Positions 1 to 64,000 of a stretch of DNA of 64,000 bases are shown here, piece after piece. Location: NCBI RefSeq assembly GCF_002025255.2, contig NZ_CP054587.1:496001-560000 (forward strand), in the 5' to 3' direction. Positions within the stretch are counted from its first letter, which is position 1, and every line of letters begins with the position of its first letter. A program made the position numbers and the translations under genes. Below the pieces are notes generated by a model. It was given only the letters and a program-made list of their open reading frames with translations. It did no database searches and was not told the origin of the DNA. The stretch comes from Halolamina sp. CBA1230 (GTDB lineage Archaea; Halobacteriota; Halobacteria; Halobacteriales; Haloferacaceae).

Positions 1-849
1 GCGATACTCGACACCGGCATCGACAGCACGCATCCCGACCTCGCGGCGAACCTCGGCAGGGGCGCCGCGTTCGTCCCGGGCATCAGCGACATCGAGGAGT
101 TCGACTTCCCGCCCGGCCAAGACGACGACCTGCTCGTCTCCCACGGCACGCACGTCGCCGGCGTGGTCGGCGGGATCGACAACGACATCGGCGTCGTCGG
201 CGTCAGTCCCGCGGCGACGCTCCACGCCGTGAAAGTCCTCGTCGGCGTGTTCGGCGGCGGTTCCGTGGCCGGCGTCGCGGCAGGCGTGGAGTTCGTAGCT
301 GACCGAGGGTGGGACGTCGCGAACCTCAGCCTCGGGGAGGCCGAACGGTCCGAGATGCTCGCGGACGCGGTGGCAGACGCCCACGAGCGGGGCGTCCTGC
401 TCGTGGCGGCGGCGGGGAACGACGGCGTCCTCGAAAGCGACCCGCCCGCGAGCGACGGCGGATCGACGGTCTCCTACCCGGCGGCGTTCGAGGACGTCGT
501 CGCCGTGGGTACGACCGACCGGAACGACGACCTCGCAGCGTTCTCCTCGGTCGGTCCGGAGATCGACCTCGTCGCTCCGGGTACGGGCGTGCTGTCGGCG
601 GCCCTGCCGATCAACATCTACTCGAACGTAGAGCAGCCGGTCCACCGCTACATCAGGCTGTCGGGCACGTCCTTCGCGGCGCCACACGTCGCCGGCGCGG
701 GCGCACTGCTCATGAGCGACGCCGGCCTCTCGAACGTCGAGGCCCGCGAGCGTCTCCGAGAGTCCGCGGCCGACGTGGACCTGAGCGAGAACGAAGGGGG
801 GTCCGGCCGCCTCGACGTCGCCGCCGCGCTCGGCGTCGACGCGACATGA
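1..849 (+). CDS. Subtilisin-like (S8) serine protease, 5' end cut by window
   Basis: C-terminal 282 residues of an S8 family peptidase; the frame is open from base 1, so start, signal and propeptide lie upstream of the window. The triad is complete: Asp in LDTGID (bases 10-12), His in SHGTHVAG (142-144), Ser in GTSFAAPHVAG (670-672); the oxyanion Asn is in AAAGND (418-420). The protein ends about 60 residues after the Ser motif, so it has no C-terminal extension like that of halolysins with a PKD or PPC domain. A likely role is extracellular protein degradation, inferred from the family. A second, much larger S8 protease starts 5 kb downstream; the two are not close copies. Confidence 0.93.
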   Translation, partial: AILDTGIDSTHPDLAANLGRGAAFVPGISDIEEFDFPPGQDDDLLVSHGTHVAGVVGGIDNDIGVVGVSPAATLHAVKVLVGVFGGGSVAGVAAGVEFVADRGWDVANLSLGEAERSEMLADAVADAHERGVLLVAAAGNDGVLESDPPASDGGSTVSYPAAFEDVVAVGTTDRNDDLAAFSSVGPEIDLVAPGTGVLSAALPINIYSNVEQPVHRYIRLSGTSFAAPHVAGAGALLMSDAGLSNVEARERLRESAADVDLSENEGGSGRLDVAAALGVDAT

Positions 850-896
850 GTGTCGGGACAGCGAGGTCGGAGGGTCCTGTCCCACTCGGCAGATCG

Positions 897-1156
897 CTAC
901 CGACTTCTCGCTCTGTCAGTAGCCGCGACGCGCGGCCCACGGTTTCGGCACCCCTGATCGGCAGGATCTGGGTAGGAGACGGACGTCCCGGCTGCAGTCC
1001 CGGCCTGAAGATGGGGGCGGCTGTCGCAGGAGAGGCAGCGGTGGGCAGTGTTCCGCCGTCGCCGAATATGCGCCGGAAGTCGGCGCTGACGTGGGCGCCG
1101 CAGTGCTGGCAGTTGTCGACGTCGACGCTGGCGGAGAAGTCCATCATGCCGACCAC
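897..1156 (-). pseudogene. Frameshifted small zinc-finger protein (DUF7563-like)
   Basis: On the minus strand an ATG at 1156 opens a frame with CQHCGAHVSADFRRIFGDGG. It then loses sense near 1044-1056. Switching to the neighbouring frame restores a second C-x2-C (CLSC, bases 1026-1037) followed by a tail ending at 897. A C-x2-C plus C-x2-C pair around a xxRVFG-like core is the layout of small haloarchaeal single zinc-finger proteins. One indel therefore splits the finger between frames. No other gene lies between the protease and the tRNA, so this accounts for most of the 850-1322 gap. The family name is from memory; the frameshift is seen directly. Confidence 0.55.
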
Positions 1157-1322
1157 CCCGCGTTTGCGAACGGAACCGCCTGACTCCGACGGGCCGCAAC
1201 CCGTGACGGCCTTGTATCGACTGAGAGACCCCCGCCGATGGAAACTGAAAGTGCCGAAAAGGTGCAGTTACGAATCTCTACGTGCTGTTCGGTGTTAGTG
1301 TCGAAACGGGCCGCGAAAGAGT

Positions 1323-1396
1323 GGGCGCTGCAGGATTTGAACCCGCGACAGCTTGGTCCGAAGCCAAGTACTCTGTCCAGGCTGAGCTAAGCGCCC
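1323..1396 (-). tRNA. tRNA-Arg (anticodon UCG)
   Basis: A cloverleaf reads on the minus strand. The 7-bp acceptor GGGCGCT/AGCGCCC is perfect. The anticodon arm is CTTGG-CTTCGGA-CCAAG, giving anticodon TCG at positions 34-36 with T33 in place. The T arm contains GGTTCAAATCC. No CCA is encoded, as usual in haloarchaea, and no intron is visible. It decodes CGA arginine codons. Confidence 0.93.
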
Positions 1397-1609
1397 TGTA
1401 CCACTCCGTACTGCCGACCCACAGTTAAGTCACTCGGTTCGATTTCCGAATACCGCCGGACACCGTCGACGCCGACGACGCCGTCGTCCATCCACTAATC
1501 ACAAAGAATAATAACGCGTCAGAGCATCTTCCAACCATCCGATGACTCCCGGGCAGCTAGTGCATCGCGTAACCGTAGGATTCACTCGTTCTCTCCTCTA
1601 CGTCGCGTG

Positions 1610-2218
1610 ATGTACGATCTCCAGCCACACCTCGACGCGACCGTCGAGCCCGGGACCAACATCCTCCTCACGGGGCCGCCGCTCTCCGGGAAGCGGGCGC
1701 TCTGTCTCGATCTGCTGGCCGCCGGCACGGAGAAGGGCGGGGGGTCGATCATCGTCACCACCAAGGACAGCGGCGACCGGATGCTGGAGCAGTTCGCCAC
1801 GCGGACGAGCTACGAGAGCCGGCCCGTCGCGGTCGTCGACTGTGTCACCAAACAGCAGGGCGACGACGTGCCCGAGCGCGACCGGGTGAAGTACGCCTCC
1901 TCGCCGGTGGACATGACCGGGATCGGGATCCAGCTCTCGGAGTTCCTGGAGGCGTTCTACCAGGACCGGAACATCACCCACAACCGCGTGATGCTCCACT
2001 CGCTGACGACGCTGCTGATGTACTCCGACCTCCAGACCGTGTTCCGCTTCCTCCACGTGTTCACCGGCCGCGTCCAGAGCGTCGACGGCCTCGGCCTGTA
2101 CTGCATCGACGAAACCGCCCACGACCAGCAGACGATCAACACCCTGAAACAGCTGTTCGACGGCGTCGTCGAGGTACAGGAGGACACAGAGCCCGTGGTC
2201 CACCTCGCGGACGCCTGA
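1610..2218 (+). CDS. RecA/KaiC-like P-loop ATPase (haloarchaeal DUF7504 type)
   Basis: About 202 residues with an N-terminal Walker A, GPPLSGKRAL (residues ~21-30), and the general layout of small RadA/KaiC-like ATPases that haloarchaeal genomes carry in several copies, often near signalling genes. The hydrophobic stretch NRVMLHSLTTLLMYSD fits the Walker B strand. Catalytic function is unknown; signal-dependent ATPase activity is a guess from the family. I chose the ATG at 1610; a GTG at 1607 directly precedes it. An A/T-rich stretch near 1500-1520 may be the promoter, leaving a leader of several tens of bases. Confidence 0.8.
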   Translation: MYDLQPHLDATVEPGTNILLTGPPLSGKRALCLDLLAAGTEKGGGSIIVTTKDSGDRMLEQFATRTSYESRPVAVVDCVTKQQGDDVPERDRVKYASSPVDMTGIGIQLSEFLEAFYQDRNITHNRVMLHSLTTLLMYSDLQTVFRFLHVFTGRVQSVDGLGLYCIDETAHDQQTINTLKQLFDGVVEVQEDTEPVVHLADA

Positions 2219-2256
2219 GCCGACCACCTATTGTCGTGGAGGCCCAACCGCCGGGT

Positions 2257-2685
2257 ATGCCCATCACCGACGACGACGGACTGCGCGCGCTGCTCGAGGC
2301 CGACACCATCGCGGTCGTCGGCTGCTCGACGACCGAGGGGAAAGCCGCCCACGACGTGCCGAAGTACCTGCAGGAGCACGGCTACCGGATCGTCCCGGTC
2401 AACCCCTACGCCGACGAGATCCTCGGCGAGCGAGCGTACGACTCGCTCGCGGACGTGGAGGAGGAGATCGACCTGGTCGACGTGTTCCGTCCCAGCGAGG
2501 AGACGCCGGGGATCGTCGAGGACGTGATCGACCGCCACGAGAGCCGGGGCGACGCCGGCGCGGTCTGGCTCCAGTTGGGGATCGAGAGCGACGAGGCCGC
2601 GGAGTTAGCCGAGGAAGCGGGTCTCGACTTCGTGCAGGACCACTGCATCAAGGTCGAACACGGCCGACTGGTCGCGTCTGCCTAG
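2257..2685 (+). CDS. CoA-binding domain protein (YccU-like)
   Basis: 142-residue stand-alone Rossmann CoA-binding protein. The nucleotide-binding start is IAVVGCSTTEGKAAHDVPKYL, followed by GYRIVPVNPYADEILG and the DVFRPSE motif, all hallmarks of the YccU/succinyl-CoA-synthetase-alpha-like family. The reaction is unknown; proteins of this type bind CoA or acyl-CoA. I chose the ATG at 2257 over an upstream GTG at 2236 because CTATTG (about 2228-2233) lies 28 bases before 2257, the usual leaderless spacing. Confidence 0.88.
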   Translation: MPITDDDGLRALLEADTIAVVGCSTTEGKAAHDVPKYLQEHGYRIVPVNPYADEILGERAYDSLADVEEEIDLVDVFRPSEETPGIVEDVIDRHESRGDAGAVWLQLGIESDEAAELAEEAGLDFVQDHCIKVEHGRLVASA

Positions 2686-2686
2686 G

Positions 2687-4054
2687 TTACTCCGCCTCGC
2701 TGATCGCGTCCTCGACGACCGTCCGAGCGGCCTCCGACAGCGTCTCCACGTCCTCGCTCTCCGCGTAGATCCGCAGGTACGGCTCCGTCCCGCTCGGGCG
2801 CACGAGCACCCACGAGGCATCCGGGAGTTCGAGGCGAACACCGTACTCGTCGTCGACCTCGGCCTCCGGGAACCGCTCCGGCAGCGTCTCCGCGAGGCGG
2901 GCCATCGCGTCCACCTTGGCGTCGTCGTTACACGGCACACTGACCTTCGTGTACGGCCGCTCCGGGATCGGCTCGCGGCGCTCCACGAGCGGGACGTCCG
3001 CGACGAGTCGGGCGAGCACCGCCGCGGAGGCGACGCCGTCGATCCAGCCGCCGAGGCGCGTGTGGACGTGTTTCCACGGCTCCGCGGCGAACGCCACGTC
3101 CGCCCCGTCGTCGCGGGCGTCGGCGATACCGTCGTGGAGGTAGCCAAGCGCGACGCGCTCGACACGGCCGCCCGCGGCGCGGACGCGCTCGTCGATGCGG
3201 GCGGAGGCGTTGGGCGTCGTCACGACCGTCGGATCCTCGCTGTCGGCATCGGCGACGTACTCCTCGGCGAGCATCGCGAGTACGGTGTCCTCGTGGACGA
3301 CCTCGCCGTCGCCGTTCAGTACGACGATCCGGTCGGCGTCGCCGTCGTGCGCGATCCCGAGGTCGAACTCCCCATCTTCGAGGAACCGGATACAGTCGCC
3401 GAGTGTCCCCTCGGTGGGCTTGCTCCCGCGGCCCGGAAAGTGGCCGTCGACGTTGCCGTTGAGCGTGACGACCTCGGCACCCAGTTCACGGAGCACGTGT
3501 GGCGTGGCCAGCGACGCCATCCCGTTGCCGCAGTCGACGACGACGCGGAGGCCGTCGAGATCCGCGCCGAAGCGTTCGGCGTACGCGACGACCGCGTCGC
3601 GGTACTCGCCGAGCACTTCGGCGGACTCGCGGTGCCCCCACTCGTCCCAGTGGGTCGGCTCGGTCTCGTCGACGATCCGGCCCTCGATACGGGCCTCCGC
3701 AGCACCGCTGTACTCGACGCCGTCCACGAACAGTTTGATCCCGTTGTCCTCCGGCGGGTTGTGCGAGGCGGTGATCGCGACGCCGTAGCGCCCCTGGCTC
3801 GCGTACGCCAGCGCGGGCGTGGGTGCCTGCCCGATCTCGACCACGTCGGCGCCGGCGGCGGCCAGCCCCGACGCCATCGCGTCGACCAGCGCCTGCCCCG
3901 TCTCCCGGCCGTCGCGGGCGACGACGAACTCGACGCTCCCCTCGCCCTCGGCGCGTGCGTCGGCGGCGGCCGCCTGCCCAACGCGCAGCGCCAGCGACGG
4001 CGTCACCGTCTCCCTGACGTCGCCGCGGATCCCGGCGGTTCCGAACAGTTCCAT
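2687..4054 (-). CDS. glmM: Phosphoglucosamine/phosphohexose mutase
   Basis: 455-residue alpha-D-phosphohexomutase. It interconverts hexose 6- and 1-phosphates, most likely glucosamine phosphate for UDP-GlcNAc synthesis. Motifs in order: MELFGTAGIRG start, the phosphoserine loop TASHNP (Ser97), the Mg2+ loop DGDADR (Asp237, 239, 241), and the C-terminal phosphate-binding RPSGTEPYLRIYAE. Length is normal for the family. Whether it prefers glucosamine, glucose or mannose cannot be told from the sequence; haloarchaea have several paralogues. It converges with the CoA-binding gene, one base separating the two stops. Confidence 0.9.
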   Translation of the reverse strand: MELFGTAGIRGDVRETVTPSLALRVGQAAAADARAEGEGSVEFVVARDGRETGQALVDAMASGLAAAGADVVEIGQAPTPALAYASQGRYGVAITASHNPPEDNGIKLFVDGVEYSGAAEARIEGRIVDETEPTHWDEWGHRESAEVLGEYRDAVVAYAERFGADLDGLRVVVDCGNGMASLATPHVLRELGAEVVTLNGNVDGHFPGRGSKPTEGTLGDCIRFLEDGEFDLGIAHDGDADRIVVLNGDGEVVHEDTVLAMLAEEYVADADSEDPTVVTTPNASARIDERVRAAGGRVERVALGYLHDGIADARDDGADVAFAAEPWKHVHTRLGGWIDGVASAAVLARLVADVPLVERREPIPERPYTKVSVPCNDDAKVDAMARLAETLPERFPEAEVDDEYGVRLELPDASWVLVRPSGTEPYLRIYAESEDVETLSEAARTVVEDAISEAE

Positions 4055-4146
4055 GTTCGCCCGATCGTCGCGAGGCTACTTTGCCTGCCCGGTTCCGGGC
4101 GCCCGCGGGCGTCGCTGTTAAGTATCGGTCAGCCGATCGTTCGCCC

Positions 4147-4440
4147 ATGAGTGATTCCGACGAGTACGTCCGGGCACGCGTCCACGTCAGCGGGAACGTC
4201 CAGGGGGTCGCGTACCGAGCCAACACCGAGGAGACCGCCAAGAAGCGTGGGGTAAGCGGCTGGGTCCGGAACCGGGACGACGGCCGCGTCGAGGCGGTGT
4301 TCGAGGGCGATCCGCGGACCGTGGAGTCGATGATCGGCTGGTGTCACACCGGCAGCCCCCGGGCGGACGTCGAGGACGTCGAGGTGGCGTACGAGGAGCC
4401 ACGCAGCGCCGACGGGTTCCACGTCCGCTGGTCGGGCTGA
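4147..4440 (+). CDS. acyP: Acylphosphatase
   Basis: 97-residue acylphosphatase, hydrolysing acyl phosphates. The signature VSGNVQGVAYRANTEETAKK contains the catalytic Arg (VAYR) and the following GWVRNRDDGRVEAVFEG contains the catalytic Asn. The start ATG follows TTAAGTAT (about 4118-4126) at the usual distance for a leaderless transcript. It is divergent from glmM; the two promoters share the short gap. Confidence 0.95.
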   Translation: MSDSDEYVRARVHVSGNVQGVAYRANTEETAKKRGVSGWVRNRDDGRVEAVFEGDPRTVESMIGWCHTGSPRADVEDVEVAYEEPRSADGFHVRWSG

Positions 4441-4491
4441 GCTTCGCCGCAGTCGGAACGACTTAGCCACGCGGGGGCGACTACCACGGTG

Positions 4492-5220
4492 ATGCGACAC
4501 GCACGCTTCCGAGACCCCAGTGGCGCGGTACGACACGGCGAATGGCACGGCGACTCGGTCAGTTTCGCGGGCGAGACGTACGACCTCGACGAGGTCGATC
4601 TGCTCGCGCCGAGCGAGCCGAGCAAGGTGGTCTGTGTCGGGCGCAACTACGTCGCCCACGCCGAGGAGCACGGCGCGGACGTGCCCGACCGGCCGCTCCT
4701 GTTCCTGAAGGGGCCGAACACCGTCGCGAGCCACGGCGACACGGTGACGCTCCCGGCCGGGAAGGAGCGCGTCGAGTGGGAGGCCGAACTCGGCGTCGTG
4801 ATCGAGAAGCAGGCCAAACACGTCGACAGCGACGAGGCGATGGAGTACGTCGCGGGGTACACCTGCGTCGACGACGTCTCGAACCGCGACGACCAGCGCA
4901 GCGAGTCCCAGTGGGTGCGCGGCAAGGCGTTCGACGGCGCCGCGCCGATCGGCCCCTGTATCGCCGACCCCGAGCACGTCCCCGAGGACGCGGCGATCCG
5001 GACGCGGGTGAACGGCGAGGTGAAGCAGGAGGCCACCATCGACCAGATGGTGTTCGACGTGCCGGCACTGATCGCGGAGGCAACCCAGTACATGACACTC
5101 GAACCAGGCGACGTGATCGCCACGGGGACCCCGGAAGGCGTCGGCCGATTCGAGGATGGCGACACAGCCGAGATCGAGGTTGAGGGCGTCGGCACGCTCG
5201 AACACGAGGTGCAGCAGTGA
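4492..5220 (+). CDS. Fumarylacetoacetate hydrolase family protein
   Basis: 242-residue FAH-fold enzyme. The core begins KVVCVGRNYVAHAEEHG, then FLKGPNTV, and the metal-binding acidic residues are in VEWEAELGVVIEK (E-x-E) with a further Asp in CVDDVSNRD. These are conserved in acylpyruvases and oxaloacetate decarboxylases of the FAH superfamily, so a beta-keto-acid hydrolase or decarboxylase is likely, substrate unknown. Start is ATG 4492 (GTG 4489 is adjacent); CTTAGCC 27 bases upstream is the TATA candidate. Its last codon overlaps the start of the next gene, so the two are coupled. Confidence 0.9.
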   Translation: MRHARFRDPSGAVRHGEWHGDSVSFAGETYDLDEVDLLAPSEPSKVVCVGRNYVAHAEEHGADVPDRPLLFLKGPNTVASHGDTVTLPAGKERVEWEAELGVVIEKQAKHVDSDEAMEYVAGYTCVDDVSNRDDQRSESQWVRGKAFDGAAPIGPCIADPEHVPEDAAIRTRVNGEVKQEATIDQMVFDVPALIAEATQYMTLEPGDVIATGTPEGVGRFEDGDTAEIEVEGVGTLEHEVQQ

Positions 5221-5564
5221 GCGGGCCCGAACAGGCGGACTGTGGGGCGATCGTCCGCGTCTGGCACGGCTGGACCGACCCCGCGGACGCCGACGCGTAC
5301 GAACAGTTCCTCACCGATCCCGAGAACGGACTGCTGGAGACGCTCGACGGTGACGGGTATCTCGGCTACGACCTGCTCCAGCGGGAGGCCGACGACGAGG
5401 TGGAGTTCGTGACCCAACTACGGTTCGCGGGCTACGACGCCGTCAGGGAGTTCGCCGGCGAGGCGTACGAGCGGGCACACGTGCCCGACGAGGCACGGGA
5501 GCTACTGGCTCGTTGGGACGACGAGGCCGAGCACTACGAACTCCGGGCCGGGAACCGAGTCTGA
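5217..5564 (+). CDS. Small ABM-like (dimeric ferredoxin-fold) protein
   Basis: 115 residues, GTG start overlapping the preceding stop as GTGA, so translated with the FAH gene. The pattern IVRVWHGWTDPADADAYEQF, then FVTQLRF and the C-terminal LLARWDDEAEHYEL resembles antibiotic biosynthesis monooxygenase / stress-responsive barrel proteins, which are small dimers binding diverse ligands. No catalytic residue can be assigned. The link to FAH suggests the same catabolic step or detoxification, which is inference only. Confidence 0.7.
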   Translation: MSGPEQADCGAIVRVWHGWTDPADADAYEQFLTDPENGLLETLDGDGYLGYDLLQREADDEVEFVTQLRFAGYDAVREFAGEAYERAHVPDEARELLARWDDEAEHYELRAGNRV

Positions 5565-5667
5565 CGCCGCTGCTGGCGACCCGTCCGATCCACGCGTTCG
5601 ACCGATCGGTTAGCGTCCCTGAAGCGACGTTTGGAGACTAGATGACGTGTCCATTGTTGACATATGG

Positions 5668-5746
5668 TTATATATACCGACGGGGGTAACGACGCGCCAT
5701 GCAGAAATGTCAGGGAAATAGATACATTTCTCGTGTGAAAAATATA
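5668..5746 (+). promoter_or_regulatory. Promoter region of the giant surface protease
   Basis: Between 5565 and 5785 there is no gene and base composition drops sharply. Two TATA candidates occur: TTATATATA at 5668-5676 and AAAATATAG at 5737-5745. The first would give a leader of about 85 bases, the second one of about 15. Most other genes here are leaderless, so a leader would be unusual. Confidence 0.5.
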
Positions 5747-5785
5747 GGTAGGGAGAACAGTCGAACTATCGGAGACAGTCCATAA

Positions 5786-8700
5786 ATGATAGAAAGGAAA
5801 CAGATGCGGGCCGTCGTCCTGGCAGTTCTGATGGTCGGGTCCGTCCTCACGGTCGGGGTGGGTAGCGTCGCGGCACAGCCATCACTCGCCGAGAACCAGG
5901 CGCCGTCGCTCGACGGGAACGGCGCGGTGCAGGAACTCGAACCGAACACCGCGGTGACGAACACGGAGCCCACGGCAGCGTCCATCGAACGGGACGACGC
6001 CGAAACGGCGAACGTCGCGAAGGAGCTCCGAAGGGCGGACGGCGAGCAGGTGCTCCTGCTGAGCGTGGAGCGGAACCTCGACCGTGACGCCGCCAGCTTC
6101 GCGTCCGTGGACGCCGACACGCTCCGGGCCGACTCGCGAGCGACGCTCCGCCCCGTCGCGGAGCAACTCACCGAGTTCGAGCACGTCGACATCCGGAACC
6201 AGTTCTGGGCAGGGAACGTGCTCTCGGTGGAAGTCGACCTCGACGAACACGACGTCGACCGGCTCGCAGCCATCGACGGCGTGACCGCCGTCGCGCCGAA
6301 CGCCGACGCCGTCCACCCGGCACCGCCGGAAGACGACACGACGATGATGGCGAGCACCGAGAGCAGCGGCGGCGACGACTACACGTACGGGCTCGAGCAG
6401 ATCGACGTGCCTGGGTTCGAGGAGCGCTACGGCGACCGTGGCGGGAACGCGACCGTCGCCGTCATCGACGACGGGATCAGCAACCCCGAGGCGGGTCACC
6501 CCGACCTCACGTTCGCGACCGAGGCGGTCGCGGTCAACGGCAGCGTCACCACGGGGACGCTCGGCAGTGCGGGCTCCCACGGTGAACACGTCGCCGGGAC
6601 GGCAGCCGGTGCCGCCGAGCCCGCGGGTGACGTCCCCCGATACGGCGTCGCTCCCGACTCCTCGCTCGTCATGATCAACGCCTTCGAAGGCGGTGCGACC
6701 GCCGAGGACATCCTCGCGTCGGTCCAGTACTCGGCGGAGCAGGACGTCGACGTGGCGACCATGAGCCTCGGCTTCGAGTCGACCACCGGGAACTCGGTGC
6801 TCATGACTGCGATGGAGGAGACGATCCAGGACGCCAACGCGGCGGGCACGCTGGTCGTCGGCTCGGCCGGGAACGCCGGCGCCGGCGACGACGGCGGGCC
6901 GACCACTTCGCCCGGCGCCGAGTTCTCCAGTTTCTCCGTCGGTGCCTCCAACGCGCAGGGTACTATCGCACCCTTCTCCAGCGGCGCCGTGATCAGCCCG
7001 TTCGCCGCGGAGTACGTGAGTGCTAACGGGAGCTACCCCGCGAACTACCCGCGTGAGTACGTCAAGCCCGACGTTGCCGCTCCCGGCGCCGACGTACTGA
7101 GCGCCGGGCCGCTCGGCACCGTCGTCGCGGACGACGCCGCGACGTACTCGACGAGTGGCGGGACGTCGATGGCCGCCCCGCACGTCGCGGGTGCGGCCGC
7201 GTTGATCCAGTCCGCGACCGAGGAGGAGCTGGCGCCGAAGACGATCCAGGCAGCGCTCGTGGAGACGGCCGCCAAGCCGGACAACGAGTTCGCCGAACGG
7301 CACGGGCGGGACATCCGCTACGGCGCCGGGGTCATCAACGTCACTGCGGCCACCGCGGCCGTGAAGTCGGGGACGATGGGGATCGAAGGCACGGTCACGG
7401 ACACCGACGGCGACCCGATCCCGGGCGCCGCGGTGACCAGCGAGGGCGACGCGCTCACGAGCGCGAACGTCTCGGGTGACTACACGCTCCGGACCACTGA
7501 CCAGTCGACCGAGGTCACGGCCGACGCGTTCGGTTACGAGGCGTCGAGCCAGGACGTCGATGACGGGAGCGCCCAGTTCACGCTGGACGACGCACTTGCC
7601 GTCGACCTGATCGAGGAGCAGAGCGAATACGCGGAGTTCGACGGACAGGTCGACGTGACAGTCGACGTGCGCAACCTCGACAACGTCACGGTCGAGCCCA
7701 CCCAGGCGACCGACGTCGACACGGGGAACCTGACGCTGCGGGTCGCCGGGGAGGAAGCCAGCTTCGGCGAGCCGGTCGAACTCGACGGGTACGACGGCCT
7801 CGTGAACGTCACCGTCGATATCGACGGGAACGCCAGCGTCGAGGAGAACGACACGATCGGGCTCGAACACACGTTCCAGGGGCTTGGCGAGAGCACGACC
7901 GTCGAATCCGGCCCGACGACGCTGACCGAGGAGCTCGATCCCGCGTTCTTCGAACTGGACGGGCTCACGGCTCCGGAGACGCTCGCACCCGGCGAGTCCC
8001 TCGACATGACCGTCGAGGTCACGAACACCGGACAGGTGGCGGACAGCAAGCTGATCCAGACGTTCGTGGACGGGCCCAGCGGCGAGGCAGCGGTGCCGCC
8101 CGAGGAGCTCAGCCTCGAACCGGGCGAGACCACGACGTACGAACTGTCGGCCAACGGGATCGGCAGCCTCTACGACGCCGGGAGCGTGCTCGACGTCGGC
8201 TTCCGGACTGCCGACGGTGAAGGGTATTTCGGCGATCTCACCGGGATCAACGACGAGATCTCCGCCGAACTCGCGCTCCAGGCACAGGGCGCGCAGTTCA
8301 GCGTGACGAGCCTCGAAGCGCCGACCAAAGCCGGCGCTGGCGAAGAGATACAGGTCAACGCGACCGTCGAGAACGTCGGCAGCGAGGCCGACCAGCAGAA
8401 CGTGGCGTTCCGGTTCGGGGCGGAGACGCTCGCGACCGAGACGGTCGAACTCGAGGCGTTCGGCCTGAGCGCTTCCGACAACGTCGTGAACCTCTCGTTC
8501 ACCGTGTCGGTGCCCGAGGAGCCCGACATTTACGAACACGGCGTGTACACCGACGACGACAGCGCGACCGGCGCGATCGCCGTCGACGAGTCGTACACCA
8601 ACGTGACCGTCGTCGAATCCGACGGGATATACGAACCTGGACAGGGCGAGCGGACGCTCTCGGTGTTCGAGGAGCATCTCGCGCCGCGGTACGCCACCGA

Positions 8701-11700
8701 GGTGGTCGAGGTGCAGTCGGTCGACGACGAGACCATCGCGTCGACCGACGTGTTCGTGTTCCACGACTTCGGCACCTCGCTCAGCGACGAGGCGATCGCG
8801 GACCTGATCACCACCGTCGAGAACGACTCGACGACCCGGGCGGTGTACCTCGAACAGGCGATCGCGAGCAACGCGATCTCCGACCGCTCGCGGGTGACCG
8901 GCGACCCCGACGAGTCGCCGTTGAACTCCCAGACCGGCGCGCCGCCGGTCGAGTTCGAGATCGAGGCCGACCACCCGATCTTCGAGGGCGTCGGCGAGCC
9001 GGGCGAGACGGTCACCATCCACGACGGTCCGAACGCCTACATGTCGTGGTTCGAGGGGCCAGACGGTGAGACCCTCGCGCGGGCGGACGACGCCGCGGGC
9101 ACCGACGCGGGCGGGCCGAGCGTCGCAGTCGACCCCGAGACGGGGTCGGTGCTGCTGGCCTCGATCGCGCCGTTCGAGTTCCCGCTGGCCGGCCTCTCGC
9201 TCTCGCCGGACGCGTTCACCGACGACGCGGGCCGACTGCTCGCGAACTCGGTGGCCGTCGCCGACGACGACACCGACAGGTCGGTCGCCGTCGACACCGA
9301 GTTCGTCGGGGCGGTCGATGACGCCTCGGACTCGGTGACGGTGACGGGCTCGGTCGGCGCGACCGACCAGCACGACGGTGAGGAGGTCACCGTCACCGTC
9401 GGCGGCGAGCCCGTAACCACCGCGACGGTCGACGGCTACGAGTTCACGGCCGAGTTCGATCCCACCGTGCTCGATCTGTCGGCCCAGTCCGACGCGGTCG
9501 TGGACGTGGCCGAACTCTCCATCAACGACACGGACACGGTCGACGTGGTCCACGAGACGCGGTCGCTCGAGAAGGGGTACAACCTCCTCTCGGTACCCCA
9601 GTCCGCAAACCTCTCCGCGGAGGGGGTCGGCGCCGTGAACGTCTGGAACGCGTCCGCCGGTAGCTACGAATCGGCCACCGGGTCCGAGTTCGACTCCCCG
9701 GCGAACCTCCATCAGGGGCTGTACGTCTCGGCGACCGACGACGACGCTCGCCTCGGGTTCACGTTCGGCGACGACGTGCCGACGGGCGGCACGGCCGACC
9801 TGACAGAGGGCTGGACGCTCGCGGGGTCGAACTTCGCGATCGACAGCACCGAGATGGGTGACACGCGGACGCTCCATGAGGATCTCGTCTCGGTCGACCC
9901 GTCCGGGCTGACAGTGTTCGGCTCCGGCTTCGACCAACAGTACGACGGCCAGTCGACGATCGGTGCCTACGACGCCTACTGGGTGCGCAACAGCGGGAAC
10001 ACGAGCCACGAACGCGCGATCGTCTCGCCGGCCTACGACGTCGCTGACCGCGAGGACGTGCTGGGGCTGAACGAGTCGGCGTTCGAGATCACCAGCGTCG
10101 AGACGTCCGTGCGCTCGACCGACGAGGTGTCGCTGGAGGACGACGTGCTCGGCAGCGACGAGGACGTGGTCGCGGTCGACGTGACGGTCACCAACGACGG
10201 CCGCCTCGACACGCAGTTCGTCGACCTACACGCCGCACAGGACGGCGAGTTCACGCTCGCCGAACGCAGTTCCGGTGTGACGCTCGACAGCAACGAAACC
10301 GAAACCGTCACGCTGTACTACGCGCTCGAACGGGACGACCCGCCCGCCGTCGACCTGCGGGCCACGACCGACGACGACGCCGCGGAAACCACCCTCGGCG
10401 TCGGCGGGGACGGGCTGACCGTCGAGGATCAGGCACTGACGCTCGACGACGAGTTCGTGGTCAGCAGCGTCGACTACAACGGCGAAGCGACCGTCGAGCT
10501 CGTCGCCGACGGCGAGGTGCTCGGAACCGAAACCGTCGACGACGGCGACGCGACCGACCTCCCGATCACGCTTTCGAACGCGACGACGGGGACGGTCGAG
10601 GTACGCTTGCTGGACGCCGACGGCGAGGAGCAGGCCAACGCGACCGCGACCGTCTCCGGCCCCAGCATCGAGATCGAGAACGGGGCGCCCGCACACGCGT
10701 TCCCCGATTCGGAGAGCGTCGACGTGCCGGCCAACGTGACCAACAACGCGTTGATCGAACAGACGGTCGACGTCGGGTTCGCGATGGGCGGCGAAACCGT
10801 CGAAAACGAGACGGCCACGATCGCCGGCCGGAGTACCGAACTGGCGGCGACGTTCGCGGCGAACGTCTCCGAACTCGACGTCGGTGACTCGGTCGAGCAC
10901 ACCGTCTCGGCCGCCGGAGCGAGCGATACGGCCACGCTGACGGTGACTGAGGCCGCGATCGAGTTCCGCGACCAGGGCTCCACCGACGGCACGGTGCTGG
11001 TCGAGAACGTCACCGCCGAGGCCGGGCAGTCCGTCGTCGTCACGAACGACGAGTACGAGATCGTCGACAGCGCGAACCTCACGGAGGACATCGTGGACGG
11101 CACGATGGAGTTCACGCTCGAGAGCCCCGGCGAGCACGTCGCGCACGTGGTCGCCGATACCGACGACGCGGCAGACGACGCCGGCCTCGTGAGCGATCAG
11201 GCGACCGTGTCCGCGACGAACGTGACCATCGAGAACACGAGCGTGAACGTCAGCGAGTCGTCGCTGCCGTACAGCGTCGAGGAACTGGACGTGGCGGGAG
11301 CAGGCGTCCTCGACAGTTTCGACGGCACGCCCGAGGGTGCGAACTACACGATCGAGATCCGGCAGGACGGGGCGACCATCGGCGAGTCCGACACGCTGAA
11401 CGGCGAGGAGATGGACGTGACGGTCCCGCTCGACGAGCCGATCACCGCCGACTCGGTCGGTACGACCACCGCTGCGGTCGAGGCGGTACTGGTCGACGAG
11501 TCGGGGACGGCGATCCCCATCGCGCGGAACGGGACGTTCACCACCGTCTCGGACAACGCCACGGTGACGATCACCGCGGGCGAGGCCGAGGCGAACGTCG
11601 TGCTGCCGGATCAGACGATCGACGCGAACGGCGGCAGTGACGCCGTCCGGGTCGAGAACGTCACCGGGACTGAGGGCCAGTACGTGGTCCTCACGGACGC

Positions 11701-12169
11701 CGACCTGAACGTCGTCGGCACGCACGCACTCGAGGAGCGCGTCGTCGACGAGACGCTCGTCGTCGACCTGAACGAGAGCGCCGAACCGGGCGAGTACCGC
11801 GCCCACCTCACGAGCGACGTGGGGCTGCTCGCCGGCGACGCGCTGGTGACCGACGCCGGCGAACTGTCCGAGCCGGCGAACTTCGACGTCGGGATCGACT
11901 CAGTCAACGACTCGGTGACTGCCGGCGAGAACGTCAGCGTCACCTACACCGTCGAGAACACCGGCGGCGTCGAGGGGGCACAGACCGTCAGCGCCTCGGT
12001 GAACGGCACGGAGGTGGCCACCGACGACGTGACGCTCGCGGCCGGCGCGAATCAGACGCTCAGCGTGACGTACGTGACCGACGGCGACGACACGCCGGCG
12101 GTCGAAGTCGAAGTGGAGAGCGAGAACGACAGCGCGACCGCGACGGTCGAAGTGATGCCGGCAAGCTAA
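5786..12169 (+). CDS. Giant secreted subtilisin-like protease with CARDB-type repeats
   Basis: 2127 residues. A signal peptide (about 1-31, ending VGSVAAQ) is followed by an inhibitor_I9-like propeptide (~75-180) and an S8 domain with Asp228, His265, oxyanion Asn363 and Ser461 (GGTSMAAPHVAG). Then come a carboxypeptidase-regulatory-like domain (~528-605), CARDB/Ig-like repeats (~610-950), a segment resembling a glutamine-amidotransferase/ThuA fold (~950-1165), a further Ig domain, a YNLLSVPQ...AYWVR domain (~1264-1415) and more Ig/CARDB repeats to the end. Many N-x-S/T sequons suggest glycosylation. There is no PGF-CTERM or C-terminal membrane helix, so it is probably released or held non-covalently. 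A start at Met7 is also possible. Confidence 0.92.
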   Translation: MIERKQMRAVVLAVLMVGSVLTVGVGSVAAQPSLAENQAPSLDGNGAVQELEPNTAVTNTEPTAASIERDDAETANVAKELRRADGEQVLLLSVERNLDRDAASFASVDADTLRADSRATLRPVAEQLTEFEHVDIRNQFWAGNVLSVEVDLDEHDVDRLAAIDGVTAVAPNADAVHPAPPEDDTTMMASTESSGGDDYTYGLEQIDVPGFEERYGDRGGNATVAVIDDGISNPEAGHPDLTFATEAVAVNGSVTTGTLGSAGSHGEHVAGTAAGAAEPAGDVPRYGVAPDSSLVMINAFEGGATAEDILASVQYSAEQDVDVATMSLGFESTTGNSVLMTAMEETIQDANAAGTLVVGSAGNAGAGDDGGPTTSPGAEFSSFSVGASNAQGTIAPFSSGAVISPFAAEYVSANGSYPANYPREYVKPDVAAPGADVLSAGPLGTVVADDAATYSTSGGTSMAAPHVAGAAALIQSATEEELAPKTIQAALVETAAKPDNEFAERHGRDIRYGAGVINVTAATAAVKSGTMGIEGTVTDTDGDPIPGAAVTSEGDALTSANVSGDYTLRTTDQSTEVTADAFGYEASSQDVDDGSAQFTLDDALAVDLIEEQSEYAEFDGQVDVTVDVRNLDNVTVEPTQATDVDTGNLTLRVAGEEASFGEPVELDGYDGLVNVTVDIDGNASVEENDTIGLEHTFQGLGESTTVESGPTTLTEELDPAFFELDGLTAPETLAPGESLDMTVEVTNTGQVADSKLIQTFVDGPSGEAAVPPEELSLEPGETTTYELSANGIGSLYDAGSVLDVGFRTADGEGYFGDLTGINDEISAELALQAQGAQFSVTSLEAPTKAGAGEEIQVNATVENVGSEADQQNVAFRFGAETLATETVELEAFGLSASDNVVNLSFTVSVPEEPDIYEHGVYTDDDSATGAIAVDESYTNVTVVESDGIYEPGQGERTLSVFEEHLAPRYATEVVEVQSVDDETIASTDVFVFHDFGTSLSDEAIADLITTVENDSTTRAVYLEQAIASNAISDRSRVTGDPDESPLNSQTGAPPVEFEIEADHPIFEGVGEPGETVTIHDGPNAYMSWFEGPDGETLARADDAAGTDAGGPSVAVDPETGSVLLASIAPFEFPLAGLSLSPDAFTDDAGRLLANSVAVADDDTDRSVAVDTEFVGAVDDASDSVTVTGSVGATDQHDGEEVTVTVGGEPVTTATVDGYEFTAEFDPTVLDLSAQSDAVVDVAELSINDTDTVDVVHETRSLEKGYNLLSVPQSANLSAEGVGAVNVWNASAGSYESATGSEFDSPANLHQGLYVSATDDDARLGFTFGDDVPTGGTADLTEGWTLAGSNFAIDSTEMGDTRTLHEDLVSVDPSGLTVFGSGFDQQYDGQSTIGAYDAYWVRNSGNTSHERAIVSPAYDVADREDVLGLNESAFEITSVETSVRSTDEVSLEDDVLGSDEDVVAVDVTVTNDGRLDTQFVDLHAAQDGEFTLAERSSGVTLDSNETETVTLYYALERDDPPAVDLRATTDDDAAETTLGVGGDGLTVEDQALTLDDEFVVSSVDYNGEATVELVADGEVLGTETVDDGDATDLPITLSNATTGTVEVRLLDADGEEQANATATVSGPSIEIENGAPAHAFPDSESVDVPANVTNNALIEQTVDVGFAMGGETVENETATIAGRSTELAATFAANVSELDVGDSVEHTVSAAGASDTATLTVTEAAIEFRDQGSTDGTVLVENVTAEAGQSVVVTNDEYEIVDSANLTEDIVDGTMEFTLESPGEHVAHVVADTDDAADDAGLVSDQATVSATNVTIENTSVNVSESSLPYSVEELDVAGAGVLDSFDGTPEGANYTIEIRQDGATIGESDTLNGEEMDVTVPLDEPITADSVGTTTAAVEAVLVDESGTAIPIARNGTFTTVSDNATVTITAGEAEANVVLPDQTIDANGGSDAVRVENVTGTEGQYVVLTDADLNVVGTHALEERVVDETLVVDLNESAEPGEYRAHLTSDVGLLAGDALVTDAGELSEPANFDVGIDSVNDSVTAGENVSVTYTVENTGGVEGAQTVSASVNGTEVATDDVTLAAGANQTLSVTYVTDGDDTPAVEVEVESENDSATATVEVMPAS

Positions 12170-12189
12170 CCCCGAGAATCGGGGTTTTT
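12170..12189 (+). terminator. Hairpin plus T-run terminator
   Basis: Directly after the stop codon: CCCCGA / TCGGGG with a 3-base loop, followed by five T. It sits between convergent genes and could end the long protease transcript. Confidence 0.75.
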
Positions 12190-12195
12190 CGCGAG

Positions 12196-12417
12196 CTACT
12201 TCCCGTAGGTGAGCCGCTGGACAGCGGCGTTCAGCCGCGCAGTGAGTTTCCCCATCCACGCCACTGGCGAGACGCGGCGGATCGACGACTCGTCGACTTC
12301 GATGCGCTCGTCGCCGAACGGGTCACGCGGCCCCTCCTCGCTGTCGGCGTTGACCGCGTCGACGACGGTGGTCATCGAACAACGCCCACACGCCTCGGTC
12401 GGTTGCTCATCGCTCAT
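12196..12417 (-). CDS. Small hypothetical protein with an N-terminal C-x2-C
   Basis: 73 residues, not recognised. The N-terminus has ACGRC, a possible half zinc site; the middle is acidic; the C-terminus (VAWMGKLTARLNAAVQRLTYGK) can form a basic amphipathic helix. A TATA-like TAAACATATG lies about 26 bases upstream on the minus strand, supporting expression from ATG 12417. It converges with the protease gene across the terminator. Confidence 0.6.
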   Translation of the reverse strand: MSDEQPTEACGRCSMTTVVDAVNADSEEGPRDPFGDERIEVDESSIRRVSPVAWMGKLTARLNAAVQRLTYGK

Positions 12418-12549
12418 GGCCGTGTGTTACAGGTCCGCAGGCATATGTTTACCGTCGGGGGCACGCGACGGGCTTTTCACGCGGCGTGTGCCACTGCAGA
12501 CCATGCACCGACGAACCGCCCGACACGACCGCCACCACCCTGCCGGACG

Positions 12550-13164
12550 ATGAGCGACGCCGACGCCCGCGATCCGGAGGAGCTCCCCGCGGAGATCCGG
12601 GAGGCGGTGCCGACGTGGAACGACGAGTACTTCGACCGCGTCAGCGACCGGCTGATGTACAGCTACGACCTCGAACGCGACTACCGGGTTCGGGGCGAGG
12701 CGTTCGACCTCTACGGCGAGTTCCGGGTGCGGACCCAGAAGCAGTTCTTCCACCCCTCGTTGAGCTACGCCGACCACGACCGGGCGGAGTACCTGTTCGC
12801 CCGACGGACCGACCGGCCGACCGTCGCCGACCTCGAGTCGCTGGTCGAGTTGGGCCACGACCTCGCGGAGGAGCGGATCGTCCCCAGCGAGGAGCATTTC
12901 GAGACGGAGTTCACGTTCGTCCTCGTCGTCGACGAGGTCACCGACGCCGTCCGTGAGTTCGTCGAGGGGTTCCGCGAGCGGGAACTGCTCGCCTACGGCT
13001 ACTACGGCCACTACGAGATCAACCTCGCCGTCGTCGATCCGGACACGGAGACGGCGATCGGCAGCGAACAGGCCGACACCGCCCAAGCGTTCGCGCTCTG
13101 GGGCGATATCGAGCAGCCGAGCGAGAGCTTCCTCTCGCGGTTCGCCAAGCGGTTCTGGACGTAG
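12550..13164 (+). CDS. Conserved hypothetical haloarchaeal protein
   Basis: 204 residues, acidic and mostly helical, no signal peptide, no membrane helix and no cysteine. Recognisable stretches are YDLERDYRVRGEAFDLYGEFRVR and RELLAYGYYGHYEINLAVVD; the second looks like a beta-rich C-terminal half. I do not recognise the family with confidence. Codon use is typical of the chromosome. I chose the ATG at 12550 because the upstream in-frame extension reads like non-coding sequence and would run into the divergent gene. Confidence 0.75.
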   Translation: MSDADARDPEELPAEIREAVPTWNDEYFDRVSDRLMYSYDLERDYRVRGEAFDLYGEFRVRTQKQFFHPSLSYADHDRAEYLFARRTDRPTVADLESLVELGHDLAEERIVPSEEHFETEFTFVLVVDEVTDAVREFVEGFRERELLAYGYYGHYEINLAVVDPDTETAIGSEQADTAQAFALWGDIEQPSESFLSRFAKRFWT

Positions 13165-13279
13165 CTGTCGCTCCCGAGTTCGATCGGAGGGAAGGTAATC
13201 GGGGACCGTGGTTCGGTTCGGCCGCCGTGGCCGGTCGATGCGTCGTCAGTCGTTCACCGAATCGGAGCGACGACGACGG

Positions 13280-15130
13280 TCAGTCGTCGCTCGGCTCCGG
13301 CGCCGTACCGCTGCCGCCACGGACGTTGCTGATGTTCTCGTACCCGATGCGCACCAGCGAGAGCGCGAGGTACAGCAGCACGAGTGCCAGCACGACCCGG
13401 ACCACAACCGAGATCTGTGTGCCCAGACCGGTCGCGCCGCCCATGATCAGCTGATCGTACAGCTGCTCTTTGAACGCGATCCAGGAGATACCGAGCACCG
13501 TGATGGTCACCATCAACACCATCGGCACGCCGGTGCTGATGAGCTGTTTGGAGTCGTCCCAGTTGGCGAGCCAGACCGTCGCGGTCAGCAGCGCGAGCGC
13601 GGCGAGGAGCTGGTTCGCACCGCCGAACAGCGTCCACAGCGTCGCCCACTCGCCCGAGATGACCAGCGCGTACGCGATGATGACCTGGACCAGCGGGTTG
13701 GTGTACCGACCGCGGGCGAACGAACCGATGCCGCCCGAAAGCCCGGTTTCGGTACCGCTGCCGGGTGCACCCAGGATCTCCTCCATCATGTATCGGCCGA
13801 GACGGGCGGCCGTGTCGGTGGACGTGAGCAGGAAGCTCACGAGCACGAGCGCCATGAACGGCGCACCGTACTGGGCGGGGATGCCCAGACTCGTGAGGAT
13901 GGTGCCGCCACCTGCGGCGAAGTTCGGCAGCGCGCCGCCGATGCCGCCAGCCGCCGCGTCGGAGGCGACGCCGGCGATAGCGAGCGTCGACAGCGCCACT
14001 GCGGCGAGCAGCCCCTCACCGAGCATGCCACCGTAGCCGATGAGTCTGGCGTCGCTCTCCTTGTTCAGCTGTTTCGCAGTGGTCCCGGAGGACACCAGCG
14101 AGTGGAACCCGCTGATCGTCCCACACGCGATGGTCACGAACAGCATCGGGAACAGTGGGAACGGTGCGACGCTGTCCACCCCGAGGAACCCGACGAACGG
14201 TTCGATGCTGTCGGACACGACGAGCGGTTCGCTCGACGTGCCGAGCAGCGTGCCGACGATGATCGCCAGCAGTGCGCCGCCGACACCTGCGTACAGCAGG
14301 AACGACGACAGGTAGTCACGCGGCTGGAGCAGCGTCCACACGGGGAGCGCGCTCGCGACCGCCGCGTACACGAGGATCACTGGGACCCACGCCGCCGTGT
14401 TGCCGCCGAGCGCCCCGGCGCCGGGGACCCACGAGCCAGTGCCGTTGAACAGCACGAACGTTCCAGCAGTGTGAGAGCCTTCAGCCAGCTCGAACAGCGC
14501 GAACGGGTACTGGATACCGATCCAGACGCCCGCGAACACGCCCGCGACGAACACGATCGTCCCGGGGATGAACGGACCGTCGAGCTGGTAGAGGTAGACG
14601 CCGAACACGATCGCCAGCGCGATGTACACGAAGCTCGCGGTCGCCGCCGACGGGTACGCGTTCAGCACGATACCCACGACCAGCGCGAACACCGCGACGA
14701 CGAGGATGATCGTGAGGAACGCGAACCACAGCAGCAGGTTCTTCCCGCGTTCACCCACGTACTCGCCGATGATGTAGCCGATCGACTTCCCCTCGTGTCG
14801 CATCGAGCCCGACAGCGAGACGAAGTCGTGGACCGCCCCCATCAGGGGGTTACCGATGGCGACCCACGCGAGTGCGGGCACCCAGCCCCAGATGGCGCCG
14901 GCCGTGATCGGGCCGACAATCGGCGCGCCGCCCGCGATGCTCGAGAAGTGGTGCCCGAGCAGCACTGGTTTCTTCGACGGAACGTACTCCTGCCCGTCCT
15001 CGTACTTGTGGGCTGGCGTCTCCCGTGAGTCGTCGAGGCCGACGAACTGTGAGAGATACCGCGAGTACCCGACGTACCCGACGGAGAACGTGATCAACAC
15101 TGCCGCCACGATCCAGATTACCTGAGTCAT
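13280..15130 (-). CDS. cstA: Carbon starvation protein CstA (peptide/pyruvate permease)
   Basis: 616-residue polytopic membrane protein with the CstA hallmark GHHFSSIAGGAPIVGP near residue 60 and about 15 hydrophobic helices; length matches the family. CstA proteins import peptides or pyruvate during carbon starvation. The second half has FHSLVSSGTTAKQLNKESDA, conserved in the family. No CstA-type histidine-kinase partner is adjacent. Upstream, CTTAAG near 15171-15176 (minus strand) is the TATA candidate, leaving a short leader. Confidence 0.95.
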   Translation of the reverse strand: MTQVIWIVAAVLITFSVGYVGYSRYLSQFVGLDDSRETPAHKYEDGQEYVPSKKPVLLGHHFSSIAGGAPIVGPITAGAIWGWVPALAWVAIGNPLMGAVHDFVSLSGSMRHEGKSIGYIIGEYVGERGKNLLLWFAFLTIILVVAVFALVVGIVLNAYPSAATASFVYIALAIVFGVYLYQLDGPFIPGTIVFVAGVFAGVWIGIQYPFALFELAEGSHTAGTFVLFNGTGSWVPGAGALGGNTAAWVPVILVYAAVASALPVWTLLQPRDYLSSFLLYAGVGGALLAIIVGTLLGTSSEPLVVSDSIEPFVGFLGVDSVAPFPLFPMLFVTIACGTISGFHSLVSSGTTAKQLNKESDARLIGYGGMLGEGLLAAVALSTLAIAGVASDAAAGGIGGALPNFAAGGGTILTSLGIPAQYGAPFMALVLVSFLLTSTDTAARLGRYMMEEILGAPGSGTETGLSGGIGSFARGRYTNPLVQVIIAYALVISGEWATLWTLFGGANQLLAALALLTATVWLANWDDSKQLISTGVPMVLMVTITVLGISWIAFKEQLYDQLIMGGATGLGTQISVVVRVVLALVLLYLALSLVRIGYENISNVRGGSGTAPEPSDD

Positions 15131-15240
15131 TGTAACGTACCTTCATGATACAGATTGTCGTGACCACTTAAGAGTTGACTAATAGTTCTAGTACGTTCGC
15201 CCACGAATCGAAGCACGCTACGATGGTTTCGACCCCTCGA

Positions 15241-16215
15241 TCAGACGAACGATGGCTCCTCGACGCCGACCGAAACGTCGAGTTCGGCGGCCACGTCGGC
15301 GAGGAGGTCACCCCGAACCTCCCGGGTTCGGGTCTCGATCGTCGCGAGCAACGGGGGGTCGAGCGACTCCCGCACCTGATCGAGTCGGTCCGTCTCGGTC
15401 TCGATCCGGTCGCGGAGGTAGCGCGCGCCGCGGCCGTTCTCGTCGTCGTCCGGCGGCGGGGTGAGCTTGTTCGCGATCAGCCCGGAGACGCCCAGCCCCT
15501 CGGCGTCCATGTCGTCGATGGCGCGGGCGGTCTCGTTGACCGAGAGCTGGTCGGGGTTGAGCACGAGGAAGAAGGCGGCGTCCTCCCGCAACGCGCCGCC
15601 GGCGAACTCGAAGAACTCCTTGCGCTCCTGGAGGCGTTCGAGCACGGGGTCACCCTCCATCACGCGCCGCGGCTCGTTGTTGCCGATCGCGGCCTTCTCG
15701 AACAGGTCGATGCTCTGGCGGCGCTTGTGCATCAGGCGGTCGACCCAGTCCTCGAGGAACTCCGGCAGTCCCAGCAGGCGCAGCGTCGAGCCCGTGGGGG
15801 CGGTGTCGAACACCACGCGGTCGTACGGGTCGCTCTCCCGCATCACCTCGACGAACCGGTCGAACAGCGCCGACTCGTAGGCGCCCGGCGTCTGGTGGGC
15901 CATCTCCAGCTGCTTGTTGATCTCGTTGACCATCGACGCCGACACCTGATCCGAGAGCCGGTTCCGGATCTCGTCGAGGTGGGCGGTCACCTCCTCGTCG
16001 GGGTCGATCTCCAGCGCGTCGAGCCCGTCGATACCGTCGACCGGTTCGGGGGCGTCGCCGAACTGCTGGTCGAACACGTCCGAGACGGAGTGGGCCGGGT
16101 CGGTCGAGACCACGAGCGTGTCCACGCCCGCGTCCGCACACTTCCGTGCGTACGCACACGAGACAGTGGTCTTACCGACGCCGCCCTTCCCGCCGAAGAA
16201 GACGAACGGCTCCAT
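15241..16215 (-). CDS. ArsA/Get3-type ATPase
   Basis: 324 residues. Deviant Walker A GGKGGVGKTT (residues ~8-17), switch I DPAHSVSDVF, switch II DTAPTGSTLRLL. Single-domain archaeal ArsA homologues of this size are closer in layout to Get3 (tail-anchored membrane protein targeting) than to the two-domain arsenite pump ATPase, and there is no arsB or arsD nearby. It lacks the C-x2-C that zinc-dimerised eukaryotic Get3 uses, and shows no arsenite-site cysteines. The start is ATG 16215, whose A is shared with the stop of the upstream small gene, so translation is coupled. Confidence 0.9.
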   Translation of the reverse strand: MEPFVFFGGKGGVGKTTVSCAYARKCADAGVDTLVVSTDPAHSVSDVFDQQFGDAPEPVDGIDGLDALEIDPDEEVTAHLDEIRNRLSDQVSASMVNEINKQLEMAHQTPGAYESALFDRFVEVMRESDPYDRVVFDTAPTGSTLRLLGLPEFLEDWVDRLMHKRRQSIDLFEKAAIGNNEPRRVMEGDPVLERLQERKEFFEFAGGALREDAAFFLVLNPDQLSVNETARAIDDMDAEGLGVSGLIANKLTPPPDDDENGRGARYLRDRIETETDRLDQVRESLDPPLLATIETRTREVRGDLLADVAAELDVSVGVEEPSFV

Positions 16216-16511
16216 CAGAAGTGGTACTGCTGGCCCTTGCGCTCGATCATCGTGTCCCGGTCCCAGAGTCGGCGCTCCCACGCCTCGAACTCCTCTTCGA
16301 GGTACGGGAGGATCTCGGCGGTGTAGTACGACACCGGCGATGGGATGCCGAACGCGTCGGGGAAGCAGGCAAGCAGGAACGCGTCCTCCAGGTCCTCGGC
16401 CTCCTTCTCGATCTTTTCGTAGGCGGGGTGGCTGATCATCCCGTGGTAGAGCCCCCTGAGCCACTCGTCGAGGGCGTCCAGATAGGCGTCGATCCGTTCG
16501 GAGAGATCCAT
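16215..16511 (-). CDS. Small helical partner of the ArsA/Get3 ATPase
   Basis: 98 residues, first gene of a two-gene operon; its stop and the ATPase start share one base. It is almost wholly helical (MDLSERIDAYLDALDEWLRG, then YEKIEKEAEDLEDAFLLACF, then YTAEILPYLEEEFEAWERRL). No known domain is evident. A TATA-like TTTTAC lies about 28 bases before the ATG at 16511. Tight coupling suggests a partner or adaptor of the ATPase, which is inference. Confidence 0.82.
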   Translation of the reverse strand: MDLSERIDAYLDALDEWLRGLYHGMISHPAYEKIEKEAEDLEDAFLLACFPDAFGIPSPVSYYTAEILPYLEEEFEAWERRLWDRDTMIERKGQQYHF

Positions 16512-16628
16512 GCTGTCCGGTGGTAGACGTTCGTGCGGTAAAAGCTGTCGTGGCCGCGGCCCGCGTGCCGCCGGCGTCGACGGACCGCTGCCGAGAGGTT
16601 GAAAGGCGAGTGGCACCCACCCACACGC

Positions 16629-17858
16629 ATGAGCGATCACATCCCGGTCACGGTGCTCTCGGGGAGTCTCGGCGCCGGGAAGACCACGCTACTGAACCAC
16701 CTACTCACGAACGCTGGCGACCGCGACATCGCCGTCCTGGTCAACGACATGGGCGACGTGAACGTCGACGCCGAACTCGTCGCGGAAGGATCCGACACGG
16801 ACGTCGCCGGCGGCGTCGAGGAGCTCTCGAACGGCTGTATCTGCTGTGAGCTGCAGGACGACCTCGAGACCGCCGTGGTTCGGCTCGCGCGGAACCGCGA
16901 GTTCGACCACCTGATCGTGGAGTCCTCGGGCATCTCCGAGCCCGCGCCGGTCGCGCGGCTGTTCACCACCGAGTCCGCCGCGGCCGCACGGTACCGCGTG
17001 AACGGACTGGTGACAGTCGTCGACTCCCGGCTGTTCGTGGACACGTTCGGCGGCGAGGGGACGCCCGAGCGCACCGCCGCCGAGGAGGACGACCGCCCGC
17101 TGTCGGATTTGCTGGTCGAACAGATCGAGGTGTCGAACGCGGTCGTGCTCAACAAGGCCGACCTCTGTACGGACGACGAACTCGACGAGGCCGAGGCGCT
17201 GGTGGCGGCGCTCCAGCCCGACGCCGACACGGTCCGCACCGCCTTCTCCGAGGTCGACCCTGAGTGGCTGCTCGACGTCGAGCGCTTCGACGAAGGCGAA
17301 GTGAACGACTTGCCGGGCTGGAAACGCGCGCTGGCGGACGAGGAGCACGAACACGACGGCGAGCACGACGACGGCCACGGCCACCGGCACCCGGACGAGG
17401 TGTACGGCGTCGCCTCGTTCACCTACAGACAGCGCCGGCCGTTCCACCCCGAGCGGATCGCCGCGGTGCTCCGTGATCTCCCCGACGGCGTCGTCCGCTC
17501 GAAAGGGACGATCTGGATCGCGGACAACGAACTCCGTCAGACGGTCGGGCAAGCGGGGTCGTCCGTGCGCGTGGAGGCGCGCGGGCCGTGGATCGCCTCC
17601 CTCCCCGAGGTCGAGCAGGATCTCTACCGCTCGAACCGACCGAGCCTCGAGTGGGACGAGGAGCACGGCGACCGGCGCACGGAGTACGTCGTGATCGGCA
17701 CGGAGTTCGACGAGGACGCGCTGCGGGACCGCCTCGACGACGCGCTCGTCACCGACGAGGAGTGGGAGGACGTGGACGCGCTGCCCGCTGGTCCGTTCCC
17801 GACGGAGAACCAGGACGAGACCGCGCTGCGTGAGCCGGCGCCGGCGACGGTGGAGTAA
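16629..17858 (+). CDS. CobW/COG0523 family GTPase metallochaperone
   Basis: 409 residues. Walker A GSLGAGKTTLL (~10-20), the metal motif GCICCEL (C-x-C-C, ~74-80), the guanine motif NKAD, a His/Asp-rich loop (HEHDGEHDDGHGHRH, ~240-255) and a CobW C-terminal domain. The C-x-C-C motif and His-rich loop point to a zinc-handling member (ZNG1/YciC type), not cobalamin synthesis; no cob gene is near. A small zinc-ribbon gene converges with it, nine bases away. ATG 16629 is supported by GTTGAAAG about 30 bases upstream. Confidence 0.92.
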   Translation: MSDHIPVTVLSGSLGAGKTTLLNHLLTNAGDRDIAVLVNDMGDVNVDAELVAEGSDTDVAGGVEELSNGCICCELQDDLETAVVRLARNREFDHLIVESSGISEPAPVARLFTTESAAAARYRVNGLVTVVDSRLFVDTFGGEGTPERTAAEEDDRPLSDLLVEQIEVSNAVVLNKADLCTDDELDEAEALVAALQPDADTVRTAFSEVDPEWLLDVERFDEGEVNDLPGWKRALADEEHEHDGEHDDGHGHRHPDEVYGVASFTYRQRRPFHPERIAAVLRDLPDGVVRSKGTIWIADNELRQTVGQAGSSVRVEARGPWIASLPEVEQDLYRSNRPSLEWDEEHGDRRTEYVVIGTEFDEDALRDRLDDALVTDEEWEDVDALPAGPFPTENQDETALREPAPATVE

Positions 17859-17867
17859 CGCGGCGGC

Positions 17868-18104
17868 TCAGCAGGCACAGCCGTCGGCGTAGGAACGCTC
17901 GAACCGCATCGACTCCCCGCAGTCGGGACACTGCGGCGTCCCCTCGCCGTCGTGGTCGAGTCCCTCAGCCGCCACGTCGGCGTCGCGGACCCGGACCCCG
18001 CAGTCGTCACACCAGTACGCCCCCTTCGACTCCGGTTCCGACTCGGTCTCCGACTCCTCGGTTCGCCCGGTGAGCGCGCTCTCGATCGTGCCAACAATAC
18101 CCAT
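17868..18104 (-). CDS. Small zinc-ribbon protein
   Basis: 78 residues. After a short N-terminal helix and acidic linker comes CDDC, then 26 residues later CPDC, and the extreme C-terminus is CAC. The four main cysteines form a classical zinc ribbon; the CAC tail could add ligands. It is not recognised beyond that. It is convergent with the CobW GTPase and could be a client, but this is only positional. Confidence 0.8.
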   Translation of the reverse strand: MGIVGTIESALTGRTEESETESEPESKGAYWCDDCGVRVRDADVAAEGLDHDGEGTPQCPDCGESMRFERSYADGCAC

Positions 18105-18181
18105 ACATGTGTTTTCCGACTCCACCCTCTTAGCTTCCACGGCGACCAATAGCTAAGTGTCCCCGCCCCGGGCTACCACGT

Positions 18182-18415
18182 ATGAGCGACGACGACCGCG
18201 GCCCGACCGGCCGCGAGGGGTTCGAGGCGGCGGCGGAGCGATCCGAGGGGAACCCGTGGGTGGTCCACGGGCTGAACGCCGTGCTGTCGACGCTGTTCGC
18301 GCTGACGATCGTCTGGGGGCTCGACTACGTCGGCAGCCTCGCGTTCACGCCGGTCAACGTCGCGACGGCGGCGGTGCTCATCTTCACCGGCGCGTACCTG
18401 ATGTCCGTCCGATAG
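18182..18415 (+). CDS. Small two-helix membrane protein
   Basis: 77 residues. A charged N-terminus (about 30 residues, ending GNPWVVHGLNAVLS) is followed by two hydrophobic helices (~31-50 and ~56-75) and the end YLMSVR. It belongs to the many small haloarchaeal membrane proteins without known function. CTAAGT 27 bases upstream of the ATG supports a leaderless start. Confidence 0.78.
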   Translation: MSDDDRGPTGREGFEAAAERSEGNPWVVHGLNAVLSTLFALTIVWGLDYVGSLAFTPVNVATAAVLIFTGAYLMSVR

Positions 18416-18446
18416 ACAGTAGGGGGCCGGGGGCGAACCCCGGTGC

Positions 18447-19424
18447 ATGGTGACACGCATCGGTATCCACGCCTCCATCGAGGCGCTGTTCCCGCCGGCA
18501 GTGCTCCGGGACCGACTCGCCGACGTCGACGAGTGTTTCCGACTCTCGTCCGCCAGTCAGACCCAGTCTGACGACGTCGGCCCCGAGGTGGTCGTCGTCG
18601 ACACCGACGCGGTCGACACGGTCGACGCGCTGGTGACGTTCGCGTACGACGACGCCTTCCTCGACGCCGACCTGGAGTGGATCCACTCCGTCCAGGCCGG
18701 CGTCGATCGGTTCCCGTTCGACGAACTGGAAGCGAGAAGCATCCGCCTCACGAACAGCACCGGCACCCACGGCGACAGCGTGGGCGAGACCGTCGCGGGG
18801 TACATGCTCGCCTTCGCGCGCCGCCTCCACGAGTTCCGCAGCAAGCAGGAACGGACGGAGTGGGCGTGGTCGGAGTGGGACGCGCCGTTCACGCTCGCGG
18901 GGAGTTCGCTCTGTGTCGTCGGCCTCGGCACGCTCGGTCGCGGGATCGCCGCCCGCGCCGACGCGCTGGGGATGGACGTGACCGGCGTCAAGCGCACGCC
19001 GACGCCCGTCGATCACGTCGGGACGGTGTACCCGAGCTCCGAGCTCCACGAGGCGATCGGTGACGCGAAGTTCGTCGCGCTCGCGGTGCCGCTGACCGAC
19101 GAGACGGAGGGGCTGATCGGCGCCGAAGAGCTGGCGCGGCTGCGCGAGGACGCGATCCTCATCAACGTCGCGCGGGGCGCCGTCGTCGACCAGTCGGCGC
19201 TGGTCGACGCGCTGGAAGCGGACGAACTCGACGGCGCCGCGCTGGACGTGTTCGAGACCGAGCCGCTGTCCGCGGACTCGCCGCTGTGGGGGATGGACGA
19301 CGTGATCGTGACGCCCCACAGCGCGGCCGCCCACCGGGAGTACCCCGACCGGATGGCCGCGCTGGTGCGGGAGAACGTTCGCCGGATCGCCGAGGGCGAG
19401 GGGCTGGCGAACCAGGTCGTGTAG
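18447..19424 (+). CDS. D-2-hydroxyacid dehydrogenase (NAD-dependent)
   Basis: 325 residues. Rossmann motif GLGTLGRG (~158-165); catalytic Arg243 in NVARGAVVD, Glu272 in DVFETEPL and His291 in VTPHSAAAH, with the spacing seen in phosphoglycerate dehydrogenase. It reduces 2-keto acids or oxidises D-2-hydroxyacids; substrate unknown (glyoxylate, hydroxypyruvate or others). It is not SerA, since the C-terminal ASB/ACT domains are absent. ATG at 18447 lies 31 bases after the previous stop. Confidence 0.92.
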   Translation: MVTRIGIHASIEALFPPAVLRDRLADVDECFRLSSASQTQSDDVGPEVVVVDTDAVDTVDALVTFAYDDAFLDADLEWIHSVQAGVDRFPFDELEARSIRLTNSTGTHGDSVGETVAGYMLAFARRLHEFRSKQERTEWAWSEWDAPFTLAGSSLCVVGLGTLGRGIAARADALGMDVTGVKRTPTPVDHVGTVYPSSELHEAIGDAKFVALAVPLTDETEGLIGAEELARLREDAILINVARGAVVDQSALVDALEADELDGAALDVFETEPLSADSPLWGMDDVIVTPHSAAAHREYPDRMAALVRENVRRIAEGEGLANQVV

Positions 19425-19466
19425 CTCACCGGAAGCGACACAAACCCCCGTCCCTATCACTCGGGC

Positions 19467-19757
19467 ATGGTCGGACTCGGAAGCACCGCACAGAAGCTGC
19501 AGACCGTCGCGGAGAGGGCCGAGAAGGTGTACGAGCGGATGAACAAGCTCCGCGAGGAGGTCGAGGAGACACAACAGACCGTCGACGAGACCAAACAGCG
19601 CGTCGTCGCCGTCGAGGAGGAGTTGGCCGAGCAGCGCGCCGTGCTCGACGCGATCGCCGAGGAGCACGACGTCGACGCCGACGCCGTCGCTGCCGAGGCC
19701 CACATCGAGGAGGCCGAGGCCGACGAGGACGAAGGGACGACGAACGGCGACAACTGA
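19467..19757 (+). CDS. Coiled-coil protein (DUF5798-like)
   Basis: 96 residues. A heptad-rich helix runs from about residue 9 to 66 (KLREEVEETQQTVDETKQRV, then VVAVEEELAEQRAVLDAIAE), followed by a very acidic tail. It resembles the short haloarchaeal family DUF5798, of unknown role, probably an oligomer. No signal peptide. Confidence 0.78.
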   Translation: MVGLGSTAQKLQTVAERAEKVYERMNKLREEVEETQQTVDETKQRVVAVEEELAEQRAVLDAIAEEHDVDADAVAAEAHIEEAEADEDEGTTNGDN

Positions 19758-19814
19758 GCCCGCCCGTTTCTCGGAGATGGTAAGCTACACAAACGCCTCC
19801 GCCCACGTTCGAGT

Positions 19815-20795
19815 ATGACCACTCATCGGGAGCCTCTGGACTCGGTTCTCGACACCATCGGCGAGACGCCGCTGGTCCGCGTCCACGACAGCCCCGACGC
19901 GGTGCCCGTCTACGCCAAACTGGAGTCGTTCAACCCCGGCGCCAGCATCAAGGACCGCATCGGGATGTACATGCTCGAAGGGATGCTGGAGCGGGGCGAC
20001 GTCGAGCCCGGCGGCACGGTGATCGAGCCCACGGCGGGCAACACGGGGATCGGGATCGCGGTCGCGGCCGGGCAGCTGGATCTGGACGCCGTGTTCGTCG
20101 TCCCCGAGCGCTTCTCCGTCGAGAAACAGCAGCTCATGCGCGCACTCGGCGCCGAGGTGATCAACACGCCCAGCGAGGACGGGATGGGTCGCGCCATCGA
20201 GCGCGCCCACGAGCTCGCGGACGAGCTCGACAACGCCGCCGTCCCCCAGCAGTTCTCGAACCCGCTCAACGTCGAGGCCCACTACGAGACCACCGCGCCC
20301 GAGATCTACGACGCCCTCGACGGCGAGGTCGGCGCGCTCGTCGCGGGCTGTGGCACCGCGGGTACGCTGATGGGGATGGCCCGCTACGGCCGCGAACAGG
20401 ACGAGAACACCCACGTCGCCGCCGTCGAGCCCGAAGGCTCCCTGTACGGCACCCTGCTGGGCGAGGAGCGCGAGGAAGGTGAGTACAAAACTGAGGGGAT
20501 CGGCACCCACGACACCTCGACGAACGAGCTGTTCGAGCCCGAACTGGTCGACGAAGTCCACGCGGTGCCGGACGAGGAGTCCCACGCCGAGATCCAGCGA
20601 CTCGCCGCCGAGGAGGGGCATCTGGTGGCCTCCAGCGCGGGCGCGAACGCGGTCGCCGCGAAGAAGGTGGCCCGGGGGATCGCCGACGGCGAGATCGACG
20701 CCCCCCACGACGCGGTGGTGACGGTGTTCGCCGACTCCAGCGAGCGCTACCTCTCGAAGGGGATCTACGGCGAGTACGAGGAGTGGGAGGGGTAA
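19815..20795 (+). CDS. cysK: Cysteine synthase (PLP-dependent, CysK/CBS family)
   Basis: 326 residues. PLP lysine is Lys46 in PGASIKDRIG; the substrate loop is PTAGNTGIGIA; the phosphate cup is GCGTAGTLMG. O-acetylserine (or phosphoserine) sulfhydrylase is the best call, making cysteine from sulfide. The loop VEPEGS and the C-terminal TVFADSSERYLSKGIY are typical of archaeal OASS-like proteins. The short N-terminus without a CBS or heme domain argues against cystathionine beta-synthase, though the fold cannot fully exclude it. Confidence 0.9.
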   Translation: MTTHREPLDSVLDTIGETPLVRVHDSPDAVPVYAKLESFNPGASIKDRIGMYMLEGMLERGDVEPGGTVIEPTAGNTGIGIAVAAGQLDLDAVFVVPERFSVEKQQLMRALGAEVINTPSEDGMGRAIERAHELADELDNAAVPQQFSNPLNVEAHYETTAPEIYDALDGEVGALVAGCGTAGTLMGMARYGREQDENTHVAAVEPEGSLYGTLLGEEREEGEYKTEGIGTHDTSTNELFEPELVDEVHAVPDEESHAEIQRLAAEEGHLVASSAGANAVAAKKVARGIADGEIDAPHDAVVTVFADSSERYLSKGIYGEYEEWEG

Positions 20796-21054
20796 CTCGA
20801 CCGCGGCGCGGGTGAGCCAGCACGGACCGTCGGAGCACTCGCCACCGCGGCGGCGTGGATCCTCGCGTTCCTCGGCTCCCGTGCTCCCGCCACCGCGCCG
20901 GAAAGGTGTGTACTGATCCGGCAGCTAGTGGTGGTATCGTTGGATTCCCAGACAGACCTGTGCAGTCATTTCCGTCAGACCAGTCAGGTTCCGAACTAGA
21001 GCGCTCCTCGAAACGATGGGCTTAACCGCTGGTCACCGAGAGAGAGCCACAACG

Positions 21055-22140
21055 ATGCGCGACCACATCGACCGACGAACGTTCATCGGGGGTGCGACCG
21101 GCGCTGCACTGACCGGACTGACTGGCTGTCTCGGCGGCGGCGGCGGCAGCAGCACCGAGACGAACGTCGGGATGGTGTACGCCCTCGGCGGGCTGGGCGA
21201 CGAGGCGTTCAACGACATGGCCCACGCGGGCATCCAGCGCGCCGAGGAGGAGCTCGGGATCTCCTACGAGAACACCGAGCCGACGGGGCAGAGCGAGTTC
21301 GGCACGTTCCAGCAGCAGTTCGCCACGTCGACGGACCCGAACTACGATATGATCGCCTGTATCGGGTTCGCCCAGCGGAGCGCGCTCCAGGAGAACGCCG
21401 AGGAGTACCCCGACCAGAACTTCATGCTGGTCGACGCCGAACTCGACGTGGACAACGTCGCCTCCTACACGTTCCGCGAGCACGAGGGGTCGTTCCAGGT
21501 GGGCCACCTCGCCGGGCTCCTGTCGACCCGGGAGTTCAGCCACGAGGGGACGTACAGCGGCACCGAGAAGACGTTCTCCACCAACCCCGACGAGAAGGTG
21601 GTCGGCTTCGTCGGCGGGAAGGAGAACCCCCTGATCAAGAAGTTCGAGGCCGGCTTCATCGCGGGCGTCGAGCACGTCGACTCCGAGATCGACGTGCGCG
21701 CGGCGTACGCCGGCTCGTGGAACGACCCCGGGCGCGGCCAGGCGATCGCCGCCTCGATGTACGGCGAGGGCGCCGACATCGTCTACCACGCCGCGGGCGC
21801 CACCGGCGGCGGCGTGTTCAACGCGGCGGGCGAGCACGGCCGCCTCGCGATCGGTGTCGACAGCGACCAGTCGCTGAGCAGCGACGCGAGCCACACCATC
21901 GTCGCGAGCATGGTCAAGCACGTCGACACCGCGGTGTTCAACGCGACCCAGGACGTCGTCAACGACGAGTTCCAGGGCGGCTCCACCATCGCGCTCGGCC
22001 TCGACGATGAGGGCGTCGAAGCCGTCATCGGCACCGAGTACGAAGGGGAGATCCCGCAGGACGTGCTCGACGCGCTCGACTCCTCCCGTCAGGCGATCCA
22101 GAACGGCGAGATCGACGTGCCGACCGAACCCGAGAACTGA
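21055..22140 (+). CDS. BMP-family substrate-binding lipoprotein (nucleoside type)
   Basis: 361 residues. The N-terminus is a Tat lipoprotein signal: RRTFIGG, hydrophobic stretch, lipobox LTGC, then a Gly/Ser linker. The mature part is a BMP/PnrA fold (VGMVYALGGLGDEAFNDMAH; FVGGKENPLIKKFEAGFIAG; VYHAAGATGGGVFNAAGE). PnrA-like proteins bind purine nucleosides, and the ATPase and two permeases downstream are the matching nucleoside-uptake set. ATG 21055 keeps the twin-Arg near the start; CTTAAC at about 21020 is the TATA candidate. Confidence 0.93.
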   Translation: MRDHIDRRTFIGGATGAALTGLTGCLGGGGGSSTETNVGMVYALGGLGDEAFNDMAHAGIQRAEEELGISYENTEPTGQSEFGTFQQQFATSTDPNYDMIACIGFAQRSALQENAEEYPDQNFMLVDAELDVDNVASYTFREHEGSFQVGHLAGLLSTREFSHEGTYSGTEKTFSTNPDEKVVGFVGGKENPLIKKFEAGFIAGVEHVDSEIDVRAAYAGSWNDPGRGQAIAASMYGEGADIVYHAAGATGGGVFNAAGEHGRLAIGVDSDQSLSSDASHTIVASMVKHVDTAVFNATQDVVNDEFQGGSTIALGLDDEGVEAVIGTEYEGEIPQDVLDALDSSRQAIQNGEIDVPTEPEN

Positions 22141-22214
22141 GTTCGCGACCGACGGGTCGCTCCCCTCCGACCGTCGGGGGCGGAACCACCTTCCACTCTC
22201 CCGAACCAACATAG

Positions 22215-23774
22215 ATGAGCGCGCCAGCGGTCGACCTCAGACGGATCACCAAACAGTTCCCGGGCGTCCTCGCGAACGACGAGGTCGACTTGACCGTCGA
22301 ACGCGGGAGCGTCCACGCCCTCCTCGGCGAGAACGGGGCGGGCAAGACGACGCTGATGAACGTCCTCTACGGGCTGTACCAGCCCACCGACGGCACCGTC
22401 GTCGTCGACGGCGAGGAGCGGACGTTCGACTCCCCCCGGGACGCGATCGACGCCGGTATCGGCATGATCCACCAGCACTTCATGCTCGTGGAGCCGATGA
22501 CCGTGACCCAGAACGTCGTGCTCGGCAACGAGCCACGGAAATGGGGTGGGCTCGCGATCGACCGCGAGACCGCCCGCGAGGACGTCGCCGAGCTCGCCGA
22601 CCGCTACGGGTTCGACGTGGACCCCGAAGCGACCGTCGGCGACCTCTCGGTGGGCGAGCAACAGCGCATCGAGATCCTGAAGGCGCTGTACCGTGGCGCC
22701 GACACCCTGATCCTCGACGAGCCGACCGCGGTGCTCACCCCACAGGAGGTCGAGGAGCTGTTCGACGTGTTCGACGAGCTGACCGAGGCCGGCAAGACGA
22801 TCATCTTCATCACCCACAAGCTGAGCGAGGTGACCGACGCGGCCGACGAGGTCACGGTGCTGCGCGACGGGAAGAACGTCGGGACGGTCGACGTCGACGA
22901 GGTCGACGGCACCGAGCTCGCGGAGATGATGGTCGGCCGTGAGGTGCTGTTCGACACGGAGAAATCGCCCGTCGAGACGGGCTCGATCGGGCTCGCGGCG
23001 CGTGACCTCGTGGTCGAGGACGACCGCGGGGTACGCGCCGTCGACGGCGTCGACCTCCGGATCGCCGACGGCGAGGTGTTCGGCGTCGCCGGCGTCGACG
23101 GTAACGGCCAGTCGGAGCTGGTCGAAGCGATCACCGGCCTCCGGACACCCGTCTCGGGGCGGGTGTATCTCGGCGACGAGGACGTGACCGACGCCCCGCG
23201 GCGGCGGCGCATCGAGAACGGGATGGCGTACGTCCCGGAGGACCGACAGACCCGCGGGCTGGTGATGTCGTACGACCTGACCGAGAACGGCCTGCTCGGC
23301 AGCCAACGTGACCAGCAGTTCGCCGACGGCGGTCGCATCCGCTGGGGGGACGCCGAGGAACACGCCGAGGAGATCGTCGAAGAGTACGACGTCCGCCCCG
23401 CCGACCCCGACGCGACCGCGACGTCGCTCTCGGGCGGGAACCAGCAGAAGTTCATCGTCGGCCGGGAGTTCTCCCGCGACCCGTCGGCCGTCGTCGCCTC
23501 CCACCCGACCCGCGGCGTCGACGTGGGCAGCGTGGAGTTCATCCACGACCGCCTGCTCGAACTGCGCGACGAGGGGGCGGCGGTGCTGCTGGTCTCCTCG
23601 AAGCTCGACGAGGTCCGGAGCCTCTCCGACCGCCTGGGCGTGATGCACGACGGCGAACTGGTCGACGTGGTCGACCCCGCCGAAGTCACCGAGGAGCAGT
23701 TGGGGCTGCTGATGGCGGGCGAGGAGCCCGAGGACGTGCCGCAGGCGTCCCGCCGGAACGGGGGTGAGCGATGA
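22215..23774 (+). CDS. ABC transporter ATPase, duplicated, nucleoside/sugar type
   Basis: 519 residues with two ABC domains. The first has intact Walker A GENGAGKTTLMN, signature LSVGEQQRIEIL and Walker B LILDEPT. The second has degenerate Walker A GVDGNGQSEL and signature LSGGNQQKF, and its Walker B position reads VVASHPTRGVD. This asymmetry is standard for RbsA/MglA/NupO-type ATPases. It energises import by the two downstream permeases, with which it overlaps by four bases (ATGA). Confidence 0.95.
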   Translation: MSAPAVDLRRITKQFPGVLANDEVDLTVERGSVHALLGENGAGKTTLMNVLYGLYQPTDGTVVVDGEERTFDSPRDAIDAGIGMIHQHFMLVEPMTVTQNVVLGNEPRKWGGLAIDRETAREDVAELADRYGFDVDPEATVGDLSVGEQQRIEILKALYRGADTLILDEPTAVLTPQEVEELFDVFDELTEAGKTIIFITHKLSEVTDAADEVTVLRDGKNVGTVDVDEVDGTELAEMMVGREVLFDTEKSPVETGSIGLAARDLVVEDDRGVRAVDGVDLRIADGEVFGVAGVDGNGQSELVEAITGLRTPVSGRVYLGDEDVTDAPRRRRIENGMAYVPEDRQTRGLVMSYDLTENGLLGSQRDQQFADGGRIRWGDAEEHAEEIVEEYDVRPADPDATATSLSGGNQQKFIVGREFSRDPSAVVASHPTRGVDVGSVEFIHDRLLELRDEGAAVLLVSSKLDEVRSLSDRLGVMHDGELVDVVDPAEVTEEQLGLLMAGEEPEDVPQASRRNGGER

Positions 23775-24901
23775 ACCCCGATCGTCTCCCGGACCCGATC
23801 GCGGGGCTGCTGGGCCGGCTGGTCGACGCCTCCGCGGGCGAACGGCTGGTCGTCAGCGTCGCCGCGCTGGTCACGGCGATCCTGCTCGGCGGCGTCGTCA
23901 CGCTGGTCGCAGGGGTGTTCGCGGAGTGTGCCACGCCGATTTTCGGACCGTTCTGTTACAACCCCCTCGCGGTGTACCGCTACCTGTTCCTCGCGCCGTT
24001 TTTCGACTCCTTCATCCTGCAGGAGACGCTGAAGAACTCCGCGCTGCTTCTGTTCACGGGGCTGGCCGTCGCCGTCTCGTTCCGTGCCGGGCTGTTCAAC
24101 ATCGGGACGCAGGGACAGCTGGTGCTGGGTGCGCTCGCGGCCGCGCTCGCGGCCGTCTGGGTCGGCCCGGCGGCGCCGTCGGGCCCGGTCGGCGGCGCGC
24201 TGATCGCGATCGTCGCGATGATCGCCGGCGCGGTCGTCGGCGGGCTCTACGCCGCCATCCCGGGCGCGCTGAAGGCGTACGCCGACGCGAACGAGGTGAT
24301 CACCACCATCATGCTCAACTTCATCGCGAGCGACGTCGCGTTCTTCCTCGTCTCGGCGTACTTCCAGAAGCCCGACAGCGGGAGCGTCGAGACGCGTGAC
24401 GTGCCGGCCGCGGCGCGGTTCGGTCCGGAGATCGCGCTCGCGATGGCGATCGCGCTGACGCTTTTGATCACCTACGTGCTCTGGGGGACCGCGTTCGGCT
24501 ACGACCTCCGGACCGCGGGGATCCAGCCCGAGGCCGCCGACTACGCGGGCGTCGACGCCAAGCGCATGATCGTCACGAGCATGACCCTCTCGGGGATGAT
24601 CGGCGGCATGGGCGGCGCGGTCTGGGTGCTGATGTCCGTCGGGCGCTGGGTCAACGGCGTCCCCTCGCTGGGGTTCGACGGGATCACGGTGTCGGTGCTG
24701 GCGAGCAACAACCCCCTCGGGGTGCTGTTCGCGGGGCCGCTGTTCGGCTCGATGCAGGCGGGGAGCCTCTCGATCGACTTCCAACTCGGCGTGCCCAGAC
24801 AGCTCGTCGGCGTCATCCGGGGGCTGGTGATCCTGCTGGTCGCCATGCCCGAGTTCTTCCGGGCGCTCGGCGTGCGCTGGAACATGGGGGGTAGCCGATG
24901 A
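23771..24901 (+). CDS. ABC transporter permease (nucleoside type, subunit 1)
   Basis: 376 residues, 8-10 membrane helices, BPD_transp_2 family: FRAGLFNIGTQGQLVLGA, GALKAYADANEVITTIMLNF and NPLGVLFAGPLFGSMQAG. Homologues are the YufP/NupP permeases paired with BMP-family binding proteins. It overlaps the ATPase upstream and the second permease downstream by four bases each. Confidence 0.93.
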   Translation: MNPDRLPDPIAGLLGRLVDASAGERLVVSVAALVTAILLGGVVTLVAGVFAECATPIFGPFCYNPLAVYRYLFLAPFFDSFILQETLKNSALLLFTGLAVAVSFRAGLFNIGTQGQLVLGALAAALAAVWVGPAAPSGPVGGALIAIVAMIAGAVVGGLYAAIPGALKAYADANEVITTIMLNFIASDVAFFLVSAYFQKPDSGSVETRDVPAAARFGPEIALAMAIALTLLITYVLWGTAFGYDLRTAGIQPEAADYAGVDAKRMIVTSMTLSGMIGGMGGAVWVLMSVGRWVNGVPSLGFDGITVSVLASNNPLGVLFAGPLFGSMQAGSLSIDFQLGVPRQLVGVIRGLVILLVAMPEFFRALGVRWNMGGSR

Positions 24902-26127
24902 ACGCGATCAGGCGCTTCGGGCTGCTGGCAGTCAGCACGCTCGCCGTGGTCGCGGTCGTCCTGATCGGCCAGCTGTTCCCGAACACGCCGGCGGGCGAGC
25001 TCGCGAGCGTGCTCGACGCCGGCTACGCTGCCTCCGCGCTCCGGCTGGCGGTCCCCATCGCGTTCGCCGCGCTGGGCGGCATCTTCGCCGAGCGCAGCGG
25101 CGTGATCAACATCGGGCTCGAAGGGCTGCTGATCGTCGGCGCGTTCACCGGCGTCGCGGTCGCCCACTGGATGATCGGCGAGAGCGGCGCGAGCCTCGGC
25201 CCGGGGGTCGTGCTCCTGCTCGTGATCGCGGCGCTGCTCGCGTTGGCCGGCGCGGCGCTGGACCTGCTGGGTGACTCCCGCAGGGAGATGGCGATCCGTG
25301 GCGGCGGCGGGGTGCTCGCGACCGCCGTCCTCGCCGCGCTCACGGTCGCGCTCGCGGGGCCGACGCTCGCGGCGACGTGGATCGCGTTCTACGTCGCGGT
25401 GCTGGTCAGCGGGGCGTTCTCGCTTTTGTTCGCGGTCGTCACCATCGAGTACCGTGCGGACCAGGTGATCGCGGGGCTGGCGGTCTGGCTGATCGCGCTC
25501 GGCGCGGCCCCCTTCGCCAGCAGCGTCATCTGGGGCAGCGTGAACTCGCCGGGCGTGGACACGCTCGGCACGTGGACGGTGCCGCTGCTCTCGGAGATCC
25601 CGACGGTCGGCTCGGTGCTGTTCGACGCCGAGCCGGTCGTCTACTTCCTGCTGCTCGCGACGCCGGTATCGTGGTACGTCCTCGCCCACACTTCCTTCGG
25701 CTACTGGGTGCGGGCCAGCGGGCAGAACCCCAAGGCGCTCGACACCGCGGGCGTCGACGTGCGCCGGGTGCGCTACGCCGCCGTGCTGATCTCGGGCGTG
25801 TTCTCGGGGATCGGCGGCGCCGGCCTCTCGCTGGGCCGCGTGGGCAACTTCGTCGGCAGCGGGACGACGATGGTCGACGGCCGGGGGTGGATCGGCATCA
25901 CTGCGATGCTGTTCGGCAACTACAACCCCTTCGGCGCGTTCGGCGCGTCGCTTTTGTTCGCGGCGCTGGACGCGCTCCAGTTCCGGCTCCAGCAGCTGAA
26001 CGTCGCCATCCCGGACTCGCTGATCCAGTCGGTCCCCTACGTCACCGTGATCGTGGTGCTCGCGCTGGTGGGACGGACCCGCACGCCGGACGCCGCCGGC
26101 GAGCACTACGAGGCCGACGAGGACTGA
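24898..26127 (+). CDS. ABC transporter permease (nucleoside type, subunit 2)
   Basis: 409 residues, last gene of the operon. It has the YufQ/NupQ-like ALGGIFAERSGVINIGLEGL near residue 60, RADQVIAGLAVWLIALGAAP and GRGWIGITAMLFGNYNPFG. It is longer than bacterial homologues (about 320) because of an extra helical stretch around residues 100-170. It forms the heterodimeric membrane channel with the preceding permease. Confidence 0.92.
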   Translation: MNAIRRFGLLAVSTLAVVAVVLIGQLFPNTPAGELASVLDAGYAASALRLAVPIAFAALGGIFAERSGVINIGLEGLLIVGAFTGVAVAHWMIGESGASLGPGVVLLLVIAALLALAGAALDLLGDSRREMAIRGGGGVLATAVLAALTVALAGPTLAATWIAFYVAVLVSGAFSLLFAVVTIEYRADQVIAGLAVWLIALGAAPFASSVIWGSVNSPGVDTLGTWTVPLLSEIPTVGSVLFDAEPVVYFLLLATPVSWYVLAHTSFGYWVRASGQNPKALDTAGVDVRRVRYAAVLISGVFSGIGGAGLSLGRVGNFVGSGTTMVDGRGWIGITAMLFGNYNPFGAFGASLLFAALDALQFRLQQLNVAIPDSLIQSVPYVTVIVVLALVGRTRTPDAAGEHYEADED

Positions 26128-26205
26128 TCGCCGCGGCGACAGCCGATTTTCCGACCCCGTGCTCGTGATAAAGAGTTTTGCACCTTCCCACCCGAGGGAC
26201 TGCAA

Positions 26206-27573
26206 ATGAGCACACACGAGTACGATATCGTCGTCGTCGGTTCCGGCACCGCGGGCTGCTACGCGGCGGCGACGGCCGCCCAGGAGGGGCTCGACGTGGC
26301 CGTCGTCGAGCGCAAGGACGAGGAGGCGGCCGGCCACATCGCCTGCGGCGACGCGCTCAAGGGCGCGAACTCGTTCCCGGACGCGATCCCGAAGTCGAAG
26401 ATCGAGTCCTCGTTCACCAACACCGCGGTCGACCACGGCCGCTTCGAGATCCCTTCCGAGGACGCCGTCCTGAACATCCCGGTCCCCGGGGAGCTGGCGG
26501 TGATCGACCGCTGGGAGTACGGCCGCAAGATCATCGACGCCGCCGACGAGGCCGGCGCGGAGTTCCACTACGACACGGTCGTCACGGACGTGCTGCAGGA
26601 CAACTCGGGCCGCGTGACTGGCGTTCGCGGCAAGCGCAAGGGTGAGGTCGAGACGTTCGAGGCCGAGATCACCGTCGACGCCGCGGGCGCGCTCTCGGTG
26701 CTGCAGGACAACGCCGACTTCTCCGACGCCACGTTCGACACCAACGTCTCCTACTCGCAGTTCTGCTCGGCGTACCGCGAGATCGTCGAGGTGCCCGAGC
26801 CCGTCGACTGGAACGACGCGCTGGTGTTCAAGCCGACCGACCGCGCCTCGGGCTACCTCTGGTACTTCCCGCGCACGCCGACGGAGATCAACGTCGGCCT
26901 CGGGTTCCAGATGACCGAGGAGCCGATGAAGCTGGTGAAGGACCTCCGGAAGGACCTCCGGAGCCGTCCCGAGTTCGAGGGCGCTGAAGTGGTCGACAAG
27001 CTCGGCGCCGCGCTCCCGACCCGCCGGCCGTACGACTCCGCGACGGCGCCGGGGATGGTCGCGGTCGGCGACGCCGCCGGGCTCGTCAACCCCACGACCG
27101 GCGGGGGGATCGCGGGCGCCGCCTACTCCGGGAAGTACGCCGCCGAGGAGGCTATCTCGGCCATCTCGGGAGGGCGGGCGGACGAGGAGCTCTGGCGGTA
27201 CAACGAGAAGGTAATGGACCACTTCGGCGCGCGCTACGCCGCGCTCGACGTGTACAACGTGCTCTCGACGGCCGTCGAGGTGGACGAACTCACGTCGATG
27301 CTCGCCTCGCTACCCGGCGAGCCGATCGCGGAGGCGCTGTACTCCGGGAAAACGTCGATCGGCCCCAAGACCGCGCTCAAGACGCTGCGCGGCGCGATCG
27401 GCCACCTCGACCAGCTCTGGGAGATCTACCAGGTGCGAAATCTCGCGGAGGAGCTGCTGGCCCACTACGAGTCCTACCCCGACCGCCCGTCGGCGCTCCC
27501 GCGCTGGCAGGACGAGCGTGACTCGATCATGGAGCGCGTCTACGAGCGGACGGGCGCCGATCCCAAGTACTAA
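26206..27573 (+). CDS. Geranylgeranyl reductase family flavoprotein
   Basis: 455 residues. FAD-binding start VVGSGTAGCYAAATAAQEGL, Glu of the second strand in VVERKDE, the conserved YLWYFP and GD motif VAVGDAAGLVNPTTGGGI. Geranylgeranyl reductases saturate the isoprenoid chains of archaeal lipids or quinone tails; membrane-associated, using FAD. Haloarchaea carry several paralogues, so lipid versus menaquinone specificity is open. The promoter has TTTTGC about 27 bases before the ATG. Confidence 0.9.
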   Translation: MSTHEYDIVVVGSGTAGCYAAATAAQEGLDVAVVERKDEEAAGHIACGDALKGANSFPDAIPKSKIESSFTNTAVDHGRFEIPSEDAVLNIPVPGELAVIDRWEYGRKIIDAADEAGAEFHYDTVVTDVLQDNSGRVTGVRGKRKGEVETFEAEITVDAAGALSVLQDNADFSDATFDTNVSYSQFCSAYREIVEVPEPVDWNDALVFKPTDRASGYLWYFPRTPTEINVGLGFQMTEEPMKLVKDLRKDLRSRPEFEGAEVVDKLGAALPTRRPYDSATAPGMVAVGDAAGLVNPTTGGGIAGAAYSGKYAAEEAISAISGGRADEELWRYNEKVMDHFGARYAALDVYNVLSTAVEVDELTSMLASLPGEPIAEALYSGKTSIGPKTALKTLRGAIGHLDQLWEIYQVRNLAEELLAHYESYPDRPSALPRWQDERDSIMERVYERTGADPKY

Positions 27574-27723
27574 GCCTCGACCTTTTGCTGCGGGCCCCGG
27601 AGGGCCCTTGCAAAAGCTCGGCCAAAAGCCTGCGTCGACCCCTACGGGGTCTCCTTGGCCCACTCACTCCCTACGGTCGTTCGTGGAAACGCTATTCTAG
27701 CTGACAGCGGCCGCCCAGCCCAG
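27574..27723. repeat. GC-rich intergenic stretch with two hairpins
   Basis: 150 bases between convergent genes. Bases 27582-27616 form CTTTTGC-TGC-GGGCCC-loop-GGGCCC-TT-GCAAAAG, and 27637-27651 form GACCCC-TAC-GGGGTC. They could terminate both genes. The stretch contains CACTCCCTACGGTCGTTCGTGG, a type of string I associate with dispersed intergenic repeats in haloarchaea, from memory only. Confidence 0.5.
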
Positions 27724-29007
27724 TCAGCGCTGCTCCTGACTGAACGCCTCGATCGCGCCCGCCAGCGTCTCGACGCCGATGCGCAGCGACTCCTCGTCCA
27801 CGTCGAACGTCGAGGTGTGGTGGCCGCCGGGGTGGTCGGTTCCCAGGCCGACGTAGCAAGCCTGCCCGCCCTGATCCTGCACGCGGTTCATCAGGTACGT
27901 CGCGTCCTCGCTGCCGCCGAGGTCGTCGTGGTCGAGGATCGAGTCCACGCCCTCGACACCCTCGGCGACGTCGGCGACGATCGACGCGAGCTCCTCGTCG
28001 CTCTCGGCGGAGGGGGCCCGGGAGTTCAGCGTGCGCTCGGCGGTCACGTCGTGCATGTTGGCGGCGGCGCCGACGACGCGACCCGTCTCCGTCCACATGT
28101 ACTCCATCAGTTCCGTCGTTGCCCCCCTGACCTCGCCCTCCATCCGCGCGTGCTCGGCGACGATGTTCGACGCGGTGCCGCCCTCGACGACGCCGGCGTT
28201 CACCCGGGTCGGCCCGTCGGCGTGGCGCGGCACGGCGTAGATGCTGGTGACCGCCTCGGCCATCGCCTGGATCGCGTTGTCGCCCTCCTCCGGGTGGGCG
28301 CCCGCGTGGGCGGAAGTGCCCTCGAACTCGACTTCGAACCCCGAGACCGCGAGGAAGCCGCCGACGCCGGCCACGATCTCGCCGGTCGGGTGATCAAGGC
28401 CGACGTGGACCGCGTACAGCGCGTCCACATCGTCGAGGTGGCCCGAGCGGGACATCGGGCCGCCGCCGGCGACGCGCTCCTCGGCCGGCTGGAAGAACAC
28501 CTTCAGCGTGCCCGAGAAGTCGGAATCTTGGACAGCGTCGATCACGCCCAGGCCGAGGGTCGCGTGGGCGTCGTGGCCGCAGGCGTGCATGTACCCCTCG
28601 TTCTCGGAGCGGAACCCCGCCGCGGCGGGGACGTGATCGTCGTCGTCGGACTCGGTGATCGGGAGCCCGTCGATGTCGACCCGGAGGCCGACCGTGGGCC
28701 CCTCGCCCTGCTCGATCACGGCGACAGCGCCGGTGTTCCCGCCGTCGAGCCGCGAGAGGAGGTCCGGGTCGGCGCCGGCCTCGACGGCGCGGTCCTTCCA
28801 CTCGGCGCGGGTGGCCTGGTCGGGGAGGGACATGCGTGGCTCGTCGCTCTCCTCCAGCGCGTCCGGGCCGACGTGGAGTTCGTCCACGTCGCGGGCGCGG
28901 AGTTCCTCGACGATACGGGCGGTGGTGTAGAACTCACACCACGCCGGCTCGGGGTGACGGTGGAGCTCCCGGCGGAACGAGATCAGGTCGTCGGCGTCTA
29001 CGTGCAC
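27724..29007 (-). CDS. M20 family amidohydrolase (aminoacylase/carboxypeptidase type)
   Basis: 427 residues. Metal sites are in MHACGHDAHATLG and the following PAEE; the N-terminal FRRELHRHPEPAW and the dimerisation insert SAHAGAHPEEGDNA are typical of AbgB/IAA-amino-acid-hydrolase-like M20D enzymes, which cleave N-acyl or amide bonds. I chose GTG 29007, not an upstream ATG (29106 or 29091): a TTTAAG box (29032-29038, minus) lies 28 bases before it, so the transcript should begin at this GTG, and the upstream residues read like the divergent promoter. Confidence 0.9.
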   Translation of the reverse strand: MHVDADDLISFRRELHRHPEPAWCEFYTTARIVEELRARDVDELHVGPDALEESDEPRMSLPDQATRAEWKDRAVEAGADPDLLSRLDGGNTGAVAVIEQGEGPTVGLRVDIDGLPITESDDDDHVPAAAGFRSENEGYMHACGHDAHATLGLGVIDAVQDSDFSGTLKVFFQPAEERVAGGGPMSRSGHLDDVDALYAVHVGLDHPTGEIVAGVGGFLAVSGFEVEFEGTSAHAGAHPEEGDNAIQAMAEAVTSIYAVPRHADGPTRVNAGVVEGGTASNIVAEHARMEGEVRGATTELMEYMWTETGRVVGAAANMHDVTAERTLNSRAPSAESDEELASIVADVAEGVEGVDSILDHDDLGGSEDATYLMNRVQDQGGQACYVGLGTDHPGGHHTSTFDVDEESLRIGVETLAGAIEAFSQEQR

Positions 29008-29031
29008 GGCCGGTGAGTGGGTCCGCGAGCG

Positions 29032-29101
29032 CTTAAACCCCGGCGCGCCGGCAGTCGACAGTCGGTCGTGGCCACTAGAACCGCGAGCCATGGTCTTTAT
29101 A
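29032..29101. promoter_or_regulatory. Divergent leaderless promoters (amidohydrolase / NhaC)
   Basis: Minus strand: TTTAAG at 29032-29038, 28 bases before GTG 29007. Plus strand: CTTTATAC near 29093-29101, about 28 bases before GTG 29127. Both genes thus start with GTG on transcripts with almost no leader. Confidence 0.65.
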
Positions 29102-29126
29102 CGCATGCCTCACACCACCACCGTCC

Positions 29127-30674
29127 GTGCAGAACGAACCAACGACCGAATCGGGTGAAGAGACGTCGCTCCGGTTCCGCGGCGGGCCGGCGGTCAGCGC
29201 GCTGCCGATCACGCTGTTCATCGTCTGGGCCGTGTTCCAGTCCGGCGTGCTGGGTATCGGCGACACGTCCGGCCTCGTCGTCGGGATGCTCGTCGGCCTG
29301 ATCGCCGGGCTCCCGTTCGTCCGGGGCGACTGGAAAGCGTACGCGGACGCCATCTTCGAGGGGATGACCCAGGAGGTCGCGGCGACCGCCGCCGTCGCGT
29401 GGCTCTGGGCGGGGATGTTCGCCAACACCATCCAGGCCGGCGGGTTCGTCGACGGCCTCGTCTGGCTGGCCGGCGTCGCCGAGGTCGGCGCCTCGCTGTT
29501 CCCCGCCGTAACGTTCCTGCTCGCGGCGGTGCTGGCGACCGGGATCGGTACCGGCTACGGGACGACTATCGCGTTCGTGACGCTGGTGTTCCCGGCGGGC
29601 GTGCTGCTTGGGACGAACCCGATCCTCCTGTTCGGTGCGATCCTCTCGGGGGCGGTGTTCGGTGACAACCTCGCGCCCGTCTCGGACACGACCATCGTGA
29701 GCGCGGTGACACAGGACGCCGACATCGGCGGCGTCGTCGCCTCGCGCGTGAAGTACGCCGTCATCGCTGCGGTGCCGGCGCTGGGGGCGTACGTGATCGC
29801 GGGCCTGACGATGGCGACCAACGAGCCCGCCGCGAACGCGGGCGTCGCCTCCGGCGCGGCGTGGGGGCTGCTCCACCTGATCCCCGTCGCGATCGTCATC
29901 GGGACGGCCATCACGGGTCGCCACATCGTCGAGGCAGTGTCGTGGGGGCTCGCGAGCGCGTTCGTGTTGAACGTGGTGCTCGGCGCGACCGGCCGCGTCG
30001 ACGTGGGCGTCAGCGACATGCTCGTGTTCGCCGCCTCGGAGAACTCCGGGTTCGCGCAGGCGCTCGCCGGCGCGCCACTGATCGGCGCGATCGTCGAAAC
30101 CGTGCCGGCTGCGGAGGCTGGCGTGGGCGGGAGCATCTACTCGGGCGCGGTGGGGTTCTTCCCGCTGATCGTGCTGACGCTGCTGATCGTCGCCGGCGCA
30201 CAGATCATGCGCGCCGGCGGCGGGTTCGAGGCGCTCCAGACGTGGCTGCTCGACACCGTCGCGACCACGGTGCGTCGCGCCGAGGTGACGATGGTGCTCG
30301 GCACCGCCATGGTCAACGCGATGGTGACGATCAACACCGCCGCCGAGATCGCGATCGCGCCGTACATCCGTACGCTCGGCCGGCGGTTCAACATCAACGG
30401 CTACCGCCGGGCGAACATCCTCGACGCCAACACCTCCGCGCTGGGGTACATCTTCCCGTGGGGTGGCGGCGTGCTCGCGGGGTACACCGCGATGCAGGGG
30501 CTCCCGGACGAGTACGAGTGGTTCACCGCCGAGATGCTGGTCAACCCCGCCGCGGTGTTCCCGTACGTGTTCCACGGCTGGTTCCTGGTGGCGGTGTTCC
30601 TCGCCGCCGCCCTGACCGGATTCGGACTGGAGTACGTTAGCGACCGCGAGAGCAAGGAGGTGAGTCGCGTATGA
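29127..30674 (+). CDS. nhaC: Na+/H+ antiporter NhaC family
   Basis: 515 residues, about 11 membrane helices, Na_H_antiport_1 (NhaC) type. The conserved GTGYGTTIAFVTLVFPAG and SGAVFGDNLAPVSDTTIVSA lie around residues 145-195; ANILDANTSALGYIFPWGGG is near the C-terminus. It exports Na+ in exchange for H+, relevant to a salt-in halophile. Start GTG 29127 is chosen from the TATA spacing. It overlaps the next gene by four bases. Confidence 0.93.
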   Translation: MQNEPTTESGEETSLRFRGGPAVSALPITLFIVWAVFQSGVLGIGDTSGLVVGMLVGLIAGLPFVRGDWKAYADAIFEGMTQEVAATAAVAWLWAGMFANTIQAGGFVDGLVWLAGVAEVGASLFPAVTFLLAAVLATGIGTGYGTTIAFVTLVFPAGVLLGTNPILLFGAILSGAVFGDNLAPVSDTTIVSAVTQDADIGGVVASRVKYAVIAAVPALGAYVIAGLTMATNEPAANAGVASGAAWGLLHLIPVAIVIGTAITGRHIVEAVSWGLASAFVLNVVLGATGRVDVGVSDMLVFAASENSGFAQALAGAPLIGAIVETVPAAEAGVGGSIYSGAVGFFPLIVLTLLIVAGAQIMRAGGGFEALQTWLLDTVATTVRRAEVTMVLGTAMVNAMVTINTAAEIAIAPYIRTLGRRFNINGYRRANILDANTSALGYIFPWGGGVLAGYTAMQGLPDEYEWFTAEMLVNPAAVFPYVFHGWFLVAVFLAAALTGFGLEYVSDRESKEVSRV

Positions 30675-30916
30675 GCCGACTCGGCGCCTTCCTCGCCGGC
30701 GTGGGGTTCCGGACGTCGAAACCGACGTACAGCCCGGGCGACGAGCTGACCGCCATCGTCACCAGCCGTGACGGTGAGGACGCGCTGGTCCGTATCGGTG
30801 ACACGGTGCTCAGGCTGCCCGACGCCGCCGACGACGTGACCGTCGACGAGGAAGCCCGCATCCGCGTCACCGCGTTCGACGCCGACAACGCGACCGGCGA
30901 AGCGGAACTGCGCTGA
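30671..30916 (+). CDS. Small beta-rich protein coupled to NhaC (DUF7513/TRAM-like)
   Basis: 81 residues, start overlapping the nhaC stop (ATGA). Pattern FRTSKPTYSPGDELTAIVTS then DALVRIGDTVLRLPDA suggests a small OB/TRAM-like barrel. Not a membrane protein. Function unknown; coupling to the antiporter suggests a co-expressed regulator, or simply a nucleic-acid-binding passenger. Confidence 0.75.
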   Translation: MSRLGAFLAGVGFRTSKPTYSPGDELTAIVTSRDGEDALVRIGDTVLRLPDAADDVTVDEEARIRVTAFDADNATGEAELR

Positions 30917-30940
30917 GCGGCCGCTGGCGGACTTTTTTTT
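30917..30940 (+). terminator. GC palindrome plus T8 terminator
   Basis: GCGGCCGC directly after the stop, followed within a few bases by eight T (30933-30940). It ends the nhaC transcript before a convergent gene. Confidence 0.65.
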
Positions 30941-30974
30941 GCGGAGAGGACGGATCAGCGGGAGAAGGAAGTCG

Positions 30975-31301
30975 TTAGCGGTACGCCTGGCTTGCGCGGC
31001 GTTCCACGTCGACCTCGACGCGGATGGAGTCGGGGAGGTCGGTTGCAACGACCTCGCGGGCGATGTGGTCGGAGCCGTGGATCTCCAGCCAGCGGGTGTA
31101 GACGGTGTAGTTCCACGGGTCGAGCTGTTCGCTCGGCTGGCAGCGGCTGTACAGCGGAACGGTGTGGTGTTCCGGCTGTTCCTGGTGGGGGCCCTTACAC
31201 TCGGCGCCCTTGCGCTCCACTCGCTGTTTGAGCCCGTCCACCGTATCGTCCAGAACGTCCCGGTCCCCACTCCGGAACGTGAGCGTCGTGACGAAGGTCA
31301 T
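30975..31301 (-). CDS. uS10-like protein (S10 superfamily paralogue)
   Basis: 108 residues. MTFVTTLTFRSGDRDVLDDTV, the loop KGAECKGPH and the end DLPDSIRVEVDVERRAS follow the S10 fold. It is not the core rpsJ, which sits next to elongation factor genes; haloarchaea encode an extra S10-like protein as here. It may bind the ribosome or act separately. TTTTCA 27 bases upstream of the ATG supports a leaderless start. Divergent from the Nudix gene. Confidence 0.85.
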   Translation of the reverse strand: MTFVTTLTFRSGDRDVLDDTVDGLKQRVERKGAECKGPHQEQPEHHTVPLYSRCQPSEQLDPWNYTVYTRWLEIHGSDHIAREVVATDLPDSIRVEVDVERRASQAYR

Positions 31302-31409
31302 ACTCGAGGGTTGGGTTCGAGCGTGAAAAGCGCATCTACCGGCCGGCGCGCGGCGGATGCTTTCGGCCCACCGAAGCCGATTTAAGAGCACGATGCGTAT
31401 CCGCACGCA

Positions 31410-31868
31410 ATGACGGTCGAAGCGACGTCCGCCGGAGCCATCCTCTTCCGCGACACCCGCGGCGAACGGGAGTACCTTCTCCTGAAGAGCCGTCCCGGGG
31501 ACTGGGAGTTTCCCAAGGGCGGGGTCGAGGGGGAAGAGGAGCTCCAGCAGACCGCGATCAGGGAAGTGACGGAGGAAGCCGGCATCGAGGACTTCAGACT
31601 CATCGACGGCTTCCGCGAGGAGTACGACTACGTGTTCGAGGCAAACGGGGAGACCATCCACAAGACGGTCCACCTGTTCATCGCGCGGTCCTTCGAGGCG
31701 AGCGCCGAGCTCTCCTCGGAGCACCGGGATATGCAGTGGCGCGACTACGATCAGGCGCTCAACACCATCACCCAGGACGGCCCCCGCGACATCCTCGAGG
31801 AGGCTCACGACTACCTCGACGAGGTGAAGGAGGCCGACGGCGAGGGGTACGTCGGCACGCCGGCGTAA
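31410..31868 (+). CDS. Nudix hydrolase (Ap4A-hydrolase-like)
   Basis: 152 residues. The Nudix box GGVEGEEELQQTAIREVTEEAGI is exact (G-x5-E-x7-REV-x-EE-x-G). N-terminal GAILFRDTRGEREYLLLKS and the WEFPKGG start resemble bis(5'-nucleosyl)-tetraphosphatases. It cleaves nucleoside diphosphate-linked compounds, clearing alarmone-type or damaged nucleotides. Leaderless: GATTTAAG 27 bases before the ATG. Confidence 0.92.
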   Translation: MTVEATSAGAILFRDTRGEREYLLLKSRPGDWEFPKGGVEGEEELQQTAIREVTEEAGIEDFRLIDGFREEYDYVFEANGETIHKTVHLFIARSFEASAELSSEHRDMQWRDYDQALNTITQDGPRDILEEAHDYLDEVKEADGEGYVGTPA

Positions 31869-31872
31869 GGCG

Positions 31873-32892
31873 GTGTCCGCCCCCGCTATCGAGTCGGAGT
31901 TCACTTTCGAGCTACTGGTCTGTCGCTGGGCGGAGCTGGGCTGGCCGCCCGACGAGCCGGCGGACGCGAGCGACGGCCCCGTCATCGTCTCGCGCCAACT
32001 CGGCACCCAGCAGCGCCGCTGGGACACCATCGTGATCGAGTGCGACCCCGAAGGGCTCGCGGCGCGCCGTGAGTTCGGGGATCGGACTATCGACAGTGAC
32101 CTCCTCCCCGTCGTGCGGCACGCGCCCGCCGACTGGGGGTACTACCGCGACGCGCTCCCGGACCCGGGCTACCCGTGGCGCTACGTCCGGGAGGCGATCC
32201 ACCGCGCTGCCGCCCGGGGGCTCGTCGAGAAACGGAAGAACGATAACCGGATCGAGATCCGGCGGAAACGTGCCTACCCGGAGTGGGTGTCCCGGATCAT
32301 CGCGATCGAGAACAAGCCGGACCTCGACGCCAGCGCCGCCGCCGCGCTCTCGGGGCAGTTGGAACACGACGTCGAGACCGCGCTGGCCGACGAGGTGTGG
32401 CTGGCGACGGGCCGGACCGGCGACCGGGTCGAGCCCGCGCTCCTGCGACAGTTCCCCGTCGAGGCGGGCGTGCTCACGTTCGACTTCTCGGCCGGAACGC
32501 ACGCTGACGCCGCGACGGTCGACTGGCTCCCTTCGACGCTCGACCCCGAGAGCGACAGTGAACGGTTCGATCCCGGGGAGAAGACGCGGCGCCGGCGGCT
32601 GCTCGCCGAACGAGCGTACGGGAAGGGCTGGCGCTCGTTCACGGAGACGACCCGGCCCGACTGCCGGTGGTTCGATCTGGCCCGGACCGGCCGCGGGATG
32701 GTGCCGGTCTGTGGCGCGAAAGGTCGGTGTCAGAGCGAGGCCGAGTGCAGCAGCCGCTGTGGTTCGTTCGAACCGGAGCCGCCGCAGTGGCGGACGAACG
32801 GCTGGCCGATCGACGGCGGGCCGGGACAGGGCGTGCGACGGCTGCTTGAACGGCGGCGCGAGCGTGCTCGCCGTCGGTCGGGGGGTCCCTGA
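31873..32892 (+). CDS. DUF5787-like protein with nuclease-type motifs
   Basis: 339 residues, GTG start four bases after the Nudix stop, so probably one transcript. The N-terminal half has RRWDTIVIECD and, about 95 residues later, IIAIENKPDLDAS, which together look like the D...E-x-K core of the PD-(D/E)XK nuclease fold. Between them is a basic helical stretch (VEKRKNDNRIEIRRKRAYPEW). The C-terminus has four cysteines (CGAKGRCQSEAECSSRCG) that could bind metal. I recall a haloarchaeal family DUF5787 with this start. Nuclease activity is an inference. Confidence 0.75.
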   Translation: MSAPAIESEFTFELLVCRWAELGWPPDEPADASDGPVIVSRQLGTQQRRWDTIVIECDPEGLAARREFGDRTIDSDLLPVVRHAPADWGYYRDALPDPGYPWRYVREAIHRAAARGLVEKRKNDNRIEIRRKRAYPEWVSRIIAIENKPDLDASAAAALSGQLEHDVETALADEVWLATGRTGDRVEPALLRQFPVEAGVLTFDFSAGTHADAATVDWLPSTLDPESDSERFDPGEKTRRRRLLAERAYGKGWRSFTETTRPDCRWFDLARTGRGMVPVCGAKGRCQSEAECSSRCGSFEPEPPQWRTNGWPIDGGPGQGVRRLLERRRERARRRSGGP

Positions 32893-33052
32893 GGGCGCGC
32901 CGGAGCACTCGCCGGATCACGGGCGGGTAACGGGGACGGTCGACACACCGGTCGGGGTGACACTGGGAGGGTGCGAGGAAAACGGCGGCTCTCGGAGGAA
33001 CGGCGATCGAAAACGGGGGTAGTGGTTTACCGCCGGGGCACCTACGTGGTGC

Positions 33053-33472
33053 ATGGTCGCACGCGTGCTCGTCCCGATGGACGGCTCGGAGATGGCCGAG
33101 ACGGCGCTCAGGTACGCCCTCGAGATCCACCCCGACGCGGAGATCCACGTCCTCAACGTCGTCGGCGAGCCGTCGCCGATGATGGGGAAGGCGCTCAAAG
33201 CCGCGCTGGAGGCGGACGTCGAGGAGAAAGCCCGGGAGCAGGCCTCGGCGGTGCTTGAACGCGCCCGCGAGATCGGCCGTGAGCACGACGTCGATATCCA
33301 GACGGAGGTGGCGTGGGGGAGTCCGGCGAAGGAGATCGTCGCGATGGCGGCGGAGTACGACGCCGTCGTCGTCGGTAGCCACAGCGGCTCGCTCGCCGAT
33401 CGGCTGTTCGTCGGGAACGTCGCACGCAAAGTGGTCCGACGCTCGCCGGTCCCGGTGACCGTCGTCCGCTGA
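33053..33472 (+). CDS. Universal stress protein (UspA family)
   Basis: 139 residues. VLVPMDGSEMAETALRYALE start and the ATP-binding tail VVVGSHSGSLADRLFVGNVA (G-x2-G-x9-G-x-[ST]-like) are visible. Haloarchaea have dozens of these. TTTACC lies 27 bases before the ATG. It stands alone between two intergenic gaps. Confidence 0.93.
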   Translation: MVARVLVPMDGSEMAETALRYALEIHPDAEIHVLNVVGEPSPMMGKALKAALEADVEEKAREQASAVLERAREIGREHDVDIQTEVAWGSPAKEIVAMAAEYDAVVVGSHSGSLADRLFVGNVARKVVRRSPVPVTVVR

Positions 33473-33479
33473 CGCCGGC

Positions 33480-33938
33480 TCAGGGGTCGACGGCTCGATC
33501 GGCGCGCTGCATCTCCTCGTACAGCTCCATGTAGTCCGCCTCCGCCGACTGGAGCTCCCGCCTGAGCCACTCGTTCTCCTCGACGAGCCGGTCGATCGTG
33601 TTCTCGGCGTCGACGGACTCCTCAGCACGCAGGTCGAGCGCGAACTCGGTCACGTCGTGGGTGAAGTGGTCGTTCATCGCGTCGAGCACGGTCCCGGTGA
33701 TCTCCTCGTCGGGCTTGCCTTCCTCCTCCAGTTCGACGATCTGTTTCCTGAACCGAGCCATCAGCTCGCTCGTCCCGCGCAGGAACTGCTTGCGGTCGCC
33801 GTCCTCGAGATCCTGTGCCAGGCTCTCGGCGACGAGGCAGAGCTGTTCGACGAGCCGCTTCGCTTCGTCGACGTTACCGTGGCTGAGCCGGTAGATCAGG
33901 ACCTCGGTGTCCTGGACGAAGCGATTCTTCCGCTCCAT
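33480..33938 (-). CDS. Hypothetical helical protein
   Basis: 152 residues, not recognised. Nearly all helical: an N-terminal bundle-like part (FVQDTEVLIYRLSHGNVDEA, then QLCLVAESLAQDLEDGDRKQ) and a C-terminal coiled coil (IDRLVEENEWLRRELQSAEA). One cysteine, no signal peptide. Start ATG 33938; the in-frame extension upstream lacks halophilic composition. It faces UspA tail to tail, seven bases apart, and follows another unknown small gene. Confidence 0.72.
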   Translation of the reverse strand: MERKNRFVQDTEVLIYRLSHGNVDEAKRLVEQLCLVAESLAQDLEDGDRKQFLRGTSELMARFRKQIVELEEEGKPDEEITGTVLDAMNDHFTHDVTEFALDLRAEESVDAENTIDRLVEENEWLRRELQSAEADYMELYEEMQRADRAVDP

Positions 33939-34045
33939 TGAGGGTGTGGTGAAACGGCTATGGGTTAGTTCTTCGGCTGCCGGGAGGGTTCCGTGGGAAG
34001 GTAGAGTGGTTTCAGGACTGGTCGATCGACGGCTCCGACGACAAC

Positions 34046-34318
34046 TCACTCGCCGTCCAGTTCGGCAGCGATCGCTTCCAGTTCCCCTTTCCGGAACCCA
34101 TTGCTCTGGTCGCGGTTCTCGTCGATGTCGGCGGCTTCTTCGCTGATCGCCCGTCGCATCACGTCCTTTCCGGGAATGTTCGCTGTCTCCACGTCCGTAT
34201 CCAGCGAGTCACACAACGCTGCCAACGCCTCCTTCGTGAACCCGGAAGAGACCAGTCGTTCGTGCCGTCCGACATCGACCCGGATCTCGTTGCGTAGTTC
34301 GTCGACGGTCTTGCTCAT
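34046..34318 (-). CDS. Hypothetical protein with two SAP/Rho-N-like helices
   Basis: 90 residues, not recognised. It contains two similar stretches, GFTKEALAALCDSLD (~26-40) and GFRKGELEAIAAELD (~74-88), each like the first helix of SAP or Rho N-terminal motifs, which bind nucleic acids. The two repeats frame an acidic middle. It lies next to the scarred tRNA-Gly, so it could be a leftover of a mobile element; codon use looks slightly less GC-biased than its neighbours. Confidence 0.65.
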   Translation of the reverse strand: MSKTVDELRNEIRVDVGRHERLVSSGFTKEALAALCDSLDTDVETANIPGKDVMRRAISEEAADIDENRDQSNGFRKGELEAIAAELDGE

Positions 34319-34417
34319 GTGAGGTGGGTTGTAGCTGTAGCGACCTGTACCTCCCGGTCCGCTACTCGAGCTCCGACAGTACTACGCGGAACGGTAAAGG
34401 TGGAACGCAGAAGTTGG

Positions 34418-34440
34418 ATGCACCGACCGGGATTTGAACC
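34418..34440 (-). repeat. Partial copy of the tRNA-Gly 3' end
   Basis: The 23 bases from 34418 to 34440 are identical to 34531-34553, the 3' end of tRNA-Gly plus two flanking bases. Between them (34441-34530) lies a T-arm-like CAGGGTTCAAATCCCTG in opposite orientation. The layout is that of an attachment-site scar. Confidence 0.7.
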
Positions 34441-34532
34441 AGAGCCGGACGTGCTCGTTCGTTCCACTCACTGCGCGCGACTGGCAGGGTTCAAATCCCT
34501 GTGCAGTTTACACCGCTTCGCTCGGAAAACAT

Positions 34533-34602
34533 GCACCGACCGGGATTTGAACCCGGGCCATGAGCTTGGAAGGCTCAGGTCCTGCCACTAGACCATCGGT
34601 GC
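34533..34602 (-). tRNA. tRNA-Gly (anticodon UCC)
   Basis: Minus-strand cloverleaf. Acceptor GCACCGA/TCGGTGC, anticodon arm TGAGC-CTTCCAA-GCTCA giving TCC, T arm with GGTTCAAATCC. No encoded CCA and no intron. Decodes GGA (and GGG by wobble). Confidence 0.93.
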
Positions 34603-34655
34603 GCACCCGGAGTAACCACACGCAGAAATAAGGGCGTTCCCCTTCGGGGCGATCC

Positions 34656-34723
34656 TTCAAGTACGATGCCGGGACCACCCTGCCCGTGCCCTGACCTTCA
34701 CCGCCGGCGGGGGAGCGGGAGCG
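34656..34723 (+). repeat. Intergenic element, copy A
   Basis: Begins TTCAAGTAC and ends GGGAGCG. Its first 41 bases match 63667-63707 at 33 positions without gaps, and the ends match again after a 2-base shift. It contains GACCAC, CCCGTG and CTGACC blocks in the same order. TTCAAGTA would suit a TATA box about 25 bases ahead of a short RNA. Confidence 0.55.
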
Positions 34724-34764
34724 CGGTGTGTCCGTCGGCGGCGCCCAGCACCGCCTGTTCGCTC

Positions 34765-34958
34765 TCAGTCGTCGGCCGCCGCCGGCGCGACCGTATCGCG
34801 GCGTCGGACAGTCTTGCGCAGGTCGTCGGCGACCGTCGACGCCGATCCGACCTGATCGCCGTCGAGCGGGAACGCTCGGACGTCGTAGTGGAGCGCGATG
34901 CCTTCGCGCCCATCGCGGTCGGGATTTTGGCCGTGGCCGGGCGTGCGGTCGTGAACGT
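34765..34958 (-). pseudogene. Start-less coding relic
   Basis: On the minus strand a frame ending with TGA at 34765 reads REGIALHYDVRAFPLDGDQV, then GSASTVADDLRKTV and an acidic end. It has G/C at third positions and halophile-like composition, but no ATG, GTG or TTG between the stop of the MBL gene and its end. It could be the tail of a lost gene. The family is not recognised. Confidence 0.35.
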
Positions 34959-35933
34959 CTACGGTTCGGGGAACAGTTCGTCGACGTCCGGGTCGTCGAC
35001 GACGAGTCGGTAGTCGGTCGCCTCCCGCTCGACGACCCCGTGGCGTTCGAGGTGGTCGAGGTGGGCGAACGCCTCGCCGGGCCCGTGGAGGATGTGGATC
35101 GTCTCCAGTTCGCCGAACAGGTGGTGGCTCACGGTCCAGACGTCACACGCGCCGTGGCGGTCGAGCAGGTCGATCACCTTTTCGGTCCGCTCGCGATGGT
35201 GGCCGATGATCTCCCGCGCTCGGCCCGCCGGGTCCTCGATCGGGTCGCGGTGGCCGGGCAGCGCGCGCTCCCAGTCGCGCTCGACCACTTCGATGAGGCT
35301 GTCGACGTACTTCGCCAGCGGCGACTCCACCCGTACGTCGGCACCGCCGACGTTGGGCGTGTACTTCGGGAGGATCACGTCACCGACGAACGCCTGACGA
35401 TCACCGCCGTCCTCGAACGCGAAGGCGGTGAGCCCGGCGGAGTGGCCGGGGAGGTGGACCGCCTCGAACTCGGTCCCGTTCACGTCGAAGCGGTCGCCGC
35501 CGGTGAACGGTGTCACGTCGACGTCCTCGCCGGCGAGCTCGGCGTGGCCCTCGAGGAAGGAGAGCAGTTCCTCGCGTGGCTCGTCGGGAAGCTGCCAGCC
35601 CTCGAACGTCTCCTGCTGGAGAGATCGGTCCTCGATAAACGACGCCTCCTCTCCAGAGATCAGCGCGGCGTCTGCCTCGTGGGCGTGGACAGTCGCTCCG
35701 CCGGCGTTCTGGATCATCCCAGCCAGGCCGGCGTGGTCGTAGTGCCAGTGCGTCAGGAACACGCGATCGACGTCGGCAGGCGTGACGCCGAACGACGCGA
35801 GCGCGTCGACGAACTCCTCGCGGGTCGGCTCGGTGGCGACGCCAGCGTCGACGAGCACGGTCTCCTCGCCCTGCAGGAGGTAGACGTTGTTCTCCCCTTC
35901 GAAGACGGTGTTCCCCAGACGGATCCGTTCCAT
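34959..35933 (-). CDS. Metallo-beta-lactamase fold hydrolase
   Basis: 324 residues. Zinc motif THWHYDHAG (H-x-H-x-D-H), further ligands in HLPGHSAGLTAF and FVGDVILP. The C-terminal about 80 residues (ALPGHRDPIEDPAGRAREII, then a winged-helix-like LDHLERHGVVERE) match LACTB2/glyoxalase-II-like hydrolases. Substrate unknown. Start ATG 35933 begins MERIRLGNTVFEG. Confidence 0.92.
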   Translation of the reverse strand: MERIRLGNTVFEGENNVYLLQGEETVLVDAGVATEPTREEFVDALASFGVTPADVDRVFLTHWHYDHAGLAGMIQNAGGATVHAHEADAALISGEEASFIEDRSLQQETFEGWQLPDEPREELLSFLEGHAELAGEDVDVTPFTGGDRFDVNGTEFEAVHLPGHSAGLTAFAFEDGGDRQAFVGDVILPKYTPNVGGADVRVESPLAKYVDSLIEVVERDWERALPGHRDPIEDPAGRAREIIGHHRERTEKVIDLLDRHGACDVWTVSHHLFGELETIHILHGPGEAFAHLDHLERHGVVEREATDYRLVVDDPDVDELFPEP

Positions 35934-36036
35934 ACCCGAACTGCTCGGCCGCCGCCCAAGAGGGTTCCCACTTCGCGTGACAGCTGGGCGACCGAAGGGC
36001 GGTAGATTCAAACACGGACTGGTCGTAGCGGGAGCC

Positions 36037-37206
36037 ATGCCGGCGGACCTCTACGACGTTCTCGGTGTCCCCGACGACGCCGCCGCCGAGGAGTTGAAAC
36101 GCGCGTACCGAAAGCGCGTCCGGGAGTACCACCCGGACGTGAACGACCACCCGGAGGGTGACGCGCAGTTCAAACTCGTCAGGACGGCCCACGACGTGCT
36201 CTCGGACCCGGCCGAGCGCAAGACGTACGATCGGCTGGGCCACCGCGAGTACGTCGAGAAGCATCTCGACGATCTCCCGCCGGTGTCGGTGTTCCCCGAC
36301 GAGGACCTCCCCGACGGGGCGTCGACGACCGAGACGGCGACGGACGTCAGCACGTCCTCGACAGCATCGACGAGCGGGACGACAGAACCGTCGACGGGAG
36401 GGCCCGGCGACACGTCGACCGACAACACGTCGACGACCAGTACAACGACTACCCAGTCCGGATCGGCCACGGGAACGGCCGAACCGACCAGCGGTGACGG
36501 GTCGACAGGGAGCAGCACGTCGACGGCCGACGAACGATCGACGGGGAGCAGCAGATCGACGGCGAACGAGCGTTCGTCGACCGCCGGAACAGCGTCGAGC
36601 GGGAGCAGCAGCTCGACGGGGACCACCGACGAACGAGCCACGACCGCCGGCGCCGAACGCGACAGTTGGGACGCCGCTACAAGTTCGGCACAGACCGCCA
36701 CGGGCGACTCGTCGGTCCCCGCCGGCGTCCGTCGACGGCGCGGACTGAAGCGCTGGTACGGCGTCGTCGTCCTGTCGCTGCTCGTCTACGCTGGCGGCCT
36801 CGGCGTCTATGCGCTCCCGCGGCTGGCCGCGATACGTGAGTTCGTCGGCGACGTGACGGCGTCGCCGGCCGCGGCGCTGCTCGGCCCGTTCCCGCTCGGC
36901 TCGCCGACCGCGTACGTTCTCGAGGCCGCTCGGGCGGCCACTGCGGGAACACCGACATTGGGACTGGTGCTGCTCGCGGGGACGGTACTGCTCCCGCTGG
37001 TCGTGCTGACGACCGTCGGGCGGTTCGGGCGCGGCGCCGCGTGGCTGTACGCGCTGCCCTCGCTCGCGCCAGGGCTCTGTCTCGCGGTCTGGCCGGTCGT
37101 CGCCGTCCCGACGGTGGTCGCACTGCTGGGGCTGATCGTGCTGCCCGTACTGAGCGCCGGCGGGTTCCTCGTCGACGTCGGCCGGTACCTGCTGGCGACG
37201 CGCTGA
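36037..37206 (+). CDS. Membrane-anchored J-domain protein with Ser/Thr-rich linker
   Basis: 389 residues. An N-terminal J domain (residues 4-68) has the HPD motif in REYHPDVND, needed to stimulate DnaK. Residues ~100-235 are a low-complexity Ser/Thr/Gly linker with repeated STGSS-like units, and residues ~245-389 contain about four membrane helices. It lacks the Gly/Phe and zinc domains of DnaJ. It would recruit DnaK to the membrane, with the linker as spacer. TTCAAAC 27 bases before the ATG. Confidence 0.9.
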   Translation: MPADLYDVLGVPDDAAAEELKRAYRKRVREYHPDVNDHPEGDAQFKLVRTAHDVLSDPAERKTYDRLGHREYVEKHLDDLPPVSVFPDEDLPDGASTTETATDVSTSSTASTSGTTEPSTGGPGDTSTDNTSTTSTTTTQSGSATGTAEPTSGDGSTGSSTSTADERSTGSSRSTANERSSTAGTASSGSSSSTGTTDERATTAGAERDSWDAATSSAQTATGDSSVPAGVRRRRGLKRWYGVVVLSLLVYAGGLGVYALPRLAAIREFVGDVTASPAAALLGPFPLGSPTAYVLEAARAATAGTPTLGLVLLAGTVLLPLVVLTTVGRFGRGAAWLYALPSLAPGLCLAVWPVVAVPTVVALLGLIVLPVLSAGGFLVDVGRYLLATR

Positions 37207-37209
37207 GCG

Positions 37210-37839
37210 CTACCGGACGTGGTAGGACTCCCCACCCGGGAGGAACCGACCGAGATCGCTCTCCCTGCGGAAATCAGTCGACTGGAGCTTCAGCAGCGAC
37301 TCCACCAGCAGGTCGGCGTCGCCGTCGTCCCAGTCAGCCGGATCCTTGATCGGGACCACCAGCCAGCCGCTTCCCAGTAGCTCCTGCCCGTGGAGGCGGT
37401 CCATCTCGATCTCGGTCCGGTGGGCGCGGGCGGTGAACGTCTCCACGACGTGCCGGGTCGCGCGCTCGCCGACCGGGAGCAGTACGTGGGCGGCGATGGC
37501 GCGAACCTCGGCGTCGAAGTACCGCTCCATCTCGCGATAGGAGTCCTCGGTCGGCTCGCCGTCCGGAACGCACATGTGGAGGTACGAGAGGAACGTCCGC
37601 TCGACCTCGGGCTCGTCGCCGACGGAGTGGAGCAGGCCGGCCTCGTGGAGCGCGTCCTGGAGGCGCTCTGCCGCCGGCGTGCCCGTGAACGGAACGCCGG
37701 TGTCGACACCGCCGTGGACGCCCGGGTGGTCGCCGACGACGTGGAAGTCGGCGTTGGCGTCGCCGTAGCCGGGGACGAAGCGATCGCAGGGCGGCGCCAT
37801 CCCGAACGGGTTCGACACGCGGTCGGTGACGTTTCGCAC
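37210..37839 (-). CDS. Uracil-DNA glycosylase superfamily protein
   Basis: 209 residues. Motif 1 is VVGDHPGVHGGVDTGVPFTG, corresponding to GEAPG...G.PF.G of family 4/5 UDGs, followed by TPAAERL. The usual C-terminal HPS motif is replaced by VPIKDPADW, and the four-cysteine Fe-S ligand set is not visible (Cys only at ~18, ~104). Repair activity is thus uncertain. Start GTG 37839 has CTAAGC about 27 bases upstream. Confidence 0.78.
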   Translation of the reverse strand: MRNVTDRVSNPFGMAPPCDRFVPGYGDANADFHVVGDHPGVHGGVDTGVPFTGTPAAERLQDALHEAGLLHSVGDEPEVERTFLSYLHMCVPDGEPTEDSYREMERYFDAEVRAIAAHVLLPVGERATRHVVETFTARAHRTEIEMDRLHGQELLGSGWLVVPIKDPADWDDGDADLLVESLLKLQSTDFRRESDLGRFLPGGESYHVR

Positions 37840-37932
37840 GTCGCCCCGTAGCGGGGTGGCGGGCTTAGCTGGCGTGGTTCCGGCCCGCCGGGACCGGAAT
37901 AGCCATACGCCCCGACGCCCCAGCCACGGTCG

Positions 37933-38439
37933 ATGAGTCTGAGCGACGAGGCCAAGGAGCGCCTCGCCGACATCGTGACCCTCCAGCCGACCAAGAACAA
38001 GGAGCTCCAGGATCGCTGGGGGATGGAGTCGGGGAGCGAGGTCCACCAGTATCTCGAGTCGGAGCTGAGCGACTACTACTACCGCGACGACGACAGCCTG
38101 ATCCGGGCGACCGCCGAGGGCGTCGACCTCGTCGACGTCGAACCGAGCGTGCCGCCCGAGGACGAGGAGGGCGGCGTCCCGGACCGGATTCGAGTGCCAC
38201 GGCTCCACGCGCAGGTGCTCGACGTGCTCGCGGGGCCGGACGAACGCTCCGAGAGCGTCGTGAGCGTGCTCCAGAAGCTCCGCGAGGGGTTCGACGCCGA
38301 CCCCGACGTCGAGGCAGTCCGCGACGCGTTGGGGAGCCTGCGCCGGAAGAACGTGGTCGAGGTGGAGTACCGCACGGTGCCGACATATCGCCTCGCGGTC
38401 GAACGGGAGGCGTTCGAGGTCGAAGCGATGGAAGCCTGA
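37933..38439 (+). CDS. HTH-type protein (DUF5797-like)
   Basis: 168 residues. The N-terminal LADIVTLQPTKNKELQDRWG and the middle GSEVHQYLESELSDYYYRDD, with C-terminal VEAVRDALGSLRRKNVVEVE, look like two winged-helix modules. It resembles haloarchaeal DUF5797, presumed transcriptional regulators. Target unknown; the divergent neighbour is the UDG-like gene. Confidence 0.78.
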   Translation: MSLSDEAKERLADIVTLQPTKNKELQDRWGMESGSEVHQYLESELSDYYYRDDDSLIRATAEGVDLVDVEPSVPPEDEEGGVPDRIRVPRLHAQVLDVLAGPDERSESVVSVLQKLREGFDADPDVEAVRDALGSLRRKNVVEVEYRTVPTYRLAVEREAFEVEAMEA

Positions 38440-38441
38440 CC

Positions 38442-38504
38442 TGCTCGGCACGCAGTCAGCCGAGCAGGGTGCCTGACTCCCTCGACACGCGGTCAGCCGA
38501 GCAG
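38442..38504. repeat. Duplicated terminator-like hairpin
   Basis: CTGCTCGGC...GCCGAGCAG (38442-38468) forms a 9-bp stem. The sequence ACACGCGGTCAGCCGAGCAGGG about 10 bases on repeats its right half. The stretch lies between convergent genes. Confidence 0.6.
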
Positions 38505-38509
38505 GGCGA

Positions 38510-39880
38510 CTAATCCCCCAACGCCGGCTCCGCCTCCGACTCCTTCGACATGGTGTGGGTGAACCAGAACACCCCGGTCGCGAACAACACGAACACCGAC
38601 GCCGTGAGGAACGCCTCGACGGTGCCCACGAAGTCCTTTATCAGCCCGACCCCGAGCGGGCCGGCGGTCTGCCCGACCTTCCAGGAGATCGACCGAAGCG
38701 ACATCGCGCTCGCGACCGAGTCGTACTTCTCGCCCTCCTCGACGAACAGCGCCATGCTCGCCGGCAGCCGGATCGAGTCACCGATCCCCAGGATCGCGTA
38801 GGCGGCGAACAGCACGAGGAAGCCGCCGCCGAGCTCCTGCCCGTGGCCGAAGTACCCCAGATAGAACCGCCCCATCGTCTCCTCGGCCGGCAGCGACAGC
38901 GGGATCAGCGCGATCCCCAGGCCGTACACCAGCGCGCCCACGGCAACGAACTTCGCGCGGTCGCCGATCCGGTCGGTGAGGTCGCCGACGTACCCCTGGA
39001 GGAGCGCCTTGGTGATCTTCCCGCCCGCGAGGATCCACCCGATCGCGAAGGCGTTGATGCCGAACTCCGTGCGCGCGAGGATCGGGAGGAAGATGATCAC
39101 CGCCATCTTCCCGACCGAGAAGGAGAGCCGGAACAGCACCAGCGACCGCAGCATCGGCAGTTTGAGCAGTTTCTTGATCGTCCCGATCCCCGACTGCGCC
39201 TCGGGGTCGTCGACGCCACCGCCGGGGTTGTCACGGAGCTCCGTATAGACGAACACGAACGCGACCAGCGTGACTCCCGCCAGCACGAGGAACACCACCC
39301 GCGACTGGAGCGGGTCGTACATCGAGAGCAGCAGACCGCCGACCAGATCGCCCGCGAGCGAGGAGAACGCCGCGACCTGGTTGTACGAGCCGAGCCAGCG
39401 GCCGCTCTCGTCGTCGGGCGAGATCTGCCCGACGACCGTCGAGCCCGTGATCCAGAGGATGCTGGCGCCGACCCCCTGAAGCATCCGGACGAAGACGACT
39501 TGCAGCGAGCCGTTGGTCGTCCAGAGCGCGCCCGCGCCGACGGTTTCGAGGGCGGCGACGATCTCGGCGTTGATCGGATCGGCGATGAACATGTACCCCA
39601 CGAACACCAGGACGTTGAGCAACATCCCGCCGAGCAGCCAGTGTTTGGCGTTCCCGGTGTCGATCTTCCGGCCCAGCGGGAGCACGATCAGCAGCTGGAC
39701 CGACGCGAACGCGGTGCCCCAGAGCCCCTCGACGAACCCGGTGGTGTCGAACGTGTTGGCGTAGAGCGCGAGCGTGATGATGATCGTGGAGTACGCCTGG
39801 CTCCGGGCGAACGCGGTGCCGGCGAGCGAGAGGAACTCCCGGTTCCGGAGCAGGGCAACCGAGTTTCCGAAACGTGCCAC
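38510..39880 (-). CDS. MFS transporter
   Basis: About 456 residues with 12 predicted helices. MFS features: FVEGLWGTAFASVQLLIVLP then GRKIDTGNAKHWLLGG (the loop 2-3 motif) and IGDRAKFVAVGALVYGLGIA in the second half. Substrate unknown; export of small molecules is common in this group. GTG 39880 is preferred over ATG 39904, because TTTATC at 39910-39915 (minus) would place the transcript start downstream of that ATG. Confidence 0.88.
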   Translation of the reverse strand: MARFGNSVALLRNREFLSLAGTAFARSQAYSTIIITLALYANTFDTTGFVEGLWGTAFASVQLLIVLPLGRKIDTGNAKHWLLGGMLLNVLVFVGYMFIADPINAEIVAALETVGAGALWTTNGSLQVVFVRMLQGVGASILWITGSTVVGQISPDDESGRWLGSYNQVAAFSSLAGDLVGGLLLSMYDPLQSRVVFLVLAGVTLVAFVFVYTELRDNPGGGVDDPEAQSGIGTIKKLLKLPMLRSLVLFRLSFSVGKMAVIIFLPILARTEFGINAFAIGWILAGGKITKALLQGYVGDLTDRIGDRAKFVAVGALVYGLGIALIPLSLPAEETMGRFYLGYFGHGQELGGGFLVLFAAYAILGIGDSIRLPASMALFVEEGEKYDSVASAMSLRSISWKVGQTAGPLGVGLIKDFVGTVEAFLTASVFVLFATGVFWFTHTMSKESEAEPALGD

Positions 39881-40127
39881 TATTCGTCGGATCGAACACG
39901 ACACTCCGGGATAAAGGAATCCTTCGCCGCAGCGTTTTCCGGGACGGGGACAGGCCGCCGCCGAGTATCCGCCTGATTTGACCGTCGGGGTTCAACAGAT
40001 ACATACCTCTCAGTTCACTGTACATCGGTCGGATGCACGCAATCGGCGTGAGATCGTTTGGTTCAGCAGCGATAGCGTCGGATAGTGTCGAACCACAGGT
40101 CGTGCCACGAACTCTCGTACCAGACTC

Positions 40128-41774
40128 GTGAGTGTAACGTCTCGGCTCGCCGGCGCAGTCGAATCGTTCCGTGAGAAGTCCGATCTGGCCGTCTTCGGTC
40201 TCTCGGTAGCCACACTCCTGGCGATCATCGTCGCCATCGTCGCGTTCTCCGACACCGCCGCGTCGGCGCTGGGAACGGCGAACCAGTTCATCATCACGAA
40301 CCTGGGGTGGCTCTACCTCTGGGTCGTGTTCCTCTCGTTCGTGTTCGTCGCCTACATCATGATCGGCCCGTGGGGGCGGATCAAGCTCGGTGGCCCCGAT
40401 GCGGAGCCGGAGTTCACGTTCTGGCAGTACCTCGTGATGACGTTCACCGCGGGGCTCTCCTCGGGCGGACTGGAGTTCTGGGGCCCCGTCGAGCCGCTGA
40501 TCCACTACGGAACGCGGCCGCCGTACTTCGACTCCTCGCCGGGAACGTGGGGCCGGATGGCCGACGCGTTGCAGTACGCCATCTACCACTACGGGCTCTC
40601 GGCGTGGGCCACCTACCTGGTGTTCGCGGTGGCGATCTCGTACTTCGTCTACCGGAAGGACGCGCCGTTCCGGCCGGCAGTCATCCTCGCGCCGTTCCTC
40701 GGAACCGACAACCTCGACGGCCCGCTGGGGAAGCTGGTGGACGCGCTGGCGGTCGTGATCACCGTCAGCGGGATCACCGTCTCCTTCGGCCTGGGGATCA
40801 GCCAGTTCGCCTCCGGCCTCTCGTTCAAGTGGGGGATCGGACTCGGCCAGATCGGCCGGATCGGGCTGATCCTCGTCGTCGGGGCGCTGTTCCTCCTGTC
40901 GGTGATCGCCGGGATCCAGAAGGGGATCAAGCGGTTCGCCGACCTCAACGTCTTCCTCCTCATCGGGCTGATGGCGGCCATCTTCGCCTTCGGGCAGGCG
41001 ACGACGCTGGTCAACCTCACGACGCAGGCGATGACCGGCTACGTCACTGACTTCGTCGGGATGAGCCTCTTCTTCGCGCCCGACGGCGACACGACGACCT
41101 GGCTGAGCTCGTGGACGCTCTTCTTCTGGCCGTGGTGGCTCACGTTCGCGCCGATGATCGGCATCTTCATGGCCCGGATCTCAAAGGGGCGCACCCTGCG
41201 TGAACTGGTGTTCGCGGGCCTGTTCGGGTCGTTCGCGCTCACGGTCCCGTGGTACGCTGCCACCGGCGGCTCCGCGCTCCTGCTCCAGACGTCCGGCGCC
41301 GCGGACCTGCTCGGCGTCTACGAGTCGTCGGGGTTGGAGGCCGTCGGCTTCGGGCTGTTCGAGGAGCTGCTCCCGTACCCCGGCGTGTTCTCGGCGGCGC
41401 TGCTGGTGCTGGTGGTCAGCTTCCTGATCACCACGCTCGACTCCTCGACGCTGAGCATCGCGATGATGGCCGCCGGCGGCGACGAGTCGCCGTCGACGAT
41501 CAACCGCCTCGTCTGGGGCCTGATGATGGTGCTGCTCACGATCGCGCTCAGCCTCGCCGGCGGGATGTCGGTGCTCCAGTCGTTCACCATCCTCGTCGGG
41601 CTGCCGACAGCGATCCTCTGTGCGATCGCGATGCTGGGCATGCTGATCGAACTGGAGCGGGAGTTCCCGGTTCTCACCGAGAGCGACAACGAGGCGAGCG
41701 AGCGGTCGACGACGGCGGCGGCCGCACAGCCGTCAGTCGAGCAGCAACAGCAGTCGGCGGGCTCGGACGACTGA
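40128..41774 (+). CDS. BCCT family transporter (betaine/choline/carnitine type)
   Basis: 548 residues, 12 helices. BCCT signature WTLFFWPWWLTFAPMIGIFM near residue 330; GLEFWGPVEPLIHYG replaces the Gly-rich substrate loop of BetP. Family members import glycine betaine or related solutes with Na+ or H+, useful for osmotic balance. Cytoplasmic C-terminus is Ser/Ala/Gln-rich. Start is GTG; 39905-40127 has no gene and shows no clear TATA. Confidence 0.93.
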   Translation: MSVTSRLAGAVESFREKSDLAVFGLSVATLLAIIVAIVAFSDTAASALGTANQFIITNLGWLYLWVVFLSFVFVAYIMIGPWGRIKLGGPDAEPEFTFWQYLVMTFTAGLSSGGLEFWGPVEPLIHYGTRPPYFDSSPGTWGRMADALQYAIYHYGLSAWATYLVFAVAISYFVYRKDAPFRPAVILAPFLGTDNLDGPLGKLVDALAVVITVSGITVSFGLGISQFASGLSFKWGIGLGQIGRIGLILVVGALFLLSVIAGIQKGIKRFADLNVFLLIGLMAAIFAFGQATTLVNLTTQAMTGYVTDFVGMSLFFAPDGDTTTWLSSWTLFFWPWWLTFAPMIGIFMARISKGRTLRELVFAGLFGSFALTVPWYAATGGSALLLQTSGAADLLGVYESSGLEAVGFGLFEELLPYPGVFSAALLVLVVSFLITTLDSSTLSIAMMAAGGDESPSTINRLVWGLMMVLLTIALSLAGGMSVLQSFTILVGLPTAILCAIAMLGMLIELEREFPVLTESDNEASERSTTAAAAQPSVEQQQQSAGSDD

Positions 41775-42575
41775 CTAGAGCTCGATCCGTTCGACCAGAT
41801 CGTCGTCGCTTTTCGTGTTGACGGCGACGATGCGGACGTCGTCCTCGATCATCGACTCCCGGAGCTTGTCCTTGAGGAGGTTGTCGACCTGGTAGACGCC
41901 GGCGGCGTTGATCATCTCGATCTCGACGAGCACCGGCGTCCCGTTGCCGGGCTGGAGGCTCACCTTCCGGATCGCCTGGCTGGAGAGCGTGTTGATCCCC
42001 CGACCGCCCTCCTCGTAGGGGATGCGCGAGCGACCGCGTTCCATGTCGAGCGCGTCGGCGACGCGGATCACGCCCGCCTCGCGGGTCAGCGGCGTCTCCT
42101 CGGTGTGATGGCAGAGGATCGCGTGCAGCACCTCCGCCTTCACGCGGACCTTCTCGGGCGTCTCATAGAACCGATCGAGGAAGTGATCGAGGAAATCCGC
42201 CGCCAGCGGGATGGAGTAGTAGGCGTGCTCGTCGCGGTGGACGACGTGGCCCACGTCGTGCAGCGTCGCCGCGAGCGCCACGATCACCGGCTCGTCGGCC
42301 TCGTCGAGCCCCTGCTGGCTCGCGCCGTTGAACTCGACGCCGCCGGCTTTCAGCAGGTCGTACAGTCGAAGCGCACGGTTCCGAACGATCTCGATGTGTT
42401 TGCTGCCGTGGTCGTTGTACCCCTTCCGCGTGACCGCGTTGACGTTCTGGGCGTCGAGGTAGGCGACCACTTCCGGATGCTCGATCAGCGCCGGGAGCAC
42501 CTCGTTGAGTCGCTCGTCCGGGAAGGCGTGCTGCTCCTGGGGATCGTACTGGTGGTCGGCGGTGTCGGTGGCCAT
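41775..42575 (-). CDS. HD domain phosphohydrolase
   Basis: 266 residues. HD ligands: HGSKHIEIV (first His), LAATLHDVGHVVHRDEH (His-Asp) and HHTEETPL. The C-terminal 60 residues are a beta-rich regulatory-looking part. Related proteins hydrolyse nucleotides or (p)ppGpp-like compounds; substrate unknown. TTTTTCC 27 bases upstream of ATG 42575. A tandem repeat array lies just upstream. Confidence 0.9.
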   Translation of the reverse strand: MATDTADHQYDPQEQHAFPDERLNEVLPALIEHPEVVAYLDAQNVNAVTRKGYNDHGSKHIEIVRNRALRLYDLLKAGGVEFNGASQQGLDEADEPVIVALAATLHDVGHVVHRDEHAYYSIPLAADFLDHFLDRFYETPEKVRVKAEVLHAILCHHTEETPLTREAGVIRVADALDMERGRSRIPYEEGGRGINTLSSQAIRKVSLQPGNGTPVLVEIEMINAAGVYQVDNLLKDKLRESMIEDDVRIVAVNTKSDDDLVERIEL

Positions 42576-42616
42576 ACGCTTCGTCTCACGGAGCGGAGGG
42601 AAAAAGCTCGTCGGGT

Positions 42617-42748
42617 GATCAGTCGCCCGCCGCGGCTGACCGCGTGCCGTCGGCGATCAGTCGCCCGCCGCGGCTGACTGCCTGCCGTCGGCGATCAGTC
42701 GCCCGCCGCGGCTGACTGCCTGCCGTCGGCGATCACTCGCCCGCAGCG
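42617..42748. repeat. Tandem 38-bp repeats, three full copies plus one partial
   Basis: Units at 42617-42654, 42655-42692 and 42693-42730 (GATCAGTCGCCCGCCGCGGC...), copies 2 and 3 identical, copy 1 with three differences near CCGCGTG. The partial fourth (42731-42748, GATCACTCGCCCGCAGCG) is the 3' end of the peroxiredoxin remnant with its stop, so the array seems to have grown from that end. Confidence 0.9.
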
Positions 42749-42939
42749 TTTCGGACCGCGTCGGCGACGGTCGGGGAGTCGGGTTCGACGCCGGGGTCGC
42801 CGGCCAGCCAGCGGTACGTGACGGTCCCGTCGGCGTCGAGAACGAACACCGATCGGCGGGCGACGTCGTCGATGCCGAACCGGTCGTAGCGCGTGCGGAC
42901 ACCGTACGCGTCCCGCAAAACGCTCCCCCCGATATCCAA
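42733..42939 (-). pseudogene. Peroxiredoxin (AhpC/TSA) reduced to its C-terminal part
   Basis: About 68 codons from TTG 42939. LRDAYGVRTRYDRFGIDDVA, then RRSVFVLDADGTVTYRWLAG is the C-terminal third of thiol peroxidases, but the peroxidatic PxxxTxxC domain (about 90 residues) is missing. The gene is cut just before the tatA promoter. No upstream start would recover it. Confidence 0.75.
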
Positions 42940-42977
42940 AAGGCCTATAGTCGGGAGTGAGGTACACCCGCATAGAG

Positions 42978-43271
42978 ATGTTCCAGACTGCGCCGCTACA
43001 AGTACCGATCCCCGGGGGGCCCGAGCTCGTCATCATCCTCCTCGTGCTCGTGCTCCTGTTCGGCGCGAACAAGATCCCGAAGCTGGCTCGGTCGACCGGG
43101 CAGGCGATGGGTGAGTTCCAGAAGGGCCGACAGGAGCTGAACGAGGAGCTCGAAGACATGAAGGAAGGGCCGAACACGGACGACGACACCACCTCCTCGA
43201 CGACCACGGAGAACGAGGACGAGGAGACGACGACCGAGACCGAGACGTCGTCTTCGTCCTCGAACCAGTAG
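42978..43271 (+). CDS. tatA: Twin-arginine translocase subunit TatA
   Basis: 97 residues. Short N-terminus, one membrane helix (ELVIILLVLVLLFGANKIP) with the conserved FGANKIPKLARSTGQAMGEF amphipathic helix, then an acidic Ser/Thr/Glu tail. It forms the pore for folded Tat substrates; haloarchaea export most secreted proteins this way, e.g. the twin-Arg BMP lipoprotein in this window. CTATAG (about 42943-42948) is the TATA candidate. Confidence 0.93.
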   Translation: MFQTAPLQVPIPGGPELVIILLVLVLLFGANKIPKLARSTGQAMGEFQKGRQELNEELEDMKEGPNTDDDTTSSTTTENEDEETTTETETSSSSSNQ

Positions 43272-43315
43272 CGCCGAAGCGTGTTCTTTTGACCTCCGGG
43301 CCGGTAGCGGCAGTA

Positions 43316-43387
43316 GGGCGTGTGGCCTAGCGGACAAGGCGAGGGGTTCCTAACTCCTCGAGCGTGGGTTCGAATCCCACCACGCCC
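43316..43387 (+). tRNA. tRNA-Arg (anticodon CCU)
   Basis: Acceptor GGGCGTG/CACGCCC. Anticodon arm AGGGG-TTCCTAA-CTCCT gives CCT at 34-36. T arm GTGGGTTCGAATCCCAC. No CCA, no intron. Decodes AGG. TTTTGA about 28 bases upstream fits an archaeal TATA. Confidence 0.93.
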
Positions 43388-43745
43388 GTCTTCCGGCGAA
43401 CGAAGTGAGCCGTGAAAACAGCTCAGGGGGGATTCGAATCAGGGAGGTCGCGCGCAGCGAGCGAGCACGTCCGACCGTGGTTCGAATCCCACCACGCCCG
43501 CTCTCGTGTCGAGCGAAGCGAGACCGAGAGCGTCGCGTGTGGGATTCCGAACCCTGTCAGTCGCAGCGACCGAGCGAAGCGAGGTCGACCGTCTGACTCC
43601 GGTTCGAACCCACCACGCCACTGGTGAAGTCGGCGTCCGACGACTCGCCGTTAATAACTCAACCCTCACAAATTACCAAATACTCGCATAGAGACCCGCC
43701 GTATTAGCAGTGAGATTATTAACTGCGTAGCGACTACCCTCGTGT
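43388..43745. other. Gene-free stretch with repeated tRNA-Arg 3' ends and metal-ATPase promoter
   Basis: 358 bases. Partial copies of the tRNA 3' end occur at 43477-43500 (GTGGTTCGAATCCCACCACG...) and 43601-43619 (GGTTCGAACCCACCACGCC), with a weaker GGATTCGAATC at 43430-43440. The last 100 bases are A/T-rich. No intact gene is seen. Confidence 0.75.
43707..43726 (+). promoter_or_regulatory. TATA box flanked by a palindrome
   Basis: GCAGT (43707-43711) and ACTGC (43722-43726) form a perfect inverted repeat around GATTATTAA (43714-43722), the TATA candidate 28 bases before the ATPase ATG. A regulator here would block TBP binding. Confidence 0.5.
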
Positions 43746-46292
43746 ATGAGCGGCCACGGGGGAGCAAGCGACGACACCGACCCACCCGACAACGAGCGGA
43801 CAGCCGACGCCGACGAGGAGTCCCTCCAGCTCACCGTCCCCGAGATGGACTGCCCGTCGTGTGCCGGCAAGGTCGAGCGCAGCGTCCGCGAACTCGACGC
43901 CGTCGCGGACGTCGACCCGCAGGTGACCACCGGCACGCTGACCGTGCGCTACGACCCCGACGGGGCCACTCCCGAGGACGTGGCCGAGCGCGTCGAGGGC
44001 GCGGGGTACGCGGTCGAGTCCGGCGTCGGCGAGGCGACCGAGACGTTCACCGCACCGGAGATGGACTGCGCCTCCTGTGCCGGGAAAGTCGAGAACGCTG
44101 TCGCGGACGTCGACGGCGTCACCACCTACCGGACCCAGCCCACCACCGGGAAGGTTACGGTCACGTTCGACCGCGGGCGAACGACCGCCGACGAGGTCAC
44201 GCGGGCGATCGAGAACGCCGGCTACGAGGTGGTCGACTCGACCGCCGACGGCGGCGACGGCGGCGTCGCCGAAACCGAGAGCGTCTGGCGGAGCCGACGG
44301 GCGATCAAGACGTGGGTCAGCGGCGTGTTCACTGCGCTCGGCCTGCTGTTCGAGTTCGTTCTCGGCGGGGCGAACGCCGAGCTGCTGGCCGCCGGCGCGG
44401 TGACGATCACGACCGCCGACGCGCTGTTCCTCGCCGCGGTCGTCGCGGGCGGGCAGGAGATCGTCCGCGGCGGCTACTACTCGCTGCGGAACCGCAACCT
44501 CGACATCGACCTGCTGATGAGCCTCGCGATCCTCGGCGCCGTCGCCGTCAGCCTGGGGTTCGGCGAGGCGCTGTACATGGAGGCCGCGACGCTCGCGTTC
44601 CTGTTCAGCGTCGCCGAACTGCTGGAGCGCTACTCGATGGACAGGGCACGGAACTCCCTACAGGAACTGATGGATCTCTCGCCCGACGAGGCGACGGTCC
44701 GCCGCGACGGGGAGGAGGTCACGGTTCCCGTCGATCAGGTCGCCGTCGGCGACGTGGTGGTCGTGAAGCCGGGCGAGAAGATCCCCCTCGACGGCGAAGT
44801 GATCGAGGGCGAGAGCGCGGTGAATCAGGCGCCGATCACCGGCGAGAGCGTCCCCGTGGACAAGACGCCCGGCGACGAGGTGTACGCCGGGACGGTCAAC
44901 GAGCAGGGGTATCTGGAGGTGCAGGTCACCTCCGAGGCCGGCGACAACACGCTCTCCCGGATCATCGAGATGGTCGAGGACGCCCAGGCGAACAAGACCG
45001 AGCGCGAGCAGTTCGTCGAGCGGTTCGCGGGCTACTACACGCCCGTCGTGGTCGTCTTCGCGGTGCTCGTGACCGCGCTGTCGCCGACCGTCCTGGGCGT
45101 CTCCGCCACGCAGGCGATCGTCTACGGGCTGACGCTGCTCGTGCTCTCCTGTCCCTGCGCGTTCGTCATCTCCACGCCCGTCTCCGTGGTCTCGGGGATC
45201 ACCAGCGGCGCGAAAAACGGCGTCCTGATCAAGGGCGGCGACCACCTCGAAGCGATGGGCGAGGTCGACGCCGTCGCCCTCGACAAGACGGGGACGCTCA
45301 CGGCCGGGGAACTGCGCGTCACCGACGTGGTCCCGCTGGGAGAGAACGACGAGGCGGACGTGCTCCGGTGTGCGAAGGGGCTCGAATCCCGCTCGGAACA
45401 CCCCATCGGCGAGGCGATCGTCGAGCGCGCTGAGAGCCGCGGCGTCGACGACCGCGCTGTCGACGAGTTCGAGAGCATCACCGGGAAGGGAGTCCGGGCG
45501 GAGCTCGACGGGACCACCCACTACGCCGGGAAGCCGGGGCTGTTCGAGGAGCTGGGGTTCGACCTGAACCACGTCCACGCAGCGACCGACGGCGGCGTGG
45601 TCACGCGGAAGAGCCAGCGGCTCTGTGAGCGCAACGACTGCGTCGACCTGCTGGAGACGGTCGTCCCCGACCTCCAGACAGAGGGGAAGACAGTCGTGCT
45701 TGTCGGGACTGACGAGGAGATCGAGGGTGTGATCGCTGTCGCCGACGACGTCCGCCCGGAAGCGGAGCGGGCGGTCGCCCGGCTCCACGATCTGGGTGTC
45801 GAGCACGTGGTGATGCTGACCGGCGACAACGAGCGGACCGCCCGCGCGATCGCCGAGCGCGTCGGCGTCGACGAGTTCCGCGCCGAACTACTCCCGGAGG
45901 ACAAGGTCGACGCCGTGCGTGAGTTGGACGACGAGTACGACGGCGTCGCGATGGTCGGCGACGGGATCAACGACGCCCCCGCGCTCGCGACGGCGACCGT
46001 CGGCGTCGCGATGGGCGCGGCGGGGACGGACACCGCAATCGAGACCGCCGACATCGCGCTGATGGGCGACGATCTCTCGCGGCTGCCGTACCTCTACGAA
46101 CTCTCCCACGACGCCAACGGCGTGATCCGGCAGAACATCTGGACCAGCCTCGCGGTGAAGGCGGGGCTCGCGCTGGCGGTGCCGTTCGGCTACGTCCCCA
46201 TCTGGGCCGCCGTCCTGATCGGCGACGCGGGGATGACGCTGGGCGTGACGGGGAACGCGATGCGGCTCTCCCGGATCACGCCCGAGGAGTGA
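43746..46292 (+). CDS. P1B-type heavy-metal ATPase (Zn/Cd/Pb class)
   Basis: 848 residues. Two N-terminal HMA domains (MDCPSCAGKVE ~37; MDCASCAGKVE ~107), membrane motif CPC (Cys469, Cys471), Asp513 in DKTGTL, SEHP in the N domain and GDGIND. The last helices contain N-x7-K (NIWTSLAVK) and GDAGMT, matching the P1B-2 signature (N...K...D-x-G) for Zn2+, Cd2+ or Pb2+ export rather than Cu+. An insertion with KSQRLCERNDC lies in the ATP-binding region. A TRASH regulator is encoded 2.3 kb downstream. Confidence 0.93.
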   Translation: MSGHGGASDDTDPPDNERTADADEESLQLTVPEMDCPSCAGKVERSVRELDAVADVDPQVTTGTLTVRYDPDGATPEDVAERVEGAGYAVESGVGEATETFTAPEMDCASCAGKVENAVADVDGVTTYRTQPTTGKVTVTFDRGRTTADEVTRAIENAGYEVVDSTADGGDGGVAETESVWRSRRAIKTWVSGVFTALGLLFEFVLGGANAELLAAGAVTITTADALFLAAVVAGGQEIVRGGYYSLRNRNLDIDLLMSLAILGAVAVSLGFGEALYMEAATLAFLFSVAELLERYSMDRARNSLQELMDLSPDEATVRRDGEEVTVPVDQVAVGDVVVVKPGEKIPLDGEVIEGESAVNQAPITGESVPVDKTPGDEVYAGTVNEQGYLEVQVTSEAGDNTLSRIIEMVEDAQANKTEREQFVERFAGYYTPVVVVFAVLVTALSPTVLGVSATQAIVYGLTLLVLSCPCAFVISTPVSVVSGITSGAKNGVLIKGGDHLEAMGEVDAVALDKTGTLTAGELRVTDVVPLGENDEADVLRCAKGLESRSEHPIGEAIVERAESRGVDDRAVDEFESITGKGVRAELDGTTHYAGKPGLFEELGFDLNHVHAATDGGVVTRKSQRLCERNDCVDLLETVVPDLQTEGKTVVLVGTDEEIEGVIAVADDVRPEAERAVARLHDLGVEHVVMLTGDNERTARAIAERVGVDEFRAELLPEDKVDAVRELDDEYDGVAMVGDGINDAPALATATVGVAMGAAGTDTAIETADIALMGDDLSRLPYLYELSHDANGVIRQNIWTSLAVKAGLALAVPFGYVPIWAAVLIGDAGMTLGVTGNAMRLSRITPEE

Positions 46293-46296
46293 CGCC

Positions 46297-48540
46297 TCAC
46301 TCCGCGTCCGCAGCGGGGAGTGTGACGGAGAACGTCGCCCCTTCACCCGGTTCAGAGTCGACCCAGATCTCCCCGTCGTGGCGGTCGACGATGCGCTCAC
46401 AGAGCGCGAGCCCGATCCCCGTCCCCGACTCGTCGTCCCGGCCCAGGCGTTCGAACATCTGGAAGACGCGCTCGGACTGATCCGGATCGATGCCGACGCC
46501 CTCGTCGGAGACGGCGACGACCCACTCCGCGCCGTCGCGTTCGGCGTCGATAGTGACGGTGGGGTCGCCGTCGCCGCTGTACTCGATGGCGTTCTCGAGC
46601 AGGTTCTGGAACACTTGCCGGAGCTGGCTGGCGTCGCCCTCGACAATCGGGAGCGACGCGACCGTCACGTCGGCGCCGCTCTCCGCGAGCTTCACCTGCA
46701 GGTCCTCGCTGACGGCGTCGACGACGTCGTTCAGGTCGACCGGCTCGAACGGGTCCCCCCGGGTCTCGATGCGAGAGTACTCGAGCAGCCCGTCGATCAT
46801 CTCGCGCATCCGCTCGGCGCCGTCGACCGCGTACTCGAGGAACTCCTCGCCGTCGCCGTCGAGCTCCTCGCCGTAGCGCTCGTCGATCAGCTGGAGGTAG
46901 GAGGAGACCATCCGCAGTGGCTCGTTGAGGTCGTGGGAGACCGCGTAGGCGAACTCCTCCAGCCGCTCGTTCGAGCGCTCGAGCTTCCGCTCGTACTCCT
47001 TCCGGTCGGAGATATCCCGGACGACGCCGACCCGACGCACGCTCCCGTCGGACGGGGGCAACAGCGCGAACGTCGCCTCCGCGGGGAGGCGTTCGCCGCC
47101 GGCGCACACGAGCTCCGTCTCGATCGTCGGGGTCCGTTGCTCGCCGTCGCGGAGCGATCTCTCGGCCTCGAGTGCCCGTTCGACCGTCCCCTCGTCGACG
47201 ACCAGCGAGACGTGTGCGCCGAGCAGTTCCTCCCGGTCGTAGCCGACCATCTCGGCGTAGCGGTCGTTGACCGTCGTGAACGTCCCGTCCCCGTCGACGA
47301 CGTAGACGCCGTCGTTGAGCGTCTCGACGAGCGTCTGGTACCGTTCGAGCTCGCGCTCGCGCTCCTTGCGCTCGGTGATGTCGACCAAGTACCCCAGGAA
47401 GTTCGTGACCATCCCGTCCTCGCGCACGATCTTCGTCGTGTCCCGAACCCACCTGGTCTCGCCGTCCGCGGTGACGATCCGATACGGGTCGTGACTGAAC
47501 CGTTCGGTCCCGCCGTCGGTGTTCTCGGCGACCTCCTCGACGACGCGGTCGATATCCTCGTCGTGGATCAGGTCGGCGAAGGCGATCTCTCCGGCGGTGA
47601 GTTCGGCGGGCGTGTAGCCGAACGCGTTCTCGACGTTCGGCGAGACGTACTCGACGGGCCACCCCGCCTCGGCGTCGGGCGCCCAGCGGAACACGACGGC
47701 CGGTCCGGCGGCGAACGTCTCGCGTTCCTCCTCGAGCCGCGCGACGGCCCGCCGGCGCTGAGTCACGTCGGTGATTATCCCCTCGATCTCCACCAGTTCG
47801 CCGTCCTCGAAGATGCCACGGCCGAACTCCCTGACCCAGCGCGTCTCACCGCCGGCGGTCACGATCCGGTACTGCTCGGAGAACGGCTCCCGGTCGGTCA
47901 CGGTCGACTGGACCCGGTCCCAGAGGTCGTCACGGTCCGCGTCGTGAACCACGTCGTCGCCGTAGTCCACGGCCCCGTGTTCGAGCGCCTCTGAGGGGTA
48001 GCCGGTCACCTCCCCGCAGGCGTCGCTGACGAACTCCATCGGCCACCCTCGCTCGTTCCGGCAGCGGTACACCATCCCGGGAACGTTGTCGATCAGCCGC
48101 GACAGTCGGCGCTCGCGCTCGCGAAGCGCACGCTGCAGTTCCTGACTCCCGTCCCCGTCGTGGGGCTGGAGGAGGCAGATACCGCCCCCGCCCGGTAGCG
48201 CGCCGACCCGGGCGCCGCAGTGAGTCGACTCCCCGTCGGCGGTGGTGACGGAGAGGTCGGTCGACGCCGTCTCGCCGTCGCCGGTCGCCGCTCGCGTACT
48301 CATCGCGCGCTCGAGCCGTCGCCACCCGTCGTCGCCGACCACGGCCGAGACGTGCTCCCCGCGGAGGTCGCCGCGGGCGTGTCCGGTCACGTCGAGCAGG
48401 TCGTCGTCGACGTCAGTGACGGACCCGTCCCGATCGAACCGGAGCACGCCGCCGTCGACGAGCCCAGCGAGAGCCCGGTACTGCTCGGGCGGACGGTCCG
48501 CAGCGCCGCCCCCGTCGGCGGCCCCCGCTGGATCACTCAT
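46297..48540 (-). CDS. PAS-rich sensor histidine kinase
   Basis: 747 residues from ATG 48540 (GTG 48546 is adjacent). Roughly four PAS domains (~15-130, ~150-265, ~270-395, ~400-510), each of the last three opened by a linker like RERERRLSRLID. The kinase has H box SHDLNEPLRMV, N box NLLENAIEYS, D box DEGVGI and G box GTGIGLAL. There is no membrane helix, so it is cytoplasmic. No response regulator is next to it. It converges with the ATPase, four bases apart. Confidence 0.93.
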   Translation of the reverse strand: MSDPAGAADGGGAADRPPEQYRALAGLVDGGVLRFDRDGSVTDVDDDLLDVTGHARGDLRGEHVSAVVGDDGWRRLERAMSTRAATGDGETASTDLSVTTADGESTHCGARVGALPGGGGICLLQPHDGDGSQELQRALRERERRLSRLIDNVPGMVYRCRNERGWPMEFVSDACGEVTGYPSEALEHGAVDYGDDVVHDADRDDLWDRVQSTVTDREPFSEQYRIVTAGGETRWVREFGRGIFEDGELVEIEGIITDVTQRRRAVARLEEERETFAAGPAVVFRWAPDAEAGWPVEYVSPNVENAFGYTPAELTAGEIAFADLIHDEDIDRVVEEVAENTDGGTERFSHDPYRIVTADGETRWVRDTTKIVREDGMVTNFLGYLVDITERKERERELERYQTLVETLNDGVYVVDGDGTFTTVNDRYAEMVGYDREELLGAHVSLVVDEGTVERALEAERSLRDGEQRTPTIETELVCAGGERLPAEATFALLPPSDGSVRRVGVVRDISDRKEYERKLERSNERLEEFAYAVSHDLNEPLRMVSSYLQLIDERYGEELDGDGEEFLEYAVDGAERMREMIDGLLEYSRIETRGDPFEPVDLNDVVDAVSEDLQVKLAESGADVTVASLPIVEGDASQLRQVFQNLLENAIEYSGDGDPTVTIDAERDGAEWVVAVSDEGVGIDPDQSERVFQMFERLGRDDESGTGIGLALCERIVDRHDGEIWVDSEPGEGATFSVTLPAADAE

Positions 48541-48588
48541 GCGCACAGTGGTGCGACGCTGACAGCAAAAGTGCTCCGGCTGTCCCCC

Positions 48589-49176
48589 TCAGGCTCCCTC
48601 CTCCATCCGCTCGTAGCGCTCCACGAACCGCGAGCGACAGGAGGGACAGCAGAAGTGGTACACGTCGTCGCCCAGGCGTTCGGTCTCTCCCTCGCTGTCG
48701 ACGGTGTTGCCACACTCGTCACAGCTCAGCGCGAACTCGACGCCGCCCAGCGCGGGCGTCCACTCGACGTCGTCGACGACGGTGACCTCGCGCTCAATGA
48801 CGACGGCGTCGCCCACGAGATCGGTCAGCCAGCCGCGCACGCCGTTCGCCTCGGCGCGACCGTAGAACAGCAGCTCCTCGTCGGCGGTCACGAACAGGTG
48901 TTCGACCGCGGTGGCGGCCGACACGCGATCCCGGAGGTCCTCCATCCCGTCCTCGACAGCGAGACGGACGAACACGGGCACCCCGGCACGTAGCTGCGAG
49001 CGGTCCACGTCGACGGTGAACCGCTCCAGCACGCCCGAATCCTGGAGTCGCTGGACGCGATCGGAGACGGCCGGCCCCGAGAGCCCGACGTCGTCGCCGA
49101 TCTCGCTGTACGACCGGCGAGCGTTCTCGGCCAGCAGCTCGATGATCCGCAGGTCGGTCTCGTCGAGGTCGCGCAT
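48589..49176 (-). CDS. Lrp/AsnC regulator with C-terminal TRASH metal domain
   Basis: 195 residues. N-terminal AsnC helix-turn-helix (RIIELLAENARRSYSEIGDD, then VGLSGPAVSDRVQRLQ), a middle ligand-like domain, and a C-terminal TRASH domain: CDEC ... FCCPSCRSRFVERYE. The same architecture in Halobacterium (VNG1179C) controls a copper-type P1 ATPase, so this one likely senses a metal and controls the ATPase 2.3 kb away. It is divergent from the pilus operon. Confidence 0.92.
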   Translation of the reverse strand: MRDLDETDLRIIELLAENARRSYSEIGDDVGLSGPAVSDRVQRLQDSGVLERFTVDVDRSQLRAGVPVFVRLAVEDGMEDLRDRVSAATAVEHLFVTADEELLFYGRAEANGVRGWLTDLVGDAVVIEREVTVVDDVEWTPALGGVEFALSCDECGNTVDSEGETERLGDDVYHFCCPSCRSRFVERYERMEEGA

Positions 49177-49251
49177 GGGTCGGGGTACGGGGACCGGCAC
49201 CAAAGACCTTCGCCGTCGTCGGTTCTCCGTGTTGATACTGCCAGGCGAGAC

Positions 49252-49268
49252 TTTTTGCGTGCGGCGTT
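49252..49268 (+). promoter_or_regulatory. Pilus-operon promoter motif, copy 1
   Basis: TTTTTGCGTGCGGCGTT, 15 bases before the pilB ATG. The same string with one change is at 58334-58350 before the HTH gene. The T-run is placed as a TATA box would be for a leaderless start. Confidence 0.65.
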
Positions 49269-49282
49269 AATCCGAGTAGTCA

Positions 49283-52051
49283 ATGGCTACCGACGAGGGG
49301 GACTCTTCCCCGAGCCCGCTCGACGGCGAGGTGCAGGAGGACGTCGAACCCGGCGAGGGCGCCGGGTCGACTCCGGACGCCGTCGTCGGCTCGTACACCT
49401 GGGACGATTTCCTTCGCGAACACGGCGAGGCCGAGGCGGCGGAAACGCTCTACCAGCGGTTCGAGGAGACGCCCGGCAGCGAGCGCTGGGGGGAGGAGGA
49501 CCGTTCGCTGACACGGGAGGACTGGGAACGAACCGACGTCGACCCCGCGGAGTATCTGGGGTTCCCGCCGTGGGAGATCGAAGCCCGCATCGCGGCCGCC
49601 GCGGGGGTCGCCGGGGACATCACTGACTACTCGTCGCTGATCGGCTACGACCAGACGCCGGTGATCAAGGACATCTACGGCTGGGCGGACTACAAACGCG
49701 AGTACTTCTACGACGAGGACGGCGAGCCGCCGACCGACAGCGACGGCGAGCCCGAGACGTTCGACCCCGCCGAGGCACTGGGGTTCCCCCCGGAGTCGAT
49801 CGGCGCGACGATGGCCGACTGCGAGCGGGCGGGTGAGGAGCTGCAGGAGCTGATCGACGAGCGCACCGTCGACGTCGACGAGGAGATCGACGAGGACGCC
49901 TTCTTCTCGGACACGCATGGGCAGACGACCGTCGCCAACCGGTACGATCTGGAGAAGACCGTCCCGATCGCGAAGAAGCAACACTTCCGGGAACGGGACC
50001 GCTACTGGGTGAACAAACCCTACTCCTTCGTGGTGATCTTCCACTCGACGAAGGAGAACGAGATCAAGTACTACGTCGTCGAGCCCCACCTCACCGAGAT
50101 CGAGGACGACCTCACCGACTACCTGACCGACAAGCTTCGGGCGTCGATCAAGTACGAGGACGAGGGCGACACCGCGGGCGACGAGGCCCACCGGCGCTCG
50201 GTGATCGAGAACCGAACCCGGGAGCTGCTCGACCGCTACGACCTCTACGACGAGCCCGGCGAGCCGGGCGAACGCGGCGGGCTGGGCAACCGCGTCGCGG
50301 ACGCGTTCGGGCTCGACCCGGGCGAGGGCGTCTCCGGTCGCGTCGTCGATTTACTGGGGTACGAGGAGCCCGTCGACGGCGTCCACCAACTGGCGGGGAT
50401 CGAGGTCCGCCCCGAATGGGCCCTGCTGGAGGAGGACGACGACACGCTCAACGAGTACCAGGTCGAGAAGCTGCTGTACTACCTCGAACGCGACTTCATC
50501 GGCTACGAGCGCATCGACGGCATCAAACACGACATCAACGTCGAGGACATCTCGTGTGACGGGTACAACGCCCCCGTCTTCGTCTACCACACCGACTACG
50601 AGCAGATCATCACCAACGTCTACCACGGCGAGGACGAACTTGACGACTTCGTCGTGAAGCTGGCCCAGCGATCCGGGAAGGGGATCTCCAAGCGCCGGCC
50701 ACAGGTCGACGCCACCCTCCCGGACGGGTCGCGTGCCCAGCTCACGCTCGGCAAGGAGGTCTCCGACCACGGGACCAACTACACGATCCGCCAGTTCAAG
50801 GACGTCCCGTTCACGCCGGTCGACCTGATCAACTGGCAGACGTTCAGCCTCGACGAGATGGCCTTTTTGTGGCTCTGTATCGAGAACCACAAGTCGCTGA
50901 TCTTCGCCGGCGGGACGGCCTCGGGGAAGACGACCTCGCTGAACGCGGTGTCGCTGTTCATCCCGTCGAACAGCAAGATCGTCTCCATCGAGGACACCCG
51001 CGAGGTCGAGCTCCCCCAGCGCAACTGGATCGCCTCAGTTACGCGCCCCTCGTTCTCCGACGACGACAAGGGCGACGTCGACGAGTTCGACCTGCTGGAG
51101 GCCGCGCTCCGCCAGCGCCCGGACTACATCGTGATGGGCGAGATCCGTGGCGAGGAGGGGCGGACGCTGTTCCAGGTCATGTCCACGGGGCACACCACCT
51201 ACACCACGTTCCACGCCGACAACGTGGGGGAGGTGCTGAAGCGGTTCACCACCGAGCCGATCAACGTCTCGAAGACGATGTTCACGGCGCTGGACCTCGT
51301 CTCCATCCAGACCTCTACCCGGGTGCACGGCCAGAAGGTGCGCCGGAACAAGTCGATCACCGAGATCAACCACTACGACGCCGAGAACGACGAGATCAAC
51401 GTGCAGGACGTGTACCAGTGGCAGGCCGAGACCGACGAGTTCCTGAAGATGGGCGACTCGAACACCTTGGAGGAGATCATGTTCGACCGCGGGTGGGACC
51501 GCGACCGCCTCGACGACGAGATCTTCAAGCGCCAGACGGTGCTCGCCTACCTGATCTACGAGGGGCTCAACACGTACACCCAGGTCGCGGCGACGTTCCA
51601 GGCGTTCATCAACGACCCCGAGACGATCCTCTCGCTGATGGCCAACGACCAGCTGGAGGCCTCGCTCGAGGATCTCCGGGAGATGGAGTCCGTGCTGATC
51701 GACATCGACCCCGAGAAGGAGGAGATGGTCCCCCGTCCCGACCCGACCGACGAGATCCTCGAGGAGGCCGCGGGGATCCTCGAAGAGGCGGAGGAGCGAC
51801 TGTTCGAGAAGTACCGCGGCGAGACCCCCGACGCGGTCGCGGACGCGCTGGTCGACACCGAGCCACAGGGCAACGTCGAAGCGACGGTCGACGCCGCGGG
51901 CGAACTCCCCGCCGGGGCCGAGGAAAGCGTCGAACTCGACGAGCCGAACGATCGTGCGGCGCTCGACGACGGCAACGAGGAGGACGACTCGATCCCGGAA
52001 CTCGAATCGGGCGACGAGGACGACGACTTGGCGAGCGGGGGCGACGAGTAG
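49283..52051 (+). CDS. pilB: Type IV pilus assembly ATPase PilB
   Basis: 922 residues, first gene of the pilus operon. VirB11/GspE-like: long N-terminal region with YTWDDFLREHGEAEA, central FPKR-like region, Walker A GGTASGKTTS (~544-553), Asp box SIEDTREVELPQ, Walker B DYIVMGEIRGEEG and His box STGHTTYTTFH. The C-terminal ~120 residues are acidic. It powers pilus extension, cytoplasmic. The next gene starts directly after the stop codon (TAG ATG), indicating tight coupling. Confidence 0.95.
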   Translation: MATDEGDSSPSPLDGEVQEDVEPGEGAGSTPDAVVGSYTWDDFLREHGEAEAAETLYQRFEETPGSERWGEEDRSLTREDWERTDVDPAEYLGFPPWEIEARIAAAAGVAGDITDYSSLIGYDQTPVIKDIYGWADYKREYFYDEDGEPPTDSDGEPETFDPAEALGFPPESIGATMADCERAGEELQELIDERTVDVDEEIDEDAFFSDTHGQTTVANRYDLEKTVPIAKKQHFRERDRYWVNKPYSFVVIFHSTKENEIKYYVVEPHLTEIEDDLTDYLTDKLRASIKYEDEGDTAGDEAHRRSVIENRTRELLDRYDLYDEPGEPGERGGLGNRVADAFGLDPGEGVSGRVVDLLGYEEPVDGVHQLAGIEVRPEWALLEEDDDTLNEYQVEKLLYYLERDFIGYERIDGIKHDINVEDISCDGYNAPVFVYHTDYEQIITNVYHGEDELDDFVVKLAQRSGKGISKRRPQVDATLPDGSRAQLTLGKEVSDHGTNYTIRQFKDVPFTPVDLINWQTFSLDEMAFLWLCIENHKSLIFAGGTASGKTTSLNAVSLFIPSNSKIVSIEDTREVELPQRNWIASVTRPSFSDDDKGDVDEFDLLEAALRQRPDYIVMGEIRGEEGRTLFQVMSTGHTTYTTFHADNVGEVLKRFTTEPINVSKTMFTALDLVSIQTSTRVHGQKVRRNKSITEINHYDAENDEINVQDVYQWQAETDEFLKMGDSNTLEEIMFDRGWDRDRLDDEIFKRQTVLAYLIYEGLNTYTQVAATFQAFINDPETILSLMANDQLEASLEDLREMESVLIDIDPEKEEMVPRPDPTDEILEEAAGILEEAEERLFEKYRGETPDAVADALVDTEPQGNVEATVDAAGELPAGAEESVELDEPNDRAALDDGNEEDDSIPELESGDEDDDLASGGDE

Positions 52052-54079
52052 ATGAGTCTGGAACTCGGCGAGGGGCGCGACGACTGGGGGACGCTGGCGG
52101 ACGCGTTCTACCCGCTGTACGACCTCCTGTTCGACGCCGAGGGGGATTTCGCCGCCAACGTCGAGCAGAAGCTGACCGAGGCGCGGATGAACCAGGCGGT
52201 CGAACTGTACCTCTCGCGGGCGCTCGCGGTCGGCGTACTCGTGGGCGGCCTGCTGTGGGCGGTCGGCAGTCTCCTCGGGTGGGCGATCTTTGCGCTCGGG
52301 TTCGTCACCCCAGAGTCGCTCAGCCTCGGCCTCCCCGCCGGGAGCGCGGAGACCGCGGCGATGCTCGAGTCGGCGACGGTGCCCGCGGCGGTCCTGCTCT
52401 CGGGACTGGTGTTCGGCAGCCTCGGCTTCCTGATGGGCTTTGGCACGCTAGCGGCGATCCCCTACTCCCGGGCGTCGGCACGGAAACGGGAGATCAACAT
52501 GCTGCTCTCTGACTCGGTCTCCTACATGTACGCGCTGTCTGTCGGGGGGCTGAACCAACTGGAGATCCTCGAGTCGATGGCCCAGGCCGACGACACGTAC
52601 GGCGAGGTGGCAAAGGAGTTCCAGAGCATCGTCAACGAGACGGAGTACTTCGGCACCGACTACCGGAACGCGGTGCGCAAGCAGTCGATGGAGACCCCCA
52701 GCGACGAGCTCTCGCAGTTCCTCACGGACATGCTCTCCATCATCAACTCCGGCGGGGACATGGAGCAGTTCCTCTACGACAAGAAGGAGAAGCACATGCG
52801 CACCGCCAAGCAGGAACAGGAGACGACACTGGAGACCCTGGAGCTGTTCGGCGAGATGTACATGACCCTGTCGCTGTTCCCGCTGTTGCTAATCATCATC
52901 CTCGTCGTGATGAGCATGATGGGCAGCGGCCGCGAGAGGCTGATCTACGGCACCGTCTACGCGCTGATCCCGCTGACGGGGGTCGGCTTCCTGGTGATGA
53001 TCTCGACGGTAAAACAGGACGAGATCGGCGACGGCTACCTCTCGCCCCGGGACGGGAGCGAACGGCTCGAAGCCACACAGGAGGAGGGGCTGATCCACCT
53101 CGGCCTGATCGAGGCGTTCAAGGGGCGGTTCAGCGTCTTCGACCGCATCCGATCGCGTGAGGGGAACTACAAGACCAAGCAGCTGCTGTCGGCGCCGCAG
53201 ATCTTCTTCCGGGACAACCCGCTGTTCACGGTCGCGCTCACGCTGCCGACGGCGGCCGCAGTGGTGGCAGTGCTGTTCGTCAACGGCGCGATGCCGACGG
53301 CGTGGGACGGGATGATCGCGAACCCGATCTGGGGGACGGTCGCCTGGTACTACATCCCCTCGTACCTGACGCTCGTCCCGCTTGCGGTGTTCTACGAGTG
53401 GAACGGGCTCACGCGACGGTCCATCACCGGGAAGCTCTCGGAGAACCTCCGGAAGCTCTCCTCGGCCAACGACACCGGACAGACGCTGCTGGAGTCGATC
53501 GAAACCGTCGCTGATACCTCCTCGGGGAAGCTGGCCGACGAGTTCGAGGTGATGTACGCGAAGGTGAACTACGGGATGAGTCTGCGGGAGGCGATGGTCG
53601 AGTTCAACAACAAGTACCACATCCCGCGGCTGGCCCGGACGATCAAGCTGATCGCCGAGGCACAGGAGGCCTCCGGCCAGATCACCGACGTGCTGTCGAC
53701 GGCGGCCCAGTCCTCCGAGAACCAGGACGACATCGAGCGCGAACGCAAGTCCCGGACGCGGATGCAGGTCGCGATCATCCTGATGACGTACCTCACGCTG
53801 CTGGCGGTGATGGCGATCCTGAAGGTGCAGTTCCTCGACACCATGGCGTCGATGGGCGGGAGCGGCGGTGGGGAAGCGGCTGGCGCCGGTGGGCTCAGCT
53901 TCGGCGCCAGCATCGACACGCAGCTGCTCTCGCTACTCTTTTTCCACGCGGTGACGCTGCAAGCGATGCTCTCGGGGTTCATCTCGGGGTACATCCGCGA
54001 CGCCCAGATCATCTCCGGCGTGAAGTTCGTCGTGATCCTCCAGACGCTGGCGCTCGCGGTCTGGGTGGTGGTCGTATGA
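52052..54079 (+). CDS. pilC: Pilus membrane platform protein PilC (T2SSF/TadC family)
   Basis: 675 residues, two T2SSF modules with about 7-9 membrane helices in three clusters (~50-140, ~265-330, ~395-450, ~570-675). Characteristic stretches: YALSVGGLNQLEILESMAQA in the first cytoplasmic module and NLRKLSSANDTGQTLLESIE in the second. It anchors the pilus and transmits PilB movement. Four-base overlap with the next gene. Confidence 0.94.
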   Translation: MSLELGEGRDDWGTLADAFYPLYDLLFDAEGDFAANVEQKLTEARMNQAVELYLSRALAVGVLVGGLLWAVGSLLGWAIFALGFVTPESLSLGLPAGSAETAAMLESATVPAAVLLSGLVFGSLGFLMGFGTLAAIPYSRASARKREINMLLSDSVSYMYALSVGGLNQLEILESMAQADDTYGEVAKEFQSIVNETEYFGTDYRNAVRKQSMETPSDELSQFLTDMLSIINSGGDMEQFLYDKKEKHMRTAKQEQETTLETLELFGEMYMTLSLFPLLLIIILVVMSMMGSGRERLIYGTVYALIPLTGVGFLVMISTVKQDEIGDGYLSPRDGSERLEATQEEGLIHLGLIEAFKGRFSVFDRIRSREGNYKTKQLLSAPQIFFRDNPLFTVALTLPTAAAVVAVLFVNGAMPTAWDGMIANPIWGTVAWYYIPSYLTLVPLAVFYEWNGLTRRSITGKLSENLRKLSSANDTGQTLLESIETVADTSSGKLADEFEVMYAKVNYGMSLREAMVEFNNKYHIPRLARTIKLIAEAQEASGQITDVLSTAAQSSENQDDIERERKSRTRMQVAIILMTYLTLLAVMAILKVQFLDTMASMGGSGGGEAAGAGGLSFGASIDTQLLSLLFFHAVTLQAMLSGFISGYIRDAQIISGVKFVVILQTLALAVWVVVV

Positions 54080-54579
54080 GCCGACGGCGGGTCGTCGACG
54101 ACGACCGGGGGCAGATGGTGCTCGACTACGCGATCGGCGTGGGGATCTTCCTGATCGCGGTCACGTTTGTCGTCGCCACGATCCCGGGGATGTTCTCGCC
54201 GTTCCTCGGTGCCGGCGACACGCAGGTCGCCGACCGCGTCGCTACCTCGATGGCGACCGAGCGCCTCGGCGCACCCGACGAGCCGTACGTGCTGGACCGC
54301 GAGTGTACGGACGCGTTCTTCGAGCAATTGGACGACGACGGCACCGAGCCGTCAGCCGAGGACTGTCGGTTCGACACGAACGCGACCAGTCTCCAGCCGA
54401 TGTTCGGGCTGGACCCCGGCCAGTCGATCCAGGTTCGGATCGAGAGCACCAGTGACGGGGCGACGCTGGGAACGCTCGAGGCGGGGCCCGACGCGCCGAG
54501 CAGCGTCTCGGTCACGACCGCGCGACGGATCGTCACTATCGACGGCTCGACGTACTGGCTGGAGGTGCGTGCGTGGTGA
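54076..54579 (+). CDS. Pilin-like protein 1 (DUF7287-like)
   Basis: 167 residues. Short charged N-terminus DDDRGQMVLDYAIGVGIFL followed by one membrane helix (to ~38) and an extracellular C-terminal domain. The DRGQ before the helix mirrors the prepilin-type signal of the other proteins here. A minor pilin is likely. Overlaps pilC by four bases. Confidence 0.82.
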   Translation: MSRRRVVDDDRGQMVLDYAIGVGIFLIAVTFVVATIPGMFSPFLGAGDTQVADRVATSMATERLGAPDEPYVLDRECTDAFFEQLDDDGTEPSAEDCRFDTNATSLQPMFGLDPGQSIQVRIESTSDGATLGTLEAGPDAPSSVSVTTARRIVTIDGSTYWLEVRAW

Positions 54580-55190
54580 GCGACGACCGCGGGCAGGCAC
54601 GGGCGCTGGAGGCGATCACCGCGGGGATGCTGCTGCTGGCCAGCCTCGCGTTCGCGCTGCAGGTCACGGCGGTCACGCCGCTCACCGGGAGCACCTCCAG
54701 CCAGCACATCGAGAACCAGCAGGCCAAGATCGCGGAGGGGGTGCTTGCCGCCGAGGCCGAGAACGGGACCGTCGTGCCGACGCTTTTGGCCTGGAACGAG
54801 AGCGGCCACTTCGACGGTGCTGAATTCGGCGGCTTCCACGGTGGCGGCCCGCCAACCGCGTTTGGGAACGTGCTCGATCGGACGCTCCGGGAGCGAAACA
54901 TTGCGTTCAACGTGAACGTGTTCTACGTCACCAGTGATGGCGAGCGCAATCGCCGCCCGCTTCAGTTGGTTGATCTGGGCTCACCCTCCGACCACGCGTC
55001 GACGGCTACACGCTCGTTCACGCTGTACGACGACGACGTGCTCCACGATATCGACGAGTCCACGGAGCGGGCGGAGCCGACGGATACGACACTCGGGGAG
55101 GAGGACGGGAACTACTTCGCCCCCGATATCGACGGCGACAGCCGGCTGTACAACGTCGTCGAGGTGGAGGTGGTCGTATGGCGGATGTAG
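54576..55190 (+). CDS. Pilin-like protein 2 (DUF7288-like)
   Basis: 204 residues. N-terminus VSDDRGQARALEAITAGMLL, one membrane helix, then a mainly beta C-terminal domain. GTG 54576 overlaps the preceding stop as GTGA (GTG 54573 is an alternative). Minor pilin by context. Confidence 0.82.
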   Translation: MSDDRGQARALEAITAGMLLLASLAFALQVTAVTPLTGSTSSQHIENQQAKIAEGVLAAEAENGTVVPTLLAWNESGHFDGAEFGGFHGGGPPTAFGNVLDRTLRERNIAFNVNVFYVTSDGERNRRPLQLVDLGSPSDHASTATRSFTLYDDDVLHDIDESTERAEPTDTTLGEEDGNYFAPDIDGDSRLYNVVEVEVVVWRM

Positions 55191-56125
55191 ACGACCGCGG
55201 CCAGCTCATGCTCGTCGGGGCCCTCACGCTGGCGGTGATGTTCGTGGCGCTGGCGGTGCTGCTCAACGCCGCCATCTACACCGGCAACGTCGCGACGCGC
55301 GATGCCGGCCCGGGGACGGGCGAGGCGATCGAGTACGAGGGCGAGGCGACGGCGATGTCCCGGGCGGTCCTCGAGTCGATCCACGAGAGCGGTAGCGAGT
55401 ACGCCGCGCTGAACGAGGAGTTCAACCGGACGGTCGAAGGGTGGAGCGGCGCCGCGGGCACCCACGTGACGGTGGCGTTGGCCGACACGGAACTGGCGGA
55501 GATCGACACCACGCGCGGGACGCGAATCTCGCAGTCGACCGACCGGAACTTCACGGACACGGAGGGGAACCCGAACTGGATCGTCGCCGACGACACGCAG
55601 AGTCGAGCGTTCCGCATGAACGTGACCCGGGAGTCGCTCGTGTCGTCGGACACGCCGATCGACGACGGGGCCTTCCGAGTGACGTTCACCGAGAGCGGGG
55701 ACGACGACGTGTGGAAGGTATACCTGCATCAGGAAGGGACAGATGACGTGTCCGTGACCGTCCTAGACCCGGACGGGAACGACGACACCTGCACCGTCGA
55801 GACCGGCGAACGCGCAGTAATCGACATCACCGCCGGCACCGTCGACGGCGAACCGTGTCCGGAGATGCGCTTCTTCGGGAACCTCTCGGAGCCGTACACG
55901 ATCCGGTACGTCGACGCGGTCGACGGCGGGGATGACCAGGTCGAAGGGACCTACTCCGTGGTCGTCGACCGACCGCGCGACAGCCTCGACACCGGCGCCC
56001 GCGAGGGGGACCAGCCGTCGGCCGTGCGGACGCTGTACAGCGCCGAACTCCGCGTGACGTACCGGTCGGCGAACGTCTACTACCAGTCGGAGTTCCGGGT
56101 CGCGCCGGGTGAGCCCGATGCGTGA
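55178..56125 (+). CDS. Pilin-like protein 3 (DUF7261-like)
   Basis: 315 residues. N-terminus MADVDDRGQLMLVGALTLAV, membrane helix to ~30, then a large extracellular domain with several N-x-S/T sequons, consistent with glycosylation. Overlaps the previous gene by 13 bases. Confidence 0.82.
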   Translation: MADVDDRGQLMLVGALTLAVMFVALAVLLNAAIYTGNVATRDAGPGTGEAIEYEGEATAMSRAVLESIHESGSEYAALNEEFNRTVEGWSGAAGTHVTVALADTELAEIDTTRGTRISQSTDRNFTDTEGNPNWIVADDTQSRAFRMNVTRESLVSSDTPIDDGAFRVTFTESGDDDVWKVYLHQEGTDDVSVTVLDPDGNDDTCTVETGERAVIDITAGTVDGEPCPEMRFFGNLSEPYTIRYVDAVDGGDDQVEGTYSVVVDRPRDSLDTGAREGDQPSAVRTLYSAELRVTYRSANVYYQSEFRVAPGEPDA

Positions 56126-56669
56126 GGACCGCCCGTCGGCGTTCACCGACGACGACCGCGGCGTGTCGACGACGCTGGGGTACACGCTGACGCTCTCGAT
56201 CACCGCGGTGCTGATCGCCGGCCTGCTGATCGCCGGCGGGACGCTGATCGAGAACCAGCGGGCGGCGATCGTCAACGACGAACTGACCGTCTCGGGCCAA
56301 CAGCTCGCCGGCGGCTTCGAGGACGCCGATCGGCTCGCCGACGCCGCGAGCAGCGAGAACAGCAGCGTCGCTGTGAACGTCTGGCTCCCCGACGACGTCG
56401 GCACCGGCGGGGAGTACTCGCTCAGGCTGGTGAACCACTCCACAGCGGACGGACAGCCGGCTAGCGGCACCATCGTCGTCACTGCCGAGAGCGTCGACGT
56501 GAGCCGGAACGTCAGCTTCCGAACCCAGTACCCGATCGCGAACGACACGCTACCCGGCGGCCCGGTGACGATCCGGTTCGCCGACGGCGACGAGGACGGG
56601 GATCGAGAACTGGTAGCTTCACCGGCCGACGAGCGGGGCCTCGCCGCCGACGAGGAGGGGGACTCGTGA
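56118..56669 (+). CDS. Pilin-like protein 4 (DUF7266-like)
   Basis: 183 residues. FTDDDRGVSTTLGYTLTLSI has the RGVS prepilin-peptidase-type site of haloarchaeal pilins, followed by a helix (~22-45) and an extracellular domain with sequons. ATG 56118 overlaps the previous stop; GTG 56109 is an alternative. Confidence 0.83.
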   Translation: MREDRPSAFTDDDRGVSTTLGYTLTLSITAVLIAGLLIAGGTLIENQRAAIVNDELTVSGQQLAGGFEDADRLADAASSENSSVAVNVWLPDDVGTGGEYSLRLVNHSTADGQPASGTIVVTAESVDVSRNVSFRTQYPIANDTLPGGPVTIRFADGDEDGDRELVASPADERGLAADEEGDS

Positions 56670-56730
56670 TGGGCGTTCTTTCGCCCCCCGACGAGGGGAG
56701 AACATATCCCCCTGGAGGCTGTACCCGACG

Positions 56731-58257
56731 ATGATGCGTACCGATCGTGGCGTCTCGAGTGTCGTCGGCGTGGTGTTGCTACTCGGCATCACCATCATCG
56801 GCACCGGCGTCGTCGTCGGGATCGGCGCCCAGGCGTTCGCCGACGCCGAGCGGACGACCACGGTCTCACAGGCCCAACACTCGCTGACGCAGTTCGACTC
56901 ACAGGCCGCGATCGTCGGGCTGGGCGAGAGCAGTTCCCAGCGCGTCGAACTCGGCCCCTCGGGTAACGGTGAGTTCGTCGCCGAAGACGACTCGGGGTGG
57001 ATCGAGATCGTCCACCACAACGCCACCGGCGAGGACAAGAACGAGACGATATACAACGCCTCGCTGGGGTCGGTGAGCTACCGGAACGGTGACGTGGAGA
57101 TCGGCTACCAGGGCGGCGGCGTCTGGGAGCGACGGGGCAACAGCAGCGTGATGCGCTCGCCGCCGGAGTTCAACTACCGCCGCTCGACGCTCACACTGCC
57201 CGCGATCCGGGTCGTCTCCGACTCGCAGGCGTCGGGACGGACGAGCGCAATCGTGACGCAGGGCGAGGAGCACGAGTCCCGGAAGGTGTACCCCAACGAG
57301 TCGGTCCACGACGACGGCGAGTCGTGGGACGACGAAGGCGCGCCTTACGGCGACAACAGCACGTACGCGAACCCGATCAACAACGGGACCGTCAACGTCA
57401 CCGTCCAGAGTCGGTTCTACCAGGGATGGGCCGAGTTCTTCCGATCGCGGACGAGCGGGAACGTGACCGTCGATCACCGACGCGAACGCGCGAGCGTGCA
57501 GTTAGTAACGGTTGATACGGTCGAAGAGTTTGAACTCAGTGAAACAACCGGTACTTGGGGGCTTACAGCGCGTGGGCAGGCGCCAGGCCATAGTCTTACC
57601 GATCTCAATACGACCTATATCAATAACAACCAGGGAAAGGGGACGACTTTCTATAACTCCCATCTTGGATACTATTTCGAATCAGGTGCTGAAAGTTTCG
57701 AATACATCGTCCATGTTCCGAAGGATGAGTCCGGAACCATAGGATTGAGCCTCTTCTATAAGAATACGCGAACCGATGTCCAACATGAATGGTCAAACAA
57801 CGATATACCGATCAATAGCGGGCCGATCCGAGTCAGCGACGACGGAAAGAAGTTGGTCATCAACCTTACTGCGGGGAACGCGACCCACGGGACGAATCTA
57901 ACCTACGGAGACGCCGATAGCACAGGCGCACAAGGGGACTGGGAGAATACCGGGACCCACCCGAACGAGATTTCGTTCAATCATGATGACGACGGAGAGA
58001 CAATCACGTTTGATGTCGGCGATGATCACAGAGATCAAGCAACGACATATCTCCTTGCTCGACACTACATCGCACTTCTTGGGGACGAGTTCACGATCTA
58101 TGGTACTGACCGGGGACAGGGTGGTTCCGGCAGTGGAAAGGGGACAAAGATCGACACCAGCGCCTCTACCGGCGTGCTCGACTACGAGACGAGCGGCCGG
58201 CAGTACATCGCGTACCTCCACGTGACCGAAAACGAGATCGAAGTCGAACTGGAGTAG
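56731..58257 (+). CDS. Pilin-like protein 5 (DUF7289-like), large and mosaic
   Basis: 508 residues, about twice to three times the size of the preceding pilin-like proteins. TDRGVSSVVGVVLLLGITII has the RGVS site. The exterior domain has many Asn and sequons. Bases ~57500-58155 (residues ~256-475) are markedly A/T-richer (25 G/C of 60 at 57601-57660) than the flanks (41 of 60 at 57301-57360), with codons such as ATA, AAT and AGG absent elsewhere. The frame is intact across both borders. Probably an exposed, variable surface part. Confidence 0.88.
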   Translation: MMRTDRGVSSVVGVVLLLGITIIGTGVVVGIGAQAFADAERTTTVSQAQHSLTQFDSQAAIVGLGESSSQRVELGPSGNGEFVAEDDSGWIEIVHHNATGEDKNETIYNASLGSVSYRNGDVEIGYQGGGVWERRGNSSVMRSPPEFNYRRSTLTLPAIRVVSDSQASGRTSAIVTQGEEHESRKVYPNESVHDDGESWDDEGAPYGDNSTYANPINNGTVNVTVQSRFYQGWAEFFRSRTSGNVTVDHRRERASVQLVTVDTVEEFELSETTGTWGLTARGQAPGHSLTDLNTTYINNNQGKGTTFYNSHLGYYFESGAESFEYIVHVPKDESGTIGLSLFYKNTRTDVQHEWSNNDIPINSGPIRVSDDGKKLVINLTAGNATHGTNLTYGDADSTGAQGDWENTGTHPNEISFNHDDDGETITFDVGDDHRDQATTYLLARHYIALLGDEFTIYGTDRGQGGSGSGKGTKIDTSASTGVLDYETSGRQYIAYLHVTENEIEVELE

Positions 58258-58333
58258 CGCAGCGCGTTCGGTGACTTCTCAGCGCCGAGGAGTGCTCCAC
58301 GGCTCCTGCTCGCCTCGAACCGCGCGGCAAACG

Positions 58334-58350
58334 TTTTTGCGTGCGGAGTT
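58334..58350 (+). promoter_or_regulatory. Pilus-operon promoter motif, copy 2
   Basis: TTTTTGCGTGCGGAGTT, 16 of 17 identical to 49252-49268. It precedes the HTH gene by 21 bases. A shared regulator binding site is the simplest explanation. Confidence 0.65.
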
Positions 58351-58371
58351 CTGACCTTTGCCTGAACACAT

Positions 58372-58935
58372 ATGTCCCAGGAGCCCGAAACCGACGACGA
58401 AGACGCCAGTTCGGCGCGGGAGCGGCTCGAGGAGAGCGCCGACAAGGCGATCGGCGAGTTCGATCAGGGCGTCGTCGACCTGCTGGCGTGGCTGCTCGAC
58501 ACCGAGACGCGGGCGCGGATCTACGTCTACCTCCGACAGCACCCCGCCAGCACCAGCGAGGAGGTCGCCGAGGGGACGGGGCTATACCCGAGCACCGTCC
58601 GCGAAGCGCTGGCCGAACTCCACGAGGAGGAAACCGTCATCCGCGGGAAACGCGAGAGCGAGGGCGCGGGCAACAACCCCTACGAGTACGACGCCATCTC
58701 GCCCAGCGAGCTCGTCTCCGACGCGGTCGGCCAGGTGCAGAGCCAGCTCAACGCGGTGTTCAACCTCGACGACCGCCTCAGCCGCGGCGAGGAGGGCGAC
58801 GACGAGGGGCCGGTGACTATCTCCGTCAGCGACGGCGACGGGGAGGCCGACGACGGCGGGGACACCGACGACCAAGCGGAGGACACCGAGAACGCGAGCG
58901 ACGCCGACTCGTCCGACGCGGCCGAGAGCAAATGA
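58372..58935 (+). CDS. ArsR/TrmB-like winged-helix regulator
   Basis: 187 residues. HTH at ~45-110: LLDTETRARIYVYLRQHPAS, then EEVAEGTGLYPSTVREALAE, wing with GNNPYEYDAI. The last ~55 residues are a very acidic disordered tail. It sits at the 3' end of the pilus operon and shares its promoter motif, so it may regulate the operon and itself. Confidence 0.85.
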   Translation: MSQEPETDDEDASSARERLEESADKAIGEFDQGVVDLLAWLLDTETRARIYVYLRQHPASTSEEVAEGTGLYPSTVREALAELHEEETVIRGKRESEGAGNNPYEYDAISPSELVSDAVGQVQSQLNAVFNLDDRLSRGEEGDDEGPVTISVSDGDGEADDGGDTDDQAEDTENASDADSSDAAESK

Positions 58936-58971
58936 CCGCGCTTTAACCGTCGGCGGACCGAGACCCGCGGT

Positions 58972-59499
58972 ATGCAGGTCGCCATCGGGGGGACGTTCGA
59001 CCCCGTCCACGACGGTCACCGGAAGCTGTTCCGCCGAGCGTTCGAACTCGGCGACCTGACCGTCGGTCTCACGTCCGACGAACTCGCCCCGGAGACACGT
59101 CACGTCGAGCGGTACGTCCGCCCCTGGGAGGAGCGCAAGGCGGATCTCGAGGCCGAACTCGAACCGCTTGCCGGGGAGTACGGCCGCGAGTTCGAGATCC
59201 GAAAGCTGGAGGAGCCGACCGGGATCGCGACCGAGCCACAGTTCGACGCGCTGATCGTCTCCCCGGAAACCGAGTCGGGCGGCGAACGGATCAACGAGAT
59301 CCGCGAGGGGCGCGGCCACGACCCGCTCCGGATCGAGGTCGTCGACCACGTTTCCGCCGAGGACGGCGAGCGCATCTCCTCGACGCGGATCGTCACCGGC
59401 GAGATCGACAGACACGGCAACCTCACGCCCGAACGCGAGGGTCGCGGGAAGTTCCCGCCGGAGGGCGCCGAGTCCGCCTCCGCTTGCGACTCCGAGTAG
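58972..59499 (+). CDS. coaD: Phosphopantetheine adenylyltransferase (archaeal CoaD)
   Basis: 175 residues. Nucleotidyl-transferase start GGTFDPVHDGHRKLF with the HxGH-type motif (His13, His16), and the C-terminal ISSTRI. It transfers AMP to phosphopantetheine in CoA synthesis. CTTTAACC 27 bases before the ATG indicates a leaderless transcript. Confidence 0.93.
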   Translation: MQVAIGGTFDPVHDGHRKLFRRAFELGDLTVGLTSDELAPETRHVERYVRPWEERKADLEAELEPLAGEYGREFEIRKLEEPTGIATEPQFDALIVSPETESGGERINEIREGRGHDPLRIEVVDHVSAEDGERISSTRIVTGEIDRHGNLTPEREGRGKFPPEGAESASACDSE

Positions 59500-59808
59500 T
59501 CACCACGACGGCGGGCGAAACCCCGCCGACTCGAGTATCGGCTTCCAGCGCTGCTGGACCGAGAGCCGCGAGACGTCCATCGCGTCGGCCACGTTCGTCT
59601 GGGATCGTTCCTCGCCCGCAAGCAGCGCACCCGCATAGAGCGCGGCGGCCGCGACCGCGGGTTTGGAGCGCTCGCTCTCGGGGACGTTGCTCAGGAACAG
59701 GTCCTCGGCGGTCGACCGCGCGTCGGCGCCGAGGTCGAGGCTGTCGGCCGCGCGTTCGATCTCCACGAGCCACTCCTCCTGTTCGACGCGGTCCCGGGCG
59801 CTGTACAC
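59500..59808 (-). CDS. Single-cyclin-repeat TFB-like protein
   Basis: 102 residues. It matches the C-terminal cyclin fold of TFB: SKPAVAAAALYAGALLAGEE followed by the HTH SQTNVADAMDVSRLSVQQRW. The zinc ribbon, B-finger and first cyclin repeat are absent, a third of the normal length. GTG 59808 has TTTATC 27 bases upstream on the minus strand. It could modulate promoter choice by competing for TBP or BRE, which is inference. Confidence 0.85.
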   Translation of the reverse strand: MYSARDRVEQEEWLVEIERAADSLDLGADARSTAEDLFLSNVPESERSKPAVAAAALYAGALLAGEERSQTNVADAMDVSRLSVQQRWKPILESAGFRPPSW

Positions 59809-59848
59809 GGTCGGAGGTAGGTGTCCAGCCCGATAAACCGTCCGCCGG

Positions 59849-60247
59849 CTAGAGGTCGTGGTACGACTCGATCGCCTCGCGCCACTCCTCGGGGATCGGC
59901 ACCGACTCGCCGGCCTCGCGGTCGTACGCCACCTGCACGCTCTCGACGCTGGCCGCGAGGTTCCCGTCGCCGTCGCTGATCTCGTACGTCATCGGGAGGC
60001 TCGACTCGCCGAGGCTCGGCACGTCGACCGCGACCGTGACGGGACCGTCGTCGAGTTCGATCGGCCGGTGGTAGTCGATCTCGATACGGGCGAGCACCGA
60101 GGAGACCGCCGAGAGGTCGGTGCCGAGCACGTCCGCGAAGTAGTCGACCCGAGCCTGCTCGGCGTAGCTGGCGTACACCGCGTTGTTGACGTGGCCCATC
60201 GCGTCGATGTCACGGAAGCGCACGCCGACGGTGGTCTCGTAGCTCAT
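59849..60247 (-). CDS. Acyl-CoA thioesterase (hotdog fold, 4HBT)
   Basis: 132 residues. VRFRDIDAMGHVNNAVYASY contains the catalytic Asp and the GHVNN motif, then YFADVLG and DYHRPIELDD. It hydrolyses acyl-CoA esters; chain preference unknown. TATTTT 26 bases upstream of ATG 60247. Confidence 0.93.
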   Translation of the reverse strand: MSYETTVGVRFRDIDAMGHVNNAVYASYAEQARVDYFADVLGTDLSAVSSVLARIEIDYHRPIELDDGPVTVAVDVPSLGESSLPMTYEISDGDGNLAASVESVQVAYDREAGESVPIPEEWREAIESYHDL

Positions 60248-60292
60248 GGACCGACCTCGCGCGCCGGCGAAAATAGGGGCACCGATCCGGGA

Positions 60293-60484
60293 TCAGTCGT
60301 GCTCCTCGACGCCGGCGCCGGCAGCGTTGTTCTTGACGCTCTCGATCCCCTGCCGGGCCTTCTGTTTGCTCGCGTACCCCTCGCCGCTGTCGGCGACGAT
60401 GTTGCCGTTGTCGTGGCGGAGCCGCCAGCGGTACTGCCCGGCTTCGTCCTCGAACAGCTCGAAGGTGGCTTTGGACTCGGACAT
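60293..60484 (-). CDS. UPF0339/DUF1508 (YegP-like) protein
   Basis: 63 residues. FELFEDEAGQYRWRLRHDNG, then GEGYASKQKARQGIESVKNN is the single UPF0339 repeat seen in E. coli YegP (which has two). A close haloarchaeal homologue (HVO_2922) is known structurally. Function unknown. Start ATG 60484. Confidence 0.93.
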   Translation of the reverse strand: MSESKATFELFEDEAGQYRWRLRHDNGNIVADSGEGYASKQKARQGIESVKNNAAGAGVEEHD

Positions 60485-60584
60485 CGGCTGATACGTTGCT
60501 CTCGCACGTGAAACGTTTTCCGGCCCGAACGATCCGGCTGCCCGAGGGAGTGTGCTTTTCCCCGTACTCGTGTAACATCCTCGC

Positions 60585-63500
60585 ATGGCAGCGGACCCGG
60601 ACCCGGCGACCGACGGCGACTTCGACTACCGGGGTGGCGAGGTGGCCCGCCCGGGGCTTGTCGAGGACCTCGAGTCGCTGGTCGACGGCGACGTGCGCTT
60701 CGACAGCTACTCCCGACAGCTCTACGCGACCGACGCCTCGGCGTACGAGGTCACACCGATCGGCGTCGTACTCCCCGAGTCGACCGCCGACGTCGCCGCC
60801 GTTCTCGAGTACTGCGCCGAACGCGAGGTGCCCGTGCTCCCACGCGGTGGCGGGACCAGCCTCGCCGGCCAAGCGGTCAACGAGGCGGTCGTGCTCGACT
60901 TCACGGCCGAGATGGACGCCGTCCTGGAGGTCGACCCCGAGACGGCGACGGCGACCGCACAACCGGGGGCGATCCTCGCCGACCTCAACACCGCCTGCGA
61001 GCCCCACGGGTTGAAGTTCGCGCCCGACCCCGCGTGGCGGGACAAGTCCGCCCTCGGCGGCGCCATCGGCAACAACTCCACCGGCTCGCACTCCCTGAAG
61101 TACGACAAAACCGACGCCTACGTCGAGTCCTGCGAGGTCGTACTCGCCGACGGGACCGTGGCCGAGTTCGGCGAGGAACGCGTCGGCGACCTGCGGGCCC
61201 GTGCGGACCCGGACGGCGACATCGAACAACGGATCGCCGCGGGCGTCGTCGACGTGCTCGACGATCACGCCGACGAGGTGCGCGAGCGCTACCCCGAACT
61301 CAAGCGGAACGTCTCGGGGTACAACCTCGACGTGCTGGTCGACGAGGCGACCGTAGACGGGGCGGTTTCGGACGACGCCACGGTCAACCTCGCGCGACTG
61401 CTCGCGGGCAGCGAGGGGACGCTCGCGATCGTCACCGAAGCGACGGTCTCGCTCGAACCGATCCCGGAGACGAAAGCCGTCGCCCTCCTGGCGTACGACG
61501 ACCTGCTCGACGCGATGGAGGACGTGACCGCGGTGCTCGAACACGACCCCGCGGCCGTCGAGGTGATGGACGACACGCTGCTCGACCTCGCGCGGGAGAC
61601 CCAGGAGTTCGCCGACGTGGTGGGGATGCTCCCCGAGGGGACCGATTCGGCGCTGCTCGTGGAGTTCTACGCCGAGAGCGACGACGACGGGCGGCGGAAG
61701 GTGGCCGACCTGCTCGCCGACCGTCGGCCCGGAACTGACACCGCGACCGACCCCTCCGACGATCCCCCCTCGACAGGCGCGCCGGTCCGTGCCCACGCGG
61801 CGATGGAGGCCCACGACGAGATCACCCGCGAGCGCTTCTGGAAGATGCGGAAATCCGGGCTGCCGATCCTGCTCTCGCGAACGACCGACGAGAAACACGT
61901 CTCGTTCATCGAGGACTGTGCGGTCCCGCCGGAGAAGCTCCCGGAGTACACCCGGCGGTTCCAGCAGGTGCTCGAGGAGCACGACACGTTCGCCAGTTTC
62001 TACGCCCACGCCGGTCCGGGGGTGCTCCACGTCCGGCCGTTGCTCGACACGAAGAGCGAGGCCGGCGTCGACGCGCTCGCGTCCATCGCCGACGCCGTGA
62101 GCGACATCGTCGTCGACCTCGGCGGCAGCGTCTCCGGCGAACACGGCGACGGCCGCGCCCGTACCCAGTGGAACCGGAAGCTGTACGGCCAGGAGCTCTG
62201 GGAAGCGTTCCGCGACCTCAAGCGCGCGTTCGACCCCGACTGGCTCCTGAACCCCGGGCAGGTGTGTGGGTACGCGCCCGACGAGCGCCGGCCCGAGTGG
62301 GCGCCCGAGCGCGCCGACGCCGCCGAGATGACCGAGCACCTCCGCTTCGATCCCGCGTACGAGTTCGACGCCGGCTTCGACCCCGACCTCCGCTGGCAGA
62401 ACGCCAACGGGTTCCAGGGGATGGCCGAACTCTGCCACGGCTGTGGCGGCTGTCGCGGCGGGCAGGACACCACCGGCGGGGTGATGTGCCCGACCTACCG
62501 CGCGGCCGAGGAGGAGATCCAGTCCACTCGCGGCCGAGCGAACCTGCTCCGACAAGCGATGAGCGGCGACCTCCCCGAAGAAGAGGTGTTCACCGAGCAG
62601 TTCGCCGACGAGGTGATGGATCTCTGCATCGGCTGCAAGGGCTGTGCCCGGGACTGCCCGAGCGAGGTCGACATGGCGAAGATGAAGACCGAGATCGAAC
62701 ACGAACGTCACCAGCGCGAGGGGAGCAGCCTCCGGGAGAAGCTGTTCGCCAATATCGACACGCTCTCGGCAGTCGGGAGCCGGCTCGCCCCCCTGTCGAA
62801 CGCCGCCGCGAAACTCCCCGGCGCGCGCTGGGCGATGGAGAAAACCGTCGGTATCGCTTCCGATCGCACACTCCCCACGTTCCACCGCGAATCCTTCGCG
62901 GACTGGATGACCGACCGCGAGCCCGCGGTCCCCGAACGGGAAGCCGATCGGAAAGCCCTGATCCTCCCCGACACGCACACGAACTACAACGCTCCCGAAC
63001 AGGGAAGAGCCGCCGTCCGCGTGCTCGAAGCCGCCGGCGTTCACGTCCGACTCGCCGAGGGCGCCGGTTCCAGTGGTCGCCCGCCGCTCTCGAAAGGGTT
63101 CGTCGACGAGGCCCGCGATCGAGCTCGCGAGAACGTCGACGCGCTCGCGCCGAGAGTCCGGGACGGCTGGGACGTGGTCGTCGTCGAACCCTCCGACGCC
63201 GTGATGCTCCAGTCGGACTACCACGACCTGCTCGCGGGCGACGACGTCGACGCCGTCTCGGCGGGAACTTACGGCGTGTTCGAGTACCTCGACGCGTTCC
63301 AACTCGACGAGAACCTCGACGCCGCGGGCGGGAGGTCGCTCGTCTACCACGGTCACTGCCACCAGAAGGCGACGAAGAAGGACCACCACGCGGTCGGCGT
63401 GCTCCGCCGCGCCGGCTTCGAGGTCGAAGCGCTCGACTCGACCTGCTGTGGGATGGCCGGAAGCTTCGGCTACGAGGCCGAGCACTACTCCATGAGCAAG

Positions 63501-63659
63501 GCCATCGGCCGGATCCTGTTCGATCAGGTCGACGACGCCGACGGCGAGCAGGTGGTCGCGCCGGGCGCCTCCTGTCGGACCCAACTCGGCGACAGGGAGG
63601 ACGCCGACGCGGAGCCACCACACCCGATCGAGACCCTCGCGGCCGCGATCGAGGACTGA
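60585..63659 (+). CDS. FAD-linked D-lactate/glycolate-type dehydrogenase fused to Fe-S domain
   Basis: 1024 residues. N-terminal FAD_binding_4 (VLPRGGGTSLAGQAVNEAVV; GGAIGNNSTGSHSLKYDKTD), FAD-oxidase_C, then Fe-S part: CHGCGGCRGGQD...MCP (~622-642), CIGCKGCARDCPSEVDMAKM and two CCG-type motifs (HGHCHQKATKKDH; STCCGMAGSFGYE). This is the GlcD-GlcF-like fusion found in archaea. It would oxidise D-lactate, glycolate or glycerol 3-phosphate and pass electrons to quinones. TTTTCC 28 bases upstream of ATG. Confidence 0.93.
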   Translation: MAADPDPATDGDFDYRGGEVARPGLVEDLESLVDGDVRFDSYSRQLYATDASAYEVTPIGVVLPESTADVAAVLEYCAEREVPVLPRGGGTSLAGQAVNEAVVLDFTAEMDAVLEVDPETATATAQPGAILADLNTACEPHGLKFAPDPAWRDKSALGGAIGNNSTGSHSLKYDKTDAYVESCEVVLADGTVAEFGEERVGDLRARADPDGDIEQRIAAGVVDVLDDHADEVRERYPELKRNVSGYNLDVLVDEATVDGAVSDDATVNLARLLAGSEGTLAIVTEATVSLEPIPETKAVALLAYDDLLDAMEDVTAVLEHDPAAVEVMDDTLLDLARETQEFADVVGMLPEGTDSALLVEFYAESDDDGRRKVADLLADRRPGTDTATDPSDDPPSTGAPVRAHAAMEAHDEITRERFWKMRKSGLPILLSRTTDEKHVSFIEDCAVPPEKLPEYTRRFQQVLEEHDTFASFYAHAGPGVLHVRPLLDTKSEAGVDALASIADAVSDIVVDLGGSVSGEHGDGRARTQWNRKLYGQELWEAFRDLKRAFDPDWLLNPGQVCGYAPDERRPEWAPERADAAEMTEHLRFDPAYEFDAGFDPDLRWQNANGFQGMAELCHGCGGCRGGQDTTGGVMCPTYRAAEEEIQSTRGRANLLRQAMSGDLPEEEVFTEQFADEVMDLCIGCKGCARDCPSEVDMAKMKTEIEHERHQREGSSLREKLFANIDTLSAVGSRLAPLSNAAAKLPGARWAMEKTVGIASDRTLPTFHRESFADWMTDREPAVPEREADRKALILPDTHTNYNAPEQGRAAVRVLEAAGVHVRLAEGAGSSGRPPLSKGFVDEARDRARENVDALAPRVRDGWDVVVVEPSDAVMLQSDYHDLLAGDDVDAVSAGTYGVFEYLDAFQLDENLDAAGGRSLVYHGHCHQKATKKDHHAVGVLRRAGFEVEALDSTCCGMAGSFGYEAEHYSMSKAIGRILFDQVDDADGEQVVAPGASCRTQLGDREDADAEPPHPIETLAAAIED

Positions 63660-63666
63660 CCGAGCT

Positions 63667-63733
63667 TTCAAGTACCAAAGCGCGACCACGCTCCCCGTGA
63701 CCTGACCACCGCGGCGGGGCAGCAGCGGGAGCG
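63667..63733 (+). repeat. Intergenic element, copy B, with inverted repeat
   Basis: Second copy of the element at 34656. It begins TTCAAGTAC and holds a perfect 10-bp inverted repeat CCACGCTCCC (63686-63695) / GGGAGCGTGG (63727-63736) around a 31-base loop. It lies between a plus-strand gene and the 3' end of a minus-strand gene. Confidence 0.6.
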
Positions 63734-63793
63734 TGGCACCTGCCTCGCCGGCGACCTGCCACCTGTTCGCCAACACGCCATCGGGGTCGGTCC

Positions 63794-64000
63794 TCAGAGC
63801 CCGTCGAGAACGTCGTCGAGCGCGTCCAGCCCCGCCGCGACCTCCTCGGTTCCCCGGCCAGCGGAGATCCGCACGCCCGAGGGAAGGTCGAAGAAACGCC
63901 CCGGAACGACCAGCACCCCGGCGTCCCACGCCGCCTCGGCGAGTTCGTCCCCGTCGGCGCGCTCGTGTTCGACGTAGCCGAACGTGCAGCCGGCGGCGAT
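63794..64000 (-). CDS. PLP-dependent aminotransferase class I/II, C-terminal end
   Basis: Last 68 residues, continuing past the window. AAWDAGVLVVPGRFFDLPSG then VRISAGRGTEEVAAGLDAL is the C-terminal small domain; the Arg in VRISAG binds the substrate carboxylate in aspartate aminotransferase-like enzymes. Substrate not determinable. Confidence 0.85.
   Translation of the reverse strand: MAAGCTFGYVEHERADGDELAEAAWDAGVLVVPGRFFDLPSGVRISAGRGTEEVAAGLDALDDVLDGL

Follow-up and report, generated by a model that had tools for sequence, protein, structure and literature searches.

Organisation of the locus

The window considered here is the whole stretch of 64,000 nucleotides analysed from Halolamina sp. 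CBA1230 (contig NZ_CP054587.1, positions 496,001 to 560,000), and all window coordinates count from its first base. Genes for a small soluble protein, a single-domain ATPase of the ArsA/Get3 superfamily and a CstA transporter follow one another on the minus strand, with a gene for a COG0523 GTPase read away from them on the plus strand:

16215–16511, minus strand: small soluble protein of 98 aa, predicted to be helical, apparently a divergent cory-CC-star relative, in the CstX position (translation, profile, model)
15241–16215, minus strand: single-domain ATPase of the ArsA/Get3 superfamily, 324 aa, CstA-associated type (translation, profiles, alignment, tree, model)
15131–15240, minus strand: ATPase–CstA gap of 110 bases with an AT-rich stretch inside (read by eye)
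13280–15130, minus strand: CstA polytopic transporter, short form, 616 aa (PF02554)
16512–16628, no strand assigned: divergent intergenic region of 117 bases between the small gene and the GTPase gene (window sequence)
16629–17858, plus strand: COG0523 (CobW/ZigA-like) GTPase, conserved neighbour of the module, divergently transcribed (domain and profile matches)

The small gene runs from an ATG at 16511 to a TGA stop at 16217–16215, and the ATPase gene opens on an ATG at 16215–16213 and stops at 15241, the two overlapping by one base (TGATG); the span of 15241–16511 and the overlap are exactly as the original prediction had them. The CstA gene immediately downstream was absent from that prediction. 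The gap that precedes it is 110 bases in the window, with a median of 176 and a range of 68 to 1659 over the 56 loci measured; the AT-rich stretch within it, picked out by eye, could be a CstA promoter. The shared promoter first proposed for the pair is putative, a promoter scan that covers sigma-70 types only having returned none.

Other frames of the surroundings include a 93-aa, Cys-rich, zinc-ribbon-like ORF that faces the GTPase (17868–18149, minus strand), with no curated family above cut-off and a match in 55 of the best 80 of 188 loci; a subtilase of 2127 aa that also carries CARDB and carboxypeptidase regulatory-like domains (5786–12169, plus strand); and a DUF5798 protein (19467–19757, plus strand).

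Conservation of the gene pair and its association with CstA

Scanning genome contigs with the small protein gave 188 confirmed loci, the best 80 of which were compared. A P-loop ATPase frame lies directly 3′ of the small gene in 80/80 of these (L064 being cut by the contig end), so the pairing is not a matter of chance; 68 of the 80 show the stop/ATG overlap string, the ATPase frame starting at the overlapping ATG in 57 of those 68. CstA falls inside the flanks of 75 of the same 80 loci. Where all four neighbours are full length (42 of the 80), mean pairwise identity is 84% for the small protein, which is thus the slowest changing of the four, 72% for the ATPase, 72% for CstA and 66% for the GTPase. 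Distance correlations across these 42 loci (ATPase–CstA 0.82, ATPase–GTPase 0.77, others 0.52 to 0.67) ignore kinship and are given no evidential weight.

Co-occurrence was assessed across a sample of 136 genomes of the class, with match thresholds of E<=1e-70 for the ATPase, E<=1e-20 for CstA and E<=1e-50 for the separate Get3 gene discussed below. Each gene of the pair is found in 104/136 genomes, an identical set, adjacent and on one strand in all 104; co-occurrence across haloarchaea, on which the original prediction turned, is therefore confirmed, the small gene being neither absent nor scattered. CstA is found in 105/136, comprising every genome with the pair plus one without it (G128), counts that come from related and hence non-independent genomes. 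On the strand of the pair, it lies downstream at no more than 2.5 kb in 84 of the 104 and at 2.7 kb in one more (G110), and upstream by up to 6.2 kb in 15; in the other four (G005, G098, G073 and G044) it is elsewhere in the genome, which leaves 100/104 with CstA within about 6 kb of the pair. Genomes with and without the module are mixed in at least six genera, and in the rows covered, which omit 12, 12 and 11 genomes without a match to the small protein, the ATPase and CstA respectively, all three genes are present or absent jointly. The trio thus co-occurs and stays clustered.

The solitary CstA (locus L162, G128:C1:1284000-1292000) is 58% identical to that of the window, its genome holding no match to the ATPase or the small protein. 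A second, broken copy of the module, made up of fragments of all three genes, is seen at G058:C1:259-3612. Haloferax volcanii, a genetic model, has relatives of the small family, of CstA and of ArsA.

Outside the class, seven genomes in a phylum sample of 294 match the small family, mostly weakly. The trio is together at 6/6 of the archaeal loci fetched from seven such matches, one of the CstA frames being truncated where its contig stops, and the gene order is the bacterial one in five and that of the window in the sixth (L156). On bacterial plasmids the order is CstA, small protein (cory-CC-star), ArsA in 4/4 records read of six matched, which represent three distinct loci, from Cytobacillus, Pseudochrobactrum and Paracoccus.

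The COG0523 GTPase is a further recurrent neighbour. It has a match in the flank of 77 of the best 80 of 188 loci, and 71 of the 72 near-full-length matches in that set are divergent from the small gene. By genome, 88/104 have it in divergent orientation no further than 4 kb from the small gene (median of 139 bases between matched stretches); the best copy is elsewhere in three (G057, G086 and G135), and 13 have no copy among the matches listed, four of these with only a lower-scoring one. In eight genomes that lack the module, all copies score lower, none above 449 bits. A COG0523 GTPase of another subgroup adjoins a CstA-family transporter in E. coli btsT-yjiX-yjiA and on a Rahnella plasmid.

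The ATPase belongs to a lineage separate from the Get3 of the same cell

The ATPase is intact; it matches PF02374 at 2.2e-66 in one stretch only, as a single-domain protein would, and scores 233.5 bits against TIGR00345 (GET3/ArsA/TRC40), above the cut-off of 135; because it passes this cut-off it is easily mistaken for archaeal Get3. Its Walker A motif GGKGGVGKT (the P-loop) and its switch residues are invariant in 30 aligned rows, and CxxC is absent from all 30 and from the ATPase of the window. The predicted model (pLDDT 80.5) has archaeal Get3/TRC40 as its best Foldseek match (3ug7); it aligns with 3zq6_D, also archaeal Get3/TRC40, at Z 26.9 and rmsd 3.3 over 288 residues, and with ArsA (1ihu) at Z 23.7 and rmsd 3.1 over 263. 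As far as such a model can tell, the fold fails to separate Get3 from ArsA, and ‘Get3-like’, the label originally given to the ATPase, is a fair one for the predicted fold.

As an identification with Get3 the same label does not stand. Elsewhere in the genome, at C1:2619053-2620165, lies another complete ArsA/Get3 gene, this one encoding CxxC; it has matches, not necessarily all orthologous, in 133/136 genomes at E<=1e-50, genomes lacking the module among them (for example G042 and G013). CxxC is present in 10/10 of the Get3-type sequences fetched. A tree of 29 rows, which has no outside root and carries a long-branch warning, splits the archaeal and bacterial module ATPases (14) from Get3 and its CxxC paralogues (15) at 100/100. 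The module ATPase therefore retains its catalytic motifs in a lineage separate from the Get3 of the cell. The diagnostic value of the cysteines is limited by their absence from Get3d and Arabidopsis Get3a as well, according to the available part of the source (PMC10248533).

Three genomes have no Get3 match at 1e-50, and in the two of them that carry the module (G044 and G073) the module ATPase may, judging from this pattern of matches, stand in for Get3. A third ArsA/Get3 paralogue group with CxxC occurs in some haloarchaea (L150–L154), on the Get3 side of the tree and distinct from the main Get3.

The small protein as a divergent cory-CC-star relative

The small protein had been described as unknown and helical. 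The first term holds in that no Pfam family is matched at gathering score, but not entirely, as NCBIfam NF041419 (cory-CC-star) is matched at 1e-14 with 54.2 bits, under the curated cut-off of 80; across the class, 224/292 genomes match this profile at 1e-3 and 0/292 at cut-off. The second agrees with the predicted model, which is helical at moderate confidence (mean pLDDT 71). The three bacterial cory-CC-star members, from plasmid loci with the same gene context, end in Arg-Cys-Cys (RCC), presumably the ‘CC’ of the family name, whereas the protein of the window ends in QYHF and none of the archaeal members examined has the Arg-Cys-Cys end. A core of the kind E-x-F-xLL..S..[LF]G[ILM]P.P......E[LI].P is shared by haloarchaeal members with those of the six other archaeal and three bacterial loci, and in the small protein of the window a conserved stretch lies around residues 53–70. 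By its profile match the small protein is a divergent relative of cory-CC-star.

No membrane span is predicted, no 19-residue window exceeding 1.6 in a Kyte-Doolittle hydropathy scan. The model, with the moderate confidence noted, has no Foldseek match in the PDB at E 0.001, and no Get4 or Get5 entry is among the 34 rows up to E 10; a PDB sequence search likewise gave no Get4/Get5 match, weak likeness being liable to escape both searches. The best E values of the protein and of its profile against PDB sequences are 0.92 and 0.054, corresponding to no known structure, and CstA and YbdD have 0 PDB matches at E 1 by sequence. The slow change of so small a soluble protein would fit a linker that contacts two partners.

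Two further ideas about this protein were considered and set aside. Homology to YbdD could be expected from the Cys-Cys ends of both bacterial families and their CstA neighbourhood, but there is no match to PF04328 (YbdD/YjiX, KCU-star) up to E 10, and hhalign comparison with YbdD is not significant (probability 12.5% and 0.2%). A metal site was suggested by invariant His23, His28, Cys49 and His97 (81/81 haloarchaeal rows), by the His and Cys at the C-termini of bacterial members and by the adjoining metallochaperone-type COG0523 GTPase; with the six further archaeal members added to the alignment, however, not one His or Cys is common to the whole family.

Short and long forms of CstA

The CstA of the window (PF02554, 1.7e-131) is 616 aa long and those of the three bacterial modules are 559–579 aa, whereas the long CstAs of eight YbdD-type loci, E. 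coli among them, run to 685–756 aa. Module CstAs start about 31 residues later than the long form, without its first hydrophobic segment, and E. coli CstA stretches 385–401, 428–444, 609–624 and 629–645 each occur in at most one of the four short sequences, a comparison of four with eight that are few and unevenly sampled. The module CstA is still polytopic, with 12 predicted spans. Of the 12 YbdD/YjiX-type neighbourhoods fetched, 10 are annotated, and no ArsA is named in any of the 10; for the plasmids among the 12 the flanks span 3 kb and the gene tables are incomplete, and one neighbourhood is without a listed CstA as well. For E. coli BtsT, which is related to CstA, the annotation is that of a pyruvate:H(+) symporter, and a transporter family of the CstA type can therefore run on an ion gradient.

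Relation to known systems

A module of this kind is already on record. Castillo and Saier described 26 CstA–ArsA associations in 2010, 24 of them with CstX; in their proposal CstA may be energised by ArsA, possibly by way of CstX (PMC2963123). Their cluster 17 gathers haloarchaeal ArsAs of Natronomonas, Haloquadratum, Halorubrum and Haloarcula, 9 of its 12 members are in SEED (which nine is unspecified) and all nine have CstA and CstX, and one ArsA of archaeal cluster 7 is also beside cstA and cstX. The window agrees with those operons in its three gene kinds, and in a single-domain ArsA of ∼330 aa and a small protein of ∼90 aa (PMC2963123, same portion): CstA is clustered with the pair, the single-domain ArsA lies within 300–340 aa and the small neighbour, at 98 aa, is near the size of CstX. 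The small protein is taken as a putative CstX from its position and size, and differs from the CstX of cluster 14, which is described with a single membrane span (PMC2963123). That text, so far as available, makes no mention of a COG0523 neighbour of CstA-CstX-ArsA (PMC2963123); the divergent COG0523 GTPase beside the pair in 88/104 genomes and the short CstA form are new here. In the literature covered, from which subscription journals are mostly absent, there is no test of ArsA–CstX–CstA coupling and no experiment on these proteins, CstX is linked with CstA by Castillo and Saier alone, and nothing was found on cory-CC-star by that name.

Also comparable are E. coli CstA–YbdD and BtsT–YjiX–YjiA, in which a CstA-family transporter again stands beside a small protein, with a COG0523 GTPase in the BtsT operon; they differ in their long CstA with the extra N-terminal membrane segment, in the absence of ArsA alongside and in a small protein, YbdD/YjiX, of no demonstrable homology to that of the window. 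Full pyruvate uptake in E. coli needs both CstA and YbdD, falling to 13% of wild-type without cstA and 20% without ybdD (PMC5847655). Because homology between the two small proteins lacks support, the ybdD genetics serve only as analogy. With Get3/TRC40 the window ATPase shares fold, P-loop and switch motifs, and differs in lacking CxxC, in lineage and in neighbours.

ArsA is thought to work with ArsB as an ATPase–transporter pair. The likeness of the module to this arsenite pump lies in an ArsA-fold ATPase joined to a membrane transporter and in the working mode proposed, on the evidence of the partial text (PMC2963123), and the differences in a single-domain ATPase, in CstA replacing ArsB and in scanned neighbours that include no ars genes.

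Proposed mechanism and alternative readings

CstA most likely has its fixed partners in the small protein and the ATPase, which would stand outside the Get3 pathway of membrane-protein targeting. That the three form one module, in which the ATPase energises or gates CstA through the small protein, is the leading explanation, held with somewhat better than even confidence; the association of the trio is supported, and the energising step is a proposal drawn from gene content and sequence. The small protein would bind both the ATPase and CstA at the cytoplasmic face, and ATP-driven opening and closing of the ATPase would drive or gate substrate uptake, much as for ArsA with ArsB, the substrate being, by analogy with E. 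coli CstA, perhaps pyruvate or peptides. Translation of the two overlapping genes is probably coupled through their shared base, which would hold the small protein and the ATPase at a fixed ratio. Counted against this explanation are the CstA genes located elsewhere in 4/104 genomes and solitary in G128, the 110-base gap between ATPase and CstA, which leaves their co-transcription putative, the sub-cut-off profile score and missing Cys-Cys end of the small protein, the closer fold match of the ATPase to archaeal Get3 than to ArsA, and the presence of the module in G044 and G073, two genomes with no Get3 match.

The main rival, carrying a clear minority of our confidence, is that CstA has in the ATPase and small protein its own insertion or assembly chaperone, which would shield this one multi-spanning client and not tail-anchored proteins in general. 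Strict co-occurrence suits a client as well as a partner, and the Get3/TRC40 fold is the best structural match of the ATPase. Against it, the 50 residues after Walker B contain less Met and more charge than those of the CxxC Get3 sequences: haloarchaeal module ATPases (n=30) average 1.7 Met and a GRAVY of -0.75, compared with 5.6 and -0.46 in the CxxC group (n=10), a crude proxy at best, and one in which the three bacterial module ATPases, with GRAVY of -0.34, are not more polar than Get3. CstA of the E. coli type, moreover, needs no adjoining ArsA (0/10 annotated neighbourhoods).

Less probable again, and on balance unlikely, is a purely regulatory pair, the ATPase sensing the energy state and switching CstA via the small protein without powering transport. 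The symporter annotation of BtsT and the still polytopic architecture of the module CstA would accommodate such a role; it is, however, a weaker form of the leading explanation, gating and energising being inseparable on present data.

The role first suggested for the pair, in which the ATPase would be a Get3 targeting factor served by a Get4/5-like adaptor, with tail-anchored proteins as clients, now appears very improbable. The TIGR00345 score and the fold match to archaeal Get3 speak for it, but a separate CxxC gene is matched in 133/136 genomes while the window ATPase is confined to 104 and follows CstA, and CxxC is lacking in 30/30 aligned members, a point tempered by the genuine Get3s that also lack it (PMC10248533, in the part available). 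The widespread CxxC gene and the link of the pair to CstA led to rejection of the Get3 pathway or adaptor reading, which fails because the ATPase differs both in lineage, on the tree, and in partner; the small protein tracks CstA, not Get3. Resistance to arsenite or another anion, which only the family name ArsA (PF02374) recommends, is hardly credible for a single-domain ATPase without CxxC whose scanned neighbours are not ars genes.

Implications

Assigning the ATPase to CstA and not to Get3 targeting avoids a wrong annotation and a wrong experiment. A broader generalisation, speculative and on balance unlikely, is that two kinds of CstA exist: a long, self-sufficient proton symporter accompanied by YbdD/YjiX, and a short form without the first membrane segment, which would need an ATP-switching ArsA and a soluble linker and would act as an ATP-driven or ATP-gated importer. 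The haloarchaeal COG0523 GTPase, tied to the module as YjiA is to the E. coli BtsT operon, would then be a second nucleotide switch, with ATPase and GTPase acting as a pair of switches on these transporters.

The coupling of ArsA to CstA proposed in 2010, as given in the accessible text (PMC2963123), is made testable by the near-perfect co-occurrence of the three genes and by the presence of relatives in Haloferax volcanii. Were the ATPase indeed to power or gate CstA, the module would be an example, apart from arsenic resistance, of an ArsA-class ATPase that harnesses a carrier.

Follow-up and report, generated by a model that had tools for sequence, protein, structure and literature searches.

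Introduction

Among the type IV pilus systems of haloarchaea, Makarova et al. described a PilB4-type system with extra N- and C-terminal domains and its own pilin set (PMC4858521), and a review linked two relatively large pilins to PilB4-C4 of H. volcanii (PMC4371748). Elsewhere, PilB of S. sanguinis is a modular type IV pilin with a large extra domain (PMC8179133), and in UpsA of the Sulfolobales an experimental swap of a poorly conserved pilin region alters partner recognition (PMC7064770). Recombination within genes has been reported for the S-layer genes of Haloferax (PMC5867893), and replacement of DNA segments for Haloquadratum (PMC3119063). The locus studied here resembles the PilB4-type operons of haloarchaea in having a large non-PilB3 ATPase, a TadC protein and its own pilin-like genes, including a long one; it differs in the foreign-looking middle segment of the long pilin gene, a feature not described in either account of these operons (PMC4858521; PMC4371748). 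We consider it likely, with a probability of roughly 0.8, that homologous replacement put a divergent, A/T-richer DUF7308 allele into this last pilin-like gene of a PilB4-type operon.

Results

The window, a 64-kb stretch (C1:496001-560000), is part of the main contig in a Halolamina genome of 3.47 Mb. The gene of interest (56731-58257, forward strand) encodes an archaeal type IV pilin-like protein of 508 residues, with DUF7289 at the N end (residues 6-191) and DUF7308 at the C end (residues 279-486); the Pfam matches to Pilin_N, DUF7289 and DUF7308 score 26.2, 70.6 and 149.3 bits against curated cut-offs of 25.2, 27 and 27, respectively. It is the last gene of an operon on the same strand, in which a 922-residue pilus assembly ATPase of the PilB4 type (49283-52051; T2SSE in Pfam) and a TadC/PilC-like membrane protein (52052-54079; T2SSF) are followed by four smaller pilin-like genes, assigned by Pfam to DUF7287 (54076-54579), DUF7288 (54573-55190), DUF7261 (55178-56125) and DUF7266 (56109-56669). 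The ATPase is distinct from the PilB3 of this genome, since the best match in a PilB3_C search lies elsewhere (C1:399389, 100 bits, versus only 31 bits for the operon ATPase). With such an ATPase, a TadC protein and pilins of its own, the operon fits the PilB4 type, and to judge from its size and the literature the ATPase would be an orthologue of H. volcanii PilB4. H. volcanii, too, has a DUF7308 gene.

Two neighbours of the long pilin gene deserve mention. The DUF7261 protein is also fast evolving, with 51-65% identity to congeners, normal GC at third codon positions (GC3) and normal synonymous identity to the sister genome, G006. Directly downstream, a gene at 58372-58935 gives weak matches, below cut-offs, to Lrs14/Sta1-type transcriptional regulators and is kept beside the pilin gene in Halolamina congeners; its product is a possible regulator of the operon.

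An A/T-rich segment in the largest pilin-like protein, as the original prediction had it, was confirmed. Between 57500 and 58155 the GC content is 0.508, and GC at codon positions 1, 2 and 3 is 0.537, 0.431 and 0.555, compared with 0.617, 0.480 and 0.895 in the N part of the same gene, the third-position deficit thus holding over the full interval. Along the gene, GC3 starts at 0.90, is down to 0.56 from approximately 57472 to 58146, and then recovers. When scanned at a width of 655 bp, the segment is the lowest in GC of the whole 64 kb, and in a 400-kb sample of the same chromosome, which served as the GC background, 0.27% of stretches of this width are as low, at two sites. One of these (C1 ~1789822-1791856; L118:9822-11856) adjoins a 388-residue integrase-like open reading frame and, judged by eye, is likely an integrated element. 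The other (C1 ~940151-942006; L112:151-2006) is a whole low-GC gene of 476 codons, probably acquired, whose product looks, by eye, like an AlbA/Schlafen-type ATP-binding protein.

The borders of the segment are sharp. A change-point scan of GC3 placed the left border at 57472 (57460-57502) and the right border at 58146 (58135-58171), with likelihood ratios of 80-82; 200 shuffles of codons within amino acids gave at most 20. The segment so delimited, by synonymous and amino-acid divergence as well as by GC3, spans approximately residues 248-472 and most of DUF7308. Upstream lies the native N part (56731-57471), with the prepilin N-terminus, the hydrophobic segment and DUF7289, a GC3 of 0.90 and 74-79% identity to congeners; downstream, residues 478-508 (58162-58254) form a native C tail. 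The reading frame and the pilin N-terminus are kept across the segment, as had been proposed, and the exchange was placed correctly in the central and C-terminal part, except that the last ~30 residues are native again. Three of the codons that had been named as rare in the neighbouring genes are strongly enriched over background, namely AAT (32 versus 0.3 per 1000 codons), AGT (18 versus 3.6) and ATA (9 versus 0.3), as are TAT (28 versus 0.3) and CAT (23 versus 0.6); the enrichment of the fourth, TTT, is weaker (9.2 versus 1.9, two codons only). The protein encoded by the segment is still acidic and halophile-like, with a D+E fraction of 0.15 and a K+R fraction of 0.06.

Relatives of the gene occur in Halolamina salifodinae, H. 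pelagica and H. rubra, and the gene has the same neighbours in six other Halolamina genomes, the comparison resting on one genome per species. In G003 and G004, two of the six, the DUF7308 gene is broken across reading frames, for which sequencing errors may be responsible. Apart from the one studied here, every Halolamina allele has a normal GC3 in DUF7308. In a core-protein tree the genome of the window groups with G006 (support 99/98), and against this sister the gene is a mosaic, with 79% identity in the N part, 36% in the middle and 93-94% in the tail; the value for the middle is the lowest among 81 pairs with an N-part identity of 0.70-0.80. Where residues are identical to those of G006, the same codon is used at 134 of 179 positions in the N part (0.75), 27 of 63 in the middle (0.43) and 25 of 29 in the tail (p = 1.9e-6), and the synonymous identity of the other operon genes and downstream genes is 0.70-0.83.

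The segment is a divergent allele of DUF7308, of which every congener has its own version, and not a new or added module. It is closest to the alleles of other Halolamina species (49-56% identity), compared with at most 40% for G006, and the G006 allele is therefore unusual as well, though its GC3 is normal. In a tree of the segment alone, vertical descent with G006 was not rejected. The G006 allele (L056, gene 6988-8406) is the most divergent in the genus, with 32-36% identity to congeners in residues 291-475, and may itself be another replacement, older or G/C-rich.

Could the segment have arisen in place? Under this alternative, DUF7308 evolves fast through diversifying or relaxed selection, and A/T-rich codons accumulate without any import. 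DUF7308 does outpace both gene ends at the protein level in many other pairs, for example G088/G117 (identity 0.94 in the N part, 0.69 in the middle and 0.93 in the tail); such pairs, however, retain a normal GC3 and a nearly undiminished synonymous identity, whereas here both shift, with sharp borders on both sides. Across 67 DUF7308 genes, the present one alone shows such a drop in GC3, the difference between domain and N part being -0.34 (z = -7.5), against a mean of 0.004 (sd 0.046, minimum -0.09) for the other 66. Because the domain is fast elsewhere without a synonymous drop, general fast evolution is to be separated from DNA import in this genome, and we regard an origin in place as improbable. 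Four other haloarchaeal pairs (L027/L018, L029/L018, L044/L075 and L140/L142) show high-low-high identity across the gene with synonymous divergence not raised, a pattern that reflects fast protein evolution of DUF7308. Such evolution in many haloarchaea is consistent with a surface recognition module.

Foreign composition, sharp borders, raised synonymous and amino-acid divergence and native flanks on both sides mark the segment as a probable replacement, and the proposal of exchanged DNA is supported. The mosaic of amino-acid identities and the sharpness of the borders speak for it independently; low GC3 and low synonymous identity are partly dependent signals, since A/T-rich third positions alone lower identity to G/C-rich alleles.

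A variable middle between conserved ends is also the typical trace of programmed variation, in which silent cassettes or invertible DNA supply an expressed gene; Neisseria pilE and shufflons are examples. In Neisseria pilE, a conserved N end is combined with a variable pilin exterior that undergoes antigenic variation. The gene studied here shares the conserved N end and the variable exterior but is a single locus without silent copies: at the protein, DNA and Pfam levels alike, a genome-wide search found one copy and none of the silent cassettes envisaged elsewhere in the genome, and at the segment borders only short, low-complexity matches were found, with no convincing repeats. Neisseria-like switching is therefore not supported, and programmed variation of any such kind seems very improbable. 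The original prediction, taken as a whole, is partly supported.

A donor was not found in genomes sampled across the family, order and class, where the top matches were still Halolamina alleles; given that these reach only 49-56% identity, the DNA must have come from a lineage outside the sample. As a variant of replacement that concerns the source only, the imported allele could have arrived via a plasmid or virus and not directly from a cellular chromosome. The smaller contigs of the genome have a GC content of 0.535-0.69 in sampled stretches, and relatives of the whole protein occur on some haloarchaeal plasmids, though distant ones (<60% identity); against this, the segment has no match in plasmid, phage or viral-contig collections and no copy on the other contigs of the genome, and we think such a route unlikely.

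Structure prediction of the full-length protein was poor (pLDDT 40). The DUF7308 domain was modelled as mostly beta; of five models one reached moderate confidence, and it had no significant fold match in structural comparison; a search for solved structures related by sequence found none. An internal duplication relating the N and C domains was not supported by profile comparison.

Discussion

In the replacement that we favour, the donor DNA would have come from a halophile with lower GC3, and recombination would have run through the conserved left flank FYQGWAEFFR.RT.G.V.VDH and the conserved right flank GVLDYE...YLHVTENEIEVE. Recombination via such flanks would keep the assembly part of the protein and change the exposed domain alone. 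The event would be recent enough that base composition has yet to adapt. More tentatively, the domain may be displayed on the pilus, and contact with partners, surfaces or viruses may be what favours its diversity.

Recombination inside the gene of a surface protein recalls the haloarchaeal S-layer genes (PMC5867893), from which the present case differs in affecting a whole domain of a pilin-like gene and in having a donor clearly different in base composition. Like S. sanguinis PilB (PMC8179133), the protein carries a large additional domain beyond the pilin module; the two domains are unrelated by sequence, DUF7308 is without a known ligand, and here an allele was exchanged, with no new module grafted. 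As in UpsA (PMC7064770), a pilin region is poorly conserved, in a different pilus family and over ~220 residues here compared with 15-22 there. By analogy with these pilins, DUF7308 may be a contact module. We speculate further, and rather doubtfully, that it could serve PilB4-type haloarchaeal pili as their recognition module, repeatedly swapped between lineages via conserved flanks and setting which partners, surfaces or viruses are met.

PilB4-type haloarchaeal pili are without an established function in the literature consulted. A domain that varies far more quickly than the protein around it, and that in one lineage was exchanged nearly whole while the assembly parts stayed, marks the part likely making outside contact, and the natural DUF7308 alleles, with their defined borders, provide material for swap tests.
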